DNA of 64,000 bases from Roseateles oligotrophus (GTDB taxonomy: Bacteria > Pseudomonadota > Gammaproteobacteria > Burkholderiales > Burkholderiaceae_C). Under the pieces are notes generated by a model that had not been told where the DNA came from, ran no database searches, and saw only the letters and a program-made list of their open reading frames with translations. The DNA is taken from positions 310,001-374,000 of the forward strand of contig NZ_JACHLP010000004.1 of the NCBI RefSeq assembly GCF_014204525.1. The letters are read 5' to 3'. The translations under genes and the position numbers were made by a program. Below, one piece after another: positions 1 through 64,000 of the stretch. How positions within the stretch are numbered: the stretch's first letter is position 1; each line of letters opens with the position of its first letter.

Positions 1-287
1 CCGGCCAGATGACCGCCCCACTCATTGATGCGCAAAAAGTAATCGTTGGCCAGCACGTCCAGCTTCTGCTGGGTCTCGCCTTGCACATTGATGCTGTTGC
101 CGCCCAGCTCGCCGGTTTGCGCCCCATGCACACCGGCCAGGGCGCCCTGGCCCACGGCGCGGGCGATGGCCTTGCAGGCCATGGCCACGTCCAGGATCAG
201 GGCGTTGAAGTTGCCGCTGGCGGCGGGGTAGCGGCGGCGTTGCTCGATCAGGTACTGGGTCAGGGTTTGGCGTCCGGTCAGGGGCAT
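1..287 (-). CDS. fbp: Fructose-1,6-bisphosphatase class 1, N-terminal part (cut by window edge)
   Basis: Only the first 95 residues are present; the gene runs off the left edge. The start [18 protein letters not shown] and the stretch with AVGQGALAG and [10 protein letters not shown] match the N-terminus of class 1 fructose-1,6-bisphosphatase, which makes fructose-6-phosphate in the Calvin cycle and gluconeogenesis. It is the last visible gene of a minus-strand cbbL-cbbS-cbbX-cbbY-fbp operon, 69 bases after cbbY, so a Calvin-cycle role (cbbF) is likely. The active-site residues lie outside the window, so the family call rests on the N-terminus and the context. Confidence 0.88.
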
Positions 288-356
288 GGCAGTCTCCGAG
301 ATGGTTTTGAATGGGGGTGAGCAAGGCTTGGGCCAGGTGCCGGGCTGCAAGCCTTT

Positions 357-1088
357 TCAGACGCTGAGGGCCAGCCCGCCCTGGGCGAAGCGCTGCCTGA
401 GTTCGCTCAAACGGGGCAGGGGCCTGCCCTCGTCGGCCTCGTGCAGCCACCAGGCCTGGCTGAAGTCCTGGCCCCGGGTGTAGGCGCTGGGGGCGACCAG
501 GGTGGACAGGCCGGCCGCGCGGGCGGCGCGCAGGCCGATTTCAGAGTCCTCGATGGCCAGGCAGGCCGAGGCCGGCAGCTTCAGCTGGGCCAGCACCTGC
601 TGGTAGACCTGGGGGTCGGGCTTTTTGCGCGGGGCCGTGCTGCCGTCGCCGACGGCGGCAAACCAGCGCCGCCACAAGGAACCCAGCTGGGGCCGCAGCA
701 AGGCCTCGATATTGGCCGGCGTGGTGGTGGTGGCCAGGGCCAGGGGCAGGCCAAGCTGGGCGGCGGCTTCCAGCAAGTCCAGCACGCCGGGGCGCAGGGG
801 CAGGTGGCTTTGCTGCAAGGCCTCGGTATAGAACCGGGTTTTGAGGGCGTGGATGGCGGCGATGCAGGCGGGCGTGTCCTGATGCTTGGCCGTGGCGGGT
901 TCGTGCATCTGCCAGAAATGGGCGATGCGCTCGTGTCCACCTGCCACTTTGAGCAGCCGGGTGTAAAGCTGCTGATCCCAGTGCCAGCCCAGCTTGAGCG
1001 TGGCAAAGGCCTGGTTGAAGGCGGCCAGATGGGCGGATTCGGTGTCGGCCAGCGTGCCGTCCACATCAAAGATCAAGGCTTGCAGCAT
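357..1088 (-). CDS. cbbY: CbbY-type HAD phosphatase
   Basis: A 243-residue HAD hydrolase. The nucleophile motif DVDGT is at residues 8-12, a Thr-rich motif II (LATTTTPAN) follows mid-protein, the motif III lysine is in KKPDPQVY and the motif IV acidic residues are in AIEDSEIG. CbbY proteins of RuBisCO operons remove misfire products such as xylulose-1,5-bisphosphate, protecting the enzyme from inhibition. The start chosen gives a normal HAD N-terminus and overlaps the end of cbbX by 23 bases, which implies translational coupling. Phosphoglycolate phosphatase (CbbZ) is the alternative; the operon position and the cap-domain length favour CbbY. Confidence 0.86.
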
Positions 1089-2046
1089 GGCGCGTTCCCT
1101 CGCTGTTGAAGAGGCTGCTGGCCAGGATGTCGGCCGGCGCCACGGTGCAGAGTTCTTCGGCGCTGAGCTGGCGGCCGGGGTCGGCAAACAGGCGGCTGGC
1201 CTGGCGCAGGCGGGCGCGGTCCAGGGCATTGCGCACGCTGCGGGCGTTGGCAAACTGGGGCTGGGCCAGGCGCAGGGTCAGGTAACGCTCGAACGCAGCG
1301 GCCCCACCTTCGCCAAAGCGGTAGTTCTGGGCGGCCAGCATTTGCTGGGCGATCTGCATCAGCTCGGGCGCGCTGTAGTCGGGGAACTGCAGGTGATGGG
1401 CGACGCGCGAGCGCATGCCGGGGTTGGACTGGAAGAAGGTGTCCATGCGGTCCCGGTAGCCGGCCAGGATGACGACCAGGTCATCGCGGTGGTTCTCCAT
1501 CATCTGCAGCAGGATCTCGATCGCCTCCTGGCCGTAGTCGCGCTCGTTCTCGGGGCGGTAGAGGTAGTAGGCCTCGTCGATGAAGAGCACGCCGCCCATG
1601 GCGCGCTTGATGACCTCGCGGGTCTTGGGCGCCGTGTGGCCGATGTACTGGCCCACCAGGTCGTCGCGCGTGACCGAGACCACATGGCCTTTGCGCACAT
1701 AGCCCAGGCGGTGCAGGATGGTGGCGCAGCGCAGGGCCACCGTGGTCTTGCCGGTGCCAGGGTTGCCGGTGAAGCACATATGCAGGCCCGGCGCCTGGGC
1801 GGCCAGGCCGAAGTTCAGGCGCAGCTTGTCGATCACCAAGAGGGCGGCGATGTCGCGGATGCGCGCCTTCACGCTCGCCAGGCCCACCAGCTCTTGGTCC
1901 AGCTCGCGCAGCACGCTTTCGATCTGCGTGTCGGCCAGCACCTCGGCGACCGAGCGGGCCTGGGCCAGCGGACTGGGCTCGGCCGCCACGGTGACTTCGG
2001 GCGCGGCCGGCGTGCTGCCGGGGATGGCGTAGAGCGGCGTGGACAT
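1066..2046 (-). CDS. cbbX: Red-type RuBisCO activase, AAA+ ATPase
   Basis: A 326-residue AAA+ protein. Walker A (GNPGTGKT) is at residues 94-101, Walker B ([10 protein letters not shown]) at about 151-160, and the pore-loop motif VGQYIGHT at about 131-138. CbbX hexamers use ATP to pull on the C-terminus of the red-type RuBisCO large subunit and release inhibitory sugar phosphates. The N-terminal 40 residues are low-complexity and Ala/Pro-rich. It lies 14 bases after cbbS and overlaps cbbY, as expected for a form IC cbb operon. The paired form IC large and small subunits support the assignment. Confidence 0.96.
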
Positions 2047-2060
2047 GGCGGCTTAGCTCC

Positions 2061-2507
2061 TCAGCCCTTGCTGCCGTAGCGCTCGCCCTCGGGGCGGTCG
2101 GCGGCATAGCTGCGCGTGGTGTAGTGCAGGCTGCGGCCGTTCACCTCCTGGCGCTCCAGCATGAAGCCGGGCTCGCGCTCCGGGCGGTTGACGATGAAGC
2201 TCATGGCAATGGTTTCGACGCCGCGAGTGGAGTCGAATGCCATCAGGCGGATGTAGCGGCCCGGCACGGCCTTGCGGCAGGCCTGCAGCTCCAGCATCAC
2301 GGCGGCGGCGTCGTGCAGGTCGAACATGGGGTTGCCATACATGCTCCAGTAGGTGTTGCGGGGGTGGGGGTCGTCGGTGTATTCGATGCTCCAGGCATAG
2401 CCCTTGGCCAGGCCGTAGCTGATCTGCAGGGCTATCTCTTCGTCGTTCAGCGGCGGCAGAAAGCTGAACTGGCCCTGGGTGATGTGGCCGGTGGGGTTGC
2501 TCATCAT
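2061..2507 (-). CDS. cbbS: RuBisCO small subunit, form I red-type
   Basis: A 148-residue small subunit. Visible family features are the N-terminal GQFSFLPPLND segment, the central SIEYTDDPHPRNTYW segment, and a long C-terminal extension (about residues 100-148) that in red-type enzymes forms the hairpin lining the central channel in place of the green-type loop. Together with CbbL it forms the L8S8 holoenzyme. The start is the first of two adjacent ATG codons; a GGAG sits nine bases upstream, and the second ATG (from 2504) is equally possible. It begins 22 bases after the cbbL stop. Confidence 0.95.
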   Translation of the reverse strand: MMSNPTGHITQGQFSFLPPLNDEEIALQISYGLAKGYAWSIEYTDDPHPRNTYWSMYGNPMFDLHDAAAVMLELQACRKAVPGRYIRLMAFDSTRGVETIAMSFIVNRPEREPGFMLERQEVNGRSLHYTTRSYAADRPEGERYGSKG

Positions 2508-2529
2508 GGTGTGCTGCTCCGTTTGTTCG

Positions 2530-4090
<1,561 letters not shown>

Positions 4091-4096
4091 TGCTGA

Positions 4097-5035
4097 ATGA
4101 AAAACGCCACCTTCCGCCAGCTGCGCGTGTTCAGCGAGGTGGCGCGCCAGCTCAGCTTTGCCAAGGCCGCGCAAAACCTGCACCTGACGCCGCCGGCCGT
4201 GACCATGCAGATCCGCGAGCTGGAAGGCCATGTGGGCATGCCTTTGTTCGACCGCCGCGGCCGCCAGGTGGCGTTGACCACGGTGGGGGAATACATGCTG
4301 GTCTACGCCCGCAAAATCCTCGCCACGCTGAAGGACGCCGAGGACGCCGCCGCCCGGCTGCAAAAGCTGGAGGCCGGCCAGCTCAGCATAGGCATGGTCA
4401 GCACGGCCAAGTATTTTTTGCCCCGCCTGCTGGCCGAGTTCCGCCGCGAGCATGAGGGCGTGGACATACGCCTGGCCGTGGGCAATCGCGAGCAGCTGGT
4501 GCAGATGCTGCATGCCAACGAGGTGGACATCGCCATCATGGGCCGTCCGCCTAAAGAGTTAGCCACGCGGGCCGAGCCCTTTGCCGCCCACCCCCATGTG
4601 TTTGTGGCCGCCGTCGATCACCCGCTGGCGCGGGCCGAGGCCATCTCGGCCGAGGAGTTGCGCGAGCCCGGCTTCATCATGCGCGAGCCCGGCTCGGGCA
4701 CCCGCAATGCCGTGGAGCAGTTTTTTGCCGAGGCCCATATCACTCCCCGCGTGAGCATGGAGATGTCCAGCAACGAGACCATCAAGCAGGCCGTGATGGC
4801 CGGCATGGGCCTGAGTTTTCTGTCTCTGCACACCCTGGGCCTGGAGCTGGACCAGGGCCTGATCGCCATGCTGGACGTGCAGGGCGCGCCGGTGTTGCGC
4901 GCCTGGCATGTGGTCAACACCTCCGCCAAGCTGCTCTCACCCGCCGCCGAGGCTTTTCGTTACTTCGTGCTGGAGCGGGGCGAGGGGTTCCTGGCCAGCC
5001 AGTTTGCCAGGCATGTGGCACTGGGTGCGGGCTGA
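4097..5035 (+). CDS. cbbR: LysR-type regulator of the cbb operon
   Basis: A 312-residue LysR family regulator. The N-terminal winged helix-turn-helix (FRQLRVFSEVARQLSFAKAAQNLHLTPPAVTMQI, with key residues A, L, T and P in the recognition helix) spans about residues 5-65, and a periplasmic-binding-like effector domain fills about residues 90-300. CbbR proteins respond to Calvin-cycle metabolites and activate the divergent cbb operon. Divergence from cbbL with only 100 bases between starts, and TNA-N7-TNA motifs in that gap, support the name. An AAGGAA ribosome-binding site lies seven bases before the ATG. Confidence 0.93.
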   Translation: MKNATFRQLRVFSEVARQLSFAKAAQNLHLTPPAVTMQIRELEGHVGMPLFDRRGRQVALTTVGEYMLVYARKILATLKDAEDAAARLQKLEAGQLSIGMVSTAKYFLPRLLAEFRREHEGVDIRLAVGNREQLVQMLHANEVDIAIMGRPPKELATRAEPFAAHPHVFVAAVDHPLARAEAISAEELREPGFIMREPGSGTRNAVEQFFAEAHITPRVSMEMSSNETIKQAVMAGMGLSFLSLHTLGLELDQGLIAMLDVQGAPVLRAWHVVNTSAKLLSPAAEAFRYFVLERGEGFLASQFARHVALGAG

Positions 5036-5092
5036 GGGGCCAGCGACGGCATGCATGCAGAATGCGGCTTGCTGAGATACAAGCGCTTCACC

Positions 5093-5596
5093 ATGCTGCA
5101 CATCCGTCTTTTCCAGGCTTCCGACTCCCTCACCGAACTGACGGCCTTGCTGCACCGCGCCTATGCGCGCCTGGGCCAGATGGGTTTGAACTACACCGCC
5201 GTCGATCAGTCTGCGGAAGTCACGGCCCAGCGCATGCGCGGTGGCCGCTGTTTCGTGGTTGTTGATGCAAGCGACAAGCTGCTCGGCACCCTCGTCGTCC
5301 AGCCCACTTATGCGGCCAACGAATGCGAGTACTTCACCCGCTCCGGCGTGGCGGCCGTCCATCAGTTTGCGGTGGACCCGGCGCGTCAAGGCGCGGGCAT
5401 CGGCCGCATGCTGCTGCAGCAGGCCGAACAATGGGCCCGGGAGTCCGGCCACACCGAACTCGCCATGGACACGGCTGAGCAAGCCAGCCATTTGATCGCG
5501 CTCTATGCCGGCCTCGGCTACAGCCAAGTCGGCTGGGTGCAATGGCCCGGCAAGCTCTATCGCAGCGTCGTTCTCAGCAAGCGGCTTGCCGGATGA
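5093..5596 (+). CDS. GNAT family N-acetyltransferase
   Basis: A GNAT-fold acyltransferase of about 167 residues. The acetyl-CoA pyrophosphate-binding motif is visible as VDPARQGAGIGRMLLQQAE, followed by the later LYAGLGYSQVG segment typical of motif B. The substrate is not recognisable. The start at 5093 (MLHIRLFQASD) matches the usual beginning of the domain; an in-frame ATG at 5051 would add 14 residues with no family character. It follows cbbR by about 57 bases on the same strand but has no evident link to carbon fixation. Nearest guesses are small-molecule or protein N-acetylation. Confidence 0.8.
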   Translation: MLHIRLFQASDSLTELTALLHRAYARLGQMGLNYTAVDQSAEVTAQRMRGGRCFVVVDASDKLLGTLVVQPTYAANECEYFTRSGVAAVHQFAVDPARQGAGIGRMLLQQAEQWARESGHTELAMDTAEQASHLIALYAGLGYSQVGWVQWPGKLYRSVVLSKRLAG

Positions 5597-5629
5597 AAGC
5601 CAGCCTTTGCACTGGCCGGCTTGCCCAGC

Positions 5630-6631
5630 CTATTTGCCGCGGCCGCTGCTGGCCAGCCCGGCGCGCCGCAGCGGCAGCATGGGCGAGGGGCTGGTGACGC
5701 TGGGGTCGAAGGGGTGGACCAACTGCCCGTTCATCGAGGCGATGATGCGCAACACATAGTTGCGGGTTTCGGCATAGGGCGGCACGCCTTGATAGCGCTC
5801 CACCGCGCGCTCGCCGGCGTTGTAGGCCGCCAGCGTGAGCAGCAGATCGCCCTCGAAATAAGCCAGCAACCAGCGCAGATAAGCCATGCCGCCCCGGATG
5901 TTCTGCGCCGGATCGCTGGGCTTGGCGACCTTGAAGCGGGCGGCCGTCTCGGGGATCAGTTGCATCAGGCCTTGCGCATTCTTGGGTGACAGCGCCTGCG
6001 GATCGAAGTTGGACTCGCGCGCCATCACGGCCAGCACCAGATGCGGGGCGAGTTGGTAGTCGGGCGCATGCAGATCGACATAACGAACAATGGCAGCGGG
6101 TGCATTGGCCGGCGGCGGCGGTGGCTTGATGGCGGCCAGCTGCGCGGATTTTTTCGGGGCTGCGGCCAGTGGTGCCGGGTCGCTGTCGGGCGGGCGCAGG
6201 CAGGCCGGGGGTGGGCCCTGGGGCGTGCCCATGGCGGCCAGCATATTCTGCGCCTGCACCATGCCTTGCTCGGCCGCGGCGGCAAAGAGGTGGGCGGCCT
6301 GGGCATCGTCGCGGGCGATGCCGCGCGGGTTGACCAGCATCCAGGCCAGATTGAACTGAGCCACCGGGTCGCCGAAGCGGGCGGCGCGGCAATAGAGTTG
6401 GGCGGCGGCCACGGCATCGCGGGGCACGCCATCACCATGCTCCAGGGCCTCGGCCTCGCGCCGCCAGCGCTCTACCTGGGCCGGTACCACCGGCCCGGTC
6501 TCGGCCGGTGGGGTGCTGGGGCGGGGCAGGGCGTCCAGGCCCGCGGCGCCGGCTGGCTGGGCCGCGGCGGGGAGGGCGCAGAGCCCGAGCAGCAGGGCGC
6601 TCAGCAACAGGGTCGGGTGGTAGCGGGGCAT
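5630..6631 (-). CDS. Lytic transglycosylase with N-terminal Sel1-like repeats
   Basis: A 333-residue exported murein hydrolase. A signal peptide (residues 1-24, ending ALPAAAQ) is followed by two Sel1-like repeats (about 60-135, AAQLYCRAARFGDPVAQFNLAWM and AAHLFAAAAEQG units), a Pro-rich linker, and a C-terminal SLT domain. The catalytic glutamate is in MARESNFDP, with the downstream GLMQLIPETA and AAYNAGERAVERYQGVPPYAET motifs. Such enzymes cleave peptidoglycan to anhydromuropeptides in the periplasm. It is not the usual MltE or Slt length; the fusion with Sel1 repeats suggests a protein-binding role in addition to catalysis. It lies 27 bases after yicC. Confidence 0.87.
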   Translation of the reverse strand: MPRYHPTLLLSALLLGLCALPAAAQPAGAAGLDALPRPSTPPAETGPVVPAQVERWRREAEALEHGDGVPRDAVAAAQLYCRAARFGDPVAQFNLAWMLVNPRGIARDDAQAAHLFAAAAEQGMVQAQNMLAAMGTPQGPPPACLRPPDSDPAPLAAAPKKSAQLAAIKPPPPPANAPAAIVRYVDLHAPDYQLAPHLVLAVMARESNFDPQALSPKNAQGLMQLIPETAARFKVAKPSDPAQNIRGGMAYLRWLLAYFEGDLLLTLAAYNAGERAVERYQGVPPYAETRNYVLRIIASMNGQLVHPFDPSVTSPSPMLPLRRAGLASSGRGK

Positions 6632-6658
6632 GGTGTTGAGGCCGGCTGGCGCCCAGCG

Positions 6659-7573
6659 TCATTCAATGTTTTGCACCTGCTCACGCAACTGCTCGACCGC
6701 CACCTTCATCTCCACCGAGATATTGGTCAGCTCCAGGGCGGCGGCCTTGGAGCCCAGGGTGTTGGCCTCGCGGTGCAGTTCCTGGATCAGGAAGTCCAGG
6801 CGCTTGCCGATCTCGCCACCTTTTTTGAGCAGGCGGGCGATTTCTTCCAGATGGGCGCGCAGGCGGGCCAGCTCTTCGGCCACGTCGATGCGGATGGCAT
6901 AGGCCGCCGCCTCGTTGAGGGCACGCTCGCGCAGATTCTCCTCGGGGATGGTCTGGGCCGCACCGGTGTTGGCCAGGGCTTCTTGCCAGCGCTCCAGAAA
7001 GCGCTGCTGCTGGCGCTGCACGATGGCGGGCAGCAGGGGTTCGGCGGCATCGGCCAGCTTGCGCAGATGCTTGATGCGCTCCATCAGAATGGCGACCAGT
7101 TTCTCGCCCTCGCGTTCACGCGCTTCCAGCAGGCCTTGCAAGCAGGCCTTGGTGGCCTCCATGGCGGCTTCGTCCAGCTTCTCGCTGGCATTGCCGCCGC
7201 TCTTGCACCATTGCAAGGCCTCGTGCACGGACAGGGGCTGGGCCTTGGGCAGCCAGTTCTGCACCGAGCCTTCCAGACGGGCCAGCTTGCCCAACTGCTC
7301 GGCTTGGGGTTGCGGCCAGTTGCTGTCGTTTTCGCGCTGGGTGTTGATGCGCAGTTCGATCTTGCCGCGCTTGAGCTTGGCCGTCAGCAGCTCGCGCAGG
7401 GCGGGCTCCAGGCCGCGCAGGTCTTCGGGCATGCGAAAACCCAGGTCCAGAAAGCGCCCGTTGACCGAGCGGATCTCGACCGAGAGCTTGGCGCTGCCGG
7501 CCGGGGAGTTTTCACTGGGGGAGGTGGATTGCGAGCTGGCGCTGGCATATCCGGTCATGCTGTAGACTGGCAT
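6659..7573 (-). CDS. yicC: YicC family endoribonuclease
   Basis: A 304-residue protein of the YicC/YloC family. The conserved MTGYASA-like start, the segment SVEIRSVNGRFLDLGFRMP and the C-terminal DUF1732 segment (KKGGEIGKRLDFLIQELHREANTLGSKA) are all present. Members have been shown to act as endoribonucleases affecting small-RNA stability, and they often lie near rph and gmk. Here it is divergent from the kinase gene with only 31 bases between starts. An in-frame insertion of Ser/Pro-rich residues (about 10-26) near the N-terminus is unusual. The reaction is inferred from the family. Confidence 0.9.
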   Translation of the reverse strand: MPVYSMTGYASASSQSTSPSENSPAGSAKLSVEIRSVNGRFLDLGFRMPEDLRGLEPALRELLTAKLKRGKIELRINTQRENDSNWPQPQAEQLGKLARLEGSVQNWLPKAQPLSVHEALQWCKSGGNASEKLDEAAMEATKACLQGLLEAREREGEKLVAILMERIKHLRKLADAAEPLLPAIVQRQQQRFLERWQEALANTGAAQTIPEENLRERALNEAAAYAIRIDVAEELARLRAHLEEIARLLKKGGEIGKRLDFLIQELHREANTLGSKAAALELTNISVEMKVAVEQLREQVQNIE

Positions 7574-7604
7574 CTAGCGTCCGGTGTGGAAATAAAAGTC
7601 AATT

Positions 7605-8573
7605 ATGTCAAAGCCGAAACCGGCCCCACTGCCCGCAGGAACGGTGGTCGGGGGTTACCAGATCATCAAGCGATTGGCCGCCGGTGGCTTCGGGGTGGTT
7701 TATCTGGCCGAAGACCCCGAGCGCCATCTCGTCGCCCTCAAGGAATACCTGCCTTCCAGCCTGGCCGAGCGTTCGCCCGGCGAGTTGACGCCGCGTGTCA
7801 AACCCGAGAAGCAGCCGCTCTACCGCCTGGGCCTGAAGAGCTTTTTCGAGGAAGGCCGCTCGCTGGCCCAGATCTCGCACCCCAGCGTGGTCTCGGTGCT
7901 GAACTTTCTGCGCGAGAACGAAACGGTCTATATGGTGATGAATTATCTGCAGGGCGATACCCTGCAGGACTTCATCGTCACCGCCCGCGATCTCAAGCGC
8001 GACAAGGTGTTCCGCGAGTCCACCATACGCAGCCTGTTCGACGAGATCCTGCGCGGCCTGCGCATCGTGCATCAGCACAAGATGTTGCATCTGGACATCA
8101 AGCCCGCCAATATCTTCATCACCAACGAGAACAAGGCCGTGCTGCTGGACTTCGGCGCCGCGCGTGAGGTGCTGAGCAAGGAAGGCAATTTCATCCGCCC
8201 CATGTACACGCCCGGCTTTGCCGCGCCCGAGATGTACCGGCGCGATGGCGCGCTAGGCCCCTGGACCGATATCTACGCCATCGGCGCCTGCATCTATGCC
8301 TGCATGCAGGGCTATCCGCCTAACGACGCGCCGCAGCGCCTGGAAAAAGACCGGCTGGCGCTGAGCCTGTCGCGCCTGCGCAATGTCTATTCCGACAACC
8401 TCATCGAGGTGACCGAGTGGTGCATGGCGCTGGACCCGCTGTCGCGCCCGCAAAGCGTGTTTGCGCTGCAAAAAGAATTGTCGCGCGAGACCGAGAGGCG
8501 CTACACCAAGCTGTCCTTCAGCGAGCGCCTGAAACTGCAGTTGGAGAATCTGAAGACCGGGGCCAAGGCGTGA
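7605..8573 (+). CDS. Eukaryotic-type Ser/Thr protein kinase
   Basis: A 322-residue soluble Hanks-type kinase. The glycine loop (LAAGGFGVVYLAED) begins at about residue 24, the ATP-anchoring lysine is in LVALKEYLP, the catalytic loop is HLDIKPANIF, the DFG is in LLDFGAAREV, and the APE is in GFAAPEMY. There is no transmembrane segment or extracellular sensor domain, unlike PknB, so it acts in the cytoplasm. Its stop overlaps the GTG start of the downstream PP2C phosphatase, so the two form a coupled kinase-phosphatase unit. Substrates cannot be named from sequence. Confidence 0.93.
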   Translation: MSKPKPAPLPAGTVVGGYQIIKRLAAGGFGVVYLAEDPERHLVALKEYLPSSLAERSPGELTPRVKPEKQPLYRLGLKSFFEEGRSLAQISHPSVVSVLNFLRENETVYMVMNYLQGDTLQDFIVTARDLKRDKVFRESTIRSLFDEILRGLRIVHQHKMLHLDIKPANIFITNENKAVLLDFGAAREVLSKEGNFIRPMYTPGFAAPEMYRRDGALGPWTDIYAIGACIYACMQGYPPNDAPQRLEKDRLALSLSRLRNVYSDNLIEVTEWCMALDPLSRPQSVFALQKELSRETERRYTKLSFSERLKLQLENLKTGAKA

Positions 8574-9568
8574 GATTCAGCACCTACCAGGTCAGCCGCA
8601 AGGGCGGGCGCGAGAAAAACGAAGACCGCATGGGTTATTGCTACACCCGCGAGGCGGGTCTGTTTGCTCTGGCCGATGGCATGGGCGGCCACCCCGAGGG
8701 CGAGGTCGCCGCGCAACTGGCCTTGCAAACCCTGGCCGCCATGTTTCAGCGGGAGGCGGCCCCGGCGCTGGTCGATCCCGGCCAATTTTTGCAGGACGCC
8801 GTCCAGATTGCGCATCAGCAATTGCTGCGCTATGGCGCGGAGAAAGGCATGAGCGACACGCCGCGCACCACCGTCGTGGCCTGCGTGTTGCAGGGGCGCA
8901 CCGCCTACTGGGCGCATTGCGGCGATTCCCGCCTCTATATGCTGCGCGCCGGCCGCCTGGTGGCCCGCACCCGCGACCATTCCTATAGCGAGCTGCAGAC
9001 CGCCCTGGGCCGTCTGCCGCAGCCGGGTGAGCATTTCAACCGCAATGTCTTGTTCACCTGCCTGGGCAGCCCGGGCAAGCCCATGATAGACAGCTTCGGC
9101 CCCATGCAGCTGGAGATGAGAGATCGCCTGCTGCTGTGCTCCGACGGCCTGTGGGACAACGTGGCCGACGACGAGATCGTCAGCCTGCTGGCGGCGCATA
9201 CCATCACCGATGGCGTGCCCGAGCTGGTCGAGCAGGCCCTGCGCAACGGCGGCCCACGCTGCGACAATGTCACCGCCCTGGCGGTGGAGTGGGAGGGCGC
9301 GGGCGAGCCCGACCCCGATTCCAGCCAGGATTTGAAGGATCTGGGCTTCGCCTCGACGATTCAAGGCCTGGGCCTGGGCAATGAGCGCCGCTTCGAGATG
9401 GACGAGGCCGAGATCGAGCGCTCGGTGCGCGAAATCAACGAAACCATACGCCTGGCCAAGCAAAGGGCCAGCAGCGAGCCGGCCGAGGCCTTGATGCCGG
9501 CTGCAATGCCGGATTCAACGCGGCTGCGGGAAATCATGTCCAGCCGCGTTGGCACAAAGAAAACCTGA
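8570..9568 (+). CDS. PP2C family Ser/Thr phosphatase
   Basis: A 332-residue PPM-type metal-dependent phosphatase. The metal-binding motifs [36 protein letters not shown] and [11 protein letters not shown] are intact. A C-terminal extension of about 85 residues is Glu/Arg-rich, helical-looking and of unknown role. The GTG start at 8570 overlaps the kinase stop (GTGA) and gives the usual N-terminus [19 protein letters not shown]. The open frame extends further upstream inside the kinase gene, but that part is antisense-like and out of family. It presumably reverses phosphorylation by the adjacent kinase. Confidence 0.92.
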
Positions 9569-9581
9569 GGATTCTTCATTC

Positions 9582-10331
9582 ATGACTGCTGAGAACATAC
9601 TGCCGGGCACTTTTGAGCGCTCGGCTGGACGCGCTGCTAACGCCCTGCGCCCGGTGACCATCACCCGCAACTACACCTGCCATGCCGAGGGCTCGGTGCT
9701 GATCGAATTCGGCGGCACCAAGGTGTTGTGCACCGCCTCGGTGGAGGAAAAAGTGCCGCCGCACAAGCGCGGTTCGGGCGAGGGCTGGGTGACGGCCGAG
9801 TACGGCATGCTGCCCCGCGCCACCCACACCCGTAGCGACCGTGAGGCCGCCCGCGGCAAGCAAAGCGGCCGCACGCAGGAGATCCAGCGTCTGATCGGCC
9901 GCTCGCTGCGCTGTGTGTTCGATCTGAGCCTGCTGGGCGAACGCACCATCGCCCTGGACTGCGATGTGCTGCAGGCCGACGGCGGCACCCGCACGGCCGC
10001 CATCACCGGCGCCTTTGTGGCCGCTTCTGACGCGGTCAGCTGGCTGCTGGCGCAGGGCAAGATCGCACAAACGCCCATCAAGGATGCGGTCGCCGCCATC
10101 TCGGTCGGCATCGTCAACGGCCAGCCCTTGCTGGACCTGGAGTACACCGAGGACGCCGGCTGCGACACCGATATGAATGTGGTGATGACCGCTGCCGGCG
10201 GCATGGTGGAGCTGCAGGGCACGGCCGAGGGCGCGGCCTTCAGCCGAGTCGAGATGAATGCGCTGCTGGACCTGGCCGAAAAAGGCATTGGCGAATTGCT
10301 GGCCGCTCAGCGCCAGGCCCTGGGACTTTGA
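9582..10331 (+). CDS. rph: Ribonuclease PH
   Basis: A 249-residue phosphorolytic 3' to 5' exoribonuclease that trims tRNA 3' ends. Family hallmarks are [22 protein letters not shown] near the N-terminus, [36 protein letters not shown] and [19 protein letters not shown]. The start at 9582 gives the normal N-terminus; an earlier in-frame start would add 11 residues and overlap the phosphatase. It begins 13 bases after the phosphatase stop and is followed by rdgB six bases later, an arrangement common in proteobacteria. Confidence 0.97.
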
Positions 10332-10337
10332 GTCGAG

Positions 10338-10961
10338 ATGTTGATGACGCGTTTGGTTTTGGCCTCCAACAATGCCAAGAAGCTGGCGGAGTTGCAGGCG
10401 CTGTTCGCGCCCCTGGGCGTGGAGCTGGTGACGCAGGGCTCGCTGGGTATTCCCGAGGCCGAGGAACCTTTTGACAGCTTTGTCGAGAACGGGCTGGCCA
10501 AGGCGCGCCACGCCGCGCGCTTGAGCGGCCTGCCGGCCCTGGCCGATGACTCCGGCCTGGCGGTGGAGGCCTTGGGCGGCGCGCCGGGCGTGCTGTCGGC
10601 GCGTTATGCCACGCTGTTCGGCCAGCCCAAGACGGACGCCGACAACAACCGCGTGCTGCTCGCGCAGATGGCGCATCTGCGCGAGCCGGCGCAGCGCGCG
10701 GCGCGCTTTGTCTGCTCGCTGGTGGCCGTGCGCAGCGCCACCGATCCCGAGCCCCTGATCGCCATGGGCCGCTGGCAGGGGCAGATCTTGCCGGCGCTGG
10801 CGGGCGAGGGCGGTTTTGGTTATGACCCGCTGATGTTCATCCCCAGTCTGGGCCAAAGCGTGGCCCAGCTGAGCGCAGCGCAAAAGAATGCGCTGAGCCA
10901 TCGGGCCCTGGCCGCCGCCGACTTGCTGCGGCAGTTGCGCGAGGTCTGGCATCTTGGCTGA
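10338..10961 (+). CDS. rdgB: dITP/XTP pyrophosphatase
   Basis: A 207-residue Ham1-family nucleotide-sanitising enzyme that hydrolyses non-canonical purine triphosphates (dITP, XTP) to monophosphates. Recognisable motifs are LVLASNNAKKLAEL at the N-terminus, EPFDSFVENGLAKARHAA, GLPALADDSGLAVEALGGAPGV and the C-terminal GGFGYDPLMFIP and KNALSHRA. It follows rph and overlaps the start of hemW, so the three are likely cotranscribed. Confidence 0.96.
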   Translation: MLMTRLVLASNNAKKLAELQALFAPLGVELVTQGSLGIPEAEEPFDSFVENGLAKARHAARLSGLPALADDSGLAVEALGGAPGVLSARYATLFGQPKTDADNNRVLLAQMAHLREPAQRAARFVCSLVAVRSATDPEPLIAMGRWQGQILPALAGEGGFGYDPLMFIPSLGQSVAQLSAAQKNALSHRALAAADLLRQLREVWHLG

Positions 10962-12159
10962 GCTGCTGCATCTGATGCGCCCGGGCACGCTCACGCTGGC
11001 AGCCCTGCCGCCGCTGTCGCTTTATGTGCATCTGCCCTGGTGCCTGCGCAAATGCCCTTACTGCGACTTCAACTCGCATGAAATCCGCGGCGGCGAAAAG
11101 TCCTTGCCCGTCGACACGGCGCGTGCCTATCTGGCCGCGCTGCGGGCCGATCTGGAGGCGGCCCTGCCGCTGATCTGGGGCCGGCCGGTGGTCAGCATCT
11201 TCATCGGTGGCGGCACGCCCAGCCTGTTCGCGCCGGAACAGATCGCCGAATTGATCTCCGATCTGCGCGCCCGCCTGCCCCTGGAGGCCGGCTGCGAGAT
11301 CACGCTGGAGGCCAACCCCGGCACCTTCGAGCGCGACCGCTTCAAAGGCTTCCGTGCCGCCGGCGTGACGCGTTTGTCCATCGGTGTGCAGAGCTTTGAC
11401 GACGGCAAGCTGGGAGCCCTGGGCCGGGTGCACAGCGGCGAGCAGGCACGCGCGGCGATTGCCGAGGCGGCCCAGGCCTTCGAGACCTTCAATATCGACC
11501 TGATGTATGCCTTGCCCCAGCAAAGTCTGGCGCAATTGGATGAAGAGCTGCGCACGGCCCTGGCCTATCAGCCACCGCATCTCTCGGTCTACCACCTGAC
11601 GATAGAGCCCAATACCCGCTTCGCCGTGGCGCCGCCCAGCAATTTGCCGGACGGCGACCTGGCCAGCGAGATGCTGGACCTGATCACCGCCCGCACCGGT
11701 GAGCAAGGCATGGAGCGCTACGAGGTCTCGGCCTATGCGCGCGCCGGCCACCGCTGCGCCCACAACCAGAACTACTGGCAGTTTGGCGACTATCTGGGCA
11801 TTGGCGCCGGGGCGCACAGCAAGCTGTCCTTTCCGCACCGGGTTTTGCGCCAGGTGCGCTGGCGGGAGCCGGCGGCCTATAGCGCCAAGGCCTTAGAGGG
11901 GGCGGCGGTGTCGAACGAGCACGAGGTGAGCCGCGCCGAGCTGCCTTTTGAGTTCATGCTCAATGCCTTGCGCCTGCGCGAAGGCGTGCCTGTGAGCCAG
12001 TTCCTGGAGCGCACCGGCCTGCCGCCCTCCAGCATTGCCAAGGCCATGGCGGCCGGCCGCAGCAAGGGTTTGTTGCTGGCCGATCCGGCCCGCATCGCCG
12101 CCAGCGAGCGAGGCTTCGACTTTCTCAGCGATCTGCAGTCGCTATTCCTGGCGGACTGA
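10954..12159 (+). CDS. hemW: Radical SAM haem chaperone HemW
   Basis: A 401-residue radical SAM protein. The 4Fe-4S motif is in LPWCLRKCPYCDF, followed by FIGGGTPSLF and, later, the family-specific HNQNYWQFGDYLGIGAGAHS. HemW binds haem and delivers it to respiratory proteins; it was long mis-annotated as an oxygen-independent coproporphyrinogen oxidase. A TTG start at 10954 overlaps rdgB by eight bases; an ATG at 10975 seven codons later is an alternative and leaves all domains intact. It ends the yicC-divergent kinase/rph/rdgB operon. Confidence 0.94.
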   Translation: MAELLHLMRPGTLTLAALPPLSLYVHLPWCLRKCPYCDFNSHEIRGGEKSLPVDTARAYLAALRADLEAALPLIWGRPVVSIFIGGGTPSLFAPEQIAELISDLRARLPLEAGCEITLEANPGTFERDRFKGFRAAGVTRLSIGVQSFDDGKLGALGRVHSGEQARAAIAEAAQAFETFNIDLMYALPQQSLAQLDEELRTALAYQPPHLSVYHLTIEPNTRFAVAPPSNLPDGDLASEMLDLITARTGEQGMERYEVSAYARAGHRCAHNQNYWQFGDYLGIGAGAHSKLSFPHRVLRQVRWREPAAYSAKALEGAAVSNEHEVSRAELPFEFMLNALRLREGVPVSQFLERTGLPPSSIAKAMAAGRSKGLLLADPARIAASERGFDFLSDLQSLFLAD

Positions 12160-12187
12160 AGCGAGCCAAGAAAGCCTGGCCAATAAA

Positions 12188-12220
12188 GCCGCCTCAGCCT
12201 GCGCAAGCAAATGAGGCGGC
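12188..12220 (+). other. Stem-loop downstream of hemW
   Basis: A perfect 9-base inverted repeat (GCCGCCTCA at 12188-12196 and TGAGGCGGC at 12212-12220, 15-base loop) lies 28 bases after the hemW stop. No T-run follows, so it is not a classical Rho-independent terminator; it may protect or end the hemW transcript. Confidence 0.4.
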
Positions 12221-12251
12221 CGCGCAGCGTCCGAGGGCGAACTTCCGACAG

Positions 12252-12295
12252 CAAGAAAAGAAAAACCCCTAAGCAAATCAATTGCTTAGGGGTTT
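12252..12295 (-). terminator. Rho-independent terminator of tRNA-Ser, possibly bidirectional
   Basis: A 14-base-pair stem (AAACCCCTAAGCAA at 12263-12276, loop ATCAA, then the exact complement at 12282-12295) lies just downstream of the tRNA gene on the minus strand. On that strand it is followed by a T-rich run (complement of 12253-12265). On the plus strand TTTCTTT follows, so it may also stop readthrough from hemW. Confidence 0.88.
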
Positions 12296-12301
12296 CTTTA
12301 C

Positions 12302-12389
12302 TGGAGGAGAGGGGGGGATTCGAACCCCCGAGACGTTTCCGTCCGCCTGATTTCGAGTCAGGTACATTCAACCACTCTGCCACCTCTCC
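12302..12389 (-). tRNA. tRNA-Ser (anticodon CGA)
   Basis: The minus strand folds as a class II tRNA. The acceptor stem is GGAGAGG/CCTCTCC (12383-12389 with 12306-12312), the anticodon arm is CCTGA-CTCGAAA-TCAGG with anticodon CGA, and a long variable arm has stem GACG-GAAA-CGTC. The T arm is GGGGG-TTCGAAT-CCCCC. CCA is encoded in the gene. The base at the discriminator position is T, where bacterial tRNA-Ser usually has G. Serine identity follows from the anticodon and the long variable arm. Confidence 0.97.
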
Positions 12390-12442
12390 GGTATTTGGCG
12401 CGTCGATAGCAATATTTAACTTGTTACCGAGTGAAGCCTTAG

Positions 12443-12472
12443 ATTGTAGCGTAGTTTTTGCAGTGATTGCAA
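12443..12472 (-). promoter_or_regulatory. Sigma-70 promoter of tRNA-Ser
   Basis: On the minus strand, TTGCAA (12472-12467) and TACAAT (12448-12443) are separated by 18 bases. The -10 matches five of six consensus positions and the -35 four of six. The start would lie about 45-50 bases upstream of the mature tRNA, leaving a short processed leader. Confidence 0.6.
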
Positions 12473-12486
12473 GAAATCAAATATCT

Positions 12487-12513
12487 TCATGTTTGTCGCC
12501 TTCCTGTCGATAA
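12487..12513 (+). promoter_or_regulatory. Sigma-28 (FliA) type promoter of the chemoreceptor gene
   Basis: TCATGTTT (12487-12494), an 11-base spacer and GTCGATAA (12506-12513) match the flagellar sigma-28 consensus TAAAGTTT-N11-GCCGATAA at 13 of 16 positions. It points at the chemoreceptor whose ATG is at 12597. A FliA-dependent promoter fits the function, but the start site is inferred. Confidence 0.62.
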
Positions 12514-12596
12514 GGTTCTGATGCAGGGATTCCCGCGGGCCACCAAGGTTGCCATTGAAGCAACCGGTCCGAGGTCGCATCTGGAAGGAATCACTG

Positions 12597-14156
12597 ATGA
12601 ACATCAGAAACGTGAACATTGGGCTGCGCTTGGGCGCAGGTTTCTGTGTGTTGCTGGGCTTGCTGATCAGCATTGCCCTGATCGGCATCCTGAAGATCGG
12701 CTCGATCAATGAGCATGTCGAGTTCTTCTCCGTCAACGTCGTACCGTCGCTGAAAATCGTGGACACCTTGCGCAGCTCGACTCAGAGCCTGCGCCGGCTC
12801 GAAAGCCAGCATTTGCTGCTCTCGACCGAAAAAGAGATGGACGAAATGGAGCAGCGTATCGCCGGCATCCATAAAAACATCGAGAACGGCCTCAAGGCCT
12901 ATGATCCGCTGGTTGCCGACGAGACGGACAAACGCAATCTGGATGCCGTCCGCAGCGCCGTGTCGGCCTATCAGGCGCTGTGGAGCCGCTTGCGTGCGCT
13001 CTCCCACCAGATACCTGCGGATCCCAGCAAGTTGGAGCTGGCCAAGAAACTCCTATTCGGCGAGTCGCGCAGTGCGTTCGAAGTGCTGAACAAATCGCTG
13101 GACGCTTTGTGGGACTACAACGATGTATTGCTGGAACGCGGCAGCAAGGAGGCCGCCGAGGGCTATCGCAGCGCGGTCTGGCTGGTGTCCAGTCTGAGCC
13201 TGGCCGCCGTGGGCATGGGCGCCGTTGCCGCCGTTTGGATCACCCGTTCCATCACCCAGCCGATGAATCAAGCGGTGGCCGCGGCAGAGCGCATCGGTGC
13301 GGGCGACCTCAGTTCCCGCATCGAGGTGACGGGGCGGGATGAGACCGCTCATTTGCTGAGTTCGCTCAAGCAGATGAATGCCGGCCTGGTGGACATCGTC
13401 AGCCGGGTGCGCAATAGCTCGGACTCGATCGCCACCGGCTCCGCCGAGATTGCCAACGGCAATGCCGATCTCTCGCAGCGCACCGAGGAGCAGGCCAGCA
13501 ATCTGCAACAGACCGCGGCCTCGATGGAGGAGCTGACGGCCACCGTCAAGCAAAACGCCGACACCGCTCGCCAGGCCAGCCAGATGGCGACCAGCGCCTC
13601 GGCCGTGGCCACTCAGGGTGGTGAGGTGGTGGGCCGGGTGGTGGCGACGATGGAGCAGATCACCGCTTCCAGCAAGCGCATCAACGACATCATCGGCGTC
13701 ATCGACGGCATCGCTTTTCAGACCAATATCCTGGCGCTGAATGCGGCCGTGGAAGCCGCCCGGGCCGGTGAGCAGGGGCGGGGCTTTGCGGTGGTGGCGG
13801 GCGAGGTGCGCTCGCTGGCGCAGCGCTCGGCCGAGGCCGCCAAGGAGATCAAGAGCTTGATCAGTGCCAGCGTCGAGAATGTGGAGGCCGGCGCCAAGCT
13901 TTGCGATGACGCGGGCAAAACCATGGGCGATATCGTCAACCAGGTGAAGCGGGTGACGGATCTGATCGGCGAGATCAGCAGCTCCAGCATGGAGCAAAGC
14001 ACGGGCATAGGCCAGATTGGCGACGCCGTCACCCAGCTCGACCAGGTCACGCAGCAGAACGCGGCCCTGGTGGAGGAATCCGCCGCTGCCGCCGAAAGCC
14101 TGAAACACCAGGCCGCCCATCTGGCGCAGACGGTGGCGCAGTTCAAGCTGAGCTGA
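12597..14156 (+). CDS. Methyl-accepting chemotaxis protein
   Basis: A 519-residue transmembrane chemoreceptor. A short cytoplasmic N-terminus is followed by TM1 (about residues 9-31), a periplasmic four-helix-bundle-like region (about 32-190) with no recognisable ligand motif, TM2 (about 191-213), a HAMP domain, and the signalling domain. The signalling hairpin tip (GVIDGIAFQTNILALNAAVE and ARAGEQGRGFAVVAGEVR) is fully conserved, so it should couple to CheA and CheW. It lacks the C-terminal NWETF-type pentapeptide that tethers CheR. GGAAGGA at 12583-12589 decides the start; a sigma-28-like promoter lies upstream. Confidence 0.95.
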   Translation: MNIRNVNIGLRLGAGFCVLLGLLISIALIGILKIGSINEHVEFFSVNVVPSLKIVDTLRSSTQSLRRLESQHLLLSTEKEMDEMEQRIAGIHKNIENGLKAYDPLVADETDKRNLDAVRSAVSAYQALWSRLRALSHQIPADPSKLELAKKLLFGESRSAFEVLNKSLDALWDYNDVLLERGSKEAAEGYRSAVWLVSSLSLAAVGMGAVAAVWITRSITQPMNQAVAAAERIGAGDLSSRIEVTGRDETAHLLSSLKQMNAGLVDIVSRVRNSSDSIATGSAEIANGNADLSQRTEEQASNLQQTAASMEELTATVKQNADTARQASQMATSASAVATQGGEVVGRVVATMEQITASSKRINDIIGVIDGIAFQTNILALNAAVEAARAGEQGRGFAVVAGEVRSLAQRSAEAAKEIKSLISASVENVEAGAKLCDDAGKTMGDIVNQVKRVTDLIGEISSSSMEQSTGIGQIGDAVTQLDQVTQQNAALVEESAAAAESLKHQAAHLAQTVAQFKLS

Positions 14157-14188
14157 GGTCGGCACCAGGCCTGGCAGGCCGCAATGCA

Positions 14189-14220
14189 AAAGAGCCCGCC
14201 GATGCATCGGCGGGCTCTTT
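14189..14220. terminator. Bidirectional terminator between convergent genes
   Basis: A perfect 32-base palindrome (two 16-base arms centred at 14204/14205) begins with AAAGAGCCCGCCGATG and ends in CTCTTT. It sits between the convergent chemoreceptor and serS genes and can end transcription in both directions. Confidence 0.88.
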
Positions 14221-14239
14221 CGGTTCGGGCGCAGCGGCT

Positions 14240-15619
<1,380 letters not shown>

Positions 15620-16591
15620 TCAAGATCGGGAGGAACTCACTTCGGCCATGGACTTGTCGCCCAGGCCCATGGGCAGGGGGAAGCGCACATGCTCCTCCAC
15701 GCCGGGCAGGCTGCGCACGGCCGTGGCGCCCAGAGCGCGCAGGCGGTTGATGACGGCCTGCACCAGCACATCGGGGGCCGAGGCGCCGGCCGTCAGACCC
15801 ACCTTGCTGCGGCCTTCCAGCCACTCGGCCTGCACCTCCTCGGCGCTGTCCACCATATAGCCGGGCGTGCCCAGGCGCTGGGCCAGCTCGCGCAGGCGGT
15901 TGCTATTGGAGCTGGTGGGGCTGCCCACCACGATCACCACGTCCACCTGCGGGGCCATCACCTTGACGGCGTCCTGGCGGTTCTGGGTGGCGTAGCAGAT
16001 GTCCTGCTTCTTGGGCTCGCGCACCTGCGGGAAGTGTTTTTTGACGGCGGCCAGGATCTCGGCCGCATCGTCCACGCTCAGCGTGGTCTGCGTCACCACG
16101 GCCAGCTTGGCGGGATCTTTGACCCGCACATGGGGCACATCCGACGCCTCTTCGACGAGATAGATGCCCTCGCTGAGCTGGCCCATCGTGCCTTCCACCT
16201 CGGGGTGGCCTTTGTGGCCGATCATGATGAACTCATAGCCCTCGCGGTGCAGCTTGGCCACTTCCACATGGACCTTGGTGACCAGCGGGCAAGTGGCGTC
16301 AAAGACATTGAAGCCGCGCCGCGCCGCCTCGCGCCTCACCTCCTGGCTCACGCCATGGGCGCTGAACACCAGGGTGGCGCCGGCCGGCACCTCGGACAGC
16401 TCTTCGATGAAGATGGCGCCGCGCGCCTTCAAATCATTCACCACATAGGTGTTATGCACGATCTCGTGGCGCACATAGATGGGCTGGCCGAATTTGAGCA
16501 AGGCCCGCTCGACGATCTCGATGGCACGGTCCACACCGGCGCAAAAGCCACGCGGCTCGGCCAGCAGGACTTCCTGTTCTTGCTCGCTCAT
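15620..16591 (-). CDS. ispH: 4-hydroxy-3-methylbut-2-enyl diphosphate reductase
   Basis: A 323-residue 4Fe-4S enzyme that makes isopentenyl and dimethylallyl diphosphate in the last step of the MEP isoprenoid pathway. The three cluster cysteines are visible in [23 protein letters not shown] and [12 protein letters not shown], with the conserved [12 protein letters not shown] near the C-terminus. It begins one base after the stop of the SlpA-type FKBP gene, a common proteobacterial pairing (fkpB-ispH). Confidence 0.97.
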
Positions 16592-16592
16592 C

Positions 16593-17036
16593 TCACAACA
16601 CCCCGATCACTTGCACTTCAAAGCTCACCGGCTGGCCGGCCAGCGGGTGGTTGAAGTCGAACAGCAAGGCGTCGTCGGCGACCTCGCGCACCACGCCGGC
16701 GTAGGAACCCTGGCCGTCGGGTGTGGGGAACTGCACCACATCGCCGACGCTGTACTGCTCGTCCGGATCTCCCAGCTCGCGCAGCAGGCTCAGGCGCACG
16801 CGTTGCAGCAGCTCGGGGTTGCGATCGCCAAACGCCTCGCCGGCGGCCAGCTCGAACTGGCTGCGCGTGCCCTCGGCCAGGCCGATCAGGCGTGCCTCGA
16901 TGGCCGGCGACAATTCGCCCGTGCCCAGCGTCAGGGTGGCGGGTTTGTCGGCGAAGGTGTTGATCACGTCGCCCCCATCGGGGCCTGCAAGACGGTAATG
17001 CAGGGTCAGAAAGGAGCCGGCTTGGATGAGATTCAT
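16593..17036 (-). CDS. fkpB: SlpA-type FKBP peptidyl-prolyl isomerase
   Basis: A 147-residue FKBP-like protein. The N-terminal [15 protein letters not shown] strand, an inserted-in-flap chaperone domain (about residues 65-125) and the closing [20 protein letters not shown] segment are typical of the SlpA/FkpB group, which combines weak prolyl isomerase with chaperone activity in the cytoplasm. It is directly upstream of ispH with a one-base gap, the arrangement seen in many gammaproteobacteria and betaproteobacteria. Confidence 0.92.
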
Positions 17037-17119
17037 GGCGTCAATATTGGCTAGACTGAGCGGATTTTAGAGCCTGGCCGCTGTTGCACTCTGCCTGCAC
17101 CCCTGAATTCCCACCCGCC

Positions 17120-17794
17120 ATGCCGCTAGCCGACCTTCCACCCGACGCCCGCCCGCGCGAAAAGCTGCTGGCGCGTGGCCCGCAAGCCCTGGCCGATGCC
17201 GAGCTGCTGGCGCTCTTGCTGCGCACCGGCGTGCAGGGCCTGCCGGTCCTGCAACTGGCGCAGGCCTTGCTGGAGCAATTCGGTGGCTGGCATGGCCTTC
17301 TGCATGCCAAGCTGGCCGATCTGGCCAAAGTCAAGGGCCTGGGCCCGGCCAAGCGGGCGGAGATTGCCGCCGTGCTGGAGATTGCCCGCCGCTCGCTCTT
17401 GCAGGAGCTGGCCCAGCGGCCGGTGTTTGATGCGCCCGAGGCGGTCAAACAATTCCTGCGCCTGAAGCTGGCCGGCCTGTCCCACGAAGTCTTTGCGGTG
17501 CTCTTTCTCGACGCCCAGCACCGCCTGATTGCCATGGAAGAAATGTTTCGCGGCACGCTCACCCAAACCTCGGTCTACCCGCGGGAAATCATCAAGCGCG
17601 GCCTGGACCTGGGCTGTGCCGCCGTCATCCTGGCCCATAACCACCCTTCCGGTGTGGCCGAACCTTCGCGCTCGGACGAGCTGCTGACCCAGGCCCTGAA
17701 GACCGCTCTGGCCCTGGTGGACATGCGGGTGCTGGATCACCTGGTGGTGGGCAGCGGTGAGGTGATCTCATTCGCCGAGCGAGGCCTGCTGTGA
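17120..17794 (+). CDS. radC: RadC family JAB-domain protein
   Basis: A 224-residue protein of the RadC/UPF0758 family. An N-terminal helix-hairpin-helix segment (about residues 60-85, [13 protein letters not shown]) precedes the C-terminal JAMM metal-binding domain, where [15 protein letters not shown] supplies the His and Asp ligands. The family name suggests DNA repair, but the activity is unproven. The ATG at 17120 gives the usual [17 protein letters not shown] start; a TTG 12 codons earlier is rejected as unsupported. Its stop overlaps the GTG start of the Smr gene. Confidence 0.93.
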
Positions 17795-18480
17795 GCCGTG
17801 CCCCCAAACTGCCCGCCCTGCACAGCCTGCAGGATTTGAAGCTGCTGCAGCGCGAACTGGCCTTGCAGCGCCGCCTGGCGGAAGAGGCGCGCGAACGTGC
17901 CGCCGCGGCGGCACGCCTGGCCGAGCAGGAGCGGCGCCTGTTCGAGCTGAGCGTGGGGCCGGTGACGGCGCTGCCGCAGGCCCAAAGGGCCCAGCACGCC
18001 TTGCCCCGCCCGCAACCCTTGCCCTTGCAGCGCGAGGCGGACGAGCGCCAGGCCTTGCTGCAAGCTTTGTCGGACGACTTTGATGTGGACTCCCTGCTGG
18101 AGACCGACGAGAGCCTGTCCTTCCGCCGCCCGGAGATCCCGCAAGAGGCGCTCAGCAAGCTGCGCCGCGGCCACTGGGCCTTGCAGGCGCAGCTGGACCT
18201 GCACGGCATGCGCCGCGATCAGGCCCGCGAAGCCCTGGGGGATTTTGTGCAGGAAAGCGCCCGCCGCGGCCTGCGCTGTGTGCGGGTGGTGCACGGCAAG
18301 GGCAATGGCTCACCCGGCCGCGAGCCGGTGCTCAAGGCCAAGGTCAGGCGCTGGCTGGTGCAAAAGCAGCAGGTGCTGGCCTTTGTGCAGGCCCGCGCCA
18401 GCGATGGTGGCAGCGGCGCGCTGATGGTCTTGCTGCAGCAGGTGCAGAAAAGCCCTGCATCCGCCGTCCGTGGCGATTAG
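17791..18480 (+). CDS. Smr domain protein
   Basis: A 229-residue protein. The first 100 residues are charged and coiled-coil-like ([26 protein letters not shown] region). The C-terminal Smr domain begins with [18 protein letters not shown] and includes the [19 protein letters not shown] loop. Smr domains are nucleic-acid endonuclease-like folds, found alone in proteobacterial SmrA/SmrB; SmrB cleaves mRNA at collided ribosomes, but assignment to either is not possible here. The GTG start overlaps the radC stop, and the gene ends four bases inside the convergent haemoglobin gene. Confidence 0.88.
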
Positions 18481-18884
18481 ACGTTACGCATCCAGTCCGC
18501 CGTGCCCATCAAGGACTCGCTCAGGCGCGTTTGCAGCAGCGGGTCCAGCTGGCGCTCGTTCATGGCCTGCATCATGCAGGCCATCCACTGGTCACGCTCC
18601 TTGATGCCGATGCGGAAGGGCAGGTGGCGGGCCCGCAGGCGCGGGTGGCCGAAGCGTTCGATGTAGTGGTCCGGCCCCCCCAGCCAGCCGCACAGAAACC
18701 AGTGCAGCTTGTCGCGCGAGCCGTCCAGATTGCTGGGATGCAGGCTGCGCAGCTCGGCAAAGCCGGGCTCCAGGTCCATCAAGTCGTAAAAATGGTCGAC
18801 CAGGCCGCGCACCGCGGCCTCGCCGCCCACCCATTCAAACGCTGTGGCCGGCTGTTGGGCGGCTTTGTCTTCGGTCTCGCTCAT
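18477..18884 (-). CDS. Group II truncated haemoglobin
   Basis: A 135-residue TrHb2-type globin. The B/E helix segment FYDLMDLEPGFAELRSLHP, the HWFLCGWLGGP segment and the proximal histidine in RARHLPFRIG are in place, as in TrHbO proteins. These bind O2 and NO and are linked to NO detoxification or peroxidase chemistry. The ATG overlaps the stop of the MinD-like gene (ATGA), so it is the third gene of an operon with a diguanylate cyclase and an ATPase; that pairing is unusual. Confidence 0.9.
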   Translation of the reverse strand: MSETEDKAAQQPATAFEWVGGEAAVRGLVDHFYDLMDLEPGFAELRSLHPSNLDGSRDKLHWFLCGWLGGPDHYIERFGHPRLRARHLPFRIGIKERDQWMACMMQAMNERQLDPLLQTRLSESLMGTADWMRNV

Positions 18885-19720
18885 CGTTCCATCAACTTCA
18901 AGGCCAGGGCTTTGATGCCCTGGGCCGCATCCGAGCCGGGGAAATGCTCCATCACCAGCTGGCGCTTGAGCACGGCCTGGCGCACGGTCGTGTCCTGCCT
19001 GACCTCGCCCAACAGGTCCAGCTTGAAGCTCTGGCCCGGCTTGGTGCCGACAAAGCGCTGCAAGACCTGCTGCAACTGGCCGCAGATCAGCTTGCCTTCG
19101 CCCACCCGGTTGGCCTGATTGACCAGCAGGCTGACCTCGCGGCGGTCCTGCTGGGTGGCCAGCACCTTGATGGTGGCGTAAGCGTCGGTCAGCGAAGTCG
19201 GCTCGGGCGTGGCCACCACCAGCACCTGGCTGGCCAGCGAGACGGCGAACAAGACCACATCCGAAATGCCGGCACCGGTATCCAGTAACACCCAGTCAAA
19301 GCGGGGCCTGACCAGGTCGACGATGGCCAGCAGCTTGTCCCGCACCTCCGGCGTCAGGCGCGAATACTCCACCATGCCCGAGCCGGCCAGCAAGACATGA
19401 AAGCCGCCGGGCGCGGGCAGGATGGCCTGCTCCAGCGTGGCCTTCTCGGTGAATACATCGTGCAGGGTCAGCTTGGGGTGCAGATTCAGCACCACGTCCA
19501 GATTGGCCAGGCCCAGATCGGCGTCCAGCACCAGCACGCGCTGGCCGCGGGCGGCCAGGGCGGCGGCCAGATTGGCGGTCACAAAAGTCTTGCCCACGCC
19601 CCCCTTGCCGCTGGTCACGGCCAGGGTGCGCGCCCCCCCTTTGGCCGATGTCGCAGCGCGTGTCTCGGCCATTGCCGTGTGGGCGGGATTCTGTGCAGCA
19701 GGATCTGTGCTGGTACTCAT
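18881..19720 (-). CDS. MinD/ParA family ATPase, FlhG-like
   Basis: A 279-residue deviant-Walker-A ATPase. The motif KGGVGKTFVTANLAAALA follows a 33-residue low-complexity N-terminus. The switch I aspartate is in LDADLGLANLDVVLNL, and switch II is in WVLLDTGAGISD. FlhG/FleN proteins of this type set flagellar number and placement; the LDVVLNL and VVATPEPTSLTDAYATIK segments fit that group better than cell-division MinD. There is no adjacent flhF, so the function is not certain. It is translationally coupled on both sides, to the diguanylate cyclase and the haemoglobin. Confidence 0.82.
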   Translation of the reverse strand: MSTSTDPAAQNPAHTAMAETRAATSAKGGARTLAVTSGKGGVGKTFVTANLAAALAARGQRVLVLDADLGLANLDVVLNLHPKLTLHDVFTEKATLEQAILPAPGGFHVLLAGSGMVEYSRLTPEVRDKLLAIVDLVRPRFDWVLLDTGAGISDVVLFAVSLASQVLVVATPEPTSLTDAYATIKVLATQQDRREVSLLVNQANRVGEGKLICGQLQQVLQRFVGTKPGQSFKLDLLGEVRQDTTVRQAVLKRQLVMEHFPGSDAAQGIKALALKLMER

Positions 19721-20439
19721 TCGATTTCCTGTTGCGTTACTGCAAACAACATGCCCTTTTCCTCGGCGCTCACCAGGGATTCGACTTGCGTCTCCAGGCA
19801 GGCACGGTTGCGACCCTCAGCCTTGGCGCGATAAAGCTGGCGGTCGGCTCTTTCCATCCACAGCAGCGACGAGGAGCGCACCCACTGCGGCGCAAACGCT
19901 CCGCCCAGGCTGACCGTCACTGCCAATATTTGTCCGGGTGCTACTTCCACGCGCAGCTCCGACACGCGTTCGCGCATCCGTTCGGCCACCATCAGGCCAT
20001 AACTGGCCGCGCAGCTGGGCAGGACGATGGCGAATTCCTCGCCACCGACGCGGGCCACCGTATCCATGGGGCGCACCACCTGATTCAAGGCTCCCGCCAC
20101 GGCCTTCAGGACCAGATCGCCGGCCGCATGGCCGTAGCTGTCGTTGACCGCCTTGAAATGGTCGATGTCCAGCATCAGCAGCAGGGCCGGCTCGCCGGAG
20201 CGGGCCACCCGGTCAACCTCACGGGACAGGGCCATCTCAAAGCTGCGGCGGTTGACCAGGCCGGTCAAGGCATCCTTGCTGGACAAATCGCACAAGGCGT
20301 CTATCACCGCCTGCAGCCATTCTTCCCCGTAAGGTTCGGACTCCGGCAGCAGGGCACCGGCCTGCTGCAAGAGCTGCATGGCCAAGTCCAGCCGCAGCCG
20401 GCTGGCGTCAATTTGTGCGGTTATGGGGCTTTTGTCCAA
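19717..20439 (-). CDS. Diguanylate cyclase (GGDEF)
   Basis: A 240-residue cytoplasmic protein making cyclic di-GMP from two GTP. The GGDEF domain (about residues 55-225) has an intact active site, VGGEEF, and an allosteric I-site, RPMD, exactly five residues before it, so product inhibition is expected. The first 55 residues have no recognised sensor domain. Its stop overlaps the start of the MinD-like ATPase, and it is divergent from cheR. Input must come from elsewhere, perhaps the co-encoded haemoglobin. Confidence 0.91.
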   Translation of the reverse strand: MDKSPITAQIDASRLRLDLAMQLLQQAGALLPESEPYGEEWLQAVIDALCDLSSKDALTGLVNRRSFEMALSREVDRVARSGEPALLLMLDIDHFKAVNDSYGHAAGDLVLKAVAGALNQVVRPMDTVARVGGEEFAIVLPSCAASYGLMVAERMRERVSELRVEVAPGQILAVTVSLGGAFAPQWVRSSSLLWMERADRQLYRAKAEGRNRACLETQVESLVSAEEKGMLFAVTQQEIE

Positions 20440-20624
20440 GATAGTCCAAGGCGTTTGCGTCGGCAGTCTAGCAGGGGGTGGGAATTTGACACTTTTGAAA
20501 CAAAGGGCTGTTGCCCATGTTGTTCGGACTATGCAGAACGCTAATCGCCCATCACACTGGATGAAGATGCAAAATCAAATCGTGACCTGCGCATAAGCCC
20601 TGACAGACCAACCGAGCTCATCAC

Positions 20625-21476
20625 ATGTCTGCTGCCCCTAGCGCCTCCGGCGCCGAAGTCATCGACCACGAATTCAGTTTCAGCAAACAGGACTTTGATC
20701 GCGTCCGCGAACTCATCTATAAACACGCGGGCATCAGCCTGCATGAGGGCAAGCACGCCATGGTCTACAGCCGCCTGTCCAGGCGTCTGCGCGACACCGG
20801 CCACAAGTCCTTTGCCGCCTATCTGCAGTGGCTGGAGTCCACCACCGGCGCCCAGGCGACGCAGGAATGGCAGGAATTCGTCAACTGCCTGACCACCAAT
20901 CTGACCTCCTTTTTCCGCGAGGAGCATCACTTCCACGCCCTGGCCGACGACCTCAAGCCCTGGGCCGGCAAGCCGGTGCGCATCTGGTGCTGCGCCGCTT
21001 CCACCGGTGAGGAGCCTTATTCCATCGCCATCACCTGCAGCGAGGCCCTGGGCAGCAATGCCCAGGTCTCGATCACGGCCAGCGATATCGATACCAATGT
21101 GCTGAACGCCTGCCGGCGCGGCGTCTACAACGCCGATGCGCGTGGCCTCGACCAGGGGCGGCTGCGCAACTTCTTCATGCGCGGCACCGGCGCCAACGCC
21201 GGCCGCATTCGCGTCAAGCCCGAGCTGCAGCGCTGGATCGAGTTCCGCACCCTCAATCTGATGGACAACCAGTGGTCGCTGGGCGATCCCTTCCACATGG
21301 TGTTCTGCCGCAATGTGATGATTTATTTCGATGCGCCCACGCAGCGCAAGGTGCTGGAGCGCATCCACCGGGTCATGCGTCCGCATGGGCTGTTATTCGT
21401 TGGGCATTCGGAAAATTTCACCGAGTCGCGTGATCTATTTCGCCTGCGCGGCAAAACGATTTACGAGCGCGTCTGA
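20625..21476 (+). CDS. cheR: Chemotaxis protein methyltransferase
   Basis: A 283-residue CheR, which methylates chemoreceptor glutamates with S-adenosylmethionine. The N-terminal helical domain is followed by NLTSFFREEHHF, the SAM-binding CCAASTGEEPYSIAI and FCRNVMIYFDAPTQRKV. It starts a cheR-cheD-cheB operon on the plus strand, 185 bases from the divergent diguanylate cyclase. There is no clear promoter in that gap beyond a lone TTGACA at 20486-20491. cheA, cheW and cheY are not in the window. Confidence 0.96.
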   Translation: MSAAPSASGAEVIDHEFSFSKQDFDRVRELIYKHAGISLHEGKHAMVYSRLSRRLRDTGHKSFAAYLQWLESTTGAQATQEWQEFVNCLTTNLTSFFREEHHFHALADDLKPWAGKPVRIWCCAASTGEEPYSIAITCSEALGSNAQVSITASDIDTNVLNACRRGVYNADARGLDQGRLRNFFMRGTGANAGRIRVKPELQRWIEFRTLNLMDNQWSLGDPFHMVFCRNVMIYFDAPTQRKVLERIHRVMRPHGLLFVGHSENFTESRDLFRLRGKTIYERV

Positions 21477-21530
21477 CGCCAGCGCGCAGACTCACCCTAA
21501 AGACAGCAGCCTCAAGGCCGATACAAACCC

Positions 21531-22217
21531 ATGAGCAATCCCTCCGCCTATTCTGGAGTCGGTGCCGCCGCAGCCGCGGGCGCGATGTCATTGAGCGGGG
21601 CCGGGGCAGCGCGCGTGGCGCAGCTGAAGTCCGTGCAGCGCAAGAACGGGGAAGCCTCCTTCTTCTTCTATGACGCCCATTTCAAGAATGCCGCCGTCAA
21701 GATCCTGCCCGGCGAGTATTTCGTCGACAACGAAGACCTGCTGGTGATGACCACCCTGGGTTCCTGCATCGCCGCCTGCCTGTGGGACCGCCACGCCCAG
21801 ATCGGCGGCATGAACCACTTCATGCTGCCCGATGGCGCCGGCGACTCCGGCCGTTATGGTTCCTTCGCGATGGAATTGCTGATCAACGAGATGATGAAGC
21901 GAGGGGCTTCCAAAAGCCGTATGGAAGCCAAGATCTTTGGTGGCGGCGCCGTCATCGCGGGCATGAACACCATCAATGTGGGTGAGCGCAATACCAACTT
22001 CGTCATCGACTATCTGAAGACGGAGCGCATCCCTATTGTCTCCAAGGATGTGCTGGACATTTACCCCCGCAAGGTTTGCTTCTTGCCGCACAGCGGCAAG
22101 GCCATGGTCAAACGCCTGGCTCCGGCCAATACCGAAGCCCTGATCCAGCAGGATCGGGCCGCCGCCCAGAAGGCGCAGCCGGTGGTCAGCACGGGCGGTT
22201 CCGTCGATTTGTTCTAA
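21531..22217 (+). CDS. cheD: Chemoreceptor glutamine deamidase CheD
   Basis: A 228-residue protein of the CheD family, which deamidates receptor glutamines. The catalytic cysteine is in TTLGSCIAACLWD and the histidine in GGMNHFMLPD, with the later SKMEAKIFGG-like segment (SRMEAKIFGGGAVI) conserved. The 50-residue N-terminal extension (Ala/Gly-rich) is longer than in many CheD proteins. It lies between cheR and cheB and completes the adaptation module. Confidence 0.94.
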   Translation: MSNPSAYSGVGAAAAAGAMSLSGAGAARVAQLKSVQRKNGEASFFFYDAHFKNAAVKILPGEYFVDNEDLLVMTTLGSCIAACLWDRHAQIGGMNHFMLPDGAGDSGRYGSFAMELLINEMMKRGASKSRMEAKIFGGGAVIAGMNTINVGERNTNFVIDYLKTERIPIVSKDVLDIYPRKVCFLPHSGKAMVKRLAPANTEALIQQDRAAAQKAQPVVSTGGSVDLF

Positions 22218-22241
22218 GTCCTGCACGGCCAGGAGAAAAAG

Positions 22242-23333
22242 ATGCCAAAAATCAAAGTAGTGGTGGTCGACGATTCCGCGCTGGTGCGCAGTATTCTGAG
22301 CGAGATCATCAATCGCCAAAGCGATATGGAGTGCATAGGCGCCGCCGCCGATCCGTTGCTGGCCCGGGAGATGATCCGCTCCCTCAACCCCGACGTCATC
22401 ACGCTGGACATCGAGATGCCCCGTATGGACGGGCTGGACTTCCTCTCCCGCCTGATGCGCTTGCGGCCCATGCCGGTGGTGATGGTGTCCACGCTGACCG
22501 AACGCGGCGCCGAGGTGACGCTGAAGGCGTTGGAGCTGGGCGCGGTGGACTTCGTCGCCAAGCCCAAGATCGGTGTGGCCGACGGCATCCGCCAGCTGGC
22601 CGACGACATCACCGACAAGATCCGTATCGCCGCCAAAGCGCATATCCGCCGTGCGCCGGCCCCGCCCGCCGCAGCCGCACCGGGCGCGCCGCCGGTGGCC
22701 GCGCCCAAGCCGGTCTCCATGGCCAGCCTGGGCCGCCTCTCGACCGAGAAAATCATCTTCATCGGCGCCTCCACCGGTGGCACCGAGGCGACCAAGGACG
22801 TGCTGGTCAATCTGCCGGCCGACTGCCCGGCCGTCGTCATCACCCAGCATATGCCGCCCGGCTTCACCAGGAGCTATGCGGCCCGGCTGGACGGTCTGTG
22901 CCGCATCCGCGTCAAGGAGGCCCAGGACGGCGAGCGCATCCTGCCCGGCCATGGCTATATCGCGCCCGGCGGCTTCCATCTGAGCGTGGAGCGCTCCGGC
23001 GCCAACTACATCGCCCGGGTGCAGGACGGCGAGCCCGTCAACCGCCACAAGCCCTCGGTCGAGGTCTTGTTCCACTCCGCCGCCCGCGTGGTGGGCCCCA
23101 ATGCCCTGGGCATCATGCTGACCGGCATGGGCGCCGACGGCGCCAAGGCCATGAAGGTGATGAAGGACGCCGGCTCCTACAACCTGGTGCAGGACGAGGC
23201 CAGCTGCGTGGTCTTCGGCATGCCGCGCGAGGCCATCGCGGCCGGCGCGGCAGACGAGGTGCTGCCGCTGCAGCAGATCGCCGGCCGCTTGATCGACCGC
23301 CTGCGCAGCGCCGGCGTTTCCAACCGCGTCTGA
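22242..23333 (+). CDS. cheB: Chemotaxis response regulator methylesterase
   Basis: A 363-residue CheB. The N-terminal receiver domain has the acidic pair in [10 protein letters not shown] and the phospho-accepting aspartate in [12 protein letters not shown]. An Ala/Pro linker (about residues 140-160) leads to the methylesterase domain with catalytic Ser (GASTGGTEA), His ([10 protein letters not shown]) and Asp ([11 protein letters not shown]). It removes methyl groups from receptors and follows cheD by 24 bases with a clear AGGAG site. The operon ends at the terminator at 23388. Confidence 0.97.
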
Positions 23334-23387
23334 GGCGCGGCCGGCCCGGGCCTTGCGGCCCGAGCTTGGCCGGTGCGCTGTTTGTAG

Positions 23388-23427
23388 CCGTGTGAGTGAC
23401 TTATTACTCACACGGTTTTCATTTTTT
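23388..23427 (+). terminator. Rho-independent terminator of the cheRDB operon
   Basis: A 10-base-pair stem (CCGTGTGAGT at 23388-23397, complement at 23406-23415) with an eight-base loop is followed by TTTTCATTTTTT. It lies 54 bases after the cheB stop. Confidence 0.9.
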
Positions 23428-23483
23428 GCATCCACCATTTCAGCTTTCGTGAGCCTGTCATCCTCGGGCACGAGCATGTGCCC

Positions 23484-25277
23484 ATGAGTACTTTGACCGC
23501 GCCCAGTCGCACGCTGGACCGCCCCGCTCCGCTGCGGGTGCAGACCCTGATCAATGAAGACCTGCTGAGCACCATGTTCCAGCCCGTTGTCCAGCTGGAT
23601 TCCGGCCTGATCTTTGGTTATGAGGCCCTGGTGCGCGGCCCGGTGGGCAGTGCCCTGGAATACCCCGACGCCTTGTTCGCAGCCGGCCGCCGCGAGGGCC
23701 TGACGGTGGAGCTGGAGATGCGCTGCGCCCTGCAGGCGCTGAAGGACTGGCGCGGGCAAAAACTGGCCGGCAAGCTGCTGATCAATATGAGTGCCGCGGC
23801 CCTGGCCAGCGTCGTGGCCCAGGACCAGGGGCAGGGCGGCCTGAGCCTGTGCGAGACCCTGGGCCTGCGCGCCACCGACATCGTCATCGAGCTGACCGAG
23901 CATGAGCGCGTCGCCGACATCGACAGCCTGCGCTGCGCCATCTCCTATCTGCGCCGCCAGGGCGTGAGCATCGCGCTGGACGATTTCGGCGACGGCCGCT
24001 CCTCGCTGCGCCTGTGGTCGGAGCTGCAGCCCGATCTGGTCAAGATCGACAAATACTTCACCCACGACCTGCCCGCCCATGCGGAGAAGCTGCAGACCTT
24101 TCGCGCCCTCTTGCAGCTGGCCGAGACCTTTGGCGCCCAGCTGGTGGCCGAGGGCATAGAGAACGCCGAGGAGCTGCGCGTGCTGCGCGATCTGGGCGTG
24201 GCCTATGGCCAGGGCTGGTTCCTCGGCCGGCCCAGCCGCCAGGGCCAGCGCGAGATCCTGACCGCCGCCCGCGATGTGCTGGCCAGCAATGACATCGCCG
24301 TGCTGCCCGAGCTCAGGCGCGCCTCCAGCAACGGGGTGACGGCCGAGCGATTGATGATGGAGGCCGTCAGCGTCGACGAGGAGACCACGCACGAGCAGCT
24401 GCTGCGCCTCTTCAACGAACACGAGCAATTGCATGCGGTGGCCGTGCTCAATGCCCAGCAGCAGCCGGTCGCCCTGGTGGACCGCAGCCAGTTCATCAAC
24501 CGCTGGGCCAAGCCTTTCTTCAACGATCTCTACGGGCGCCGGGCCTGCACCCTGTTCGCCAACCCCACGCCCCTGATCGTGGATGCCGACACCGGCATCG
24601 AGGCCCTGACCACGGTCCTGACCTCGGCCGACCAGCGCTATCTGCGCGAGGGCTTCATCATCACCCGCGCGGGCCGCTACCTGGGCCTGGGCACGGGCGA
24701 GCAGCTGGTGCGTTCGGTCACCGAGGCCCGCATCGAGGCGGCGCGCCACGCCAATCCGCTGACCTTTCTGCCCGGCAACATCCCCATCAGCCAGCACATC
24801 GGCCGGCTGATCTCCAGCGGGCGCGAGTTCGTCGCCGCCTATGCCGACCTGAACCACTTCAAGCCCTTCAACGATGAGTATGGTTATTGGCGCGGGGACG
24901 AGATGATCCGCCTGGTGGCCCGCGTCGCCAGCGCCCATTGCGACAGCCAGCGCGACTTTCTGGGTCATGTGGGCGGGGACGATTTCGTCATGCTGTTCCA
25001 GAGCGACGACTGGGAGCACCGCTGCGAGCAGATCGTCGAGCGTTTCAACGACCTGGCCCGCAATCTATTCGACGCCGCCGCGCTCGAGGCCGGCGGCATC
25101 ATGGCCGAGGACAGGCATGGCGATCTGCGCTTCCACCCCTGCACCACCTTGAGCATAGGCGCGGTGCGCATACGCCCGGGCAGCTTGCAGCGGGCCGAGG
25201 ACGTGGCCACCGCCGCCGCCACCGCCAAGCGCCACGCCAAGCACGAGCAGCTCAGCGTCTACGTGATGTCCAGCTGA
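23484..25277 (+). CDS. EAL-CBS-GGDEF cyclic di-GMP protein
   Basis: A 597-residue cytoplasmic signalling protein. An EAL phosphodiesterase domain comes first (about residues 25-265), with YEALVRG as the EAL-type motif, catalytic residues in ELTEHE, LDDFGDGRSS and KIDKYF, and LVAEGIEN. Two CBS-like repeats follow (about 280-410), then a GGDEF domain whose active site reads GGDDF. The EAL residues look complete, so phosphodiesterase activity is likely; the GGDEF variant may be active or GTP-binding only. An in-frame GTG six bases upstream is an alternative start. It follows the che operon but after a terminator. Confidence 0.9.
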   Translation: MSTLTAPSRTLDRPAPLRVQTLINEDLLSTMFQPVVQLDSGLIFGYEALVRGPVGSALEYPDALFAAGRREGLTVELEMRCALQALKDWRGQKLAGKLLINMSAAALASVVAQDQGQGGLSLCETLGLRATDIVIELTEHERVADIDSLRCAISYLRRQGVSIALDDFGDGRSSLRLWSELQPDLVKIDKYFTHDLPAHAEKLQTFRALLQLAETFGAQLVAEGIENAEELRVLRDLGVAYGQGWFLGRPSRQGQREILTAARDVLASNDIAVLPELRRASSNGVTAERLMMEAVSVDEETTHEQLLRLFNEHEQLHAVAVLNAQQQPVALVDRSQFINRWAKPFFNDLYGRRACTLFANPTPLIVDADTGIEALTTVLTSADQRYLREGFIITRAGRYLGLGTGEQLVRSVTEARIEAARHANPLTFLPGNIPISQHIGRLISSGREFVAAYADLNHFKPFNDEYGYWRGDEMIRLVARVASAHCDSQRDFLGHVGGDDFVMLFQSDDWEHRCEQIVERFNDLARNLFDAAALEAGGIMAEDRHGDLRFHPCTTLSIGAVRIRPGSLQRAEDVATAAATAKRHAKHEQLSVYVMSS

Positions 25278-25327
25278 GCGCCGCGGGTGTGCATCGGCGG
25301 GTGCGGCGGCTTGCCGCGCATCGGGAA

Positions 25328-25345
25328 GATGACAAAAACGTCATC
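25328..25345. promoter_or_regulatory. Palindromic operator of the copper-type two-component operon
   Basis: GATGACAAAAACGTCATC lies 33 bases before the response-regulator ATG. The outer half-sites ATGAC and GTCAT and the 16-base layout match the CusR/CopR box pattern ATGACAANNTTGTCAT. A near-identical site lies before the CzcE-like gene at 27910-27927. Confidence 0.72.
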
Positions 25346-25378
25346 TGCCGCCCGGCCGCCGGCCTGCAAAATCGGGCC

Positions 25379-26080
25379 ATGAAGATTCTGCTGATCGAGG
25401 ACGAGCGCAAGCTGGCGGCATATCTGCGGCGGGGCTTGAGCGAAGAGGGTTATGGCGTCGAGTTGGCGCATGACGGCATCGAGGGCTTGCATCAAGCCAG
25501 CGAGGGCCGCTTTGATCTGATCTTGCTGGACAGCATGCTGCCCGGCATCGACGGCCTGGCCGTGCTGGCCGCCCTGCGCAAGACGGCCGGCACGGCGCAG
25601 ACCCCGGTGCTGATGCTGACGGCAAGGGCCCAGGTGGAGGACCGGGTGCGGGGCCTGCAGAGTGGGGCGGACGACTATCTGGTCAAACCCTTTGCCTTCT
25701 CGGAGTTGCTGGCCCGCATCCAGGTCCTGCTGCGGCGCAGCGCGGCGACGGCCGGCGCCCTGGAACCCACGGTCTATCGCCTGGCGGATCTGGAGCTGGA
25801 CCTGATCCGGCGCAAGGCCAGGCGGGCCGAGCAGCGCCTGGACCTGACGGCCAAGGAGTTCAATCTGCTGAGCCTTCTGCTGCGCCGGCAGGGCGAGGTC
25901 TTGTCGCGCACCGAGTTGGCCGAACAGGTCTGGGACATGAATTTCGACAGCGAGACCAATGTGGTGGAGGTGGCCATACGGCGGCTGCGCAGCAAGCTGG
26001 ACCAGCCCTTCGAGCGGCCGCTGCTGCATACCGTTCGCGGCATGGGTTATGTGCTGGAGTTCCGTGAGGTCGGGTCATGA
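25379..26080 (+). CDS. OmpR-family response regulator, CusR/CopR-like
   Basis: A 233-residue response regulator. The receiver domain (about residues 1-120) has the acidic pair in LLIEDERK, the phospho-accepting aspartate in DLILLDSMLPG and the lysine in DDYLVKPF. A winged-helix DNA-binding domain (about 130-225) contains LTAKEFNLLSLLLRRQGEVLSR and VEVAIRRLRSKLD. The start at 25379 gives the classic MKILLIEDE. It is translationally coupled to the downstream histidine kinase by an ATGA overlap. The operator match and the CzcE-like neighbour point to copper or another heavy metal as the signal. Confidence 0.92.
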   Translation: MKILLIEDERKLAAYLRRGLSEEGYGVELAHDGIEGLHQASEGRFDLILLDSMLPGIDGLAVLAALRKTAGTAQTPVLMLTARAQVEDRVRGLQSGADDYLVKPFAFSELLARIQVLLRRSAATAGALEPTVYRLADLELDLIRRKARRAEQRLDLTAKEFNLLSLLLRRQGEVLSRTELAEQVWDMNFDSETNVVEVAIRRLRSKLDQPFERPLLHTVRGMGYVLEFREVGS

Positions 26081-27426
26081 GCGCTGCGGGTCTGGGCCAG
26101 CGCCTGTCCTGGTGGCTGGCCTGGCAGGCCTTGCTGGGCCTGAGCCTGGTGTGCGCCAGCGTTTACCTCGTCACCGCTCTGACCCTGGCCCAGCGCCAGG
26201 AGGAAATGCTGGACCAGAAGCAGGCCGTCCTGCAGCACCTGCTGGCCGAAGGGCGGGCCAGCCATGCGGCCGCCGGCATTCGGCATCAGCTGGATGACTT
26301 CCATGCCGGGCACAGCGATCTGCGGCTGCGGTTGCTTGCGCCGGACGGCCGTGTTCTCTACCTCGGCTCCCGCGAGGCGTCATCGCTGCCGCGCTGGAAG
26401 TCGCGTGTGTTCGAGATCGGCTCGCCCGAGCTGGGCTTGCCGGGCGGCGCCGACTGGGCCAGGGCCGAGCTGAGCCTGGATGTGCGGGCCGACGATGTGC
26501 TCTTGAACCGCCTGGCCAAGACCTTGGTGGCAGCGGCCCTGGCCGGAACATTGTTGATCGCTCTGGGCGGCTTTCGTTTGGTTCGCCTGGGCCTGCGGCC
26601 GCTGCATCTGCTGGTGGAACAGACCCGTGCCCTGGATGCCAGGCAGATGGCGGCGCGCCTGGACGGTTCGGCCCAGCCGGCCGAGCTGCAGCCCCTGATC
26701 GCCCAGTTCAATGATCTGCTCGACCGCCTGGCGTGCAGCTACCGGCAGATGGAGGGCTTCAACGCCGATGTGGCGCATGAGCTCAACACGCCGCTGGCCA
26801 ATTTGATCAGCAGCTGCGAGCTGGCCCTGCGCCGCCGCCGCGATGCGGAGGAGCTGCGCGAAGTCCTGGGCAGCAATCTGGAGGAGCTGCGGCGCATGGC
26901 CGGCATGGTGGGCGATATGTTGTTTCTCGCCCATGCCGACCGCGGCCATGGGGCGCGCCGGCAAGCGCTGCCCAGCCTGGCCCGGCTGGCGCGCGAGGTG
27001 ATCGAGTTCCACGAGGCAGCGCTGGAGGAGGCCGGTCTGAGCGCCGAGGTGCTGGGCGAGGCCGGCGGCCTGTTTGACGGCGGCCTGCTGCGCCGTGCGC
27101 TGTCCAATCTGCTGGGCAACGCGCGCCGCTTTGCCCGCCCGGGCAGCACCGTGCAAGTGTGCATCCAGCTCGATGCACAAGGGCTGCTGAGGCTGAGCGT
27201 GGTCAACCAAGGCGCGAGCCTGGACCCGGCCGATCTGCCGCGCTGGTTTGACCGCTTCTACCGGGCCGACAGCGCCCGGGGCCAAGGCGAACGCAACCAC
27301 GGCCTGGGCCTGTCCATCGTGGCCGCCGTCGCGCGCCTGCACGGCGGCGAGGGCTTTGCCCAGACGGCCCAGGGGCGGACCGAGGTGGGCTTCAGCCTGC
27401 GCACGGACCCGGCCGTTCAGGCCTGA
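26077..27426 (+). CDS. Heavy-metal-type sensor histidine kinase, CusS-like
   Basis: A 449-residue membrane kinase. TM1 (about residues 11-33) and TM2 (about 150-175) enclose a periplasmic region of about 115 residues. A HAMP linker follows, then the H-box NADVAHELNTPLANL with the phospho-accepting His, and a C-terminal ATPase domain with NLLGNARRF and GLGLSIVAAVARLHGG. The layout fits heavy-metal sensor kinases such as CusS and CopS. No conserved metal ligands can be identified in the sensor region with confidence. It shares an operon with its response regulator. Confidence 0.9.
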   Translation: MSAAGLGQRLSWWLAWQALLGLSLVCASVYLVTALTLAQRQEEMLDQKQAVLQHLLAEGRASHAAAGIRHQLDDFHAGHSDLRLRLLAPDGRVLYLGSREASSLPRWKSRVFEIGSPELGLPGGADWARAELSLDVRADDVLLNRLAKTLVAAALAGTLLIALGGFRLVRLGLRPLHLLVEQTRALDARQMAARLDGSAQPAELQPLIAQFNDLLDRLACSYRQMEGFNADVAHELNTPLANLISSCELALRRRRDAEELREVLGSNLEELRRMAGMVGDMLFLAHADRGHGARRQALPSLARLAREVIEFHEAALEEAGLSAEVLGEAGGLFDGGLLRRALSNLLGNARRFARPGSTVQVCIQLDAQGLLRLSVVNQGASLDPADLPRWFDRFYRADSARGQGERNHGLGLSIVAAVARLHGGEGFAQTAQGRTEVGFSLRTDPAVQA

Positions 27427-27430
27427 GTTT

Positions 27431-27802
27431 TCAGTTGCGTTCGGACTCATTGCGGTCCACATAGACCAGCAGTGGCTTGTCGATAAAGCCCGCCGGCGCG
27501 ATCTTTTGCAGGTCCACGATGCGATGGCCGACCACATCGAACTTCCAGGTGAAGCTCTGCTCGCCCCGGCGGAAGCTGAGGGTGTCGCCGCAATTGACGT
27601 TCAAGGTGCTGAGTTGATCGACATTGATCTCCTTCACCGCGCTGCTGGCCGCGGCCGGCACGCCGTAGACGGACTTGCCATTCATCAGCCGTTCGCCATT
27701 CGCACCGGTGGCGGCCTGGCTGGCGCCGGCCAGGCCCAGGGCCGACAAGGCCAGGGCGAGGGTGAGGGTGGAGGTTTTGAGGAAGGGGTTGGGGCGTTTC
27801 AT
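27431..27802 (-). CDS. CzcE-like periplasmic heavy-metal protein
   Basis: A 123-residue exported protein. A signal peptide (residues 1-30, ending GASQA) precedes a small domain whose NCGDTLSFRRGEQSFTWKF segment resembles the CzcE family; CzcE of Cupriavidus metallidurans is a periplasmic copper-binding protein. The start at 27802 has an AGGAG 12 bases before it and a normal signal peptide. It ends five bases from the kinase stop, tail to tail. A CusR-like operator 108 bases before its start matches the one before the response regulator, so it is probably a target. Confidence 0.8.
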   Translation of the reverse strand: MKRPNPFLKTSTLTLALALSALGLAGASQAATGANGERLMNGKSVYGVPAAASSAVKEINVDQLSTLNVNCGDTLSFRRGEQSFTWKFDVVGHRIVDLQKIAPAGFIDKPLLVYVDRNESERN

Positions 27803-27909
27803 GATGGCTTCTCCTGAGGACGTGGCACCGGGCCGGGACATCCGGCCCTTGGTGCTTTGCGTCTGGCCTTCAATGTAGGAATCCGCGCCCGACCGCAAGC
27901 CGTCCGGCG

Positions 27910-27927
27910 GATGACAAATGCGTCATG
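27910..27927. promoter_or_regulatory. Palindromic operator upstream of the CzcE-like gene
   Basis: GATGACAAATGCGTCATG matches the site at 25328-25345 at 15 of 18 positions, including both ATGAC/GTCAT half-sites. It lies 108 bases before the CzcE-like start codon on the minus strand. Confidence 0.7.
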
Positions 27928-28054
27928 AAAGCCGCTGCCTCGGCGTTTTTTTGGTCTGCGAATATTGAGTTATGTTTCGCGCCGCGAGGGGCTAGATCGG
28001 GCTGGCGGCGGCCGCCGTGCTTGGTGCGGGCGGCGATATGCATTACCATCTGCC

Positions 28055-28275
28055 CCGTTTGGTGCTCGCGTCGCCCGCTCAAGGCGCGCAGTTAAACGGG
28101 AATTGGCAGGGTGAGTCTCCGCAGGGAGCGCCCATCCAAAGTCAAGCTGCCCCCGCAACGGTAAGTGGAAGAGAGCGTGCGCAAGCGGCGCCTCAAGCCT
28201 GTCGAAGTCCCACTGGATGGTTCAGCCATCTGGGAAGGGCACAGGCCGATTTCCACGAGCCCGGATACCGGCCAA
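28055..28275 (+). ncRNA. Cobalamin (B12) riboswitch, first copy
   Basis: The core signatures of the cobalamin aptamer occur in order: TTTGGTGCTCGCG near 28058, GTTAAACGGGAA at 28091-28102, CTGCCCCCGCAACGG at 28147-28161, and GAGCCCGGATACCGGCC at 28257-28273. It lies in the leader of the cbiM-cob operon, about 270 bases before the first start codon. A GACCCGC/GCGGGTC hairpin at 28317-28336 follows. No T-run terminator is evident, so the expression platform may act on translation or through Rho. Adenosylcobalamin is the expected ligand. Confidence 0.92.
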
Positions 28276-28544
28276 CACAGCGAGTTCGTGCGCAAGCGCG
28301 GTCTCATCCGGTGCATGACCCGCGGGGAAGCGGGTCGGCGCGTTTGGCCCAAGCTCCCTCATGTCCACATCCCCGCTGTTCTGACCCCGGCTTGTCGGCC
28401 TTGGCCGAGCTGGTGCACTGCTGTTCCTCATTTTTCTTCGATGGATCCGTTTTGGCGGGTCGGGCCGCTGCATGGCCTGGCCGCGCGGGTCTTGTTCGGC
28501 CCCATCCGCCTCAATCGCCCCCAGCGGCGCAAGGAGTTTTCAAT

Positions 28545-29186
28545 ATGCATATCGAACCCGGCCTGATCGCCGCCCCCAAGCTCGCCTTCGCGGCCGTCGC
28601 CGCTACCGCCGTGCTGGCCTGTTATGTGCCGCGCCTGGTCAAGCAGCCCTTGCTGCTCCTGCACAGCGTGCTGGCGGCGCTGTTCTTCTCGGTCTTTATG
28701 CAGATCTTCCATATGAAGGCCGGCCCCTCGGAGCTGCACTTCCTGGGCGCCATGCCCATCTATCTGGCCTTTGGCTTCGTGCCCACGCTGATCGGCTTCG
28801 CCCTGGGCCTGCTGCTGCAAGGCCTGGTTTTCGAGCCTCAGGATCTGCAGAACCTGGCCGTCAACTCCCTGACCCTGATCCTTCCTTTGATGGCCCTGCA
28901 CTACACGCTGGGTCGCAAGCTGGTGGCCCAGGGCGTGAGCCGGGTGCAGCAAATCGTCAAGCTGGACGCCGTCTACTACGCCGGCGTGGTCGCCATGGTG
29001 GGCTTCTGGCTGACCCTGGGTGAAACCGCCACCGCCCTGGGCGAGTGGGCCACCTTCGCCCTGGCTTATGCGCCCTGGCTGCTGGTCGAGCCCCTGGTGA
29101 CGCTGGCCATGCTGTGGCTGATCGACAAGGCCCGCAAAACGAGCTGGGGCGCGCTCTGCTTCCAGGCTCCTGCCCAGGCGCAATGA
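28545..29186 (+). CDS. cbiM: CbiM-like cobalt ECF transporter component
   Basis: A 213-residue membrane protein beginning MHIEPGLIAAPKLAF. The N-terminal Met-His is the cobalt-binding terminus of CbiM, so an exact start matters; AAGGAG at 28531-28536 supports 28545. About six transmembrane segments are visible, with conserved HMKAGPSELHFLGAMP. CbiM normally works with CbiN, CbiQ and CbiO, none of which is nearby. It lies in the B12-riboswitch operon and its stop overlaps cobM. Nickel is an alternative substrate, but the context favours cobalt. Confidence 0.83.
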   Translation: MHIEPGLIAAPKLAFAAVAATAVLACYVPRLVKQPLLLLHSVLAALFFSVFMQIFHMKAGPSELHFLGAMPIYLAFGFVPTLIGFALGLLLQGLVFEPQDLQNLAVNSLTLILPLMALHYTLGRKLVAQGVSRVQQIVKLDAVYYAGVVAMVGFWLTLGETATALGEWATFALAYAPWLLVEPLVTLAMLWLIDKARKTSWGALCFQAPAQAQ

Positions 29187-29968
29187 GGGGCACGGTCTGG
29201 TTTGTCGGCGCGGGTCCGGGTGATCCGGACCTGATCACCGTCAAGGGACGGGGTTTGATTGAGCGTGCCGGCGCCATCCTGTTCGCCGGCTCCCTGGTCA
29301 ACGAGGCCGCCACGCGCTGGGCGCCGCCCGGCTGCCTGATCGCCGACAGCAAGGACATGACGCTGGAGCAGATGGCCGCCTGGTTGATCGCGCAAGCGGC
29401 CCAGCACGAGGTGGTGATACGGCTGCAGACCGGCGACCCGGCCCTGTACGGCACCTTGATCGAGGTGGTGCAGCCCCTGGACGCGGCCGGCGTGCCGGTG
29501 GCCGTGGTGCCGGGCGTCAGCTCGGCCATGGCCTCGGCGGCGGCGGCGGTGGAGAGCTTCACCCTGCCCGAGGTGACGCAGACGGTGATCTTCACCCGCG
29601 TCGAGGGCCGCACTCCCATGCCGGCCGGCGAGAGCCTGGCCGAGCTGGCGGCCCACCACTGCACGCTGTGCATCTATCTGTCCATCACCTTGCTGCACAA
29701 GGTGGAGGCGGGCCTGCGCGAGGCCGGCTGGGCCGAGGACGCGCCCATGCTGGTGGTGCACAAGGCCAGCTGGCCGGGCGAGCAGAAAATCGTGCGCGGC
29801 ACGCTGGCGACGATCAAGCAGCTGTGCCGCGAGGCCGGCCTGGTCAGCCAGAGCATGATCATCGCCAGCCCCACCCTGGGCTCGCGCGGCTGGGCCGAGT
29901 TGACCAAGTCCAAGCTCTACGACGCGACGTTCACGCACCGCTTCCGGCGCGCGACTACATCCGCTTAA
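29183..29968 (+). CDS. cobM: Precorrin-4/cobalt-precorrin-4 C11-methyltransferase
   Basis: A 261-residue SAM-dependent tetrapyrrole methylase (CbiF in the early-cobalt pathway). The SAM-binding GAGPGDPDLITVKG is at the N-terminus, and LQTGDPALYGT and PGVSSAMASAAAA are conserved. It adds a methyl at C11. The ATG overlaps the cbiM stop (ATGA). Given that cbiX, cbiD and cbiG are in the same operon, the substrate is probably the cobalt form. Confidence 0.94.
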   Translation: MRGTVWFVGAGPGDPDLITVKGRGLIERAGAILFAGSLVNEAATRWAPPGCLIADSKDMTLEQMAAWLIAQAAQHEVVIRLQTGDPALYGTLIEVVQPLDAAGVPVAVVPGVSSAMASAAAAVESFTLPEVTQTVIFTRVEGRTPMPAGESLAELAAHHCTLCIYLSITLLHKVEAGLREAGWAEDAPMLVVHKASWPGEQKIVRGTLATIKQLCREAGLVSQSMIIASPTLGSRGWAELTKSKLYDATFTHRFRRATTSA

Positions 29969-29973
29969 ATCAA

Positions 29974-30903
29974 ATGTCAGACACCACCATCCTGCTGGTC
30001 GGCCATGGCTCGCGCGAGCGCGCCGGCAATGACGAGATCGAACATTTCACCGCCCATTGGCGCGAGCAGCACCCGGCCTGGCGCATCGAGCTCTGCTTCA
30101 TCGAATTCGCCGAGGTCGAGCTGGAAGAGGGGCTGGAGCGGGCCGCCCAGGGTGCTGGCCGCGTCATCGTGGCGCCGCTGATCCTGAACGCCGCCGGCCA
30201 TGTCAGGACCGAGATCCCCGGCCATATCGCCCGCGCCCGTCTGCGCTGGCCGCAGGTGCAGTTCGACTACGCCCCGCATCTGGGCGCTTGCGAGCCGGTG
30301 CTGCAAATCCTGCTGCGCCAGCTGCGCGCCTGCATGCAAAGCCTGGACATGCCGGACCCGCGTAACACCGGCGTTATCTTGCTGGGCCGGGGCTCTTCGG
30401 ACCGGCAGGCCAATGGCGAGGTGGCCAAGCTGGCGCGCTGGATCTGGGAGGAGGGCGAGCATGAGCTGGTGGACATTGCCTTCACCGGCATCACCCACCC
30501 GCGCCTGGAGCTGGCCGTGCAGCGCCAGGTGGCCTTGGGCATGAAGCAAATCATCGTCCTGCCTTACTACCTGTTCACCGGCACCCTGATGCAGCGCATC
30601 CAGCGCCAGATGCAACATCTGGCCCAGCAGTACCCGCAGATCCGCTTTGCCCACGGCCGCTACTTCGGCTTCGAGCCCGAGATCGGCCGCCTGCTGAGCG
30701 AGCGCGTGCAGGGCTTGCTGGATGGGGGCCAGAGCCCCGTCCACATCCCCGCGGAGGCGGCGGCCTGGGAGTCGCACCACCATGGCCATGATCACGGTCA
30801 TGCGCACCATCATTCGCATGAGCATGACCACGACCATGCGCATGCCCACGATCACGCCCATGGCTGCGGCCACGAGCACACAGCGCGCAGCAAATGCCTA
30901 TGA
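29974..30903 (+). CDS. cbiX: Sirohydrochlorin cobaltochelatase, long CbiX with His-rich tail
   Basis: A 309-residue chelatase with two CbiX-like halves. The first active-site histidine is in LLVGHGSRERAGNDE, and AGHVRTEIPGHIA follows; the second half has LLGRGSSDRQANGE. It inserts cobalt into sirohydrochlorin at the start of the anaerobic-type pathway. The last 40 residues (bases about 30774-30885) are a histidine-rich, Asp-containing tail (HHHGHDHGHAHHH and similar), a likely cobalt store or chaperone. No Fe-S motif is seen in the tail. Its end overlaps the cobH start. Confidence 0.94.
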   Translation: MSDTTILLVGHGSRERAGNDEIEHFTAHWREQHPAWRIELCFIEFAEVELEEGLERAAQGAGRVIVAPLILNAAGHVRTEIPGHIARARLRWPQVQFDYAPHLGACEPVLQILLRQLRACMQSLDMPDPRNTGVILLGRGSSDRQANGEVAKLARWIWEEGEHELVDIAFTGITHPRLELAVQRQVALGMKQIIVLPYYLFTGTLMQRIQRQMQHLAQQYPQIRFAHGRYFGFEPEIGRLLSERVQGLLDGGQSPVHIPAEAAAWESHHHGHDHGHAHHHSHEHDHDHAHAHDHAHGCGHEHTARSKCL

Positions 30904-31577
30904 GCACGCCCAATACCGTCACCGAACAGCTGACCGCCGCCGGCCAGGCCATCGAGCATGACTCTTTTGCGGTGATCGACCGCGAGGTCGAGTCCCATGC
31001 CTACACGGCCCAGCAATGGCCCATCGTGCGGCGCATGATCCACGCCAATGCCGACTTCGACTTCAACGGCCTGACCGACTTCCACCCCGAGGCCGTGACC
31101 CGGGGCCTGCAGGCCGTGCTGGGCCGCAGCACCCGTGTGGTGGCCGATGTGGAGATGATTTGCGTGGGCCTGTCCAAGCCCCGGCTGGCGCATTTCGGCA
31201 TCAGCACCCACCAGTTCATCAGCGACGAGGACGTGATCGCCAGGGCCAAGCAGGAGGGCACGACGCGCGCCGTGCAAGCCATGCGCAAGGCCCATGCCCA
31301 GGGCCTGCTGGAGGGCGCCATCATAGCCATCGGCAATGCGCCGACGGCCTTGATCGAAGTGGTGAGGCTGATACGCGAAGAAGGCCTGCGACCCGCTCTG
31401 GTGGTGGGCATGCCGGTGGGCTTTGTCTCGGCACTGGAGAGCAAGGATTTGATGGCCGAGGAAACGGCCACGCCCTGGATCGTCATCCGCGGCCGCAAGG
31501 GCGGCTCCACCCTGGTCGTGGCCGCCATCCATGCCTTGCTGGGCCTGGCCGAGGCGCAGGAGCTGAACCGGCCATGA
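30900..31577 (+). CDS. cobH: Precorrin-8X methylmutase
   Basis: A 225-residue CobH/CbiC, which moves the methyl from C11 to C12 to give hydrogenobyrinate or cobyrinate. The catalytic histidine is in RRMIHANADFDF, and FVSALESKDLM and IGNAPTALIEV are conserved. The start at 30900 overlaps the cbiX stop (ATGA); an in-frame ATG two codons earlier (30894) is possible. It is followed by cbiD with the same type of overlap. Confidence 0.94.
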   Translation: MSTPNTVTEQLTAAGQAIEHDSFAVIDREVESHAYTAQQWPIVRRMIHANADFDFNGLTDFHPEAVTRGLQAVLGRSTRVVADVEMICVGLSKPRLAHFGISTHQFISDEDVIARAKQEGTTRAVQAMRKAHAQGLLEGAIIAIGNAPTALIEVVRLIREEGLRPALVVGMPVGFVSALESKDLMAEETATPWIVIRGRKGGSTLVVAAIHALLGLAEAQELNRP

Positions 31578-32677
31578 TGGAAAAAACCGTCAAGCGCGGC
31601 ACGCGCACCGGCTTCACCACGGGGGCTTGCTCGGCGGCCGCCGCGCGTGCCGCCGTGCTGGGCCTGCTGGACGGTGCGGTGCCCGCCGAGGTGGAGTGTT
31701 TGCTGCCCAATGGCCAGCGCGTCAAGTTCGCGGTCAACGACGGCCGCTGCGACGGCAGCACGGCCCACGCCATGGTCATCAAGGACGCCGGCGACGACCC
31801 CGACTGCACCGACAAAGCCCATCTGACCGCCGATGTGCGCGTGCGCGCCGATCTGCAGGGTCAGGTCTTGCTGAGCGGCGGCGAGGGCGTGGGCACGGTC
31901 ACCATGCCGGGCCTGGGCCTGGCCGTGGGCGGGCCGGCCATCAACCCGGTGCCGCGGCAAAACATCGAGGACAACGTGCGCGAGGTCGGCGCGGCCCTGC
32001 TGGACGAGGTGGGGCTGGAGGTCTGCATCTCGGTGCCCCAAGGCCTGGAGATGGCCAAGAAGACGCTCAATGCCCGCCTCGGCATCCTGGGCGGCATCAG
32101 CATCCTGGGCACCACCGGCATCGTCAAGCCTTACTCCACCGCGGCCTACCGGGCCAGCGTGGTGCAGGGCGTGCAGGTGGCCGGTACCACGGGTGCCGGC
32201 ATGGTGGCGCTGACGACCGGCGGGCGCACCGAGAAGTTTGTGATGGAGGAGATGCCCGATCTGCCGCAAGCCTGCTTTGTGCAGATGGGCGATTTCTTGC
32301 GCTATGCGCTGGACGCGGCCGTCAAGGCCAAGCTGGCCCATGTGGTCATCGGCGGCATGGTGGGCAAGCTGACCAAGATCGCCCAGGGCGAGACCATCAC
32401 CCACGCCGGCCGCGCCGAGGTGGACACCGGCCTGCTGGCCGATTTGTGCGCCGGCATCGGCGTGCCGCCCGAGGTCTGCGACGACATCCGTAAGGCCGAG
32501 ACCGCGCGTTATGCCAGCGAGCGCGTCGAGGCCCTGGGCCTGGTGCTGGCATTCCACCAGGCCCTGGCCGAGAAGGTGGTGAGCACCGTGATGGGCCGCT
32601 ACCCCGAAAAATTCAAATTGACCGTGCTGGTCTGCGACTTTGACGGTCGCAAGCTGGCCGAGGCAAATTCCCTATGA
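31574..32677 (+). CDS. cbiD: Cobalt-precorrin-5B C1-methyltransferase
   Basis: A 367-residue CbiD. The diagnostic GTRTGFTTGACSAAAARAA is at the N-terminus, with GEGVGTVTMPGLGL and SILGTTGIVKPYS further on. CbiD occurs only in the early-cobalt (anaerobic-type) pathway, so it defines the route used by this operon. The ATG overlaps the cobH stop; a second ATG three bases later is possible. Confidence 0.96.
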   Translation: MMEKTVKRGTRTGFTTGACSAAAARAAVLGLLDGAVPAEVECLLPNGQRVKFAVNDGRCDGSTAHAMVIKDAGDDPDCTDKAHLTADVRVRADLQGQVLLSGGEGVGTVTMPGLGLAVGGPAINPVPRQNIEDNVREVGAALLDEVGLEVCISVPQGLEMAKKTLNARLGILGGISILGTTGIVKPYSTAAYRASVVQGVQVAGTTGAGMVALTTGGRTEKFVMEEMPDLPQACFVQMGDFLRYALDAAVKAKLAHVVIGGMVGKLTKIAQGETITHAGRAEVDTGLLADLCAGIGVPPEVCDDIRKAETARYASERVEALGLVLAFHQALAEKVVSTVMGRYPEKFKLTVLVCDFDGRKLAEANSL

Positions 32678-33999
32678 GCGAAGACTTGACCTACGAAGGC
32701 CGCTACTTCAGCGGCGGCAAGCGCTGCCAGGTGATCGGCGTGCTGGACGATGGCGTGGCCTCCCTGAGCGCGCGCGCCCTGCATGCCCTGCGCCATGCCG
32801 ATTGCGTGATCGGCGGCAGCCGCACCCTGGCCCTGTTTGCCAGCGAGATCGCAGCCACGGCGCGCCAGCTGGATTTGACCGGCGCCCTCTCCAAGGTGCC
32901 CGAATGGGTGCGCGAGAGCCAGGCCGCCGGCCAGGCCTGCGTGGTGCTGGCCACCGGCGACCCGCTGTGCTTTGGCATCGCGAGTTATCTGGCCGCACGC
33001 CTGTGCATAGACGCGCTGGAGGTGATGCCCAATCTGAGCACCCTCCAGCTCGCCTGCGCCCGTTTGGGCATGCCCTGGCAGGACATGAAGCTCTGCTCCG
33101 TTCACAGCGCCGATGCCGGTGAATGGCAGGAGGGCGCCGACGCCCGCCACGGCCTCTATGCCCTCTTGCAAACGGCCCGCCAGCATGACCGCCTGGCCGT
33201 GCTGACCAGCCCGCTCAACACGCCGGGCCGCATCGCCCGCATGCTGCTGGCCGAGGGTCTGGGCGAGGACTTTCAGGTGGCCGTGGCCGAGAACCTCTGC
33301 CAGGCGGAGGAAAAAATCCACGCCGAGCTGAGCCTGGCCGAGCTGGCGCAGCGCGAGTTTGCCGAGCTCAATGTCCTGCTGCTGTGGCGCGGCCAGCGGC
33401 GCGCGCGGCCGGTCCTGTTCGGGCGCCCTGACGCCAGCTTCGAGCAGCGCCAACCCGAGAAGGGCTTGATCACCAAGCAGGAGGTGCGCGCGGTCTCGCT
33501 GGCGCGCATGCAGCTGCGCGCCGACAGCATCGTCTGGGACATCGGCGCCGGCAGCGGCTCGGTCGGCCTGGAGGCGGCGCAGCTGTGCGCCGAGGGCCAT
33601 GTTTATGCGGTCGAGAAGAATGTCGACGATCACGCCATCGCCCTGCGCAACCGCCGTGCGGCCGGCCTGTCCAACTACAGCCTGATCCACGCCAAGGCGC
33701 CACAGGGCCTGGCCGACTGGCCGGCACCGGACGCCGTCTTCATCGGCGGCTCGGGTGGCGAGCTGGGCGAGCTGATCACGCTGATCCTGGCCCGGCTCAA
33801 GCCCCAGGGCATGCTGGTGATGAACTTCGTCACGATAGAGAACCTGGCCGCCGCCGTCGAGGTCTTGAACGCCGCCGGCGTGCAGTGGGACGTGCTGCAG
33901 ATGCAGGCCTCGCGCAGCAAGCCCATTCTGCATATGCACCGCATGGCGGCCGAGAACCCGGTCTGGATCGTCTGCGCACAAGCGGGGCAGGGCGTATGA
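32674..33999 (+). CDS. cobL: Precorrin-6Y C5,15-methyltransferase, CbiE-CbiT fusion
   Basis: A 441-residue bifunctional enzyme. The N-terminal CbiE tetrapyrrole methylase (about residues 18-220, CQVIGVLDDGVASLS and LATGDPLCFGIASYL) adds methyls at C5 and/or C15. The C-terminal CbiT Rossmann methyltransferase (about 250-435, with SAM motif DIGAGSGSVGLEAAQ) adds the C15 methyl and decarboxylates. The fused form is the usual CobL. Its ATG overlaps the cbiD stop and its own stop overlaps cobI. Confidence 0.94.
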   Translation: MSEDLTYEGRYFSGGKRCQVIGVLDDGVASLSARALHALRHADCVIGGSRTLALFASEIAATARQLDLTGALSKVPEWVRESQAAGQACVVLATGDPLCFGIASYLAARLCIDALEVMPNLSTLQLACARLGMPWQDMKLCSVHSADAGEWQEGADARHGLYALLQTARQHDRLAVLTSPLNTPGRIARMLLAEGLGEDFQVAVAENLCQAEEKIHAELSLAELAQREFAELNVLLLWRGQRRARPVLFGRPDASFEQRQPEKGLITKQEVRAVSLARMQLRADSIVWDIGAGSGSVGLEAAQLCAEGHVYAVEKNVDDHAIALRNRRAAGLSNYSLIHAKAPQGLADWPAPDAVFIGGSGGELGELITLILARLKPQGMLVMNFVTIENLAAAVEVLNAAGVQWDVLQMQASRSKPILHMHRMAAENPVWIVCAQAGQGV

Positions 34000-34766
34000 G
34001 CTTGGGCAAATTGATTGGCGTCAGCTTAGGCCCCGGCGACGCCGACCTGATCACCCGCCGCGCCTGGGCCCAGCTACAGCGCAGCGAAGCCTTGTGGACC
34101 TACCCGGTACGCTCCCTGAAGACGGAGAGTTATGCCCTGGCCATAGCCCAGCGCAGCGGCGTCGCCGTGCCCGAGGACGCCCAGCACCTGCTGTTCCCGA
34201 TGACGCACGACGTCGAGAAGCTCTCGCGCGCCTGGTTGCGCGCCGCCACCCAGGTGCTGCCGGTGCTGCAGAGCGGGCGCGATGTGCTCTTCCTGGTCGA
34301 GGGCGATGCCTCCACCTACGCCACCTTCGGCCATCTGGAGCGCACCGTGCGCGGCCTGGACGCCGCCGTGCAGGTGGAGATCATCCCCGGCATCACCAGC
34401 TTCCATGCCTCCTGCGCCCGATTGCAGATCCCCTTCTCGGAGCAGGATGACACCGTCGCCATCGTGCCCGCCGCCTACGGCGTGGAGATGGTGGAACGCA
34501 TGCTGGATGACTTCGACACCCTGGTGCTGATGAAGGTCAAGCCCCTGATCGATGAGCTGATCGATCTGCTGGAGCGCCGCGACTTGCTGGATAAAAGCTG
34601 CTTTGTCGAAAAAGCCGGCGCCCCCGAGGAGCGCGTGCTGCGCGGCCCCGAGCTGCTGAGCCTGCGCGGGACCAAGGTCAACTACCTGTCCCTGCTGCTG
34701 GTCAAGAACGATCAACGCCTGCGCGGTGAGCGCGTCAAAGGCTGCAAAAAGAAAGTGTCCCCATGA
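33996..34766 (+). CDS. cobI: Precorrin-2 C20-methyltransferase
   Basis: A 256-residue tetrapyrrole methylase (CbiL in the cobalt route). LIGVSLGPGDADLITRRAW provides the SAM-binding loop, with VEGDASTYATF and PGITSFHASCARLQIPF conserved. It adds the C20 methyl to (cobalt-)precorrin-2. The 3' end is Lys-rich (VKGCKKKVSP). It overlaps both neighbours by ATGA junctions. Confidence 0.93.
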   Translation: MSLGKLIGVSLGPGDADLITRRAWAQLQRSEALWTYPVRSLKTESYALAIAQRSGVAVPEDAQHLLFPMTHDVEKLSRAWLRAATQVLPVLQSGRDVLFLVEGDASTYATFGHLERTVRGLDAAVQVEIIPGITSFHASCARLQIPFSEQDDTVAIVPAAYGVEMVERMLDDFDTLVLMKVKPLIDELIDLLERRDLLDKSCFVEKAGAPEERVLRGPELLSLRGTKVNYLSLLLVKNDQRLRGERVKGCKKKVSP

Positions 34767-35524
34767 GCGAAGCAAGACCCGACCCCGCGATTGCGCAGAC
34801 CGTGCGCGTGGTGCTGGTGGCCATCACCAAGCATGGCGCGGCCCAGGTGGCGGCGCTGGCTGCGCAACTGCCGCAGGCGCAGATTTGCGTCTCGGCCAAG
34901 TTTGCCGACTTGATGCAAGGCCTGCCCAACCCGGTACACAGTTACTCGGGCGCCTTCAAGGACGAGATCGCCGGCCTGTTCCAGCGCCATGACCAGATCG
35001 TCTTCTTCGTCTCGCTGGGCGCCGTCGTGCGCCTGATTGCGCCGTTTTTGAAGAGCAAGGACGAGGATCCCGGCGTGCTGGTGGTGGACGATGCCGGCCA
35101 GTTCGTCATCCCCGTGCTCAGCGGCCATGTGGGCGGCGCCAATGCCTGGGCGGAGAAGATCGCGCTCTTGCTGCAGGCGACGCCGGTGCTGACCACGGCC
35201 TCCGATGTGGGCAAGACCATCCCCGTCGACATCCTGGGCCGCGAGCTGGGCTGGGTGGTGGAATGCCCCAAGATCAATATCACCCGCGTCTCGGCCGCCG
35301 TGGTCAACGAAGAACCGGTGGCCGTGGTGCAGGAGGCCGGCAGCCGCCAGTGGTGGACCCGGCCCACGCCGCTGCCGGCCAATATCCATTTATTCGACAG
35401 CCTGGCCGAGGTGGACCTGGCCCGCTTCAAGGCGGTGTTATGGATCACCCATGCCGAGGTGCCCGAGGCGCAATGGCAGGCTCTGCATGAGCGCCTGGTG
35501 GTCTACCGCCCGCCGCGCGCATGA
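34763..35524 (+). CDS. cbiG: Cobalt-precorrin-5A hydrolase, CbiG N-terminal and middle part
   Basis: A 253-residue CbiG lacking the usual C-terminal domain. The N-terminal SLGAVVRLIAPFL and the GQFVIPVLSGHVGGANAWA motif are diagnostic. CbiG opens the ring lactone and releases acetaldehyde in the anaerobic-type pathway. The missing C-terminal domain is encoded as the first part of the next gene, whose start overlaps this stop (ATGA), so the two halves are made together. Confidence 0.9.
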   Translation: MSEARPDPAIAQTVRVVLVAITKHGAAQVAALAAQLPQAQICVSAKFADLMQGLPNPVHSYSGAFKDEIAGLFQRHDQIVFFVSLGAVVRLIAPFLKSKDEDPGVLVVDDAGQFVIPVLSGHVGGANAWAEKIALLLQATPVLTTASDVGKTIPVDILGRELGWVVECPKINITRVSAAVVNEEPVAVVQEAGSRQWWTRPTPLPANIHLFDSLAEVDLARFKAVLWITHAEVPEAQWQALHERLVVYRPPRA

Positions 35525-36927
35525 AGATTGCCCTGGGCCTGGGCTGCGACCGCGGCACGCCCCTGGCCACGCTGGAGCGGGCCGTGGCGCAGGCGCTGGA
35601 CAGCCTGGGCCTGGCCTGGGCGGATGTGGTGGCCGTGGCCAGCATAGACCTGAAGGCCGACGAGACCGGCCTGCTGGCCCTGGCCGCCCAGCAGGGCTGG
35701 CAGATCCGCTTTTACAGCGCCGCCGAATTGGCCGCCGTGCCCGTGCCCAACCCCTCGGAGACGGTGCGCAAATACACCGGCAGCCCCTCGGTCAGCGAGG
35801 CCGCGGCCCTGCTGGCGGCGGGCGTGGACATGAGCCAGCTGCTGCTGGAAAAACACAAGCTGCGCGGCCCCGAGGACGGCCGCAACGCCACCGTATCGAT
35901 AGCAAGGATGAAAGAAATGACTGAGCAGCAAGACAGCACAGCGCCCCAGGCCGGCAAGATCATGCTGGTGGGCATAGGCCCGGGCAGCGTGGACCATATG
36001 ACGCTGCGCGCCCGGCAGGCGATTGCCGAAGCCGATGTGGTGATTGGTTACGTCACCTATATCAAGCTGGTGGCCGATCTGCTGGAAGGCAAGGAGATCA
36101 TCCGCAAAAGCATGACCGAGGAGCTGGATCGCGCCGTCAGCGCGCTCGAGGCGGCCGAGGCCGGCAAAAAGGTGGCGCTGATCTCCAGCGGCGACGCCGG
36201 CGTCTACGGCATGGCGGGGCCGACCTACGAGGTCTTGTTCCAGGCCGGCTGGACGCCCGAGCACCCGGTGCAGCTGGAGATCATTCCCGGCGCCTCGGCC
36301 ATCAATAGCTGCGCGGCCCGCGTCGGTGCGCCGCTGACGCATGATTTCTGCTCCATCTCGCTGTCCGACCTGCTGACGCCCTGGCCGGTGATCGCGCGCC
36401 GCCTGGATGCCGCCGCCTATGCCGACTTTGTGGTGGCGCTCTACAACCCCAAGAGCGGCCGCCGCACGCGGCAAATCGTCGAGGCCCAGCGCCTGTTCCT
36501 GCGCCACCGCCGGCCCGACACGCCGGTGGCCATTGTCAAGAGCGCCTATCGCCGGCGCGAGCGCATCGAGTTCACCACGCTGGACCGCATGAGCGAGGCC
36601 GATATCGGCATGCTCAGCACCGTGCTGATCGGTAATAGCAATACCGTCGTTCAGCATGGCCTGATGGTGACGCCGCGCGGCTATGCCAATAAATACCATC
36701 TGGACGAGGGCGGTGCCACCCGCAGCGGCGAGAAGCCCGGGCGCTCGCTCAGCACCGGCCTGCTGGGCTGGCTGGAGACTCTGCAGGCCGCGCACGCCGA
36801 AGGTGCGAGTTATGAGGATCTGGCGGCCGAATACCGCCTGCCGCTGGACTACATCCGCGCCACCCTGAGCGAGCCGCTGGAAGCGGCCGCGCCCGATAGC
36901 AGCGAAGAGGAGATGGCGACCGAGTAA
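35521..36927 (+). CDS. cobJ: Fusion of CbiG C-terminal/CobE domain with precorrin-3B C17-methyltransferase
   Basis: A 468-residue two-domain protein. Residues 1-125 (IALGLGCDRGTPLATLERAV, SIDLKADETGLL, FYSAAELAAVPVPNPSE) match the CobE/CbiG C-terminal domain. After a polar linker, residues about 146-395 are CobJ/CbiH (MLVGIGPGSVDHMTLRA, SSGDAGVYGMAG, PGASAINSCAARVGAPL), which methylates C17 with ring contraction. An internal AAGGA (35904-35908) eight bases before an in-frame ATG at 35917 could give free CobJ as well. A C-terminal tail of about 70 residues is extra. Confidence 0.9.
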   Translation: MKIALGLGCDRGTPLATLERAVAQALDSLGLAWADVVAVASIDLKADETGLLALAAQQGWQIRFYSAAELAAVPVPNPSETVRKYTGSPSVSEAAALLAAGVDMSQLLLEKHKLRGPEDGRNATVSIARMKEMTEQQDSTAPQAGKIMLVGIGPGSVDHMTLRARQAIAEADVVIGYVTYIKLVADLLEGKEIIRKSMTEELDRAVSALEAAEAGKKVALISSGDAGVYGMAGPTYEVLFQAGWTPEHPVQLEIIPGASAINSCAARVGAPLTHDFCSISLSDLLTPWPVIARRLDAAAYADFVVALYNPKSGRRTRQIVEAQRLFLRHRRPDTPVAIVKSAYRRRERIEFTTLDRMSEADIGMLSTVLIGNSNTVVQHGLMVTPRGYANKYHLDEGGATRSGEKPGRSLSTGLLGWLETLQAAHAEGASYEDLAAEYRLPLDYIRATLSEPLEAAAPDSSEEEMATE

Positions 36928-36945
36928 ATCAATTTTTTACAAGCT

Positions 36946-37130
36946 GCCAGGTGCCAGCGCGCCCTCTGGGGCGCTTGGTTAAACGGGAACGGGGATGAAA
37001 AGCCCCGACTGCCCCCGCAACGGTGGGCGAGTGTGGTGAGTTCAGGGTGTTTGGCACCGGCCACTGAATCCGCGGATTCGGGAAGGCGAACGACACAAGA
37101 CTCGCGAGTCCGGATACCGGCCTGCCAGCC
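36946..37130 (+). ncRNA. Cobalamin (B12) riboswitch, second copy
   Basis: Aptamer signatures in order are AGGTGCCAGCGC at 36949, TTGGTTAAACGGGAA at 36975-36989, CTGCCCCCGCAACGG at 37009-37023, and GAGTCCGGATACCGGCC at 37106-37122. It is followed by the TonB-dependent receptor start at 37261, about 130 bases later. No obvious terminator or strong Shine-Dalgarno is present before that ATG, so regulation at translation is plausible. Confidence 0.93.
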
Positions 37131-37260
37131 CAGCCGCCACCGCCTTTGTGCGTGTGGCATTTTGCAAAACCGCCTACGGGGTGTTGGACGGAATCGGGCT
37201 TGTGCGCACACGCGCGCAGGGCTGGATTCGGGCCATGTGGGCGGGTATTGAGCTCATCTC

Positions 37261-39372
37261 ATGTTCCATCACAAGCAGAATTTGCGGCCGGCCTTGCTGG
37301 CCTGGGCCGCTCTGGCCGCCGGCCAGGCCCTGGCCCAAGAGGCCGCCGAGACCCTCACCCCTCAACAGCTGCCGCCCGTGCAGCTCAGCTTCAGCCGCGG
37401 CCTGCTGGGCGAGGCCCAGAGCGCCAGCGAGGGCCGCATCAACGCCGCACAACTGGCCCTGCGCCCGCTCTTGCGTCCGGCCGAGGTGCTGGAGGCCGTG
37501 CCCGGCCTGATCGTCACCCAGCACTCGGGCGACGGCAAGGCCAACCAGTACTTTCTGCGCGGCTTCAATCTGGACCACGGCAGCGACTTCTCCACCCAGC
37601 TGCTGGGCATGCCCGTCAATCAGCTGAGCCACGCCCATGGCCAGGGCTATACCGACCTGAACTTTTTGATCCCCGAGTTGGTCGCCAGCATTGCCTACCG
37701 CAAAGGGCCGTATGCCGCCGAGGACGGCGACTTCGCCACCGCCGGCTCGGCCCGCATCGACTATCTGCGCCGCCTGGACGAGGGCTCGCTGGCGACGGCC
37801 GAGCTGGGCCCCCACGACTACCGGCGCCTGCTGCTGGCCGGCAGCACGGCCCTGGGCCAGGGCGGCCAACTGCTGGCTGCGCTGGAGCTGAGCCGCAACG
37901 ACGGGCCCTGGGAACAGGCCGAGCGCCTGCGCAAGCGCAATGCCGTGCTGCGCTGGTCCAGCGGCACGGCCGGGCAAGGTCTGGCGATCAGCCTGCTGAG
38001 CTATCGCGCCGACTGGACGGCCACCGACCAAGTGCCCGAGCGGGCGGTGCTGAGCGGTGAGCTCGGCCGCTTTGGCGCCCTCTCGCCCAGCGATGGCGGG
38101 CGCACCCGGCGCGACAGCCTCTCGCTGGAATGGGCGCAGCGTGGCGAGGCGGGCGAGAGCCGTCGCGCCACCGCCTACCTGACAAGTTATGGCCTCAATC
38201 TCTACGCCAACCCCAGCGGCTTTGTGGGCCGCCCCGAGGGCGACCAGCAGGAGCAGGAAGACCGGCGCCTGAGCTGGGGCGGCCAGTGGCGGCAGGATTG
38301 GACCCTGGGTGCGCACCGCCTGGGCGCGGGCGCGCAGTGGCGCGAGGAGCGCATCAGCAATGTGGGGCTTTACAGCACGGTGTTGCGCGAGCGCGATGGC
38401 GTCGTCAAGCAGGACCGCGTGGACGAGCGCCAGCTGGGCCTGTTCGCCGAGCTGCAAAGCCAGTGGCTGCCCGGCCTGCGCAGCAGCCTGGCCCTGCGCT
38501 GGGACCGGGTGCAGGGCCGCGTCACGCCCCTGGCCGGTGAACACAACGGTGCCAACGGCGGCACGGCGGCCGACCAGCAGCTCAGCCCCAAGCTGGGTCT
38601 GGTGCTGGGGCCCCTGGCCTGGGCCGGGCGCAGCGAGTTCTATCTGAACTGGGGCCGTGGCTTCCACAGCAATGATTTGCGCGGCGCCACCGGCCGCCAC
38701 AATCCGGCCGACGGCAGCCCGCTGCAGCCCGTGGCCGTGCTGGCCCGCGCCGACAGCGCCGAGCTGGGCTGGCGTGCCACGCCGCTGAGCAATTGGCACA
38801 GCAGCCTGACGCTGTGGCAGATGGACCTGGGCTCGGAGCTGATCTATGTGGGCGATTCCGGCGTCACCGAGCCGCGCGGTGCGAGCCGACGCCTGGGCCT
38901 GGAATGGGCCAATGACCTGGCCCTGGGCGGCCCCTGGCGCTTGGACGCCGACATTGCCTGGAGCCGGGCCCGCTTCCGCGCCGCCAGCGAGGCGGGCCAG
39001 CACGTGCCCAATGCCATCCCGCTGACGGCCTCGGCCGCCCTGTTGATGGACGAGCAAGGCCCCTGGAGCGGCGGCCTGCGCCTGCGCTATCTGGGCGCGT
39101 ACGCGCTGGAGGAAAGCGGCGCCCAGCGCAGCCGCGCCTTCTGGACCGCCAATCTGCAGCTGGGCTGGCGGCCGCTGCACTGGCTGCAAGTGCGGCTGGA
39201 TGTGCTCAATCTGTTTGACCGCCAGGCCAATGACATCGAGTACTGGGGCGCCAGCTGCAGCCGCCGCGAAGGCCCAGCCTGCGGCGGCGAGGCCGGCAGC
39301 GGCCTGGACGGCCGCCTGATCCACCCGCTGGAGCCGCGCAGCCTGCGCCTGGGCCTGCGCGCCAGCTTCTGA
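37261..39372 (+). CDS. TonB-dependent receptor under B12 riboswitch control
   Basis: A 703-residue outer-membrane receptor. A signal peptide (residues 1-25, ending GQALA) precedes a plug domain (about 55-180, with VPGLIVTQHSGDGKANQYFLRGFNLDHG) and a beta-barrel ending in the aromatic LRASF. The family with the AHGQGYTDLNFLIPEL segment and the His-containing HAHG is not a clear BtuB. Under the B12 riboswitch it may import corrinoids or a cobalt chelate. TonB, ExbB and ExbD are not in the window. It heads a unit with a second receptor 31 bases downstream. Confidence 0.88.
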   Translation: MFHHKQNLRPALLAWAALAAGQALAQEAAETLTPQQLPPVQLSFSRGLLGEAQSASEGRINAAQLALRPLLRPAEVLEAVPGLIVTQHSGDGKANQYFLRGFNLDHGSDFSTQLLGMPVNQLSHAHGQGYTDLNFLIPELVASIAYRKGPYAAEDGDFATAGSARIDYLRRLDEGSLATAELGPHDYRRLLLAGSTALGQGGQLLAALELSRNDGPWEQAERLRKRNAVLRWSSGTAGQGLAISLLSYRADWTATDQVPERAVLSGELGRFGALSPSDGGRTRRDSLSLEWAQRGEAGESRRATAYLTSYGLNLYANPSGFVGRPEGDQQEQEDRRLSWGGQWRQDWTLGAHRLGAGAQWREERISNVGLYSTVLRERDGVVKQDRVDERQLGLFAELQSQWLPGLRSSLALRWDRVQGRVTPLAGEHNGANGGTAADQQLSPKLGLVLGPLAWAGRSEFYLNWGRGFHSNDLRGATGRHNPADGSPLQPVAVLARADSAELGWRATPLSNWHSSLTLWQMDLGSELIYVGDSGVTEPRGASRRLGLEWANDLALGGPWRLDADIAWSRARFRAASEAGQHVPNAIPLTASAALLMDEQGPWSGGLRLRYLGAYALEESGAQRSRAFWTANLQLGWRPLHWLQVRLDVLNLFDRQANDIEYWGASCSRREGPACGGEAGSGLDGRLIHPLEPRSLRLGLRASF

Positions 39373-39403
39373 ACCTTGCCTCCTCCGATTTTTTCTGTTT
39401 CCC

Positions 39404-41506
39404 ATGAAACTCCAATTCAAAGCGATTGCTTCCGCCACCTTTTCGCTGACCCTGTCCTTGGGCAGCCAGGCCCAGGTCGGCGATGCCACGCCCAGCACCC
39501 GCCTGCAGCCCGTGCAGATCGACGGCAAGGCCAGCGGCAAGCTGGGCCTCAAGGCCTCACAAAGCACGGCCTCGCGCCTGGGCCTGACGGCGCTGGAAAC
39601 TCCTGCCAGCGTCGAGGTGCTGGACGTCGAGACCCTGCGCGCCCGCGGCGACACGGGCGTGGCCGAGCTGGTGGGCCGCGCCACCGGCCTGCAGGCCATG
39701 GGCTCGCCCGGTTCGGGCTCCACCTACAGCAGCCGCGGCTTCACCGGCAATGACTCGGTGGCCCAGGCCGAGGACGGCCTGCGCATGCCCACCGCCTCGG
39801 GCACCCAGTCCAGCCCCTCGGACAGCTTCGGCTTTGAGAGCATCGAGATCCTGCGCGGCCCGGCCTCGGTGCTGTATGGCGATGGCGCCATCGGCGGCCT
39901 GATCAATCTGGTGCGCAAGCAGCCCGGCCGCCAGGCCAGCCAGGAGCTCACGGCCGGCCTGGGTTCCGACGGCGCCTATCGCCTGGGCCTGGGCCTGGCC
40001 CAGCCTCTGGCCGAGCGCTTCAGTCTGCGCCTGGACGCGCTGGCCAAGGGCGGCCCCGGCCTGGTGGAGCGCAGTGCGTACAAGAACCGCAAGCTGATGA
40101 GCACGCTGCGCTGGCAAGCCGCTGAGAATTTGCGTTTGGACTTCAGCCTGGACATCCATCGCGACCAGCCCGGCGCCTATTTCGGCACGCCGCTGAAGGC
40201 CGGCAAGCTGTGGCGCGAGCTGCAGGGCGAGAACTACAACATCGAGGACAGCCTGTGGCAGATGGACCAGGAGCGCGCCCGCCTGCGCCTGGACTGGACG
40301 CTGAATGAAAACGTCAGCGCCCGCGTCCTGGCCTACCGCTTCCAGGCCGATCGCCAGTGGCGCAATCTGGAGAAATACGCCCTCAGCGCCGACGCGCTGA
40401 CGGTGAATCGCAGCGAGTACCTGGCCATCCAGCACCGGCTGCGCCAGCAAGGCTTGCGGGCCGAGTTGATCGCCACGCCGCTGGCCCAGCTCAAGCTCTC
40501 CAGCGGCGTGGAGTTGATGAAGATGGACTTCCGCCACAGCAACGACCTCTACGACTTCACGACCGTCAGCAAGGTGGGTCTGCATGATTTCGCGCCCGGC
40601 CGCTACCTGCTGCCGACCGAGCGCCTGCTGCCCAGGCTGGAGACCCAGACCCGCCAGCAAGCCTTGTTTGCCGAAGGCCTGTGGCAGCTCAGCCCCGCAT
40701 GGTCGCTCAGCGCCGGCCTGCGCAAGGAGCGCACCGAGATGGACCGCCAAACCTTGTCGCCCAAGCCCGATGCCTGGGATGCCGAGTTCTCGCCCCTGAG
40801 CTGGCGTCTGGGTGCGGTCTACCAGCTCGACGCGCAGACCAGCCTCTATGCCCAGACCAGCTCCGGCACCGACCCGGTGGGCACCGTCGCCACGCTGCAA
40901 AAGGCCAGCAAGGACCTGCGCCTGACCGAGGGCCGGCAGGTCGAGCTGGGTTACAAGCAGGCGGGCAAGCTGCTGGAGTGGAGCCTGGCCCTGTACCAAA
41001 TCCGCAAGGACCACATCCTCACGCCCGACCCCGTGACCCCGAGTATCCAGATCCAGGGCGGCAGCCTGCAGTCGCGCGGCCTGGAGCTGACGGCGGCCTG
41101 GATGCCGGCGCCGGGCTGGCGTTTGGATGCCAACGCGGCCTGGGTGCAGGCCGAGTACCTGCAACTCTTTGACAGCAAGGGCCTGAGCCTGGCCGGCAAT
41201 CGCCCGCCCAATGTGGCCCGCTTGAGCGGCAATCTGTGGCTCGGCTACGTACAAGGGCCGCTCGAGCTGGGTGCGGGCCTGCGCCATGTGGGCGAGCGCT
41301 TCATCAACCAGGCCAATAGTCAGAGCCTGCCGGGTTACCAAGTGATGGACGCCAGCCTGGGCTGGCATTTCAACAGCGCCACCACCTTGCGCCTGCAGCT
41401 GCGCAATCTGAGGGACGAGCTCTACGCCACCAGCAGCTATGGCAGCACCCAAGCCATGCTGGGCCGTGAGCGCCGTGCCGACTTGGTGTTGGACCTGCGT
41501 TTCTGA
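39404..41506 (+). CDS. TonB-dependent siderophore-type receptor
   Basis: A 700-residue outer-membrane receptor of the FhuA/FpvA-like class. A signal peptide (residues 1-23) precedes a plug (about 60-180) with SRLGLTALETPASVEVLD, STYSSRGFTGNDS, and ILRGPASVLYGDGAIGGLI, and the barrel ends with VLDLRF. Siderophore receptors normally answer to iron (Fur); here the gene follows the riboswitch-controlled receptor by 31 bases with no separate promoter seen. The substrate may be a ferric or cobalt chelate. It is followed two bases later by the PepSY gene. Confidence 0.89.
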   Translation: MKLQFKAIASATFSLTLSLGSQAQVGDATPSTRLQPVQIDGKASGKLGLKASQSTASRLGLTALETPASVEVLDVETLRARGDTGVAELVGRATGLQAMGSPGSGSTYSSRGFTGNDSVAQAEDGLRMPTASGTQSSPSDSFGFESIEILRGPASVLYGDGAIGGLINLVRKQPGRQASQELTAGLGSDGAYRLGLGLAQPLAERFSLRLDALAKGGPGLVERSAYKNRKLMSTLRWQAAENLRLDFSLDIHRDQPGAYFGTPLKAGKLWRELQGENYNIEDSLWQMDQERARLRLDWTLNENVSARVLAYRFQADRQWRNLEKYALSADALTVNRSEYLAIQHRLRQQGLRAELIATPLAQLKLSSGVELMKMDFRHSNDLYDFTTVSKVGLHDFAPGRYLLPTERLLPRLETQTRQQALFAEGLWQLSPAWSLSAGLRKERTEMDRQTLSPKPDAWDAEFSPLSWRLGAVYQLDAQTSLYAQTSSGTDPVGTVATLQKASKDLRLTEGRQVELGYKQAGKLLEWSLALYQIRKDHILTPDPVTPSIQIQGGSLQSRGLELTAAWMPAPGWRLDANAAWVQAEYLQLFDSKGLSLAGNRPPNVARLSGNLWLGYVQGPLELGAGLRHVGERFINQANSQSLPGYQVMDASLGWHFNSATTLRLQLRNLRDELYATSSYGSTQAMLGRERRADLVLDLRF

Positions 41507-41508
41507 GC

Positions 41509-43098
41509 ATGCTGCGTTGGCTGCACCTGATCCACCGCTGGCTGGGCATCGCCCTGGGCTTGCTGGTGCTGGCCTGGCTGGTCTCGGGCCTGGTGATGCT
41601 GTTTGTCGCCCGGCCCAAGCTGCAGGAGGACGAGCGCCTGCAGGGTTTGCACGAGCTGCCCGCCACCCAGGGCTTGCTGAGTCCCGGCCAGGCCTGGGCC
41701 GGCCTGGGGCTGAGCGAGCCACCCAAGGCCTTGCGCTTGCAGAACCAGGCCCTGGGCCCGGTCTACCTCTTCCAGCTCGGCCAGCAATGGCGGGCCGTGG
41801 ACGCGCGCAGCGGCCTGCCGCGCGGCCCCGTCGGCGCCGAGTTCGCCCTGGCCCAGGCGCGCGAACATGCCGGCTTGCGCCAGGGCAGGGCGCAGGCCCT
41901 GAGCCTGGATCAGTGGACGGTGTACGGCAGCTTCAACGCCCAGCGCCCGTTTTATCGCGTCGAGTTTGATGATGCCGCCGGTTTGGAGATTTATGTGGCC
42001 CAGGCCAGCGGTGAGGTGGTGCTGGACACCGATGGCGCCGAGCGTGCGCTGAACTGGGTAGGCAGCGTGCTGCACTGGCTTTACTTCACTCCGCTGCGCC
42101 AGCAGGGCGCGCTGTGGGGCCAGGTGGTGGTGTGGAGCAGCGGCGTGGCGGCGGCCATGGTCTTGCTTGGCATGGTGCTGGGTGTGCAGCGCCTGCGCCT
42201 GCGGCGCCGCTATGCCGGCGGCCGCATCACGCCCTACCGCGCCCAGACCCACGCCTGGCAGCGCTGGCACCATCTGGGCGGCCTGGCCGCCGGCATCGTG
42301 CTGCTGGTCTGGCTGCTGAGCGGCTGGCTGTCCATGCGGCCCTTCGGCCTGCTGGATGGCAAATCCGACCCGGCCGGCTTGAAGGCCGAGCAGCAGGCCT
42401 TCAGCGGCGGGCCGCTGGAGCCCGCGCGGCTGAACCTGCCCAGCTTGCCGTCCGAGGCGGGCTGGAAGGAGCTGGAGGCTCTGCGCTTCGATGGGCGCGA
42501 CTACTGGCTGGCCAGGAGCCCGCAGCGGGTCTTGCTGCTGGACGCCGGGGGCCAGGTCTTGCCTCTGGGCCTGGGCGAGGCCGAGTTGCTGAGCCTGGCG
42601 TCCAAGCTCAAGCCGGCCCATCGCATCGCCTCGGCCGGCTGGTTGCACGAGCCCGATCTGCACTACTACCCGCACCGGCATAGCAGCCGCGCGCTGCCGG
42701 TCTACCGCGTTATCTTTGATGACGCGCAGCACACGGCTTTCTACATCGATCCGCAGCGCGCCCGCCTGGCCCAGCGGGTGGACGAGAGCTCGCGCAATTA
42801 CCGCTGGCTTTTCAACGCCGCGCACCGTTGGGACTTCCCACCGCTGTCGGCCCTGGGCTTGCCGCGCGACGCCCTGGTCATCGTGCTGACGCTGTTATGC
42901 AGCGGCGTAGCATCAGCAGGCGTCGTGCTGGGCTGGCGGCGACTGAAATCAAGCCCCCGGCCCAGCGCATACGCTGGTCCGCCCCCCGAGGGGGCGGCGA
43001 TGCCTGGCGGTTCGACCGCCAGGCACATCGCCAGCGCGGGCCGGCTTGGGGCGGCCCGGCGCTCGGCCCGAAATCAAGGAGACCATCAGCATGAATGA
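41509..43098 (+). CDS. PepSY-associated membrane protein
   Basis: A 529-residue inner-membrane protein. Four transmembrane segments (about residues 11-33, 180-205, 262-285 and 450-475) enclose two PepSY-like periplasmic regions (WTVYGSF and YPHRHSSRALPVYRVIFDD). Related proteins near siderophore receptors reduce or release the metal in the periplasm. The last 45 residues come from a dispersed intergenic repeat (42975-43070), so the true functional end may be shorter. It begins two bases after the receptor stop and overlaps the ferredoxin start by eight bases. Confidence 0.85.
   Translation: MLRWLHLIHRWLGIALGLLVLAWLVSGLVMLFVARPKLQEDERLQGLHELPATQGLLSPGQAWAGLGLSEPPKALRLQNQALGPVYLFQLGQQWRAVDARSGLPRGPVGAEFALAQAREHAGLRQGRAQALSLDQWTVYGSFNAQRPFYRVEFDDAAGLEIYVAQASGEVVLDTDGAERALNWVGSVLHWLYFTPLRQQGALWGQVVVWSSGVAAAMVLLGMVLGVQRLRLRRRYAGGRITPYRAQTHAWQRWHHLGGLAAGIVLLVWLLSGWLSMRPFGLLDGKSDPAGLKAEQQAFSGGPLEPARLNLPSLPSEAGWKELEALRFDGRDYWLARSPQRVLLLDAGGQVLPLGLGEAELLSLASKLKPAHRIASAGWLHEPDLHYYPHRHSSRALPVYRVIFDDAQHTAFYIDPQRARLAQRVDESSRNYRWLFNAAHRWDFPPLSALGLPRDALVIVLTLLCSGVASAGVVLGWRRLKSSPRPSAYAGPPPEGAAMPGGSTARHIASAGRLGAARRSARNQGDHQHE
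42975..43070. repeat. Dispersed structured intergenic repeat, copy 1
   Basis: It contains a CCCCCC/GGGGGC hairpin, a 10-base-pair stem (TGCCTGGCGG and CCGCCAGGCA around TTCGA), and a 40-base 3' core (43031-43070) identical to 43944-43983. It lies inside the 3' end of the PepSY gene, ending just before the ferredoxin ribosome-binding site. Confidence 0.85.
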
Positions 43099-43468
43099 AA
43101 CCGAAGTCATCAAGCCCAAGATCGGCAGCTACAAGCGTCACTTGCTGGTCTGCACCGGCCCGCGCTGCACCCAGGAGGGCGAGTCGCAAGCCATCTTCGA
43201 CAGCCTGGGCGAGAAGTTCAAGGCCGCCGGCCTGCACGAGGGCGAAATGCGCGTCAAACGCAGCCGGGTCAGCTGCTTTGCCGCCTGCAAGGGCGGGCCG
43301 GTGATGTGTGTGCAGCCCGACGGCACCTGGTATTACAACGCCCGCGGCGAGAACCTGGACCGCATCATCACCGAGCATCTGCGCGATGGCCGGCCGGTGG
43401 CGGAGCTGGTCTTCCACCAGGGGCCGGGGCTGGAGGACGAGGCCCAGCCGGACGCAGAAAAAGCGTGA
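43091..43468 (+). CDS. Thioredoxin-like [2Fe-2S] ferredoxin
   Basis: A 125-residue soluble protein. The cluster ligands are visible as two pairs, LLVCTGPRCTQEG (C-x4-C) and VSCFAACKGGPVMC (C-x3-C plus one more Cys), the layout of thioredoxin-fold 2Fe-2S ferredoxins. Such ferredoxins (CbiW) occur in cobalamin operons and may supply electrons to the corrin pathway. AAGGAG sits before the ATG at 43091. It ends the second riboswitch unit; a C-rich hairpin follows. Confidence 0.88.
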   Translation: MNETEVIKPKIGSYKRHLLVCTGPRCTQEGESQAIFDSLGEKFKAAGLHEGEMRVKRSRVSCFAACKGGPVMCVQPDGTWYYNARGENLDRIITEHLRDGRPVAELVFHQGPGLEDEAQPDAEKA

Positions 43469-43471
43469 GCC

Positions 43472-43512
43472 GGGGGGCATACCCCCCCAATACCCCCCTT
43501 TCGGGGGCCCCC
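43472..43512 (+). other. G/C-run hairpins after the ferredoxin gene
   Basis: GGGGG-CATA-CCCCC (around 43473-43487) and CCCCC-TTTC-GGGGG (43494-43507) are followed by CCCCCATTTATT. The short stems and weak T content make them a poor but possible terminator. Confidence 0.4.
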
Positions 43513-43593
43513 ATTTATTGTGTGGTTCCGGCCGGGCTGTGGCCGGATAGTCCCTCCATGCGCCGGGTTCCCCTGGCGCGGGAGCGATGAATC

Positions 43594-43842
43594 ATGCAGT
43601 TCGATGAAGTGGATGCCGGTGATTTCCGGATTTATGCAGGTGCCGTGGAGCGCAAGAACAGCTACGGCTATATAGCGGCCGTGGTGGTGGTGCGTGTGCG
43701 CGGCGAGCCGCTGCGCCAGGAAGCCTTCCGGGACGAGAACCTGGCCGGCGGTTTCGCCTGGGCCTCGCCCGCCGAGGCCCTGCGCTTCGCCATCAATGCC
43801 GGGCGCGATGTGGTGATGTGCAGGATAGGCGCACTGGCCTGA
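43594..43842 (+). CDS. Small hypothetical protein
   Basis: I do not recognise this 82-residue protein. It begins MQFDEVDAGDFRIYAGAVE and contains the segment YGYIAAVVVVRVRGEPL, suggesting a small alpha/beta domain; there is no signal peptide or membrane segment. A GGGAG lies eight bases before the ATG and coding-like third-position GC is kept throughout. It sits alone between the ferredoxin gene and a repeat. It may belong to a small family of unknown function conserved in betaproteobacteria, but I cannot show that here. Confidence 0.6.
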   Translation: MQFDEVDAGDFRIYAGAVERKNSYGYIAAVVVVRVRGEPLRQEAFRDENLAGGFAWASPAEALRFAINAGRDVVMCRIGALA

Positions 43843-43860
43843 AGTGAAGCCCCTCGCCCA

Positions 43861-43983
43861 GTCTCGCCTTGCTGGACGCGGGCGAGCCCGGTCGGTCCCC
43901 CAAGGGGACGCCGATGCTTGCGGCATCGAGCCGCAAGCATTCGCCAGCGCGGGCCGGCTTGGGGCGGCCCGGCGCTCGGCCCG
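43861..43983. repeat. Dispersed structured intergenic repeat, copy 2
   Basis: The order is a GGTCCCCC-AA-GGGGAC hairpin, a central stem ATGCTTGCGG/CCGCAAGCAT, and the 40-base core at 43944-43983. The central stem differs in sequence from copy 1 yet keeps ten base pairs. It lies between the small hypothetical gene and the LytS-type gene, in an otherwise empty 289-base gap. Confidence 0.87.
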
Positions 43984-44131
43984 AATACCGGCTTCATGCG
44001 TCGTGGTTGCCGCGAATGCGGAATGGACAACGGAGGCTCCCTGTAGCGCGGGTCATCCAGGGCCGTCAAACCGTGCTTCGTCGCTTTTGCCCCGGTATTT
44101 GGCGCCGGGGCCGCTGCCATGGCCTTAGGCT

Positions 44132-45253
44132 ATGGCTATGCCGACGTTCAAGCCTTCCATTTCTGCTGCCTCCGCTCCCGCCGAAGCCCTGCCCAGCCAT
44201 GCCCAGGCCTGGGCCAATTTTGTTGCCTATCTGACCCTGGGCCGGGTCAGTCTGTCCCTGGGCCTGGGGACGCTGGCCGCCATGGCCCTGGACGCCATCT
44301 TCATCACCCCCTTCCCGGTGCTGCTGGGCCGCACCTTGTTTGTGGGCCTGCTGGGCCTGATCGCCTTCTCGGCCGCCGGCCAGTGGCCGCGCCGCCTGCC
44401 CAAATGGCTGGGCCGTTGGCTCTTGCAGGTGGTGGTGGTGGTGCTGGCCGTGCCGCTGGCGACGCTGGCCGTCTACCTGGTGTCGGTGGGCGGCGACCTG
44501 AGCTCCCTGCTGAACAGCCAGGGCAAGGTGATGGGTTTCATCTTCATCTCGGGTGCGGGCCTGGTCGTGGGGCCCTTGCTGGCCATGGGTGCGCTCTATC
44601 GCCAGCGCGATGCCGAGGCGCGCAGCCAGGCCCTGCGTTTCGATCTGGAACGCAGCGAGCTGGAGCGCCAGACCCTGGACACCCAGCTGCGCCTCTTGCA
44701 AGCCCAGGTGGAGCCGCATTTCCTCTTCAACACCCTGGCCAATGTGCGCGCCCTGGTGGAGACCGGCTCGCCCCAGGCCGGCCCGGTGCTGCGCAGCCTG
44801 ATCGCCTATCTGCGCGCCGCCATGCCGCGCCTGCAGAACGAGGCCGCCAGCCTGGGCGATGAGCTGGCCCTGGTGCGGGCCTATCTGGAGCTGATGCATC
44901 TGCGCATGCCGGATCGTCTGCGTTTCGAGATCCAGGTGCCCGAAGATTTGCACGGCCTGCGCTTCCCGCCCATGGCCTTGCTGACTCTGGTGGAGAACGC
45001 CATCCGTCACGGCATCGACCCCAGCGAGGAGGGCGGCGAGGTGCTGTTGGGCGCGGTGCAGGAGGGGGCCGAGGGGCCGCTGCGCATCTGGGTCAGCGAC
45101 AGCGGCGTGGGCCTGACCCAGAGCGGCGGCTCGGGCACCGGTTTGCGCAATCTGCGTGAGCGCCTGCGGGTCTTCTTCGGCGCTTCGGCCCGGCTGGACC
45201 TGAGTGAAAATTCGCCCCATGGCCTGCGGGCCGAGATCCAGTTCCAACCATGA
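44132..45253 (+). CDS. LytS/YehU-type sensor histidine kinase
   Basis: A 373-residue membrane kinase. Four transmembrane segments lie between residues about 30 and 150, followed by a coiled coil. The His-kinase domain has the phospho-accepting His in QAQVEPHFLFNTLANVRAL and the ATP-binding ENAIRHGIDP and GTGLRNLRERL motifs. No extracellular sensor domain is visible, so the membrane region probably does the sensing. The start at 44132 can also be 44138. Its stop overlaps the regulator start (ATGA). Confidence 0.92.
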   Translation: MAMPTFKPSISAASAPAEALPSHAQAWANFVAYLTLGRVSLSLGLGTLAAMALDAIFITPFPVLLGRTLFVGLLGLIAFSAAGQWPRRLPKWLGRWLLQVVVVVLAVPLATLAVYLVSVGGDLSSLLNSQGKVMGFIFISGAGLVVGPLLAMGALYRQRDAEARSQALRFDLERSELERQTLDTQLRLLQAQVEPHFLFNTLANVRALVETGSPQAGPVLRSLIAYLRAAMPRLQNEAASLGDELALVRAYLELMHLRMPDRLRFEIQVPEDLHGLRFPPMALLTLVENAIRHGIDPSEEGGEVLLGAVQEGAEGPLRIWVSDSGVGLTQSGGSGTGLRNLRERLRVFFGASARLDLSENSPHGLRAEIQFQP

Positions 45254-46062
45254 AGCCAAGCAGTCCCTTGCGAGCCACGGCCCTGATCGCCGACGACGAA
45301 CCCCTGCTGCGCGACAGCCTGGCACGCGCCCTCAAGGCCGCCTGGCCGGAGCTGGAGGTGCTGGCCCAGGCCCGCAATGGCCGCGAGGCGCTGGAGCTGT
45401 TCGAGCAGCTGCGGCCGCAAATCGTCTTTCTGGACGTGCATATGCCGGGTCTGAATGGCGTCGAGGCGGCGCGTCAGCTGGCGCGCCGGGCGCAGATCGT
45501 GTTCGTGACGGCCTTCGATCAGTACGCCGTGCAGGCCTTCGAGCAGGGGGCGCTGGACTACCTCGTCAAACCCGTGGACGAATCCCGCCTGGCCGACACG
45601 GTGCAGCGCCTGCAGGAGCGGCTGGCGGCCAAGGCCGATCCGGCCGCCGGCCTGGAGGCCCGCATCGAGGGCTTGATGCAGCAGCTGGCGCGGGGCAGCG
45701 AGGGGCTCGCGGCCGCCCCGGCGGCGGCGCCCAAGGTGTTTCTGCAATGGATACGCGCCTCGGTCGGCGCCACGCTGAAGCTGATCCCGGTGGAGGACAT
45801 CATCTATCTGCGCTCCGACGAGAAATACACCCTGGTGGTCTGGAATGAGGGCGAGGCCTTGATACGCACGCCCATCCGCGAGCTGATGGAGCAGCTGGAC
45901 CCGCAGAAATTCGTGCAGGTGCACCGCTCGGTGGTCGTCAATCTGCACGCCATCAGCCATGTGACCCGCGGCCCTAACGAGACGGCCGATGTGCATCTGC
46001 GCAGCCGCAGCGAGGTGCTGCCGGTGAGCCGCAGCTATCTGCATCTGTTCCGGCAGATGTGA
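45250..46062 (+). CDS. LytTR response regulator
   Basis: A 270-residue response regulator. The receiver domain has ALIADDEPLLRDSL, the phospho-accepting aspartate in IVFLDVHMPGLNG and DYLVKPVDE. After a linker (about residues 135-165), a LytTR DNA-binding domain runs from IIYLRSDEKYTLVVW to RSVVVNLHAI. It pairs with the upstream LytS-type kinase. A likely target is the downstream beta-barrel-like gene, separated by 112 bases that hold a tandem 7-base repeat. Confidence 0.92.
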   Translation: MKPSSPLRATALIADDEPLLRDSLARALKAAWPELEVLAQARNGREALELFEQLRPQIVFLDVHMPGLNGVEAARQLARRAQIVFVTAFDQYAVQAFEQGALDYLVKPVDESRLADTVQRLQERLAAKADPAAGLEARIEGLMQQLARGSEGLAAAPAAAPKVFLQWIRASVGATLKLIPVEDIIYLRSDEKYTLVVWNEGEALIRTPIRELMEQLDPQKFVQVHRSVVVNLHAISHVTRGPNETADVHLRSRSEVLPVSRSYLHLFRQM

Positions 46063-46080
46063 GCGCCTCCGGCCCGGGGC

Positions 46081-46101
46081 AAACCAGAAACCAGAAACTA
46101 G
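46081..46101. repeat. Three tandem 7-base repeats upstream of the barrel-like gene
   Basis: AAACCAG, AAACCAG and AAACTAG stand directly one after another between the LytTR regulator stop (46062) and the next start (46175). They could be regulator sites, but 7-base spacing is not typical for LytTR. Confidence 0.4.
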
Positions 46102-46174
46102 GTGTTGGCAAGGCCCCAAGCCAACCTACCATGCTTCAAGCTCGGACCCTGAGCCGGGTTTGAAGGGGCTTGTC

Positions 46175-47002
46175 ATGCTGTCATCTTCTTCCAAGGCCAT
46201 GGGCCTGCGCTGGGGCGCCCGCGCTCTGCTTCCGCTTCTGTTGCTGCCGGCGCTGGCTCGGGCGCAGAGCGCCGATGATCTGGCCAAGGCCACGGCCAAT
46301 CCCATCGCCGATCTGGTCTCCCTGCCGCTGCAGAGCAATTGGGACCGCAAGATCGGCGTCGAGGGCGGCACCCAGTACACCCTCAATGTGCAGCCGGTGA
46401 TCCCGGTGCGCCTGGGCGAGGACTGGAATCTCATCACCCGCAGCATCTTGCCCCTGCAGCGCCAACCCGCGCTGCAGGCCGGCCAGGGCGACGCCTGGGG
46501 CTTGGGCGATGTGGTGGCGTCGCAGTTTTTCTCGCCCCGCAACTCCGGCGCCATGGTCTGGGGCCTGGGCCCGGTCTTCATGCTGCCCACGGCCAGCAAG
46601 GACCGTCTGGGTACGGGCAAATGGTCGCTGGGCCCGACCGGCGTGATGCTGGTGCAGAGCGGGCCCTGGACTTATGGCGGCCTGGCCAACCATCTGGTTT
46701 CGGTCGGGGGGGATAGCGCGCGCAGCCGCGTACGGGCCACGTTTCTGAATCCTTTTGTCAGCTACCGCATGGGCCAGGGCTGGTCGGCCACCTTTGCGCC
46801 CGAGTACAGCTACAACTGGGAGGCGGCCTCGGGCCAGCGCGAGACCCTGCCCCTGATCTTCCTTATCGCCAAGGTCAGCACCTTGGGCCAGCAGCCCATC
46901 AGCCTGAGCCTGGGCTACAAGCACTACGTCAAGGCACCCAATGAGCAGTTGGACAATGGCTTTCGCCTGGTGCTGAGTTTTCTCTTCCCCAAGGGCAGCT
47001 GA
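46175..47002 (+). CDS. Outer-membrane beta-barrel-like protein, unknown function
   Basis: A 275-residue exported protein. A signal peptide (residues 1-30, LLLLPALARAQS) precedes alternating beta-strand-like segments, ending VLSFLFPKGS. NPIADLVSLPLQSNW and LNVQPVIPVRLGEDWNLITR resemble a transporter-like family that databases often label neuromedin U; that name has no functional meaning. The location downstream of a LytS/LytR pair suggests regulation by it. The ATG at 46175 is preferred over a TTG at 46160. Confidence 0.75.
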   Translation: MLSSSSKAMGLRWGARALLPLLLLPALARAQSADDLAKATANPIADLVSLPLQSNWDRKIGVEGGTQYTLNVQPVIPVRLGEDWNLITRSILPLQRQPALQAGQGDAWGLGDVVASQFFSPRNSGAMVWGLGPVFMLPTASKDRLGTGKWSLGPTGVMLVQSGPWTYGGLANHLVSVGGDSARSRVRATFLNPFVSYRMGQGWSATFAPEYSYNWEAASGQRETLPLIFLIAKVSTLGQQPISLSLGYKHYVKAPNEQLDNGFRLVLSFLFPKGS

Positions 47003-47181
47003 TTGGGCAGGGAAAGCGGGGTTTCCGAGAAATTTCGCACGGCTTGCCCTGTTTGCAGGCGACGGCCCGCCGGGAATGAGGCCTTGCGGGGCGAGCCCAA
47101 GGAGCGCATATTGGCCTCAGCCTCTGGCGCGTCCGATAGGCCGGAGTCTTCAAAAGCCATTGTGGAATTCAGGAGTAGCTC

Positions 47182-47826
47182 ATGAGCCCCTTTGTTCGAC
47201 TCCCGGCCCTGCTCGCCGCCATATTCGTGGCCTTGGTCAGCCCCGTAACCCAGGCAACGCCGGGCGATTCCCTCAGTTACAGCTTCAACACCGCCTCTAC
47301 CGGCGGCGCCACCCCGACGACCTCCCAGGCCACCCTGCGGCTGACCGAAACAGCTCTGGGTGTCGACTTCTTGCTGACGCCGAACTGGGGCAGCAGCAGC
47401 GCCCATTCGGTGACGCAACTGCAGTTTGCCTATTCGGGCGGCCCCCTCAGCTATGTGGACGGCGCGGGCCCCAATGCGAGTTTCACCCTGGGTTCGGGCC
47501 ATATCGATTCAAGCTATAGCGTCACCTCCATGGTGTCCATGCACTGGCCGAGCAGCGGCAGCCAGAAATTCGACACCGCCGACCCGTTCACGGCCTGGTC
47601 TTTCAATGGTGCGGGCGTGAGCCTGGCGAATTTCATGGTCTATGCCACATCGTCCGCCAAGCCCTCGCCGGCCTTCGGGGTGATCTCCATGCCCGGGGCC
47701 ACGCCCTCCAACTGGGTGGCTCTGGAAGCGCCGCTTTCGCCCGCCCCCGAGCCTCAGACCGCCCTCTTGCTGCTGGGCGGCCTGGGCTTGCTGGCCCGCC
47801 TGGGCCGATCCGGTACCCGGTCTTGA
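47182..47826 (+). CDS. PEP-CTERM sorting-domain protein
   Basis: A 214-residue exported protein. A signal peptide (residues 1-25, ending VTQA) is followed by a Ser/Thr/Gly-rich beta-type domain with no known enzyme motif. The C-terminus carries the PEP-like motif APEPQTALLLLGGLG, a hydrophobic stretch and a basic RLGRSGTRS end. PEP-CTERM proteins are sorted by exosortase and are common in biofilm-forming Gram-negative bacteria. No exosortase is in this window. An AGGAG precedes the ATG. Confidence 0.82.
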   Translation: MSPFVRLPALLAAIFVALVSPVTQATPGDSLSYSFNTASTGGATPTTSQATLRLTETALGVDFLLTPNWGSSSAHSVTQLQFAYSGGPLSYVDGAGPNASFTLGSGHIDSSYSVTSMVSMHWPSSGSQKFDTADPFTAWSFNGAGVSLANFMVYATSSAKPSPAFGVISMPGATPSNWVALEAPLSPAPEPQTALLLLGGLGLLARLGRSGTRS

Positions 47827-47842
47827 GCCTGCTCGCCGGCCC

Positions 47843-48481
47843 TCAGTCGGCGAAGAGCGTGGTGATCTCGGCCTCGGCGGCGCGCCTTTGCGCGGCGGCG
47901 ATGGCGGCGTCCGCCGTGGTCGCTTCCGCGCTGATGACCTGAATCTCGGTGATGCCGAGAAAGCCCAGCAAGGCGCTGAGATAGGGGCGCAGAAAATCCA
48001 TCTGGGCCAGCGGGCCCTGATAGCCCGCGGCGCCATAGCTCAGCGCAAGCACGGCGCGGGGCCGCAGCACCAGGCCCTGGAACTGGCCGTTCTCATAGCT
48101 GAAGGTCTGCCCCATGCGGACGATCTGGTCGATCCAGGCCTTCAGGGCGGCGGGGGCCGCGAAGTTGTAGATCGGGGTGGCGATCAGCAAGGTGTGGGCG
48201 GCCTTGAGTTCGGCGATCAACTCGTCCGAGCGGGCGGTGGCCGCGCGCTGGGCGGGGCTCAGCTGCGCGGTCGGCGTGTAAAAGGCCTCGATGGTGAGGT
48301 TCTCGATCTGTGCAACAGGCTCTTTGGCCAGGTCGCGGCTGATGCAGCGGCCCTGGGGCCAGCGGGCATGCCAGCGCGCCTGGATCTGATCGGCCAGCTG
48401 GCGGCTGACGGAGCCCTGGTGGCGGGCGCTGGCGTCTATGCGCAGCAGGGTGGGCGTGGTGGGTGTGTGCTTGTCGTTCAT
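47843..48481 (-). CDS. azoR: FMN-dependent NADH-azoreductase
   Basis: A 212-residue flavodoxin-fold reductase. LLRIDASARHQGSVSRQLAD binds FMN phosphate, and [23 protein letters not shown] is the family signature. AzoR-type enzymes reduce azo dyes and quinones and may protect against thiol or quinone stress. The start at 48481 gives the usual N-terminus. It is divergent from a LysR gene, which likely controls it. It converges with the PEP-CTERM gene. Confidence 0.92.
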   Translation of the reverse strand: MNDKHTPTTPTLLRIDASARHQGSVSRQLADQIQARWHARWPQGRCISRDLAKEPVAQIENLTIEAFYTPTAQLSPAQRAATARSDELIAELKAAHTLLIATPIYNFAAPAALKAWIDQIVRMGQTFSYENGQFQGLVLRPRAVLALSYGAAGYQGPLAQMDFLRPYLSALLGFLGITEIQVISAEATTADAAIAAAQRRAAEAEITTLFAD

Positions 48482-48615
48482 GGGCTTTCCGCTTGGGTTG
48501 GAGTGAGCCGCCAGTGTTCTGCGGCGGCGCCGGCCTGAACAGCCAGGCCGCAGCAAGACAGTCGTGCTGCGCCAGCACCAAGCCGGCTCTCCGAACCTGT
48601 TTACAGTGCCTGCCC

Positions 48616-49518
48616 ATGGATCTTCATCAGCTCAAGGTTTTTGACGCCGTGGCGCGGGCCGGCAGCTTTGCTGCGGCCGCGCGTGAACTGGATATGGCGC
48701 CTTCGATGGTGACGCGGGCGATCTCGGCCCTGGAAGCCTCCCTGGGCGTGCGGCTGATGCAGCGCAGCACCCGCAGGCTGGCGCTGACCGAGGCCGGCAT
48801 GGCCTACCACGAGCGGGTGCAAAAACTCCTGGAGGATTTGCAGCAAGCCAATGACGAGGCCCGCGCCAGCGCGGGTGAGTTGCGGGGCAAGGTGAGGCTG
48901 ACCAGCTCGATCGCCTTCGGGCAGGCGGCCTTGCTGCCCCTGCTGCCCGAGCTGCACCGCCTGTACCCGGGCCTGGAGCTGGACTTGCTGCTGTGCGACG
49001 AGGTGCTGGACCTGCGGGCCGAGCGCGTCGATCTGGCCCTGCGCCTGGGCCCCAGCGTCGATGCTTCTCTGGTGGGCCTGCCGCTGGCGCCGGTGCGCTA
49101 CCGCGTCGTCGCCAGCCCGGCCTGGCTGGCGCGCCACGGCGCACCGGGCCGGCCGGGCGAGCTGTCCCGCCAGGCCTGCCTGCGTTTTGATCTGCCCGGC
49201 TTCCGCAGCCGCTGGGTCTTCCGCCAGGGGGCGGGCGAGGCGGAGACCGTGGCGGTGAAGGGCTGGCTGAGCCTGTCCACCGCCCAGGCCGTGCAGTCGG
49301 CGGCACTGCAGGGCCTGGGGCCGGCTTTGCTATCGGATTGGCTGCTTGCGCCCGATCTGGCCGCCGGCCGGCTGGTTGATCTCTTCCCCCAGCACGAGGT
49401 CAGCAGCGGTGAGGCGCCCACCCATGTCTGGCTGCTCTACGCCTCGCGGACCCATCTGCCGGGCCGGGTCCGGGTGCTGGTCGACTTCCTCAAAGCGCGC
49501 CTGCTGCCGCGGGCTTGA
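48616..49518 (+). CDS. LysR family regulator beside azoR
   Basis: A 300-residue LysR-type regulator. The winged helix-turn-helix is in DLHQLKVFDAVARAGSFAAAA and ELDMAPSMVTRAISALE, and the effector domain (about residues 90-295) resembles the CrgA/AaeR-like group (SSIAFGQAALLPLLPELH, VDLALRLG). It is divergent from azoR with 134 bases between starts, so azoR is the likely target. The inducer cannot be told from sequence; quinones or aromatic compounds are reasonable candidates. Confidence 0.9.
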   Translation: MDLHQLKVFDAVARAGSFAAAARELDMAPSMVTRAISALEASLGVRLMQRSTRRLALTEAGMAYHERVQKLLEDLQQANDEARASAGELRGKVRLTSSIAFGQAALLPLLPELHRLYPGLELDLLLCDEVLDLRAERVDLALRLGPSVDASLVGLPLAPVRYRVVASPAWLARHGAPGRPGELSRQACLRFDLPGFRSRWVFRQGAGEAETVAVKGWLSLSTAQAVQSAALQGLGPALLSDWLLAPDLAAGRLVDLFPQHEVSSGEAPTHVWLLYASRTHLPGRVRVLVDFLKARLLPRA

Positions 49519-49527
49519 GCGCTGATA

Positions 49528-51336
49528 TCAGATGGCCTCGGTCCGCTTGTTCAACCAGGCCAGCGCAGCACCGCTGAGCAAGGGCGTCAGGCGGGCGCGC
49601 ACCTCGGCGTGGTAGTTGTTCAGCCAGGCGATTTCATCGGCTTGCAGCAGGCTCAGTTCAATGCAATGTGTGTCGATGGGGCATAGCGTCAGCGTCTCGA
49701 AGGCCAGCATGCTGCCGAAGGCGCCGTGCTCGGGCGTCTGCTTGGCCACATTGAGCACCAGGTTCTCGATCCGCACCCCCCATTGACCCGGCCGGTACAG
49801 ACCGGGTTCGATGGAGGTGATCATGCCGGCCTCCATGGCCATATGGGCGTCGGGGACGGCCTTGGAGATGTTCTGCGGGCCCTCGTGCACATTCATGAAA
49901 TAACCCACGCCATGGCCGGTGCCATGGCCGTAGTCCAGGCCATAGGCCCACAGCGGGGCGCGCGCCAGGGCGTCCAGCATGGGGCCCAGCGTGCCCTGCG
50001 GGAAGACGGCGCGCGACAGGTTCAGCGTGCCCTTGAGCACCAGGGTGTAGTCGCGCTTTTGCGCGGCGCTGGGCTGGCCTATGGGCCAGACGCGGGTGAT
50101 GTCGGTCGTGCCGCCCAGGTATTGGGCGCCGGAGTCGATCAGCAAGAGGCCGTTGCCCTCGATCACCGCATGCGAGTCGGCCGTGGCGCGGTAATGCGGC
50201 ATGGCGCCATTGGCATTGAAGCCGGCGATGGTGGGGAAGGACAGGCCGACAAAGCCCGGCCGCTTGGCGCGGGCGGCGCTGAGCTTTTCGTCGATGGTGA
50301 TCTCGGTGATGCGCTCCTGGCCCAGGGCTTGCTCGAACCAGGCATAGAACTCGCACATGGCCGCGCCGTCCTGGGCCATGGCCTCGCGCACGAACTCGGC
50401 CTCGGCTGCGGTCTTGCGGCTCTTGGCCAGGGTGCTGGGGTTGATGGCCTCGCGCACGCTGGCCTGCGGGTTGACGGACTCGCGCAGGCCCAGGGTGACG
50501 CGGCGTGGGTCCATCAGCACGCGCGCGCCGGCGGGCAGGGCGGCCAGGGCGGCGGGGGCTGCCGTGTAGGCTGCCAGTTTGACGCCATCGGCCAGCAGCC
50601 GCGCCTGCAGCTCGGCGCCCACCTTGCCCTCGGCGAGGAAGAGGGTGGCTTCGGTGGCGCTCAGCAAGGCGTGGGCGACGAAGACGGGGTTGTAGTCCAC
50701 ATCGGCGCCGCGCAGATTGAAGAGCCAGGCCACATCGTCCACGCTGGAGATGAAGTGGTGCGTCTGGCCCTGGGCCGCAAAGGCGGCGCGCACATGGGCC
50801 AATTTATCGGCGCGGCTGACGGTGGCCTGCGGCGGCAGATGCTCGTAGACCGGGGCCGTGGGCAGGCCGGGGCGGCCGTCCCAGACGGCTTCGACCAGAT
50901 CGATGTCGGTGCGCAAGCCGATGCCGGCCTGCTTCATCGCCTGGCGCAGCTGCTGGGCCAGGGCCAGGCCCAGCACCTGGCCGTCCACCGCCAGGGTCTG
51001 CTCGGCCTTGAGCTGGCCGGCGATCCATTCGATGAAATGCGTGGCGGCGCCGGTGGGGATTTTTTGCAGCTCGATGCCGGTGCCGGCCAGCTCGGCCTCG
51101 GCCTGCGTCCAGTAACGGGTGTCGGCGAAGACGGCGGCGCGGTCCAGGGTGACGACCAGGGTGCCGACCGAGCCGCTGAAGCCCGACAGCCACTGGCGGG
51201 CCTGCCAGCGCTCGGGCAGGTACTCGGACAGATGGGGGTCGGCGGAGGGCACCAGGGCGGCGTGGACGCCCGCGGCCTTCATGGCGTCGCGCAGCTTCTC
51301 GATACGCAGGGTGATGGTGGAAGTGCGGGAATCCAT
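49528..51336 (-). CDS. Xaa-Pro aminopeptidase, M24 family
   Basis: A 602-residue peptidase with two N-terminal creatinase-like domains (about residues 1-310) and a C-terminal M24 catalytic domain. The dinuclear metal ligands are all visible: Asp in LLIDSGAQY and GGTTDITR, His in GHGTGHGVGYF, and Glu in TSIEPGLY and GVRIENLVLN. It cleaves N-terminal residues before proline in the cytoplasm. It is larger than E. coli PepP and closer to eukaryotic cytosolic aminopeptidase P (XPNPEP1). It ends ten bases from the LysR stop and has no operon partner. Confidence 0.93.
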   Translation of the reverse strand: MDSRTSTITLRIEKLRDAMKAAGVHAALVPSADPHLSEYLPERWQARQWLSGFSGSVGTLVVTLDRAAVFADTRYWTQAEAELAGTGIELQKIPTGAATHFIEWIAGQLKAEQTLAVDGQVLGLALAQQLRQAMKQAGIGLRTDIDLVEAVWDGRPGLPTAPVYEHLPPQATVSRADKLAHVRAAFAAQGQTHHFISSVDDVAWLFNLRGADVDYNPVFVAHALLSATEATLFLAEGKVGAELQARLLADGVKLAAYTAAPAALAALPAGARVLMDPRRVTLGLRESVNPQASVREAINPSTLAKSRKTAAEAEFVREAMAQDGAAMCEFYAWFEQALGQERITEITIDEKLSAARAKRPGFVGLSFPTIAGFNANGAMPHYRATADSHAVIEGNGLLLIDSGAQYLGGTTDITRVWPIGQPSAAQKRDYTLVLKGTLNLSRAVFPQGTLGPMLDALARAPLWAYGLDYGHGTGHGVGYFMNVHEGPQNISKAVPDAHMAMEAGMITSIEPGLYRPGQWGVRIENLVLNVAKQTPEHGAFGSMLAFETLTLCPIDTHCIELSLLQADEIAWLNNYHAEVRARLTPLLSGAALAWLNKRTEAI

Positions 51337-51461
51337 GGCGTGTCTCCGTCAAGTCGGTCCTGGGCAGCGCCCGGCATCTTGGGCCGGGGCCTGGGTTGTG
51401 CGCCCGAGGCCGGTGGGCCTCGGGGTTTTGATTGCCCGCGGATTGTAGGTGGCGGGGCGCT

Positions 51462-54029
51462 TCAGCCGCGCGGCAGGCGCAGCTCGAACAGGGCGCCACC
51501 CTGGCTGTGGTTGTGGGCGGTGATGCTGCCGCCGTGCGCGCTCATGATCTTGCGGCAGATGGCCAGGCCCAGGCCGGTGCCACCGGAGCCGTCCTTGGTC
51601 AGCGAGCCCTGGACGAAGGGGGTGAAGATGCTCTCCAGCTCGGTGGCGGGAATGCCCGGGCCCTGGTCGCGCACGCTGAGGGCCACACCTTGCTCGTCCT
51701 TGAGGGCGCGGATGTCGATCGCGCTCTCGGGCGGGGCGTAGCGCAAGGCGTTGTCCAGCACATTGCGCAGGGCTTGTTGCAGGCGCTCGGCGTCGACGGC
51801 GGCTTGCAAGCCCTCGTCCTCGATGTGCAGGCGGAGCTCCACCTTGCGCGACTTGGCCATGGCTTGCAGATCGCCCACCACATTGACGATCAAGGGCTTG
51901 AGGTTTTGCTTGATCAGGCTCAGATGGCCGACCGGGCTCTCCAGGCGGGACAGATCGAGCAGATTGTTGACCAGCTCCAGCATCCGGTGGCCGGCGGCGA
52001 AGATGCGATTGAACATGCCGTGCAGGCGCGGTGTGTCCTCGCTGCGGCCCAGGCCGATCTCGGCAAAGCCGATGATGCTTTGCAGCGGCGTGCGCAGCTC
52101 GTGGCTCATATTGGCGACGAACTCGGTCTTGATGCTATTGGCCAGCTCGGCCGCATCGCGGGCTTCGCGGATCTGCTGTTCGGCCTCGACGAAACGGCTG
52201 ATGTCGATGGCGCTGCCCACCACGCCGGCGGGCTGGCCGCGGCTGTCGGAGAACACGGTCTTGTGCGTCAGCAGGCAACGTTCGCGCTCATGCACCTCCA
52301 GGCGCTCGCTGCCGCCATGGGCCAGCAGGCGCTGGTCCAGCGCCTCCACCGGGCCGGCGATGGCGGGCGGCTTGACCTCGCTGAGCTTGCGGCCCAGGGC
52401 CAGGTGCTTGTCCACCCCGCTCATCTCGGACCAGGCCTGGTTGACCATCACAAAGCGCAGCGCCGTGTCCTTGGCAAAGATGGGAATGGGGCAGACGTCG
52501 ATCATGCGGGCGGTGAAGTCCAGCTGGGCCTGCAGGCGTTCGCGGGCATCCTCGCGTTCGGTCACGTCGATGGCAAAGCCCACATAACCCCCCAGGCTGC
52601 CGTCGGCCTCCTTGATGGCGGTGACGCTGACCTCCAGCACTCTTTGCCTGCTGCCCTGCCCGGCCAGGCGTAGGGCGATGGGCAGGTTCAGCAAGCCGCT
52701 GGCGCTGCGGAAAAGGCCGCGCGCCTTGGCATGGTCGCGCGGCTCGATCAGGGATTCGAAGTGCTGGCCCAGCACCGGTTGGCCGTCCTTGCCGCCCAGA
52801 AAACTGCTGTGGTTGACGAATTGCAGCACGCCGGCCGTGTCGGTGCGGAACATCAGCTCCTGCACGTTTTCGATCAAGAGGCTTTGTTCCCGCTCCTTGG
52901 TGGCCAGATCGCGGTGGGCGGACTCCAGCTCGCCGCGGGCATGGTCGTAGGCTGAGAGGGCGCGCCAGGCAAAAGCCCCCAGGGCCAGCATCAGGGCCAG
53001 GCCGCAGAGCAGGGCCAGGCTCAGCGCCTGCACCACGCCGCGCATCTGCACCCACAGCATGGCTTGCGGCAGCTCCACCGCAATCAGCCAGGGGTAGTTG
53101 GCGGTGAGGCGGTAGCTGCCCAGGCTGTCTTGCGCGCTCAGGCCGGGCGCCTGGTAGCTGCCGCTTTCCTGGCTGGGCAGGTGCTGGCTGAAGATCAGGT
53201 GCTGCGCAAAGTGCTGGCCCATGCCGGCCTTCAGCCCGGCGCTGCCGGCAATCAGCTGGCCGTCCAGGCTGAGCAGGGCGCCAAGCAGTTCGGTGGCGCC
53301 CAGCTGGCCTTCCAGCACCCGGGCGAAATAGCCGGGGTCCAGCGTGGCGACCAGATAGCCCAGGCGGCCGCCTTCGCCCAGGGTCTGGGTCAGCGGGATG
53401 TAGTGTTCAGCGGCCCCGCTATTGGCGAGGTCGCGCCCGTTTTGCAAACGGCCCAGGCCGCCCAGCAAGGTGTTGGACGAGGCCTTGAGCCGCTCCAGCG
53501 GCAGGCGCAGGCCCAGATTGGCGCTTTCGCTGCTGGCCAGGACCAGGCCGCGCTCGTCCAGCAGGGAAAAGCTACGCACAAAGGCCAGGCTGGCCAGGGG
53601 CTGGCGCAGCAGCTCGGTCATATGGTCTTGCCAGGCCGGGAACAGGGTCGGGCCACCGCGGCCCGGCAGCTCGGGGTCCAGCTGGCGGGCCAGGGCGGCC
53701 AGGGCCTGCTCGGCCGTGGCCACCGTCTGGTTGGTCTGCCATTCCAGCGTGCGGGCATAGAGCAGGGTTTGCTCGTGCGCCGCATCCTGAGCCTGGCGGT
53801 GCGAGAGCCACAACATGCCCAGCACCAAGAGCAGCAGCAGCAGGCTGAGCGAGGCCGTGCCCCAGACGGCCACTCTTGCGTTGATCCAGGACGGCAGCCG
53901 CCGGGCCGAGGGCGGGCCGTAGGCAGGCGCCGTCGCGGGCCGGGCCGCCGTGAAGAAGTGCCGGGGCGGGCGGGTGCTGGGCTCTGTCTCGCTCCGCAGT
54001 GGCTGGGCCGGCTTGCTCATGCGCACCAT
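51462..54029 (-). CDS. Membrane PAS sensor histidine kinase
   Basis: An 855-residue kinase. TM1 (about residues 54-76) and TM2 (about 325-350) enclose a 250-residue periplasmic domain of Cache type. Two PAS domains follow (about 385-510 and 515-640), then the H-box NMSHELRTPLQSI and an ATPase domain with VLDNALRYAP, RDQGPGIP and GGTGLGLAI. There is no receiver domain and no response regulator next to it, so it is an orphan. Alternative starts at 54032 and 54020 change only the first few residues. It is 44 bases from kynA. Confidence 0.9.
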   Translation of the reverse strand: MVRMSKPAQPLRSETEPSTRPPRHFFTAARPATAPAYGPPSARRLPSWINARVAVWGTASLSLLLLLLVLGMLWLSHRQAQDAAHEQTLLYARTLEWQTNQTVATAEQALAALARQLDPELPGRGGPTLFPAWQDHMTELLRQPLASLAFVRSFSLLDERGLVLASSESANLGLRLPLERLKASSNTLLGGLGRLQNGRDLANSGAAEHYIPLTQTLGEGGRLGYLVATLDPGYFARVLEGQLGATELLGALLSLDGQLIAGSAGLKAGMGQHFAQHLIFSQHLPSQESGSYQAPGLSAQDSLGSYRLTANYPWLIAVELPQAMLWVQMRGVVQALSLALLCGLALMLALGAFAWRALSAYDHARGELESAHRDLATKEREQSLLIENVQELMFRTDTAGVLQFVNHSSFLGGKDGQPVLGQHFESLIEPRDHAKARGLFRSASGLLNLPIALRLAGQGSRQRVLEVSVTAIKEADGSLGGYVGFAIDVTEREDARERLQAQLDFTARMIDVCPIPIFAKDTALRFVMVNQAWSEMSGVDKHLALGRKLSEVKPPAIAGPVEALDQRLLAHGGSERLEVHERERCLLTHKTVFSDSRGQPAGVVGSAIDISRFVEAEQQIREARDAAELANSIKTEFVANMSHELRTPLQSIIGFAEIGLGRSEDTPRLHGMFNRIFAAGHRMLELVNNLLDLSRLESPVGHLSLIKQNLKPLIVNVVGDLQAMAKSRKVELRLHIEDEGLQAAVDAERLQQALRNVLDNALRYAPPESAIDIRALKDEQGVALSVRDQGPGIPATELESIFTPFVQGSLTKDGSGGTGLGLAICRKIMSAHGGSITAHNHSQGGALFELRLPRG

Positions 54030-54073
54030 CACTTTGCTCAGTTAGGCCTGGTGATGGGCTTTATAGCAGAAGC

Positions 54074-54922
54074 TTAAAGTTCGGTGCGCAGCGCCCACAG
54101 TTCGGGGAAAAGCACCACGTCCAGCATCTTGCGCAGATAGCCCACGCCCGAGGTGCCGCCGGTGCCGCGCTTGAAGCCTATGACCCGCTCCACCGTCGTG
54201 ACATGGCGGAAGCGCCAGAGCCGGAAAGCGTCCTCCAGATCCACCAGCTCCTCGCCCATCTGGTACAGATCCCAATGCGCTTGAGGATGGCGGTAGACCT
54301 GTAGCCAGGCCTGCTTGACGCCCTCGTCGGCCTGGCGCGGCTGGGTCCAGTCGCGCTCCAGGGCCTGGGCCGGCACCGTGATGCCGCGGCGGGCCATCAG
54401 CCTCAGGGTTTCGTCGTACAGCGAGGGCGCGCGCCAGGCGGCCTCCACCTCGGCCAGCAGATCCGGCCGGTGCGCATGGGGCTTGAGCATGGCCGCGTTC
54501 TTATTGCCCAGCATGAACTCGATGCGGCGGTACTGGGCGCTCTGGAAGCCGCTGCTATTCGATAGATAGGGCCGGATGGCGCTGTACTCGGGCGGCGTCA
54601 TCGTCGCCAGCACATCCCAGGCATGGACCAGCTGCTCCATGATTCTGGAGACCCGGGCCAGCATCTTGAAGGACTCGGGCAATTGGTCGGCCGCCAGCTT
54701 GGCGACGGCGGCCTGCAGCTCGTGCAGCATCAGCTTCATCCACAGCTCCGAGGTCTGGTGCTGGACGATGAAGAGCATCTCGTTGTGCTCGGGCGAGAGC
54801 GGGTGCTGGGCGCTCAGGATCTGGTCAAGGTGCAGATAGTCGCCGTAGCTCATATCGCGGGAGAAGTCGAGCTGGGCGCCTTCCTCCCGGACGATGTTTT
54901 CAGGGTGATGGGGGCAGCTCAT
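54074..54922 (-). CDS. kynA: Tryptophan 2,3-dioxygenase
   Basis: A 282-residue haem dioxygenase that opens the tryptophan ring to N-formylkynurenine. Family motifs [37 protein letters not shown], the [16 protein letters not shown] loop and [14 protein letters not shown] with the proximal His are intact. The start at 54922 overlaps the kynU stop (ATGA). It is the last gene of the kynB-kynU-kynA operon. Confidence 0.96.
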
Positions 54923-56220
54923 GTCACTTGGCCTTTCTGGGCGAATTGGGGGGTTTTCCATTCCTCCCGCTGGAGCACCTGGAAGAGATGTTCGACGGCA
55001 TCGAACACATCGACAAAGCCGAGGTAGAGCGGGGTGAAGCCAAAGCGCAGGATGTGCGGGGTGGCGGCCAGATCGGCCGGGTTGCCGGCGCGGAAGTCGC
55101 CGATCACGCCGCGTGCGATCAAGGCCTGGACGACGGCGTAGCTGGCCTCCTGCAGCTCGGGCTGCAGGCTCAGGCAGACCTGGCTGCCGCGCTGGCGCGC
55201 ATCGCGGGGCGAGGCCAGGAGCACGCCCAGATGGCCGCAGCGCGCCTCGGCCAGTGCGATGAAGAGTTCGGTCAGCGCGATGGACTTGGTGCGCAGCGCG
55301 GCCATGCCGCCTTGGGGCTCAGCGGCCAGCACGGTGTCCACCCCGCATTCCAGCGCGGCCAGGGACAGCAGGGCCGGCGTGCCGCAGATATAGCGCTTGA
55401 TGCCGGCGGCGGGCTGGTAGTCCGTCGTGAACTGGAAGGGGGCGGCATGGCCCAGCCAGCCCGACAAAGGCTGTTTGGCCCGCGCCACATGGCGGGGGTG
55501 AACCCAGGCAAACGCCGGGGCGCCGGGGCCGCCGTTCAGGTATTTGTAGCCGCAGCCGATGGCGAAGTCGGCCTCGGCCGCATGCAGATCCACCGGCACC
55601 GCGCCGGCCGAATGGGCCAGGTCCCAGACCACCAGGGCACCGGCCGCATGGGCGGCCTGGGTCAGGGTGGCCATCTCGTGCTTGTAGCCCGTGCGGTAAT
55701 TGACCTCGGTGAGCATCAGCACCGCCAGCTCCTGGTTCAGGCAGGCGGGGATGTCCTCCACACGGTCCACCAGATGCAGGCGGGCGCCGAACTGCTCGGC
55801 CAAGCTCTGGGCGATGTAGAGGTCGGTGGGGAAATTGCTGCGCTCCGAGACGATGAGCTTGCGCTGGGGCGCGTCCTGCTGTTGCAGGCTCAGGGCGGTG
55901 GACAGGACCTTGTAGAGATTGAGCGAGGTGGAGTCGGCCACGATCAGCTCACCCGGGCGGGCGCCGACCAGGCGGGCGATCTTGTCGCCGATGCGGCCGG
56001 GCAGGTCGATCCAGCCGGCCGTGTTCCAGCTCTTGATCAGGTCCTGCCCCCACTCGCGCTGTATCACTTCCTGCACGCGGCCCAGCGTGGCGCGCGGCAG
56101 CACGCCCAGGGAATTGCCGTCCAGGTAAATGACGCCGGGCGGCAGATCGAATTGCGATTTCAGCTCGCGCAGCGGGTCTTGCTGGTCGCGCACTTCGCAG
56201 TCTTGGCGGGTGATGGGCAT
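54919..56220 (-). CDS. kynU: Kynureninase
   Basis: A 433-residue PLP enzyme that cleaves kynurenine to anthranilate and alanine. The PLP lysine is in [16 protein letters not shown], the cofactor aspartate in [15 protein letters not shown], and [12 protein letters not shown] stands near the N-terminus. It follows kynB by 13 bases and overlaps kynA. Its product, anthranilate, is the substrate of the divergent 2-aminobenzoyl-CoA cluster. Confidence 0.97.
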
Positions 56221-56233
56221 GATGGGTCTTTCC

Positions 56234-56884
56234 TTAAAGTTTGCGCAAGACGGCGCGCACCGGGGAGGCGCAGGCGCCGGCCAGTTTGAGGGGCAGGGCG
56301 ATCAGCTCGTAATCGCCCTCGGGCACATCGTCCAGCACCAGGTTTTCCAGCACGCGCAGATCCAGCGTTCGCAGCTGCTGATGGCTGTCCAGGCTCTTGC
56401 TGTCCGCCGGGTCCACCGAGGGCGTGTCCAGGCCGATCAGGCGCACGCCCTGGGCCGCCAGCCAGGCCACGGTGGCGGGGGCGTAGGCGCTGAAGTCCGG
56501 ATCCCAGACCTCCTTGGCCTTCTCATTGCAGCGCACCAGCACACGGGCCGGCAGGCCGGCGCCTACCGCATGTTGCAGATGCTCGATCTGGATCAGCGGC
56601 CCGCAACCCAGGGCATGGATGACGCGGCAGGGGCCGAGGTAGGCGTCCAGATCGACCTCGGCCGCGCTGGCACCGTCGGCGGCGTAATGCAGGGGCGCAT
56701 CGGCATGGGCACCCACATGGGGCGACATCGTCAAGGCGCTCAGATTGACGGGGCATGCGGGCGAGAGCCTGGCCGTCCAGCGCAGGGCATAGGGCTCGTC
56801 GCCGGGGAAGATGGGGGATTGGGGCGAAACAAGCGGGGAGATGTCCCAGATTCTCTGGCCGGGGGGCTTGTCGGCAATCGTCAT
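56234..56884 (-). CDS. kynB: Kynurenine formamidase
   Basis: A 216-residue cyclase-family metal hydrolase that removes the formyl group from N-formylkynurenine. The metal-binding motif H-x3-H-x-D is in SPHVGAHADAPLHY. AGGAG lies six bases before the ATG. It is the first gene of the kyn operon. A 9-base inverted repeat at 56899-56930 lies immediately upstream and may control it. Confidence 0.95.
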   Translation of the reverse strand: MTIADKPPGQRIWDISPLVSPQSPIFPGDEPYALRWTARLSPACPVNLSALTMSPHVGAHADAPLHYAADGASAAEVDLDAYLGPCRVIHALGCGPLIQIEHLQHAVGAGLPARVLVRCNEKAKEVWDPDFSAYAPATVAWLAAQGVRLIGLDTPSVDPADSKSLDSHQQLRTLDLRVLENLVLDDVPEGDYELIALPLKLAGACASPVRAVLRKL

Positions 56885-56898
56885 AAATACTCCTGAAA

Positions 56899-56930
56899 CC
56901 GTTCGCGTACCGGGGCCGGGCCGCGAACGG
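56899..56930 (-). promoter_or_regulatory. Inverted repeat just upstream of kynB
   Basis: CCGTTCGCG (56899-56907) and CGCGAACGG (56922-56930) are perfect complements with a 14-base GC-rich spacer. The element ends 15 bases before the kynB start, next to the Shine-Dalgarno, so it could be an operator or an mRNA stem that limits ribosome access. Confidence 0.45.
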
Positions 56931-57050
56931 AGCGCACCTTAGCAAGGCTTGGAGGGGCGTGGTGTCGGTTAATCCCAACAGGGAATCGGCCGCCGCAAAA
57001 AAGCCGCTAGCACCGATTGTTGTGCGGGAAAGTCCCGACCGCAAGGTCTG

Positions 57051-57087
57051 GATAATTTAGTTGACGCCTAAACTATCAAGTCCTAAA
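57051..57087 (+). promoter_or_regulatory. Candidate operator/promoter of the 2-aminobenzoyl-CoA operon
   Basis: A GATAAT -10-like hexamer (57051-57056) overlaps the inverted repeat TTTAG-N7-CTAAA (57056-57072), and CTAAA recurs at 57083-57087. MarR-family repressors bind such short palindromes, and a MarR gene lies in the operon. No good -35 is seen. The start of transcription and the repressor are inferred. Confidence 0.42.
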
Positions 57088-57147
57088 GTGCATCGCAAGG
57101 CCGACACAAAACCCCTGTGCCGCCCGGCGATTGACGGAGATTGATCC

Positions 57148-59502
57148 ATGCGCATCACCTGTATCGGCGGCGGCCCCGCCGGCCTGTATTTCGCCCTGCT
57201 GATGAAGCAGCAGAACCCGGCCCACCAGATCACCGTGCTGGAGCGCAACAAGCCGGGCGACACCTTTGGCTGGGGCGTGGTCTTCTCCGACCAGACCCTG
57301 AGCGCCATGCGCGAGGCCGATGCAAAGACGGCGGATGAAATCCTCACGGCCTTCAACCATTGGGACGATATCGAGGTCCATATCCAGGGCCGCAGCCTGC
57401 GCTCCGGCGGCCATGGCTTTTGCGGCATAGGCCGCATGAAGCTGCTCAATATCCTGCAAGCCCGCTGCGTGGAACTGGGTGTGGATCTGCGTTATGAAGT
57501 CAATGTGGAGGACGACGAAGGCCTGGACGCCGACCTCATCATCGCCTGCGACGGCCTCAATAGCCGTCTGCGCCAGAAGTACGCGGCCAGCTACCAGCCC
57601 GATATCGATCTGCGCCAGAACCGCTTTGTCTGGCTGGGCACGTCTCGTTTGTTCGAGGCCTTTACCTTCGATTTTCAGCGGACCGAGTTCGGTTGGTTTC
57701 AGGCCCATGCCTATCGCTTTGACGCGCATACCTCCACCTTCATCGTCGAGGCGCCCGACGCCGTCTGGCAGGCCGCGGGCCTGGAGGCCATGAGCAAGGA
57801 GGACAGCATCGCCTTCTGCGAAAAGCTTTTTGCCAAGGTGCTGGACGGGCACAAACTGGTGTCCAATGCCGCGCATCTGCGCGGTTCGGCGCAGTGGATA
57901 CGCTTTCCGCGCGTGGTCTGCAAGAACTGGGTGCACCACAACGGCCGGGCCCCGGTGGTGCTGATGGGTGACGCCGCCCACACGGCGCATTTCTCGATTG
58001 GCTCGGGCACCAAGCTGGCCTTCGAGGATGCCATCGCCCTGGCCAAGGACATGGCCACCCACCCCGGCGATCTGCAGGCGGCCCTGGATCACTACCAGGC
58101 TACCCGCTCCATCGAGGTCTTGCGCATCCAGAACGCGGCGCGCAACTCCACCGAGTGGTTTGAGAACGTCGAGCGCCATGCCCGCCTGGCGCCCGAGCAA
58201 TTCGCCTACTCCCTGCTGACCCGCTCCCAGCGCATCTCGCACGAGAACCTGCGCCTGCGGGATGCGAGTTATGTGGCGGCCTTCGAGCAATGGCTGGCGG
58301 CGCAGAGCGGGGTGGCGGCGGCCAAGCCGGTGCCGCCCATGTTCACCCCCTTCAAGCTGCGCGGCCTGGCCCTGAAGAACCGCGTCGTGGTCTCGCCCAT
58401 GGCTCAGTATTCCTGCGAGGACGGCCTGGCCGGCGACTATCACCTGGCGCATCTGGGCGCCCGCGCCCTGGGTGGTGCCGGCCTGGTGTTTGCCGAGATG
58501 ACGGCGCCGTCGCCCGAAGGCCGCATCACCCCCGGCTGCCCCGGCCTCTACACCGAGGCCCAGGCCGCCGCCTGGCGCCGCATCGTGGACTTTGTGCACA
58601 GCCATAGCTCGGCCAAGATCGCCATGCAGCTGGGCCATTCCGGCGCCAAGGGCTCGACCCGGCGGGGCTGGGAGGGCATAGACCAGCCTCTGGAGAGCGG
58701 CAACTGGCCGCTGATCTCGGCCTCCAGCCAGCAGTATCTGGAGGGCCTCAGCCAGGTCTCAAAGGCGATGACGCGGGCCGATATGGACGCCGTGCGGGCC
58801 GACTTCTGCGCGGCCACCGAGCGCGCCGCGGCCGCCGGTTTCGACTGGCTGGAGCTGCACTGCGCCCACGGCTATCTGCTGTCCAGCTTTATCTCGCCGT
58901 TGACGAACCGGCGCGAGGACGAGTACGGCGGCAGCCTGGCGAACCGCCTGCGTTATCCGCTGGAGGTGTTCGTGGCCATGCGTGCGCTGTGGCCGGCCGA
59001 GCGGCCGATGTCGGTGCGCATCTCGGCCCACGACTGGGTGGCGGGCGGCACCACGCCGGAGGATGCGGTGCAGATCGCCCAAGCCTTCAAGGCGGCCGGG
59101 GCGGATCTGATCGATGTCTCCTCCGGCCAGGTCAGCAAGCTGGAAAAGCCGGTCTACGGCCGCATGTGGCAGACGCCGTTCTCGGAAAGCATTCGCAATC
59201 GGGCCGGCATCGCCACCATGGCGGTGGGGGCGATCTCGGAGGCCGACCATGTCAACAGCATCATCGCCGCCGGCCGCGCCGATCTCTGCGCCATCGCCCG
59301 CCCGCATCTGGCCAATCCGGCCTGGACGCTCAGCGAGGCGGCGCGCATCGGCTATGCGGGGCCGCAAGGTTTGGACTGGCCGCGCCAATACCATGCCGGC
59401 AAGCAGCAGATGGAGCGGGAGTTCGAGCGCCAGCGCGCCAGCCAGGCCCAGGCCGGCGGCCCGAGCGCGCTGGAGCAAGCCAATAAGGCGCTGGGTGTAT
59501 GA
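57148..59502 (+). CDS. 2-aminobenzoyl-CoA monooxygenase/reductase
   Basis: A 784-residue two-domain flavoenzyme. The N-terminal part is an FAD monooxygenase: [15 protein letters not shown] binds FAD, and [18 protein letters not shown] is the second FAD motif (about residue 270). From about residue 395 a second, OYE-type FMN domain follows ([38 protein letters not shown]). This fusion occurs in 2-aminobenzoyl-CoA monooxygenase/reductase, which hydroxylates and reduces the aromatic ring, and in the close relative salicylyl-CoA 5-hydroxylase. Anthranilate from kynU and the CoA ligase at 63750 favour the former. It heads the operon. Confidence 0.9.
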
Positions 59503-60281
59503 GCGACTGTGTGAGTGAGTTCAAAAGCCTGGCCGGCCTGCATGCCGCCGTCACCGGCGGCGGCAGCGGCATCGGTGCGGCCATCGCCCGCAGCCTGCTG
59601 CAGGCCGGGGCGCGTGTCAGCCTGCTGGGCCGCAATGCCGAGCGCCTGCAAGCCCAGGCCGAGCTGCTGCGCGAGCTGGGCCCGGTGGCGATTCAAATAG
59701 TGGATGTGAGCGATGAGGCCTCGGTGAGCCAGGCCTTCGCGGCGCTTGGCGCCGTCGACATCCTCGTCAACAACGCCGGCCAGGTGCAGACGGCGCCGCT
59801 GCAGCGCACCAGTCTCGCGCTGTGGAACGAGATGCTGGCCGTCAATCTGAGCGGCACCTTTCTGTGCAGCCGCGCGGTCCTGCCCGCCATGCTGGAGCGC
59901 GGTTTTGGTCGCATCATCAATGTGGCCAGTACCGCGGCGCTGACGGGTTACGCCTACGTCGCCGCCTATTGCGCGGCCAAGCATGGGGTGCTGGGTCTGA
60001 GCCGGGCCATGGCCCTGGAGGTGGCCAAGCGCGGCGTGACGGTCAATGCCGTCTGCCCCGGCTATACCGAGACCGACATCATCAGCCGCGCCGTGGACAC
60101 GGTGGTGAGCAAGACCGGCCGTAGCGCCGATGAAGCCCTGGCGGGTTTTGCCGCCAGCAACCCGCAAGGCCGCCTGGTGCAACCCGAGGAGGTGGCCAAC
60201 GCCGTGCTGTGGCTGGCGCAGAAAAGCAGCGCGGCCATGAACGGCCAGGCCATCGCCGTCTGCGGCGGGGAGTTGATGTGA
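59499..60281 (+). CDS. Short-chain dehydrogenase/reductase
   Basis: A 260-residue SDR. The NAD(P)-binding [12 protein letters not shown], the NNAGQVQ motif and the catalytic Tyr-x3-Lys in [11 protein letters not shown] are visible. It overlaps the monooxygenase stop (ATGA) and probably oxidises or reduces a 3-hydroxyacyl-CoA-like intermediate of the 2-aminobenzoyl-CoA route. A repeat copy (60301-60427) lies between it and marR. Confidence 0.9.
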
Positions 60282-60300
60282 TGCAAAGCATCAGCCCCTC

Positions 60301-60427
60301 GTCCAATCTTGCCTTGCTGAACGCCGGCAAGCCTGGCCGGTCCCCCGGGGGGACGGCGCCGCTGGCGGCGTCGAACCGCCTGCGTCGCCTGTGCGGGCCG
60401 GCTTGGGACGGCCCGGCGCTCGGCCCG
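60301..60427. repeat. Dispersed structured intergenic repeat, copy 3
   Basis: The 35-base 3' core at 60393-60427 differs from copies 1 and 2 at one position. GGTCCCCC-GG-GGGGAC pairs at the front, and the central stem region (around 60358-60385) is present but less perfect. It occupies nearly all of the 171-base gap between the SDR and marR genes. Confidence 0.82.
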
Positions 60428-60452
60428 CAATACCTCAAGGATCGCTGCTGAG

Positions 60453-61028
60453 ATGGACACGCTTGAGTTGGGCCCCGACCTGGAGTCGCGCGTGCAGGGC
60501 CAGGATCAGCAGGCGCATCAGGCGCTCAGGCTGTGGCTGCGCCTGCTCAGCTGCACGACGCGGGTGGAGGGGGTGATACGCAAGCGCCTGGCCCAGGACT
60601 TCGCCACCACCTTGCCGCGCTTTGACCTGCTGGCTCAGCTGGAGCGGCATCCGCAAGGCCTGTCCATGCGTGAGCTGTCCAAACGCCTGATGGTGACGGG
60701 CGGCAATATCACCGGCATCACCGATCAGCTGGAGGCCGAGGGCCTGGTTTTGCGCGCCCTCCATCCCAGCGACCGGCGCAGTTTTTCGGTCAAACTCACG
60801 CCTCTTGGCCGACGCCAGTTCAAACGCATGGCCAGCACGCATGAGCAGTGGGTGCTGGAGCTGCTGGGCGGCTGGTCGGCCGAGCAGCAAGAGCAGGTCC
60901 ATGGCCTGCTGGCTGATCTGAAACAGCATTTGGCGGCCTTGGAGGCGGCGCAGCAGGAGCAGCAGATGTTCAAGCCGTCACTCAAGCCCGCGCCCAAAGC
61001 CCGGACAAGAAGGAAGCAACAAGCATGA
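60453..61028 (+). CDS. MarR family transcriptional regulator
   Basis: A 191-residue winged-helix protein. The DNA-binding core is [40 protein letters not shown], and a wing with [17 protein letters not shown]. The C-terminal 30 residues are Lys/Arg-rich. It lies within the 2-aminobenzoyl-CoA operon and overlaps the hydratase start (ATGA), so it probably controls the operon, with a CoA thioester as a plausible inducer. The site at 57056 is a candidate target. Confidence 0.9.
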
Positions 61029-61888
61029 ATACTCCCAGCGGCCGACCCATGGACGCCCATCTGAGCGGCGGCAATCAACGCAGCCTGCAAGGCTTTGCCC
61101 CCCAGCACTTCGCCTGGGAACAGCGCGGCGCGGTGGGCCTGATCACGCTGAACCGGCCCGAGCGCAAGAACCCGCTGACCTTCGACAGCTATGCCGAGCT
61201 GCGCGATCTGTTCCGCACGCTTGGGCTGGTGGACGAGGTGCGCGCCATCGTCGTGCAGGGCGCGGGCGGCAATTTCTGCTCCGGCGGCGATGTGCACGAG
61301 ATCATCGGCCCCCTGACCCAGATGAGCATGCCCGATCTGCTGGCCTTCACCCGCATGACGGGCGATCTGGTCAAGGCGATACGGGCCTGCCCGCAGCCGG
61401 TAATTTCTTCCATCGACGGCGTCTGCGCCGGTGCCGGCGCCATCATCGCCATGGCCTCGGACCTGCGCGTGGGCACGGCCCGCAGCAAGACGGCGTTTTT
61501 GTTCACCCGCGTCGGCCTGGCCGGCTGCGATATGGGGGCTTGCTCCATCTTGCCCCGCATCATCGGCCAGGGCCGCGCCTCCGATCTGCTTTACAGCGGC
61601 CGCAGCCTGGGCGGCGAGGAGGCCCTGGCCTGGGGTTTTCTGAACCGCCTGGTCGAGCCCGAGGCGGTGCTGGAGAGCAGCGTGCAATGGGCGCAGGAGA
61701 TCGCCGCCGGCCCCAGCTTCGGCCACGCCATGACCAAGAAGATGCTGCATCAGGAATGGGCCATGGGGGTGGACGAGGCCATCGAGTCCGAAGCCCAGGC
61801 GCAAGCCATCTGCATGATGACCCAGGACTTCCACCGCGCCTACCACGCCTTTGTGGCCAAGCAGCGGCCCGAGTTCCAAGGAGATTGA
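61025..61888 (+). CDS. Enoyl-CoA hydratase family protein
   Basis: A 287-residue crotonase-fold enzyme. The oxyanion-hole segment [17 protein letters not shown] and the second backbone motif [19 protein letters not shown] are present, with the catalytic-loop region [15 protein letters not shown] 30-residue N-terminal extension precedes the domain. It overlaps marR and is followed three bases later by the acyl-CoA dehydrogenase, a beta-oxidation-type pair in the anthranilate-CoA pathway. Confidence 0.92.
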
Positions 61889-61891
61889 GCG

Positions 61892-63046
<1,155 letters not shown>

Positions 63047-63094
63047 GTGCGGTCTGTGAATTTGACGATGTGCGTTTGCCCAGGCCCATGCCGG

Positions 63095-63700
63095 GATTGC
63101 GGCCCGGCAGCCGCCTCACTTTCTTTGCTTCGCCAAAGAAAGTAAGCAAAGAAAGGCGACCCAGATGTCTGGCCCCTGCGGGGTTCGTTGCGGTGCTCAA
63201 ATTCCAGGGCTCGCGCAGAACTCACTTCGCTCGCTGGCGCTCGCTGCGTTCAGACAGCCGCGCGAAGCTAGAAGTTGAGGGCGCTGACGCGCCTGCCCTG
63301 GAATTTTCCGCTCCTCACCCAGACATATGGGACCGAACCCCGTCACGGCTCGCTGCGCGTCGCCTCGGTCAACAGCCGAACTGGCGTTCAGCGCGAAGCG
63401 CTGACACCTATCGAGGCGACGCGCAGCGAGCCGTGACCGAATTCCCCGTGTTGCCTGGGCGAGGAACGCAGAATTTGTCGGGCGTCGCGAAGCGACTTCC
63501 AGCACTGACTTCGCGCCCCTTGTTTGAGCGAAGTGAGCAAAGCGAACGAAGCGAGTTGGGCGCGGCCCGGCAAATTCGAGTACCGCAGCGGACCCCGCAG
63601 GGGCCAGGCATTCGGGGCGCTTTCTTTGCCTCCTTTCTTGTGCGCACAAGAAAGGAGGTCGCCCGCCGGGGCGAATTCCCGGCTGGGCCTGCCAAAGGTA
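63095..63700. repeat. Large nested inverted-repeat block, no gene
   Basis: Concentric self-complementary arms fill this gap between the dehydrogenase and ligase genes: 63169-63203 with 63572-63607 (imperfect), 63221-63232 with 63526-63537 (12 of 12) and 63342-63367 with 63412-63437 (26 of 26), around an inner 7-base-pair hairpin at 63388-63404. The outer parts are hairpins made from AAAGAAAG-type sequence: 63118-63143 or 63119-63155, and a 30-base perfect palindrome at 63629-63658. The open frames inside are byproducts of the symmetry and have no gene-like start. Confidence 0.86.
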
Positions 63701-63749
63701 TCCCAACTCATTTTGGTCAGCCAACTATTCAAAGACTGGGGCATGCGCC

Positions 63750-64000
63750 ATGACCTACACCGCCCATCTCGACACCTTCGCCCGCGACAGCCTGCCACCG
63801 CCCGAGCAGTGGCCCGAGCTGATCTTCGAGCTGCCGGAGCTGCAATTCCCCGAGCGCCTGAACTGCGCCAGCGAGCTGCTGGACGCCTGGGTGGCGAGCG
63901 GGCAGGGCGATCGCCTGTGCATCCAGGGTGTCGATGTGAGCTGGACTTATGCGCAGCTGCAGGCCCAGGCTAACGCCATCGCCCATGTGCTGGTCGAGGA
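63750..64000 (+). CDS. 2-aminobenzoate-CoA ligase, N-terminal part (cut by window edge)
   Basis: The first 83 residues of an AMP-binding acyl-CoA synthetase are present; the gene runs off the right edge. MTYTAHLDTFARDSLPP, LPELQFPERLNCASELLD and the start of an ANL domain (VSWTYAQLQAQANAIAHVL) resemble 2-aminobenzoate- and benzoate-CoA ligases. It would activate anthranilate, feeding the monooxygenase/reductase at 57148. The catalytic motifs lie beyond the window, so substrate specificity rests on context. Confidence 0.85.
   Translation, partial: MTYTAHLDTFARDSLPPPEQWPELIFELPELQFPERLNCASELLDAWVASGQGDRLCIQGVDVSWTYAQLQAQANAIAHVLVE

Follow-up and report, generated by a model that had tools for sequence, protein, structure and literature searches.

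We show here that the block between the acyl-CoA dehydrogenase and acyl-CoA ligase genes of Roseateles oligotrophus is a real non-coding DNA element of about 600 bases that folds back on itself. With a probability of roughly 60%, we regard it as a closed member, devoid of cargo, of a family of palindrome-armed cassettes. Members of this family are dispersed, occupy sites that are empty in relatives as well as sites that are inherited, enclose differing cargo between their arms and have arms that are mosaic. The window is the whole stretch of 64,000 nucleotides that was analysed, and the genome from which it comes is called G000; other genomes and loci carry handles of the same kind where they have to be told apart.

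Architecture of the element and its spread

The element spans positions 63083-63689 of the window, no strand being assigned to it or to its parts. Family members align over this span and the arms pair end to end. Upstream lies the acyl-CoA dehydrogenase gene (61892-63046, plus strand; PF00441, PF02770, PF02771), and downstream the gene of an AMP-binding acyl-CoA ligase (63750-64000, plus strand), which is cut by the window end and shows PF00501 on its continuation in L001. The sequence-only reading had set the limits of the block at 63095-63700; the core of this assignment stood, while its left edge gave way to the outermost arms, which widen the element to about 63083-63689. By comparison with other copies these arms are GGCCCATGCCGGG... 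on the left (63083-63115, with a small stem of its own, GCCGGG at 63090-63095 and CCCGGC at 63103-63108) and ...CCCGGCTGGGCC on the right (63659-63689). The concentric arms, the central stem and the hairpins at both ends were all recovered as proposed. The left end hairpin (63115-63155) has two mutually exclusive pairings, 63115-63127/63134-63146 or 63119-63130/63144-63155, in which CTTTCTTTGC pairs with either of two GCAAAG/AAAGAAAG copies; the right end hairpin (63629-63658) is a perfect 15+15. Between them, the left main arm (63153-63235) pairs with the right main arm (63541-63623) over 83 nt with 77% complementarity, and a further pair of arms is complementary in 12 of 12 positions (63221-63232/63526-63537). 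The longest perfect central pairing is a stem of 26 bp, found exactly where it had been placed (63342-63367 with 63412-63437), and it closes on a 44-nt loop (63368-63411), at the equivalent position of which other family members hold cargo genes. Folded as RNA, positions 63080-63720 reach a predicted -413 kcal/mol, compared to -267 +/- 6.6 for shuffled sequences (z = -22), and 0 of 20 shuffles was as good.

A mobile non-coding element had been among the first suggestions for this block, with copies at other loci in both orientations named as support and the lack of any second copy as refutation. A DNA search of the own genome gave 36 matches. As a palindrome is hit on either strand, these amount to about 18 places; copies are found in both orientations. 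Eight of the places hold full-length copies, seven hold copies of about half length, which are deletion derivatives, and three hold fragments. Two of the fragments lie at contig ends (L024 at the end of G000:C8, L028 at the end of G000:C6), so that two contigs end inside the element; short-read assemblies are thus broken by it and copies may be undercounted. The closed form is the only form seen in this genome. One own copy, L026 (G000:C5:264590-264748), is truncated beside the end of an IS3-type transposase. Another, a half-copy (L013 1400-1560), lies directly behind a rho-independent terminator between convergent genes, and this terminator is also present in element-free relatives.

Fifteen genomes of the genus have the junction of dehydrogenase and ligase genes. 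Three of them carry the element (G000, G008 and G015), with a gap of 700-709 bp between the two genes, and 12 of the 15 do not; in those of the 12 with a measured junction the genes overlap or lie at most about 50 bp apart (about 100 bp in G010). Where the listing was on the minus strand, spacing was taken from the coordinates of both genes, and the four such cases are comparably short. In a tree of the dehydrogenase G000 pairs with G004, which is Paucibacter sp. KBW04 (100% identical over 8 kb) and of the same genus, and G008 pairs with G015. Since G004, the sister of G000, is without the window copy, the copy was either lost from it or acquired repeatedly. Four more own sites (L008, L009, L013 and L015) have counterparts free of the element in G004, G008 or G015, and junctions compared to empty sites are ragged. 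Terminal inverted repeats of about 38 bp (TAGTGCAGTGTTTGATTCTTG...) bound three copies of 817-822 bp (L002 1353-2174, L003 1354-2170 and L005 1353-2170) and are found at one end only in five further copies; none were detected at the window copy. L002 and L003 are 96% identical, and L002, L003 and L005 are probably the youngest insertions. TA or CTAG adjoins several element ends, and no unambiguous target-site duplication was found at the ends. The roughly 18 sites, the insertion missing from most relatives and the terminal repeats of some copies support the suggestion of a mobile non-coding element.

How the family was dispersed can be approached from these ends. The youngest-looking copies carry the terminal repeats, several of which adjoin TA or CTAG, and we therefore infer that the family may first have spread by transposition in trans, via these repeats and a putative transposase. 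A transposase flanked by the terminal inverted repeats of the element was not encountered in the about 0.85 Mb of the own genome scanned. Y1 transposases (PF01797) are present in 18 of 18 genomes with or without elements, and for want of any correlation a RAYT was rejected as the mover. G017 has 31 Y1-transposase matches, mostly contig-end fragments, and other genomes of the genus have 1-4.

The family extends well beyond the genus. Among the matches listed, the exact motif of the left end hairpin occurs in more than 116 betaproteobacterial stretches, from genera including Herbaspirillum, Undibacterium, Collimonas, Variovorax, Curvibacter, Silvimonas and Neisseria. Many of these stretches are closed palindromes of 500-780 bp, and ten that were checked, among them stretches from genera further away (Undibacterium, Silvimonas, Herminiimonas), showed no obvious cargo, a point against the cassette reading. 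Plasmid matches number only three and are short and partial, and phage sequences gave no match to the element. At loci L187-L266 the end hairpin translates to FFASPKKVSKERRPR-like open reading frames, which annotations of betaproteobacterial genomes may list as hypothetical proteins. A description of the palindromic family was not found in the literature searched, which comprised open-licence papers.

Different cargo at the same sites

In sister species the arms, about 280 bp each, often lie 0.4-2.2 kb apart and typically enclose one gene, rarely two or three. All 12 full arms of G005 form six inverted pairs, five of which hold 0.47-1.66 kb with a gene, and ten arms of G003 form five pairs, four of them with cargo, while two more arms lie at contig ends. 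Two further cargo pairs are present in G020, from another genus of the bacterial family. The interior has a GC content of 0.516, compared to 0.640 in the flanks and 0.641 in the arms, and is the lower one in 17 of 17 cases (p = 1.5e-5). Cargo types comprise bSEFIR/TIR, PDC-S14 (GIY-YIG-like/DUF4357), a weak TIR effector, PIN, GNAT, tautomerase, Ivy-like inhibitor, DUF4440 and DUF488/DUF4326 proteins and several orphans. Two anti-phage defence models, bSEFIR (E 1e-76) and PDC-S14 (E 1e-105), recognise cargo genes at L070 2943-3788 and L064 2691-3674. Elsewhere in the genus, homologues of four cargo genes lack such arms at their sides. In many cargo segments (L062, L063, L068, L070, L087) a second palindrome, GGGTCAGGTCTTGCC...GACCTGACCC or GGGTCAGGTCTTGCC...GACCTGACCCC, marks the inner ends, and its GGGTCAGGTCTTGCC...GACCTGACCCC form presumably resembles the REPs of Y1 transposases. 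A palindrome that seemed common downstream of the cargo in L061, L074 and L088 turned out to be shared only in part.

Common sites were found by an all-against-all comparison of flanks with the arms masked, and at four of them (A, B, C and I) the genes differ between relatives. Site A lies upstream of a gene for biotin carboxylase and has arms in at least ten species and six mutually unrelated cargos in seven of them: the proteins of G003, G005, G006, G012 and G001 are mutually unrelated, and a GNAT protein is common to G015 and G007, where a single arm is left. At the same site G000 shows arms and no cargo, whereas arms are lacking in G002, G011 and G014, where the site measures about 121-133 bp. 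Site B holds DUF488/DUF4326 genes in G003 and a TIR/SEFIR gene in G005, i.e. unrelated cargos, with flanks that are 93-95% and arms that are 82-100% identical, and identity drops at the inner ends of the arms. At site C a lipoprotein is common to G003 and G005, and G006 has another gene. Site I holds a TIR-like effector in G005 and a different gene with a damaged arm in G003. As a clean empty counterpart of the G005 locus L069, G003 was discarded, having a different cargo plus a damaged arm. The window copy itself is a mosaic. Its left half is 95-96% identical to the same-site copies of G015 and G008; its right half reaches 82-83% against same-site copies and 86-87% against copies elsewhere, indicating that the arms of different copies recombine or convert.

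The cargo is what speaks against an ordinary non-autonomous palindromic repeat, that is MITE- or REP-like selfish DNA in which the genes between the arms are chance passengers, inserted or trapped there, and the arms play no part in exchange. Dispersed copies and empty sites are expected of such a repeat, three copies have terminal inverted repeats, and the closed form is alone in the own genome and dominant in distant genera. However, most elements of G003 and G005 have cargo, always between both arms and always AT-richer, and the cargo at the same site differs between close species. Moreover, either side of the cargo is occupied by one arm and not by a whole palindrome, so that these loci are not composites of two complete elements. 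We therefore consider chance passengers unlikely, if still a serious contender.

For the palindrome-armed cassettes we suggest instead that the arms act as standing landing pads. Recombination within the arms would replace, add or remove the segment between them, and the site would persist. Such recombination appears feasible because arms are about 75-97% alike across sites and species; candidate routes are an exchange with incoming DNA that depends on RecA, or a template switch at the hairpin. Exchange of cargo in this way would agree with the mosaic arms and the sharp inner boundaries, and neither an exchange event nor one cargo moving between sites was observed directly. If the arms work as sockets, single genes, including defence genes, could be swapped at fixed neutral sites by an integrase-free system, and the conserved end hairpin would serve as a sequence handle for finding small orphan and defence genes.

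Maintained pairing, integrons and the reading frame

Base pairing of the element is maintained. Across 16 aligned copies, standard pairs occupy 96.9% of cells and both sides have changed in 29 of 161 pairs. This compensatory count was reached by 0 of 500 shuffles, and slid structures give 3-10, a comparison that is inflated as the structure was taken from the same alignment as tested. Much of the compensatory change sits in the local end hairpins, with 5 of 12 pairs in the left (helix 3) and 7 of 14 in the right one (helix 18); the outermost left arm (helix 2) is paired in 100% of cells and has one compensatory change. Long palindromes are usually held to be unstable in bacteria, and a large conserved betaproteobacterial family raises the question of how they are tolerated and why their pairing is kept.

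A functional RNA or regulatory structure, such as an RNase III site, a transcription attenuator or an mRNA stabiliser between dehydrogenase and ligase, would fit the very stable predicted fold, the compensatory changes and the intra-operon location, bordered on either side by a translational overlap. The compensatory changes can, however, reflect structure selection, palindrome-templated correction or arm-to-arm conversion alike. Besides, most copies lie outside the operon and the same operon of most species is without the element, and an Rfam search of the block gave no family at its gathering cut-off and miRNA matches by chance only. A role of this kind is hence quite improbable as the explanation of the family.

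The cargo resembles that of integrons, consisting of single small AT-richer genes such as GNAT, TIR and lipoproteins, and an integron integrase scores above cut-off in 13 of 18 genomes of the genus. Cassettes moved by a resident integron integrase are nonetheless a very remote explanation. No attC was found in any of 20 cargo loci (0/20), although the same scan, a simple search for paired R and L boxes, detects single attC candidates near integrases of the genus, and an integron origin of the cargo was discarded on this ground. Also, the arms are inverted and not head-to-tail, the sites are scattered, and the closed form persists regardless of an integrase in the genome. Chromosomal integron integrases are found at G000:C5:345419-346363 and in 12 other genomes of the genus, not adjacent to most elements; in G013, G016 and G017 an integrase or a fragment is no more than about 4 kb away from site A.

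An open reading frame of 236 codons (63043-63753, plus strand) runs through the element and overlaps the stop of the dehydrogenase (ATGA) and the start of the ligase (ATGA). The sequence-only reading had held that a conserved protein encoded across the block would refute it. That the block encodes a real protein, in this frame or in reverse-strand frames, is hardly credible: no stop interrupts the forward frame in G000, G008 or G015, the three species that have the insertion, and its start codons overlap the dehydrogenase stop, but its dN/dS of 0.88-0.99 equals that of the other frames and indicates no purifying selection, other aligned copies have stops in all six frames, and a Pfam search with six open reading frames of the block gave no match. 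The conserved-protein reading was dropped on these grounds. Selective keeping of the open frame is doubtful, as single-base indels shift it in the middle and it would stay open by chance with a probability of 0.05-0.11. A read-through frame in a catabolic operon may still limit polarity on the ligase gene.

Relation to known systems

The element is non-coding, dispersed and present in many similar copies, as MITEs are. Similar to the Correia elements of Neisseria, it is a dispersed, non-coding inverted repeat with empty counterparts, and some copies have terminal repeats. Unlike Correia elements, it measures 600-860 bp, has nested full-length palindromic arms that enclose different genes in relatives, and comes with no matching transposase in the part of the genome scanned and no clear target duplication that we could find. 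Mobile insertion cassettes of Xanthomonas, which belong to the Tn3 family, also hold passenger genes between inverted repeats and lack a transposase of their own. Their repeats are short transposon ends, whereas the arms described here are about 280 bp long, structured, and persist at the site as the cargo differs. With integron gene cassettes the family has in common single, diverse, AT-richer genes (acetyltransferases, defence) that are bounded by folding sequences, in contrast to which no attC was found in its cargo loci, its arms are inverted and its sites are scattered.

Rickettsia palindromic elements, as far as they are summarised in the citing paper PMC10969869, are about 150 bp long, lie inside genes and are read through as open frames; measured against that summary, the present element differs in lying between two genes and in having a frame that is not conserved at the protein level. 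REP/BIME sequences with their RAYTs are extragenic palindromes at gene ends, and the GGGTCAGGTCTTGCC...GACCTGACCC palindrome at the inner ends of many cassettes recalls them. However, REPs are 20-40 bp long (PMC2817692, PMC3733652), while the element described here has 600 bp and is not tracked by Y1 transposases. Minimal mobile elements and repeat arrays of Neisseria carry different genes at the same spot across strains, and their exchange has been attributed to homologous recombination in the flanks (PMC3898611). Different genes at the same site in relatives are likewise found here. The flanks of minimal mobile elements are unique conserved genes, in contrast to the dispersed family of inverted palindromic repeats that flanks the cargo at many sites in our case. 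Viewed alone, the element represents a variant of palindromic mobile repeats already known; its novel part is the cassette behaviour, the pattern of which is well supported and the mechanism less so. We tentatively suggest, at somewhat less than even odds, that these cassettes constitute a new class of modular gene platform, in which single foreign genes, anti-phage defence genes among them, would be exchanged at fixed chromosomal sites between inverted, hairpin-bearing arms by means other than a recombinase of its own, and of which the window copy would be an empty example.
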